DNA of 10,186 nt from a bacterium (GTDB lineage: Bacteria > Thermosulfidibacterota > Thermosulfidibacteria > Thermosulfidibacterales > JALWSI01): positions 1 through 10,186 of the forward strand of contig JALWSI010000243.1 of NCBI GenBank assembly GCA_027080315.1, read 5' to 3'. Each line of letters starts with the position of its first letter. Positions within the stretch are counted from its first letter, which is position 1. A program made the translations under genes and the position numbers. Below the pieces are notes generated by a model. That model was not told the origin of the DNA and did not search any database. It saw only the letters and a list, made by a program, of their open reading frames with translations. Below, piece by piece: positions 1 through 10,186 of this stretch.

Positions 1-60
1 CAGAATGGTGAGTTTTGGCCAAACAAGAACACTGCATCAAGATTCTTATCAAAGGCCTGA
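1..60 (+). CDS. C-terminal tail of an upstream gene (partial; possibly FlgN-like chaperone)
   Basis: An open frame enters from the left edge and encodes 19 residues (QNGEFWPNKNTASRFLSKA) before a TGA at 58-60. The other two plus frames do not fit as well: one stops at once, and the other runs through the flgK ribosome binding site to a TAG at 68-70. The stop lies directly before the flgK Shine-Dalgarno sequence, as expected for the preceding gene of a flagellar operon. In many bacteria the gene before flgK encodes FlgN, the export chaperone for FlgK and FlgL. That identity is inferred from position only; the 19 residues carry no recognisable motif. Confidence 0.45.
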   Translation, partial: QNGEFWPNKNTASRFLSKA

Positions 61-68
61 GGGGAGGT
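61..68 (+). promoter_or_regulatory. Ribosome binding site of flgK
   Basis: GGGGAGGT lies 4 nt before the ATG at 73 and its GGAGG core matches the 16S anti-Shine-Dalgarno sequence. It starts right after the stop of the upstream frame, so flgK is probably translated from a shared transcript. There is no room for a promoter between the two genes. Confidence 0.75.
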
Positions 69-72
69 AGCC

Positions 73-1830
73 ATGCCTAATCTGTTTGCGATGTTGGGAA
101 CCGGCAGAACCGCTCTCATGAGCGAACAGCGGGCCATTGGCGTCACCGGCCACAACGTCTCCAACATCTACACAGAGGGCTACACCAGGCAGGTGCCCAT
201 CTTCACCGCAGAGAACCCCTACGAAGACGGTAGGTTTTGGGCTGGAGCAGGGGTCAAGATTGATGAGTTCAAGAGAATGGCTGACACCTTCCTTGACCGC
301 AAGATAAAGCTACAACTTGGTGAAAAGTCCCTTTGGGAAGGCTTAGACAGCGTGGCCTCTGATCTGGAAGTGATATTCAACGAAACAAAAGACATCGGGG
401 TTAGAGACTCTTTAGACGCCTTCTGGGATCAATGGCAGGAGCTTGCCGATAACCCCGAAGAGGTGGTTGCCAGAGACGGAGTGGTTCAGGCAGGCAAGAC
501 CCTTGTTAGCACTCTCAGGGAGAGCCACGACTCCATTGAGGCTGTTGCAAACGAGAAGGCCAAACAGATTGAGAACTGGGTGAACGAGGTGAACACCCTA
601 TCTGACGAGGTGGTAGAGCTGAACAAAAAGATAAAGGCAGAAGAGGTTGGAGGGAGAGACGCCAACGACCTCAGGGATAAACTCAACCTGAAGCTCAATC
701 GTCTTGCGGAACTGGTGGGAGGCAACGTTGAGATGAACCCTGAGAATAAAACCTTCTCCCTCTTTCTTGGCAACGGAGCCACCTTGGTTGACGACAAGAC
801 CGCCCATCACATTGAGTTTAAAAGCGGAGAGTTCACCCAGTCTCTTATCCGCCGCCTAAACGGCAAGGTGGCCCTTGACGAAGTCTCTACCCAAAAGGAC
901 TGGTACACCCTGAAGATAGACGGAGAAGACGTATCTCTCAGCTTAGGAGGCAAGATAGGGGGCATGGTTCAGGGGGTTACCACCCTTCTTCAGGACATGG
1001 CAGACAGGCTGAACACCTTCACAAAAGAGCTGATCTATCAGGTGAACAAGCTCCACGCCTCAGGAGTGGGCATGAACCCCATCACCAACCTTGAGGGAGA
1101 GGTACAACTGGGAGACACCTCTGTTCCTTTAAGAAAGATGACAACCCTGCCTTTCTTGGACAGGCTAAAGAACGGAGGGTTTGAGGTCACGGTGTTTGAC
1201 GAGAACCACAACAAGGTTTCGTCAACCATAGTGAATGTGGATCTTGAAAACTCCTTTGACGCAGTGGTGAACCAGCTGGATCAGATCAACCACCTTCACG
1301 CAAGCGTATCTCCGGGAGGAAAGCTGATTATCTATTCAGACGGTGGGTACAGCTTCTCTTTCTCAAACGACTCAAGCGATTTCCTGGTTAACACCGGGAT
1401 GAACGCCTTCTTTTCTGGAACCAATGCGGGAGACATAGATGTAAGCTCAAGGCTAACCAGCGACACTTCAAACGTGGCCGCTGGAACCTCATTAAACGCT
1501 GGAGACAACACCATCGCCCTGAAGATAGCCAACCTCAAACAGGAGCCGGTTATGGAGAACGGACACCTCACTCTCAACGGGTACTACAACTCTATGGTGA
1601 GCCACCTTGGTGCCAAAAGTGGGATGATCAAAGATATGGTTGACACCCACACGGGCATTTTGGAGCAGCTTCAGCAGAAGAGAGACTCCATATCTGGGGT
1701 CAACTTAGACGAAGAGATGACGAAACTGATGCAGTTTCAAAGGGCCTATCAGGCAGCTGCTCGTTTCATCACCACAATAGACGCCATGACCGATAAGGTG
1801 GTTAACGGCATGGGACTGGTGGGAAGATAA
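73..1830 (+). CDS. flgK: Flagellar hook-associated protein 1 FlgK
   Basis: This is hook-filament junction protein 1, an exported structural protein. It sits between the hook (FlgE) and the FlgL ring. At 585 residues its length is normal for FlgK. The N-terminal rod/hook-type signature is at about residues 10-40 (VTGHNVSN-x-YTEGYTRQ, residues 24-40), close to the family's VTGHNIANxNTPGYSRQ. The C-terminal D0 helix is diagnostic: SGVNLDEEM starts at residue 541, followed by QFQRAYQAAARFITTID. The N-terminal third (about 60-200) is helical and predicted coiled-coil-like, as in the FlgK D1 domain. The middle is the variable D2/D3 region. A strong ribosome binding site supports the ATG at 73. The gene ends 4 bp before flgL, so the two are almost certainly co-transcribed. 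The protein is expected to leave the cell through the flagellar type III apparatus, and no Sec signal peptide is seen. Confidence 0.95.
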   Translation: MPNLFAMLGTGRTALMSEQRAIGVTGHNVSNIYTEGYTRQVPIFTAENPYEDGRFWAGAGVKIDEFKRMADTFLDRKIKLQLGEKSLWEGLDSVASDLEVIFNETKDIGVRDSLDAFWDQWQELADNPEEVVARDGVVQAGKTLVSTLRESHDSIEAVANEKAKQIENWVNEVNTLSDEVVELNKKIKAEEVGGRDANDLRDKLNLKLNRLAELVGGNVEMNPENKTFSLFLGNGATLVDDKTAHHIEFKSGEFTQSLIRRLNGKVALDEVSTQKDWYTLKIDGEDVSLSLGGKIGGMVQGVTTLLQDMADRLNTFTKELIYQVNKLHASGVGMNPITNLEGEVQLGDTSVPLRKMTTLPFLDRLKNGGFEVTVFDENHNKVSSTIVNVDLENSFDAVVNQLDQINHLHASVSPGGKLIIYSDGGYSFSFSNDSSDFLVNTGMNAFFSGTNAGDIDVSSRLTSDTSNVAAGTSLNAGDNTIALKIANLKQEPVMENGHLTLNGYYNSMVSHLGAKSGMIKDMVDTHTGILEQLQQKRDSISGVNLDEEMTKLMQFQRAYQAAARFITTIDAMTDKVVNGMGLVGR

Positions 1831-1834
1831 GGCT

Positions 1835-4800
1835 ATGACGAGAATAAGCAACCTGCTGTTGGTTAATCAGTTTTTAGGAGACAATCAGAAGAAACTGAAG
1901 GACCTGGAAGATAGTATGTACAGGGTCTCTTCGGGCAAGAAGTACAGGGTGCCCTCTGACAACGCCCAGGCAACAAACCAGATACTGAAACTGCGTAGCT
2001 CTATTCAGAGCATTGAGCGGTATGTGACCAACGTTACAGAGGGCAAGAGCTGGCTTGGCTCTGCAGACAGCATTCTCTCAAACACAGGAGACTACATGCG
2101 CCACGTTGCAGAGCTTGCCAATCGCGGATCCACCGACAGCCTGGTTGCAGAAGATAGACAGGCAATAGCTGAAGAGCTGCAGGGCATATTCGGCGAGGTG
2201 CTTGACTCTGCCAACACCAAGGTGATGAACCGATACATATTTGGAGGTAGCAACACCGACGAAGCTCCCTTTGTTGACTCAGAGAACGGAAACGTTGATG
2301 CCCTTGGGTTGCCCCCTGGACTCAACCTTGAATCAACAGATCCCTTTGACGATCTCTATTCCTTAGACACCGGGCGCTACAAACTCTTTTTAAGAAGAGA
2401 AGGAAACTCATTGGTCTATTGGTTGAGAGACGCTGAGGGTAAGAGGGTACAGGTTGATGCCAACAGCTACGACGAATCCCACACCACCTACAACGTCCTC
2501 CATGACAGAGGCAGGGTGCTGCTTTCAAAGAACACCGCCTCGGGAACAGAAAAATACAGCGCCGTGGTGGATACGGGGCGAGGTCTCAAGATTGATCTGG
2601 ACAATGTTGACGCCAGCTTTCTGCAAGAGGGAGAGACCGTAGAGTACGACATAAACTTCTCTCAGGGTGGATTCGTTAACTACCGGGGCAACGACCAGTC
2701 CATAGAAACCCAGATCGGATTTCACAGCTTCGTCCCGGTGAACCTTTCGGGCGAAGGCCTCTTTAAGCCCATGCATCGCAAGATAGGCGCTGCAGTGGCA
2801 ATAGAAGATGCCACAGAGGCCACCCCTTGGAACGCCATTGGGGTCTCAACCAGCGCCACCTTGGAGATAGAGGGAATAGACCGCTCCGGAAGCAGCCTTG
2901 GAAGGGCCAAAGCGGTTGGAGTGGACGCTGTTGCCTTGGATCGTCTTGGGGAAAGGGTAAACCAGGTGAAGAGTGACCTCTCTGCCATTATTGGTGAAGA
3001 GGTTAGCGAGCAATGGGTCACAAGGCAACCTGCCTCCACCCTGGCATCGGCCACCTTCAACATCTACTACGATGACGACATCCACGACACCGCCGCTGCA
3101 ACTGCCCACACCATAAACATATCACTTCATCCCTACGATAGCCCTGAAGAGGTGGCTTCTGAGATCCAGTCAAGAATAGATGCCGATCCCGACCTCAGGG
3201 GAAAGGTGACTGTGAAAACCTATGGAGATACCTTGGCGTGGGAGGTGGTGGACTCAGGAGCGCACTCCATAGCCGTTGAGGCTGTGAGCGGCTCCATAAC
3301 CCTCACTGCAGGAACAACAATAGACACCACAACAGGAAGCCACGTCCTCTCAGCCAATGTAACCTTGGGAATAGGCAAGGATGTGGCAACAGCTTTGGGG
3401 ATACCTGAAGACGGCGTGCTTTACGACGAAGGCAGAGAGAACATTTACACCGTTGCCGACAAGGTGGAAGGCACCTTTATGCAAGGAGACAGGGCTGCAA
3501 CAACATTCACCTTAACGAGAAGTGCAGCCATAACAGTAACCGTATCCGCAACCCACGCCGGAGCCTACACCATTGACACCGTTGAGGCCCGGTTCTTCAA
3601 GCCCATCACCGCTGGCACCACCATAAGGGTAAGCGCAGGAGGCACCACCTACACCTTCACTGCCGCCAACAACATTAACAGCGTTGATGAGCTTGAAGAG
3701 GAGTGGAACGACTCAGCCAACTGGAGTGGTGGAGCTATGCTACCCCCGGTAGGCTTGGTGTGGGAAGGTCAAGAGGGATACAGGCTTTTCAACAGGGCAG
3801 CCGCTGGCAGTTTCACCATGAGCACCACAGCGGTGGGAACCGACTCTCCCCTGTATCTGATGGGATTCGCCCCCCTTTCCGCCTCGGTAACCATATCCAC
3901 AAACGACAGCAGCGCCTCGGCAGAGTTTAATGCCCTATCCTTGGCATGGGACATAAACCACGCAGCCTATGTTGCAGGGTGGAATGACTTTGAGGCCAAG
4001 ACCAATGGCCTTGGCAAGATCACAATAAGGTCAACGGGAACACCAGCCGATGACAAGAGCGACTTCTCAATGAGTGACCTTGACACCGCGGGGTTAGAAT
4101 CGGTCTTTCCCCGAGCCCGCAATGGAGAGGTAGATTCGGTTCAAGACACCATCAAGGACCTTCTGAACAAGCTTGAAGAGGCCTACAGATACAACGTAAG
4201 GGCCTGGATGGAAGACGGACGCATCAAGCTGAGAGACAACATCGGAGGCCCTAGTAAACTGTCTGCCACCATTCTGCCTGGAGATGGATACACAGGACCA
4301 CAGTTCGGAACCTTCCACGTTGAAAGGCAGGGTGGAGGGGTAGATGTGTTTGACATGATCAAGGACCTGAAGGATGCCATGGAGAACAACATCGGCAAAC
4401 GGATGGTTGGCATGCCCACCTCCTGGAAGGGAACCGCCCTACCCATGACCACTGGCCAGTTCAGAGGCAACTACAACACCACCTGGACAGTGGAGGTGAA
4501 TCCTTTAGATCCATCAGACGTGGTCACCATGCACGACTACGTGGCCATATCGGCAGGGGGTAGCTACACATCCTCTGTGACCTTGGGGAACACCTACACC
4601 CTGCCCTCCACCATCTCTGCAGGTGGTACCACATACACCGCAGGAACCACCCTTCCTGAGGGCACCATTCTGAATGGTCCCATACACAACACCGGAGGTT
4701 CTGCTGTGGAGCTGCCCATAGACATACCTTTTGACGATGGAGACCAGGTGATACCCTTCTACTCTAACAACCACAGGCCTATTCAGGTGACTGTGAAGGA

Positions 4801-5209
4801 TGCCAAAGGCAGGGTGGTTAAGCGCTTTGTGGCTGAAGAGCCCGACAAAGACTACTACATTAGGGACGGTGTTTATCTTAAGTTCTCCTCTGGAGCCATA
4901 GCGGTTGACGACAACACCTTCACCATGCAGGTAGGCAAAGGCGCCGAAGAGGAGGTGGGCAGAGCCACAGAGGCCTCTGATCAGATAACCAGAAACCACA
5001 GCCGCATAGGAACCTGGGTGAACCGCATGAAGCTGGCAGAGAAACGCTACGAACAGTTCAAGCTGGACCAGAAGGACAAACTGGCAAGCACAGAAGAGAT
5101 AGACATCTCAGAGGCGGTTTCAAAGCTGCAACAGGCAGAAAACGCCTACAGAGCGGCCCTGGCAGCTGGCACCAGGCTATTCAACCTTTCAATACTGGAC
5201 TTCATTTAG
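1835..5209 (+). CDS. flgL: Flagellar hook-associated protein 3 FlgL, greatly enlarged
   Basis: This is hook-filament junction protein 3, which links FlgK to the flagellin filament. The ends are canonical. Residues 1-148 carry MTRISN, the SSGKKYRVPSDN segment and NRYIFGGSNT (132-141) followed by APF. Residues from about 1045 to 1124 carry the NHSRIGTWVNRM and TEEIDISEAVSKLQQAENAY helices and end in LFNLSILDFI. The family's central NYRGN and VPVNLSGEGLF elements lie at about 282-310, and VFDMIKDLKDAMENN at 838-852. Between them sit about 520 extra residues (about 311-837), and about 190 more follow (about 853-1044), giving 1124 residues against roughly 300-550 for most FlgL. The extra parts are rich in Thr, Ser, Gly and Ala and beta-strand-like. 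They include segments resembling flagellin IN modules (about 406-470 and 768-818) and recurring TAGTT and SAGGTTYT motifs. One frame spans everything, with codon use like flgK, so this is not a frameshift or assembly join. The ribosome binding site is weak (GGGAAG at 1821-1826), suggesting translational coupling to flgK. Confidence 0.93.
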   Translation: MTRISNLLLVNQFLGDNQKKLKDLEDSMYRVSSGKKYRVPSDNAQATNQILKLRSSIQSIERYVTNVTEGKSWLGSADSILSNTGDYMRHVAELANRGSTDSLVAEDRQAIAEELQGIFGEVLDSANTKVMNRYIFGGSNTDEAPFVDSENGNVDALGLPPGLNLESTDPFDDLYSLDTGRYKLFLRREGNSLVYWLRDAEGKRVQVDANSYDESHTTYNVLHDRGRVLLSKNTASGTEKYSAVVDTGRGLKIDLDNVDASFLQEGETVEYDINFSQGGFVNYRGNDQSIETQIGFHSFVPVNLSGEGLFKPMHRKIGAAVAIEDATEATPWNAIGVSTSATLEIEGIDRSGSSLGRAKAVGVDAVALDRLGERVNQVKSDLSAIIGEEVSEQWVTRQPASTLASATFNIYYDDDIHDTAAATAHTINISLHPYDSPEEVASEIQSRIDADPDLRGKVTVKTYGDTLAWEVVDSGAHSIAVEAVSGSITLTAGTTIDTTTGSHVLSANVTLGIGKDVATALGIPEDGVLYDEGRENIYTVADKVEGTFMQGDRAATTFTLTRSAAITVTVSATHAGAYTIDTVEARFFKPITAGTTIRVSAGGTTYTFTAANNINSVDELEEEWNDSANWSGGAMLPPVGLVWEGQEGYRLFNRAAAGSFTMSTTAVGTDSPLYLMGFAPLSASVTISTNDSSASAEFNALSLAWDINHAAYVAGWNDFEAKTNGLGKITIRSTGTPADDKSDFSMSDLDTAGLESVFPRARNGEVDSVQDTIKDLLNKLEEAYRYNVRAWMEDGRIKLRDNIGGPSKLSATILPGDGYTGPQFGTFHVERQGGGVDVFDMIKDLKDAMENNIGKRMVGMPTSWKGTALPMTTGQFRGNYNTTWTVEVNPLDPSDVVTMHDYVAISAGGSYTSSVTLGNTYTLPSTISAGGTTYTAGTTLPEGTILNGPIHNTGGSAVELPIDIPFDDGDQVIPFYSNNHRPIQVTVKDAKGRVVKRFVAEEPDKDYYIRDGVYLKFSSGAIAVDDNTFTMQVGKGAEEEVGRATEASDQITRNHSRIGTWVNRMKLAEKRYEQFKLDQKDKLASTEEIDISEAVSKLQQAENAYRAALAAGTRLFNLSILDFI

Positions 5210-5212
5210 TAA

Positions 5213-6022
5213 TTAACCCATTTGCAAACCGAGAATCCTCCCGAGATGGCCAAGGTCATTGGCCACAATCTCAGGCCTATCTTCCTCTGGAAGCAAGGGC
5301 ACATCCTCTGCTTTAGTGAGCCCTGTTAAAACCAGCGCTGTATGGGCTCCCAGCTTTTTCCCCATAACGATGTCGCTATCAGGCTTGTCACCAATCATCA
5401 GGGTCTCTTCCGGCTGTGCCCCAGCCTTCTCCATGGCGATCTGGAGCATCTTGGTGTTGGGCTTGCCCACAATAAATGCTCTTCTATTGGTAGCGGTCTC
5501 TAAGGCCGCCACAAAGGCTCCCACCCCTGGGCGGATGCCTTTCTCTACCGGCCACACCCCATCGTTGTTCACACCTATGAACTCGGCCCCTGCAGCTATG
5601 TCCGACGCCGCCTTGCACAGCTTCTGGTAGGTCATATCCCTGTCCAACCCAACAACCACAATATCGCTGGGCTCATCCTGATCCTCTGAGAGATACTGAA
5701 ACCCTAAGCCCTCAAACTCCTCCCTCAATCCCCGCTCTCCAAAGAGAAACACCTTTCGGCCTTTATGGCCGTTCTGTGAAAGATGCCAAGCAGTTGCATA
5801 GGCAGCGGTGATGATGCGCTCTGGTTCTGTCTTGATGCCCATCTTTTTGAGCCTTTGAGCGTAAAACCTGCGGTGAAAGAGGGTGCTGTTTGTCACAAAG
5901 AAGACCTCTTTGCCCATTCTCTGGAGAGACTCTACCATCTCAGTCGCTCCTGGGAGCACCTGATCTCCCAGGTAGATCACCCCATCAAGGTCAAAGGCAA
6001 AGAGTCGTATTGAATCAATCAA
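5213..6022 (-). CDS. HAD-superfamily subfamily IIA hydrolase (NagD / phosphoglycolate phosphatase type)
   Basis: This is a cytoplasmic Mg-dependent phosphatase of 269 residues, the usual size for the NagD/AraL/PGP branch. All four HAD motifs are visible. The nucleophile and acid are D11 and D13 in FAFDLDGVIYLG. Motif II is VTNST with T44. Motif III lysine is K187 in VGKPN. Motif IV is GDKPDSD (211-217). The cap between motifs II and III, with GLDRDMTYQKL and INNDG-like (GVNNDGVWP) segments, is the type C2 cap of subfamily IIA. Substrates in this group include nucleotides, sugar phosphates and 2-phosphoglycolate, and the sequence does not decide among them. The start taken here is TTG at 6022. 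Its GAGGAG ribosome binding site (6037-6042) lies 14 nt away, which is long. A CTG at 6028, two codons upstream and 8 nt from that site, is an alternative. The gene converges on flgL with 3 bp between stop codons and probably ends the minus-strand unit. Confidence 0.9.
   Translation of the reverse strand: MIDSIRLFAFDLDGVIYLGDQVLPGATEMVESLQRMGKEVFFVTNSTLFHRRFYAQRLKKMGIKTEPERIITAAYATAWHLSQNGHKGRKVFLFGERGLREEFEGLGFQYLSEDQDEPSDIVVVGLDRDMTYQKLCKAASDIAAGAEFIGVNNDGVWPVEKGIRPGVGAFVAALETATNRRAFIVGKPNTKMLQIAMEKAGAQPEETLMIGDKPDSDIVMGKKLGAHTALVLTGLTKAEDVPLLPEEDRPEIVANDLGHLGRILGLQMG
5243..5272 (+). terminator. Imperfect hairpin downstream of flgL, inside the 3' end of the HAD gene (possible terminator)
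   Basis: TGGCCAA (5247-5253), a 5-nt loop, then TTGGCCA (5259-5265) form a perfect 7-bp stem. GAGA (5243-5246) and TCTC (5269-5272) can extend it past a small bulge. It begins 33 nt after the flgL stop, so it would form in any transcript reading out of flgL. No T-run follows, so it is not a standard intrinsic terminator. It also codes for part of the C-terminus of the HAD protein on the other strand and may be coincidental. Confidence 0.25.
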
Positions 6023-6050
6023 AGCCAGAAAGGGATCTCCTCACAAGGAT

Positions 6051-6078
6051 ATGGGGGAGGAGGGTTCTCCTCCCCCAT
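6051..6078 (-). other. Strong intergenic hairpin between the UPF0173 and HAD genes
   Basis: ATGGGGGAGGAG (6051-6062) is the perfect reverse complement of CTCCTCCCCCAT (6067-6078), leaving a 4-nt loop. The stem starts 7 nt after the UPF0173 stop codon and ends 8 nt before the GAGGAG ribosome binding site of the HAD gene. In the minus-strand transcript no U-run follows, so a simple intrinsic terminator is unlikely. A partial terminator, an RNA-processing or 3'-end-stabilising stem, or a structure that tunes HAD translation are all possible. The hairpin is plainly visible; its role is inference. Confidence 0.7.
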
Positions 6079-6085
6079 TCAGGTT

Positions 6086-6766
6086 TTAAAATTCGTAGCT
6101 CTCTCCTATCTCCAACACCACACACTTGGCGGTGTCGCCCACCAGCTTGCAGAACTCATTGGGGTCCTTGTCAATTAGAGGCCAGGTCTTGTAGTGCATG
6201 GGAATAACGGTTTTGCACTTCAGCATCTTGACCGCCTCTGCAGCATCCTCGGGCCCCATGGTGAAGTTGCTGCCTATGGGCAGCATGGCCACATCTATCT
6301 CATTTGTGCGACCAATAACCTCCATCTCAGCAGATAGCCCTGTGTCTCCTGCATGGTAGATGGTCTTGCCTTCCATCCTCACAAGGAATCCACAGGGGTT
6401 ACCGGTGTAGGTGACGCCACTCTCGTCAACATAGGCAGAGCCGTGAAGGGCCGGGGTCAGCTTCACCCAACCAAAATCAAAGTTGTAGTCTCCTCCTATG
6501 TGCATGGAATGCACCTGGGCTCCCTGGCCTCCACAGAAGTTTGCAAGCTCATAGGGGGCAATTATGGTGGCGTTGTTGTTCTTGGCAATCTGAACAGCGT
6601 CTCCCAAGTGATCCCCGTGGCCATGGGTCAAAAGAATGGCATCAACCTTTATATCCTCGGGCTTAGCCTTTGCCACAGGGTTATCTGTGAGGAAAGGATC
6701 AATTATAACGCTCTTTCCTCCTCCTTCTACCAGAAAGCAAGCATGCCCTAAAAACGTCACCTTCAT
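6086..6766 (-). CDS. UPF0173 family metal-dependent hydrolase (metallo-beta-lactamase fold)
   Basis: This is a predicted cytoplasmic metal-dependent hydrolase of 226 residues, the normal length for UPF0173 (YtkL-like) proteins. The opening MKVTFLGHACFLVE and IIDPFLTDNP (21-30) are family hallmarks. The metal-binding THGHGDH motif gives H48, H50, D52 and H53. Further ligands are probably H108 (TPALHGS), D141 (YHAGDTGL) and H191 (IPMHYKTWP). IGSNFTMGPEDA (164-175) is another family signature. The physiological substrate of the family is not established. I chose the ATG at 6766 because AAGGAGGG (6775-6782) lies 8 nt upstream and because the family begins with MKVTxxGHACF. A GTG at 6805 would only add 13 residues that family members lack. 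The gene follows the protease by 42 bp with no visible terminator, so co-transcription is likely. A functional link to its neighbours is not evident. Confidence 0.92.
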   Translation of the reverse strand: MKVTFLGHACFLVEGGGKSVIIDPFLTDNPVAKAKPEDIKVDAILLTHGHGDHLGDAVQIAKNNNATIIAPYELANFCGGQGAQVHSMHIGGDYNFDFGWVKLTPALHGSAYVDESGVTYTGNPCGFLVRMEGKTIYHAGDTGLSAEMEVIGRTNEIDVAMLPIGSNFTMGPEDAAEAVKMLKCKTVIPMHYKTWPLIDKDPNEFCKLVGDTAKCVVLEIGESYEF

Positions 6767-6808
6767 TGCACACACCCTCCTTTTGTCTGCTGGTTTTCTA
6801 TCCACATT

Positions 6809-8230
6809 TTAAGGCATTGGCATGGCCACGTAAAGCGAGCCAAACCGCCTCTTCACCAGCATGGTTATGTAGCTTCCTTTGCGTATCCTTGAGAGTATGC
6901 GGTTGAACTCCACCACGTTCTTCACCTTGTGGCGGTTCACCTCCACTATCACGTCTCCCTGCTGTATCCCTGCCTCTGCTGCAGGACCCGTGGGATCAAG
7001 GTCTGCCACGTAAACCCCGCTCTCTATTCCCAGACGAGCTGCCACCTCAGGTGGAACGTTTGTGACCTTCATGCCCAGCTTCTGGGCGGTCTTCTCTCCA
7101 CCGCTTCCAAAGACCATGCCAGACTCAACGTTGTCTGGCATTGTGCCAACCCTCATCTTTATTATCTTGGGCTTGCCGTTCCTTATCACCTTTATCTTCA
7201 CCTTGGTGCCAGGTTTAGTGGCGGCAACGGTTATAGATAAATCACGTCCGTTCTTCACAGGTTTGCCATTGAACTCCACTATCACATCCTGAGGCTTCAG
7301 CCCGCCCTTCTCCGCAGGGCTGTCTTTCATCACCTCGGATATCAACGCTCCCTTCTTTCCAGGCACCTTCAGGGCCTTGGCCAAGGCATCGGTTAGAGGC
7401 TGAACTGTAACCCCAAGCCATCCACGAACCACCTTGCCCTTGGTCTTTAGCTGTGGCAGCAGGGTCTTCACCATGTTTATGGGTATGGCAAAGCCTATGC
7501 CCTGGGCCCTCGCTATTATGGCGGTGTTTATGCCAACTACCTGCCCTTCCATATTCACAAGGGGACCACCACTGTTACCCGGGTTTATGGAGGCGTCAGT
7601 CTGTATGAAGTTGTCGTAGGGTCCCTCTCCTATCACCCTGCCTTTGGCGCTCACTATTCCCGCTGTTACTGTGTAGCTGAGGCCAAAGGGATTGCCTATG
7701 GCAAGCACCCACTCTCCTATCTGTAGCTTGTCAGAATCCCCCAATTGAGCCACGTGAAGCTCTTTGCCTTTTGGATCTATCTTTATGAGGGCAACGTCGG
7801 TCTTGGGATCCTTCCCCACCACCTTGGCGGTGTAGGTGGTGCCATCAAAGAGTTTCACCTTTATCTCGCTGGCCTTCTCAACAACATGGTTGTTTGTGAG
7901 TATGTAGCCATCCTTGTCTATTATGAAGCCTGATCCCAAGCTCCTCTTCTTAAACTTTCTGGGTGCGTTGAAGAAACGGCCAAAGGGGTTGTTCTCTCCA
8001 AAGAACCATTTGAATATGTCGTCGTGGGGAAAGGGCATAGCAGGGGTCTCAACGATCTGGGTGGTGTAAACATTAACCACTGTGGGATTCATCTTCTTTG
8101 CTATGGGCACAAAGTCTGGCAGTGTGGCCCAGGCATTAACAGCCACTGATAGCATCAAAGCAACTGCTATTGCACAGGCAAATGGCTTAGCGAGACATCT
8201 CTCATTGGAACGAAACGGCGACTTGCACAT
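6809..8230 (-). CDS. degQ: Periplasmic serine endoprotease, DegP/DegQ (HtrA) family
   Basis: This is an envelope quality-control protease/chaperone that degrades misfolded periplasmic proteins. Its 473 residues match DegP/DegQ/MucD. A Sec signal peptide is visible: a basic N-region, a hydrophobic stretch at about 17-32 and an AWA site giving likely cleavage after A35. The trypsin-like domain (about 40-262) has the full triad: H115 in TNNHVV, D145 in TDVALIK and S220 in NPGNSGGPL. The segment around 70-90 (FKWFFGENNPFGRFF) is the LA-loop region; it is short, which is closer to DegQ than to E. coli DegP. PDZ1 is at about 269-362 and PDZ2 at about 383-465. The ATG at 8230 has GAGGAGG (8238-8244) 7 nt upstream. 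A promoter-like sequence lies in the 74-bp gap after otsA, so stress-related transcription separate from otsBA is plausible. DegP versus DegQ versus MucD naming is uncertain; the family is not. Confidence 0.94.
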   Translation of the reverse strand: MCKSPFRSNERCLAKPFACAIAVALMLSVAVNAWATLPDFVPIAKKMNPTVVNVYTTQIVETPAMPFPHDDIFKWFFGENNPFGRFFNAPRKFKKRSLGSGFIIDKDGYILTNNHVVEKASEIKVKLFDGTTYTAKVVGKDPKTDVALIKIDPKGKELHVAQLGDSDKLQIGEWVLAIGNPFGLSYTVTAGIVSAKGRVIGEGPYDNFIQTDASINPGNSGGPLVNMEGQVVGINTAIIARAQGIGFAIPINMVKTLLPQLKTKGKVVRGWLGVTVQPLTDALAKALKVPGKKGALISEVMKDSPAEKGGLKPQDVIVEFNGKPVKNGRDLSITVAATKPGTKVKIKVIRNGKPKIIKMRVGTMPDNVESGMVFGSGGEKTAQKLGMKVTNVPPEVAARLGIESGVYVADLDPTGPAAEAGIQQGDVIVEVNRHKVKNVVEFNRILSRIRKGSYITMLVKRRFGSLYVAMPMP

Positions 8231-8266
8231 TGCGGATCCTCCTCTTCTAATTGATTTTGTGAAAAC

Positions 8267-8294
8267 ATTATAGGCTTGGTCTTTACGAATACAA
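8267..8294 (-). promoter_or_regulatory. Candidate sigma-70 type promoter of the protease gene
   Basis: Read on the minus strand, a perfect TATAAT box (plus-strand 8267-8272) lies 16 bp downstream of TTGTAT (8289-8294), which matches the first three bases of the -35 consensus TTGACA. Transcription would begin near 8260, leaving a leader of about 30 nt with the ribosome binding site at 8238-8244. It occupies the only sizeable gap between otsA and the protease. No envelope-stress (sigma-E type) element was recognised. Confidence 0.5.
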
Positions 8295-8304
8295 GGGGAA
8301 GGAA

Positions 8305-9804
8305 CTACACATCTATCTTGGGCAGGTACTCCTCAGGCTCTACTTCAGGAAAATCATCAAGGTTTTTGGTGAAAGCAGCCTCAAGGTAAGAGTTCACCCA
8401 TTTGAAGATGTTGTTCTTTCTTATACTCTCCCTTAAACGTCTCATGCGCTTTGCCCTTTCAGGATAGGGCATGTGAAAAGCAGCGTGTATGGCGTTGGCT
8501 ACCCCTTCAATGTCGTAAGGATTCACAATCAAAGAGTGCTTGTGCAATTGGGCTGCTGCCCCTGCAAATTCGCTTAAGATCAGCACCCCTCTCTCATCAA
8601 CGTCACAGGCACAAAACTCTTTGCACACCAGATTCATACCGTCCTTTAGAGGCGTAACCAAAGCTATCTCAGAGGCCCGGTAGTAGGCGAGAAGCTCGTC
8701 CCTTTCTAAGGTGCGATAGAGGTAGTGTATGGGCACCCATCCGGAACCGGTAAACTGGCCGTTTATCTCTCCTACAAGTCGCTCTATCTCTCCTTTAAGC
8801 TCCTGGTACTCTTTCACCTCTTCGCGGCTCGGCACCACAACCTGAACCAGAGTTATATTACCCCTCAGGTCGGGGAATCTCTGCAAAGCGTCTCTGAATG
8901 CCTCAAGGCGCTCAGGTATGCCCTTGGTGTAGTCAAGCCTGTCAATTCCCAGTATGATCTGTTTGTTGGGAAGATTCTCGTGGATGTACCACGCCCAGTC
9001 TGCCACTTTCTTTGAGGAAGCCTGAGAGGAGAAAGCATCAAAGTCTATGCTGATGGGAAAACTGCCCACCAGAACCTCTCTTTTCCCAACCTTGAGGTTC
9101 ACAAGAGGTCCTCTTCCCTGAACCTTAACATCAACATTTCTGAAGAGATGGTTCACACAGCTCAAGAAGTTGCGCCTATCTCTAAGGGTCTGAAACCCAA
9201 TCAGCTGGTACTCAAGCATGGCCTTCAACACCTGGGCTCTCCAGGGGAGCTTCAGGAATATGTCTAAGGGGGGGAAGGGAATATGGAGGAAGAAGCCTAT
9301 GCTTCTCTCAACTCCCAGCTCTTTCAGGTAGGTGGCAAGGTGTATGAGGTGGTAGTCGTGTACCCATAGGTAGTCTTTGGGTCGGCTTATCTCCTTAAGC
9401 TGTTGGGCAAACTTCTTGTTAACCTCAAGGTACCTGTACCAGTAACGAGGGATGAACTTACACCTCGTCTGTAGATCGTGAAATAGCGGCCATACAACCT
9501 CGTTGGAGAATCCGTAGTAGAAGTCTCTAACCTCTTCTGGAGTTAGAAGAACCGGGTGAAGATGGTATCCAGAAGAGGCAAACTGGGTTGATAAGAGCTC
9601 TGATATCCTCTCCTGATCCGGTTGCTCAGGTATCCCAGGCCAACCCATCCACACCCCTCCTCGGTTCTTGAGAACAGGGGATAGGGCCGTCACAAGTCCC
9701 CCGGAACCAGGAACCATCTGCCACTTCCCCTCCACCTTTTTGAAGGTCACAGGGAGCCTGTTGGAGACCACAACTAAACGCCTTCTTGAACTCTCTCTAT
9801 CCAA
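8305..9804 (-). CDS. otsA: Alpha,alpha-trehalose-phosphate synthase (UDP- or GDP-forming), GT20 family
   Basis: This cytoplasmic glycosyltransferase joins a nucleotide-activated glucose to glucose-6-phosphate to give trehalose-6-phosphate. Its 499 residues are slightly longer than E. coli OtsA (474). The catalytic set aligns with the E. coli residues at the same spacing: R16 in VVSNRLP, G36 in GSGGL, Y96 and W105 around [12 protein letters not shown]150 in WVHDYH, H174 in LHIPFP, R289 and K294 in DRLDYTKG, and D388 and E396 in [13 protein letters not shown]. The sugar-nucleotide donor (UDP-glucose or other) cannot be told from sequence alone. The start is a TTG at 9804. It is supported by GGGAGAGG (9809-9816), whose GGGAG part lies 7 nt upstream, and by an in-frame stop just before, at 9820-9822. 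It follows otsB by 18 bp, the tight pairing expected of a two-step trehalose operon. Confidence 0.95.
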
Positions 9805-9808
9805 AGGG

Positions 9809-9816
9809 CCTCTCCC
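9809..9816 (-). promoter_or_regulatory. Ribosome binding site supporting the TTG start of otsA
   Basis: On the minus strand this reads GGGAGAGG and sits between the otsB stop (9823-9825) and the TTG at 9804. No ATG or GTG lies between the TTG and the in-frame stop at 9820-9822. The next plausible start would cut into the conserved VVSNRLP motif, so this site decides the start. Confidence 0.6.
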
Positions 9817-9822
9817 ATTTCA

Positions 9823-10186
9823 TTATTCAAGGTGCATTATCCACTTATCAAGAAACCAGATCAACTCCTCAGGTGGAACCAGCCACCCGTGCGCCTTGGT
9901 CTCCCTCCAATCCTTTCTCACAAGCAGCCCTATGCCTTTTCCATTGATGGCCACAAAAGCATCTTCATCGGTGATATCATCCCCAAGGTATGCCGCAGGC
10001 ACCTCCCCCTCTTCAGCCAGAACATCCCTGACTACGTCCCCCTTGGTTCTACCTTTCACCCTGAGCTCCATACCGCCGTCAAAGGGCAGAACCTCAACCA
10101 ACCCGCTTTGCGAGAGCTCTTTGAACCTCTCTGTCGTGGCTATACAGAAGGTCTCCTGCTCCTCTTTGGTACGTCCCCTCCAATGG
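9823..10186 (-). CDS. otsB: Trehalose-6-phosphate phosphatase, C-terminal part (5' end outside the window)
   Basis: About 120 C-terminal residues of a HAD-fold trehalose-6-phosphate phosphatase, which releases phosphate to give trehalose. The frame stays open to the right edge, so the true start lies beyond it; the TTG at 10101 within it is not the start. Visible landmarks are LPFDGGMELRVKGRTKGDVV (the family's ELR-x-x-x-x-KG element with the motif III lysine) and YLGDDITDEDAF, the motif IV acidic cluster that binds Mg2+. Near the window edge HWRGR fits the family's catalytic-domain HYR/HWR segment. The C-terminus ends WFLDKWIMHLE. It is followed after 18 bp by otsA, so the order is otsB then otsA and the pair is presumably co-transcribed. 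Whether the missing half is a plain OtsB or a fusion cannot be seen. Confidence 0.88.
   Translation of the reverse strand, partial: HWRGRTKEEQETFCIATTERFKELSQSGLVEVLPFDGGMELRVKGRTKGDVVRDVLAEEGEVPAAYLGDDITDEDAFVAINGKGIGLLVRKDWRETKAHGWLVPPEELIWFLDKWIMHLE

Follow-up and report, generated by a model that had tools for sequence, protein, structure and literature searches.

The gene at positions 1835-5209 of the window (the whole stretch of DNA analysed here, which is one entire contig of 10186 bases from a 1.84 Mb MAG of 253 contigs) very probably encodes a FlgL (the protein that forms the upper ring where hook and filament join) that has reached 1124 amino acids by growth of its outer domains. 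We conclude that this large FlgL is genuine but ordinary: it is lineage-wide, and its outer domains are, as far as tested, typical of those found in axial proteins.

Identity and layout of the protein

The flgL open reading frame runs unbroken on the forward strand from 1835 to 5209, directly downstream of flgK (73-1830, forward strand), whose 585-aa product, the junction's partner ring, is normal in size and scores 315 bits against TIGR02492 (cut-off 170.75). The 1124-aa protein itself scores 201.6 bits against TIGR02550, the FlgL equivalog model, where the curated cut-off is 127.2, and also matches Flagellin_N (E 1.8e-13); membership of the FlgL family is therefore indicated both by the adjoining flgK gene and by the equivalog score, and the initial annotation, which had described a FlgL of about 1124 residues with intact core ends, was right on this point. 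The genes that follow flgL lie on the opposite strand, and encode a HAD hydrolase, a metallo-hydrolase, a trypsin/PDZ (DegP/HtrA-type) protease and trehalose-phosphate enzymes.

Flagellin-type core helices are recognised at both ends of the protein. The N-terminal D0/D1 core (residues 1-150; 1835-2284, forward strand, as are all parts of the gene) is identified by Pfam Flagellin_N at residues 5-141, with FlgL and flagellin chains as its top matches among solved structures; the C-terminal D1/D0 core (residues 1036-1124; 4940-5206) is identified by a second stretch of the TIGR02550 match, although Flagellin_C falls below its cut-off there (17.6 vs 23 bits). Between them lie a D2 region (residues 151-310; 2285-2764), delimited in a multiple alignment that included one FlgL of 633 aa and three of ~400 aa; insert 1 (residues 311-837, 527 residues; 2765-4345); a landmark helix, VFDMIKDL, and its follow-on (residues 838-866; 4346-4432), which align with other FlgLs and are 45-55% identical to the relatives; and insert 2 (residues 867-1035; 4433-4939).

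The initial annotation had drawn attention to positions 2765-4966, equivalent to FlgL residues 311-1044, and had placed two inserts there by reference to two landmarks. Both places and sizes hold: VNLSGEGLF occupies residues 302-310 and VFDMIKDL residues 838-845, with 527 residues separating them, and ~190 residues (about 846-1035) lead from VFDMIKDL to the predicted C-terminal helix that starts at residue 1036. What had been overlooked is a third extra stretch of ~130 residues, at approximately 151-280, that stands out against FlgLs of ~400 aa in the multiple alignment.

The same FlgL across the order

Three MAGs belonging to a sister family within the order share this FlgL layout, with no internal stops; two of these proteins are 1155 aa and 1113 aa long, and the third is split over two contigs, with 203 + 763 residues seen. 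They are 36-37% identical to the window FlgL; part by part, identity is 40-46% for the N-terminal core, 36-45% for the C-terminal core, 32-35% for insert 1 and 35-37% for insert 2. Retention of the inserts at this level across the order points to constraint of some kind. With the window genome included, the long FlgL is present in all four of the order's genomes in which flagellar genes were found; since every flagellated member seen has it, its size is a trait of the order's flagellated members, an outcome that the initial annotation had itself named as one that would refute its claim.

Searches with FlgL, FlgEFG, FliD and FlhA gave no match in five genomes of the order's other family (G001, G003, G005, G007 and G008), which, judging from sequence, are probably without flagella. 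These genomes are consequently unusable as an outgroup with a small FlgL, and the distribution of flagellar genes implies that the flagellum was either lost in one branch or gained in the other.

Large FlgLs beyond the order

In a survey of 290 broadly sampled genomes, 97 outside the order had a FlgL place scoring above the family cut-off. The median FlgL open frame in these 97 is 386 aa; it reaches at least 550 aa in 24, at least 700 in 14 and at least 900 in eight, one of which is of 1228. Addition of two further FlgLs, of 1264 and 1404 aa, whose whole proteins also score above the cut-off, brings the total to 99, with ten of at least 900 aa and three of at least 1100. The range of 300-550 residues given in the initial annotation is thus a fair description of the typical FlgL, yet about a quarter of the 97 (24) equal or exceed its upper end; and the notion that size alone makes the window protein notable is not supported, with FlgLs of similar and greater length found elsewhere. 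Large FlgLs have been described previously in Campylobacter and its relatives, at 750-950 residues as compared to 317 in Salmonella (PMC5691160).

Intact large FlgL ORFs of 1008, 1017, 910 and 1227 aa were found in distant genomes (L071, L072, L073 and L075, respectively), and two of the four contain Pfam Flagellin_IN motifs, which suggests that enlargement of FlgL probably arose more than once.

The closest counterparts in layout come from a family designated f113, whose FlgLs (1404 aa in G118 and 1264 aa in G255) have their parts in the same order as the window protein. They are larger still, with the additional mass in the region of insert 2, and only ~22% identical to it. Alignments of the order's and the f113 FlgLs match end-to-end in hhalign (E 1.4e-43, with the core contributing); the insert-2 profile matches both f113 proteins (E 6.3e-7 for the 1404-aa and 6.6e-6 for the 1264-aa FlgL), whilst insert 1 taken by itself gives a match of 118 columns (E 3.7e-5), such that insert 2 and part of insert 1 are homologous. 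On the evidence of these profiles, insert 2 is homologous to parts of other FlgLs. For one flagellin of the f113 genomes, the portion that was read (643 aa) matches the Geovibrio thiophilus flagellin 9au6 over its whole length with 717 bits, which suggests that these genomes may come from bacteria related to Geovibrio. In the multiple alignment, the 633-aa FlgL, from a further lineage (G041), also appears to have the D2 region in common with the window protein, as well as parts of insert 2; here the link to insert 2 rests on that alignment, as the pairwise hhalign comparison is weak (probability 18%).

Nature of the inserts

AlphaFold2, supplied with four sequences only, gave a poor model of the full-length protein (mean pLDDT 38), in which insert 2 and most of insert 1 take no confident fold. 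Two modules nonetheless fold, both of them within insert 1: module 1 at residues ~402-488 (3038-3298) and module 2 at residues ~583-692 (3581-3910). The latter is the best folded part, with a block pLDDT mostly of 70-94 when predicted within residues 395-700. Its structural matches are V. cholerae flagellins (Z 6.4, 3.0 A, 89 residues), FliD D2-D3 and the C. jejuni filament; those of module 1 include Vibrio flagellin D2 and P. aeruginosa FliC, together with phage tail sheath domains, and module 1 also has a profile match to FliD. The lists for both modules are dominated by flagellar axial and phage tail proteins.

As a separate observation, phage tail sheath domains rank above the flagellins in the structural alignments of module 1, with Z values reaching 9.2 (88 residues at an rmsd of 2.5 A).

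Independently of the structural comparisons, the insert-1 profile has matches in eight genomes outside the order, in FliD frames in five and in FlgL frames in two, and three of these FliD proteins were read and checked. FliD is the cap protein, with core ends that differ from those of the window FlgL, such that the resemblance, in both profile and fold, is between its outer D2/D3 domains and parts of insert 1. Taking profile and predicted fold together, insert 1 is best read as a D2/D3-type expansion. The initial annotation had reasoned that ordinary D2/D3 expansion would lower interest in the protein, and for insert 1 the profile and both modules do agree with this, if only in part, as the Z scores of 5-7 against flagellin and FliD are modest and could be explained by a shared general arrangement.

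Other searches of the insert region were negative. Neither Flagellin_IN (PF07196) nor any other Pfam model matched residues 151-1042 at E up to 10 (the Flagellin_IN model does find its motif in other large FlgLs), and phmmer found no match for the same residues among PDB sequences. Foldseek returned a single match below 0.001 for the full-length model, the Geovibrio thiophilus flagellin of 792 aa, at an rmsd (52) too high to be of use, and none below 0.001 for the 395-700 model. Comparison by hhalign of insert-region pieces with each other and with Flagellin_IN-like stretches gave no match above 15% probability, so duplication within the inserts is unsupported; DNA repeats within flgL are short, two-copy matches.

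Other axial proteins of the genome

Matching enlargement of the other axial proteins, suggested in the initial annotation as something to look for, is found in part: the genome encodes a large FliD of 890 aa (G000:C145:1814-4486; L067) and a large flagellin of 674 aa, separate from FlgL (G000:C95:2470-4494; L065), but FlgK is not enlarged. Across 89 genomes outside the order, FlgL and FliD lengths show a weak correlation (Spearman 0.26, nominal P 0.015, uncorrected for ancestry), and median FliD length is 861 aa where FlgL is at least 700 aa, as against 602 where it is below 450; the lengths used are those of open frames in most genomes, and of ORFs in some. This correlation fits with joint growth of the outer layers.

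The flagellin gene is preceded by an oppositely oriented gene (G000:C95:185-2068, minus strand) whose 627-aa product seems to have a signal peptide and contains repeated motifs that, by look, resemble beta-propeller repeats.

Discussion

Synthesising these findings, we propose that the window protein is a junction FlgL whose additional mass sits in its outer domains. In Salmonella and Campylobacter, 11 FlgL subunits assemble via D0/D1, leaving D2 exposed (PMC12221982). By analogy, ~11 copies of the window FlgL would assemble through their D0/D1 helices between the FlgK ring and flagellin, and the added domains would point outward to form a wider outer ‘collar’, one that may be as wide as the filament and cap, themselves made of large subunits, would require. 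Homology therefore lends support to the outward projection from an 11-subunit ring envisaged in the initial annotation. The nearest solved equivalent is the Campylobacter jejuni FlgL (750 aa, 9gsx chain A), seen in an 11-subunit junction with a bulky D2 (PMC12221982); it is smaller than the window protein, and the sequence search picked up similarity between the two only at the core ends.

Conservation of the inserts across the order might be taken to mean that they form a specialised collar, serving in adhesion, sheath contact, phage reception or junction stiffening. We consider this improbable, and find marginally less likely again the proposal that the conserved 527- and 190-residue inserts make up a one-ring collar with its own selected function (attachment or junction reinforcement): Pfam, and phmmer against PDB sequences, revealed no enzymatic or binding domain in FlgL, the modules that were tested resemble ordinary outer domains, and the flagellin and FliD of the genome are large too. 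Nor did we find any pointer to the roles put forward in the initial annotation (adhesion, sheath contact, phage receptor). Were the collar to have such a function, it would concern an uncultured lineage.

The presence of a Flagellin_N domain, and the existence of flagellins of >1000 aa in many phyla (PMC6248924), could also suggest a giant flagellin. We reject this as highly unlikely, given the equivalog score, the flgK neighbour directly before the gene, the FlgLs as closest solved relatives, and the separate 674-aa flagellin in the same genome. Giant flagellins, as we propose for the window FlgL, are axial proteins grown by insertion of outer domains, albeit ones that build the filament from thousands of copies rather than a junction. 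Least credible of all is a frameshift or assembly fusion, which a contig from so fragmented a MAG might invite, as three other MAGs share the layout, without internal stops, at 36-37% identity.

If our favoured explanation, a FlgL enlarged by outer-domain growth, is true, then little changes in the wider picture. The case would add a clear FlgL example of the outer-domain growth seen in flagellin and FliD, and puts on record a FlgL layout common to an uncultured lineage and to another family with a Geovibrio-like flagellin.
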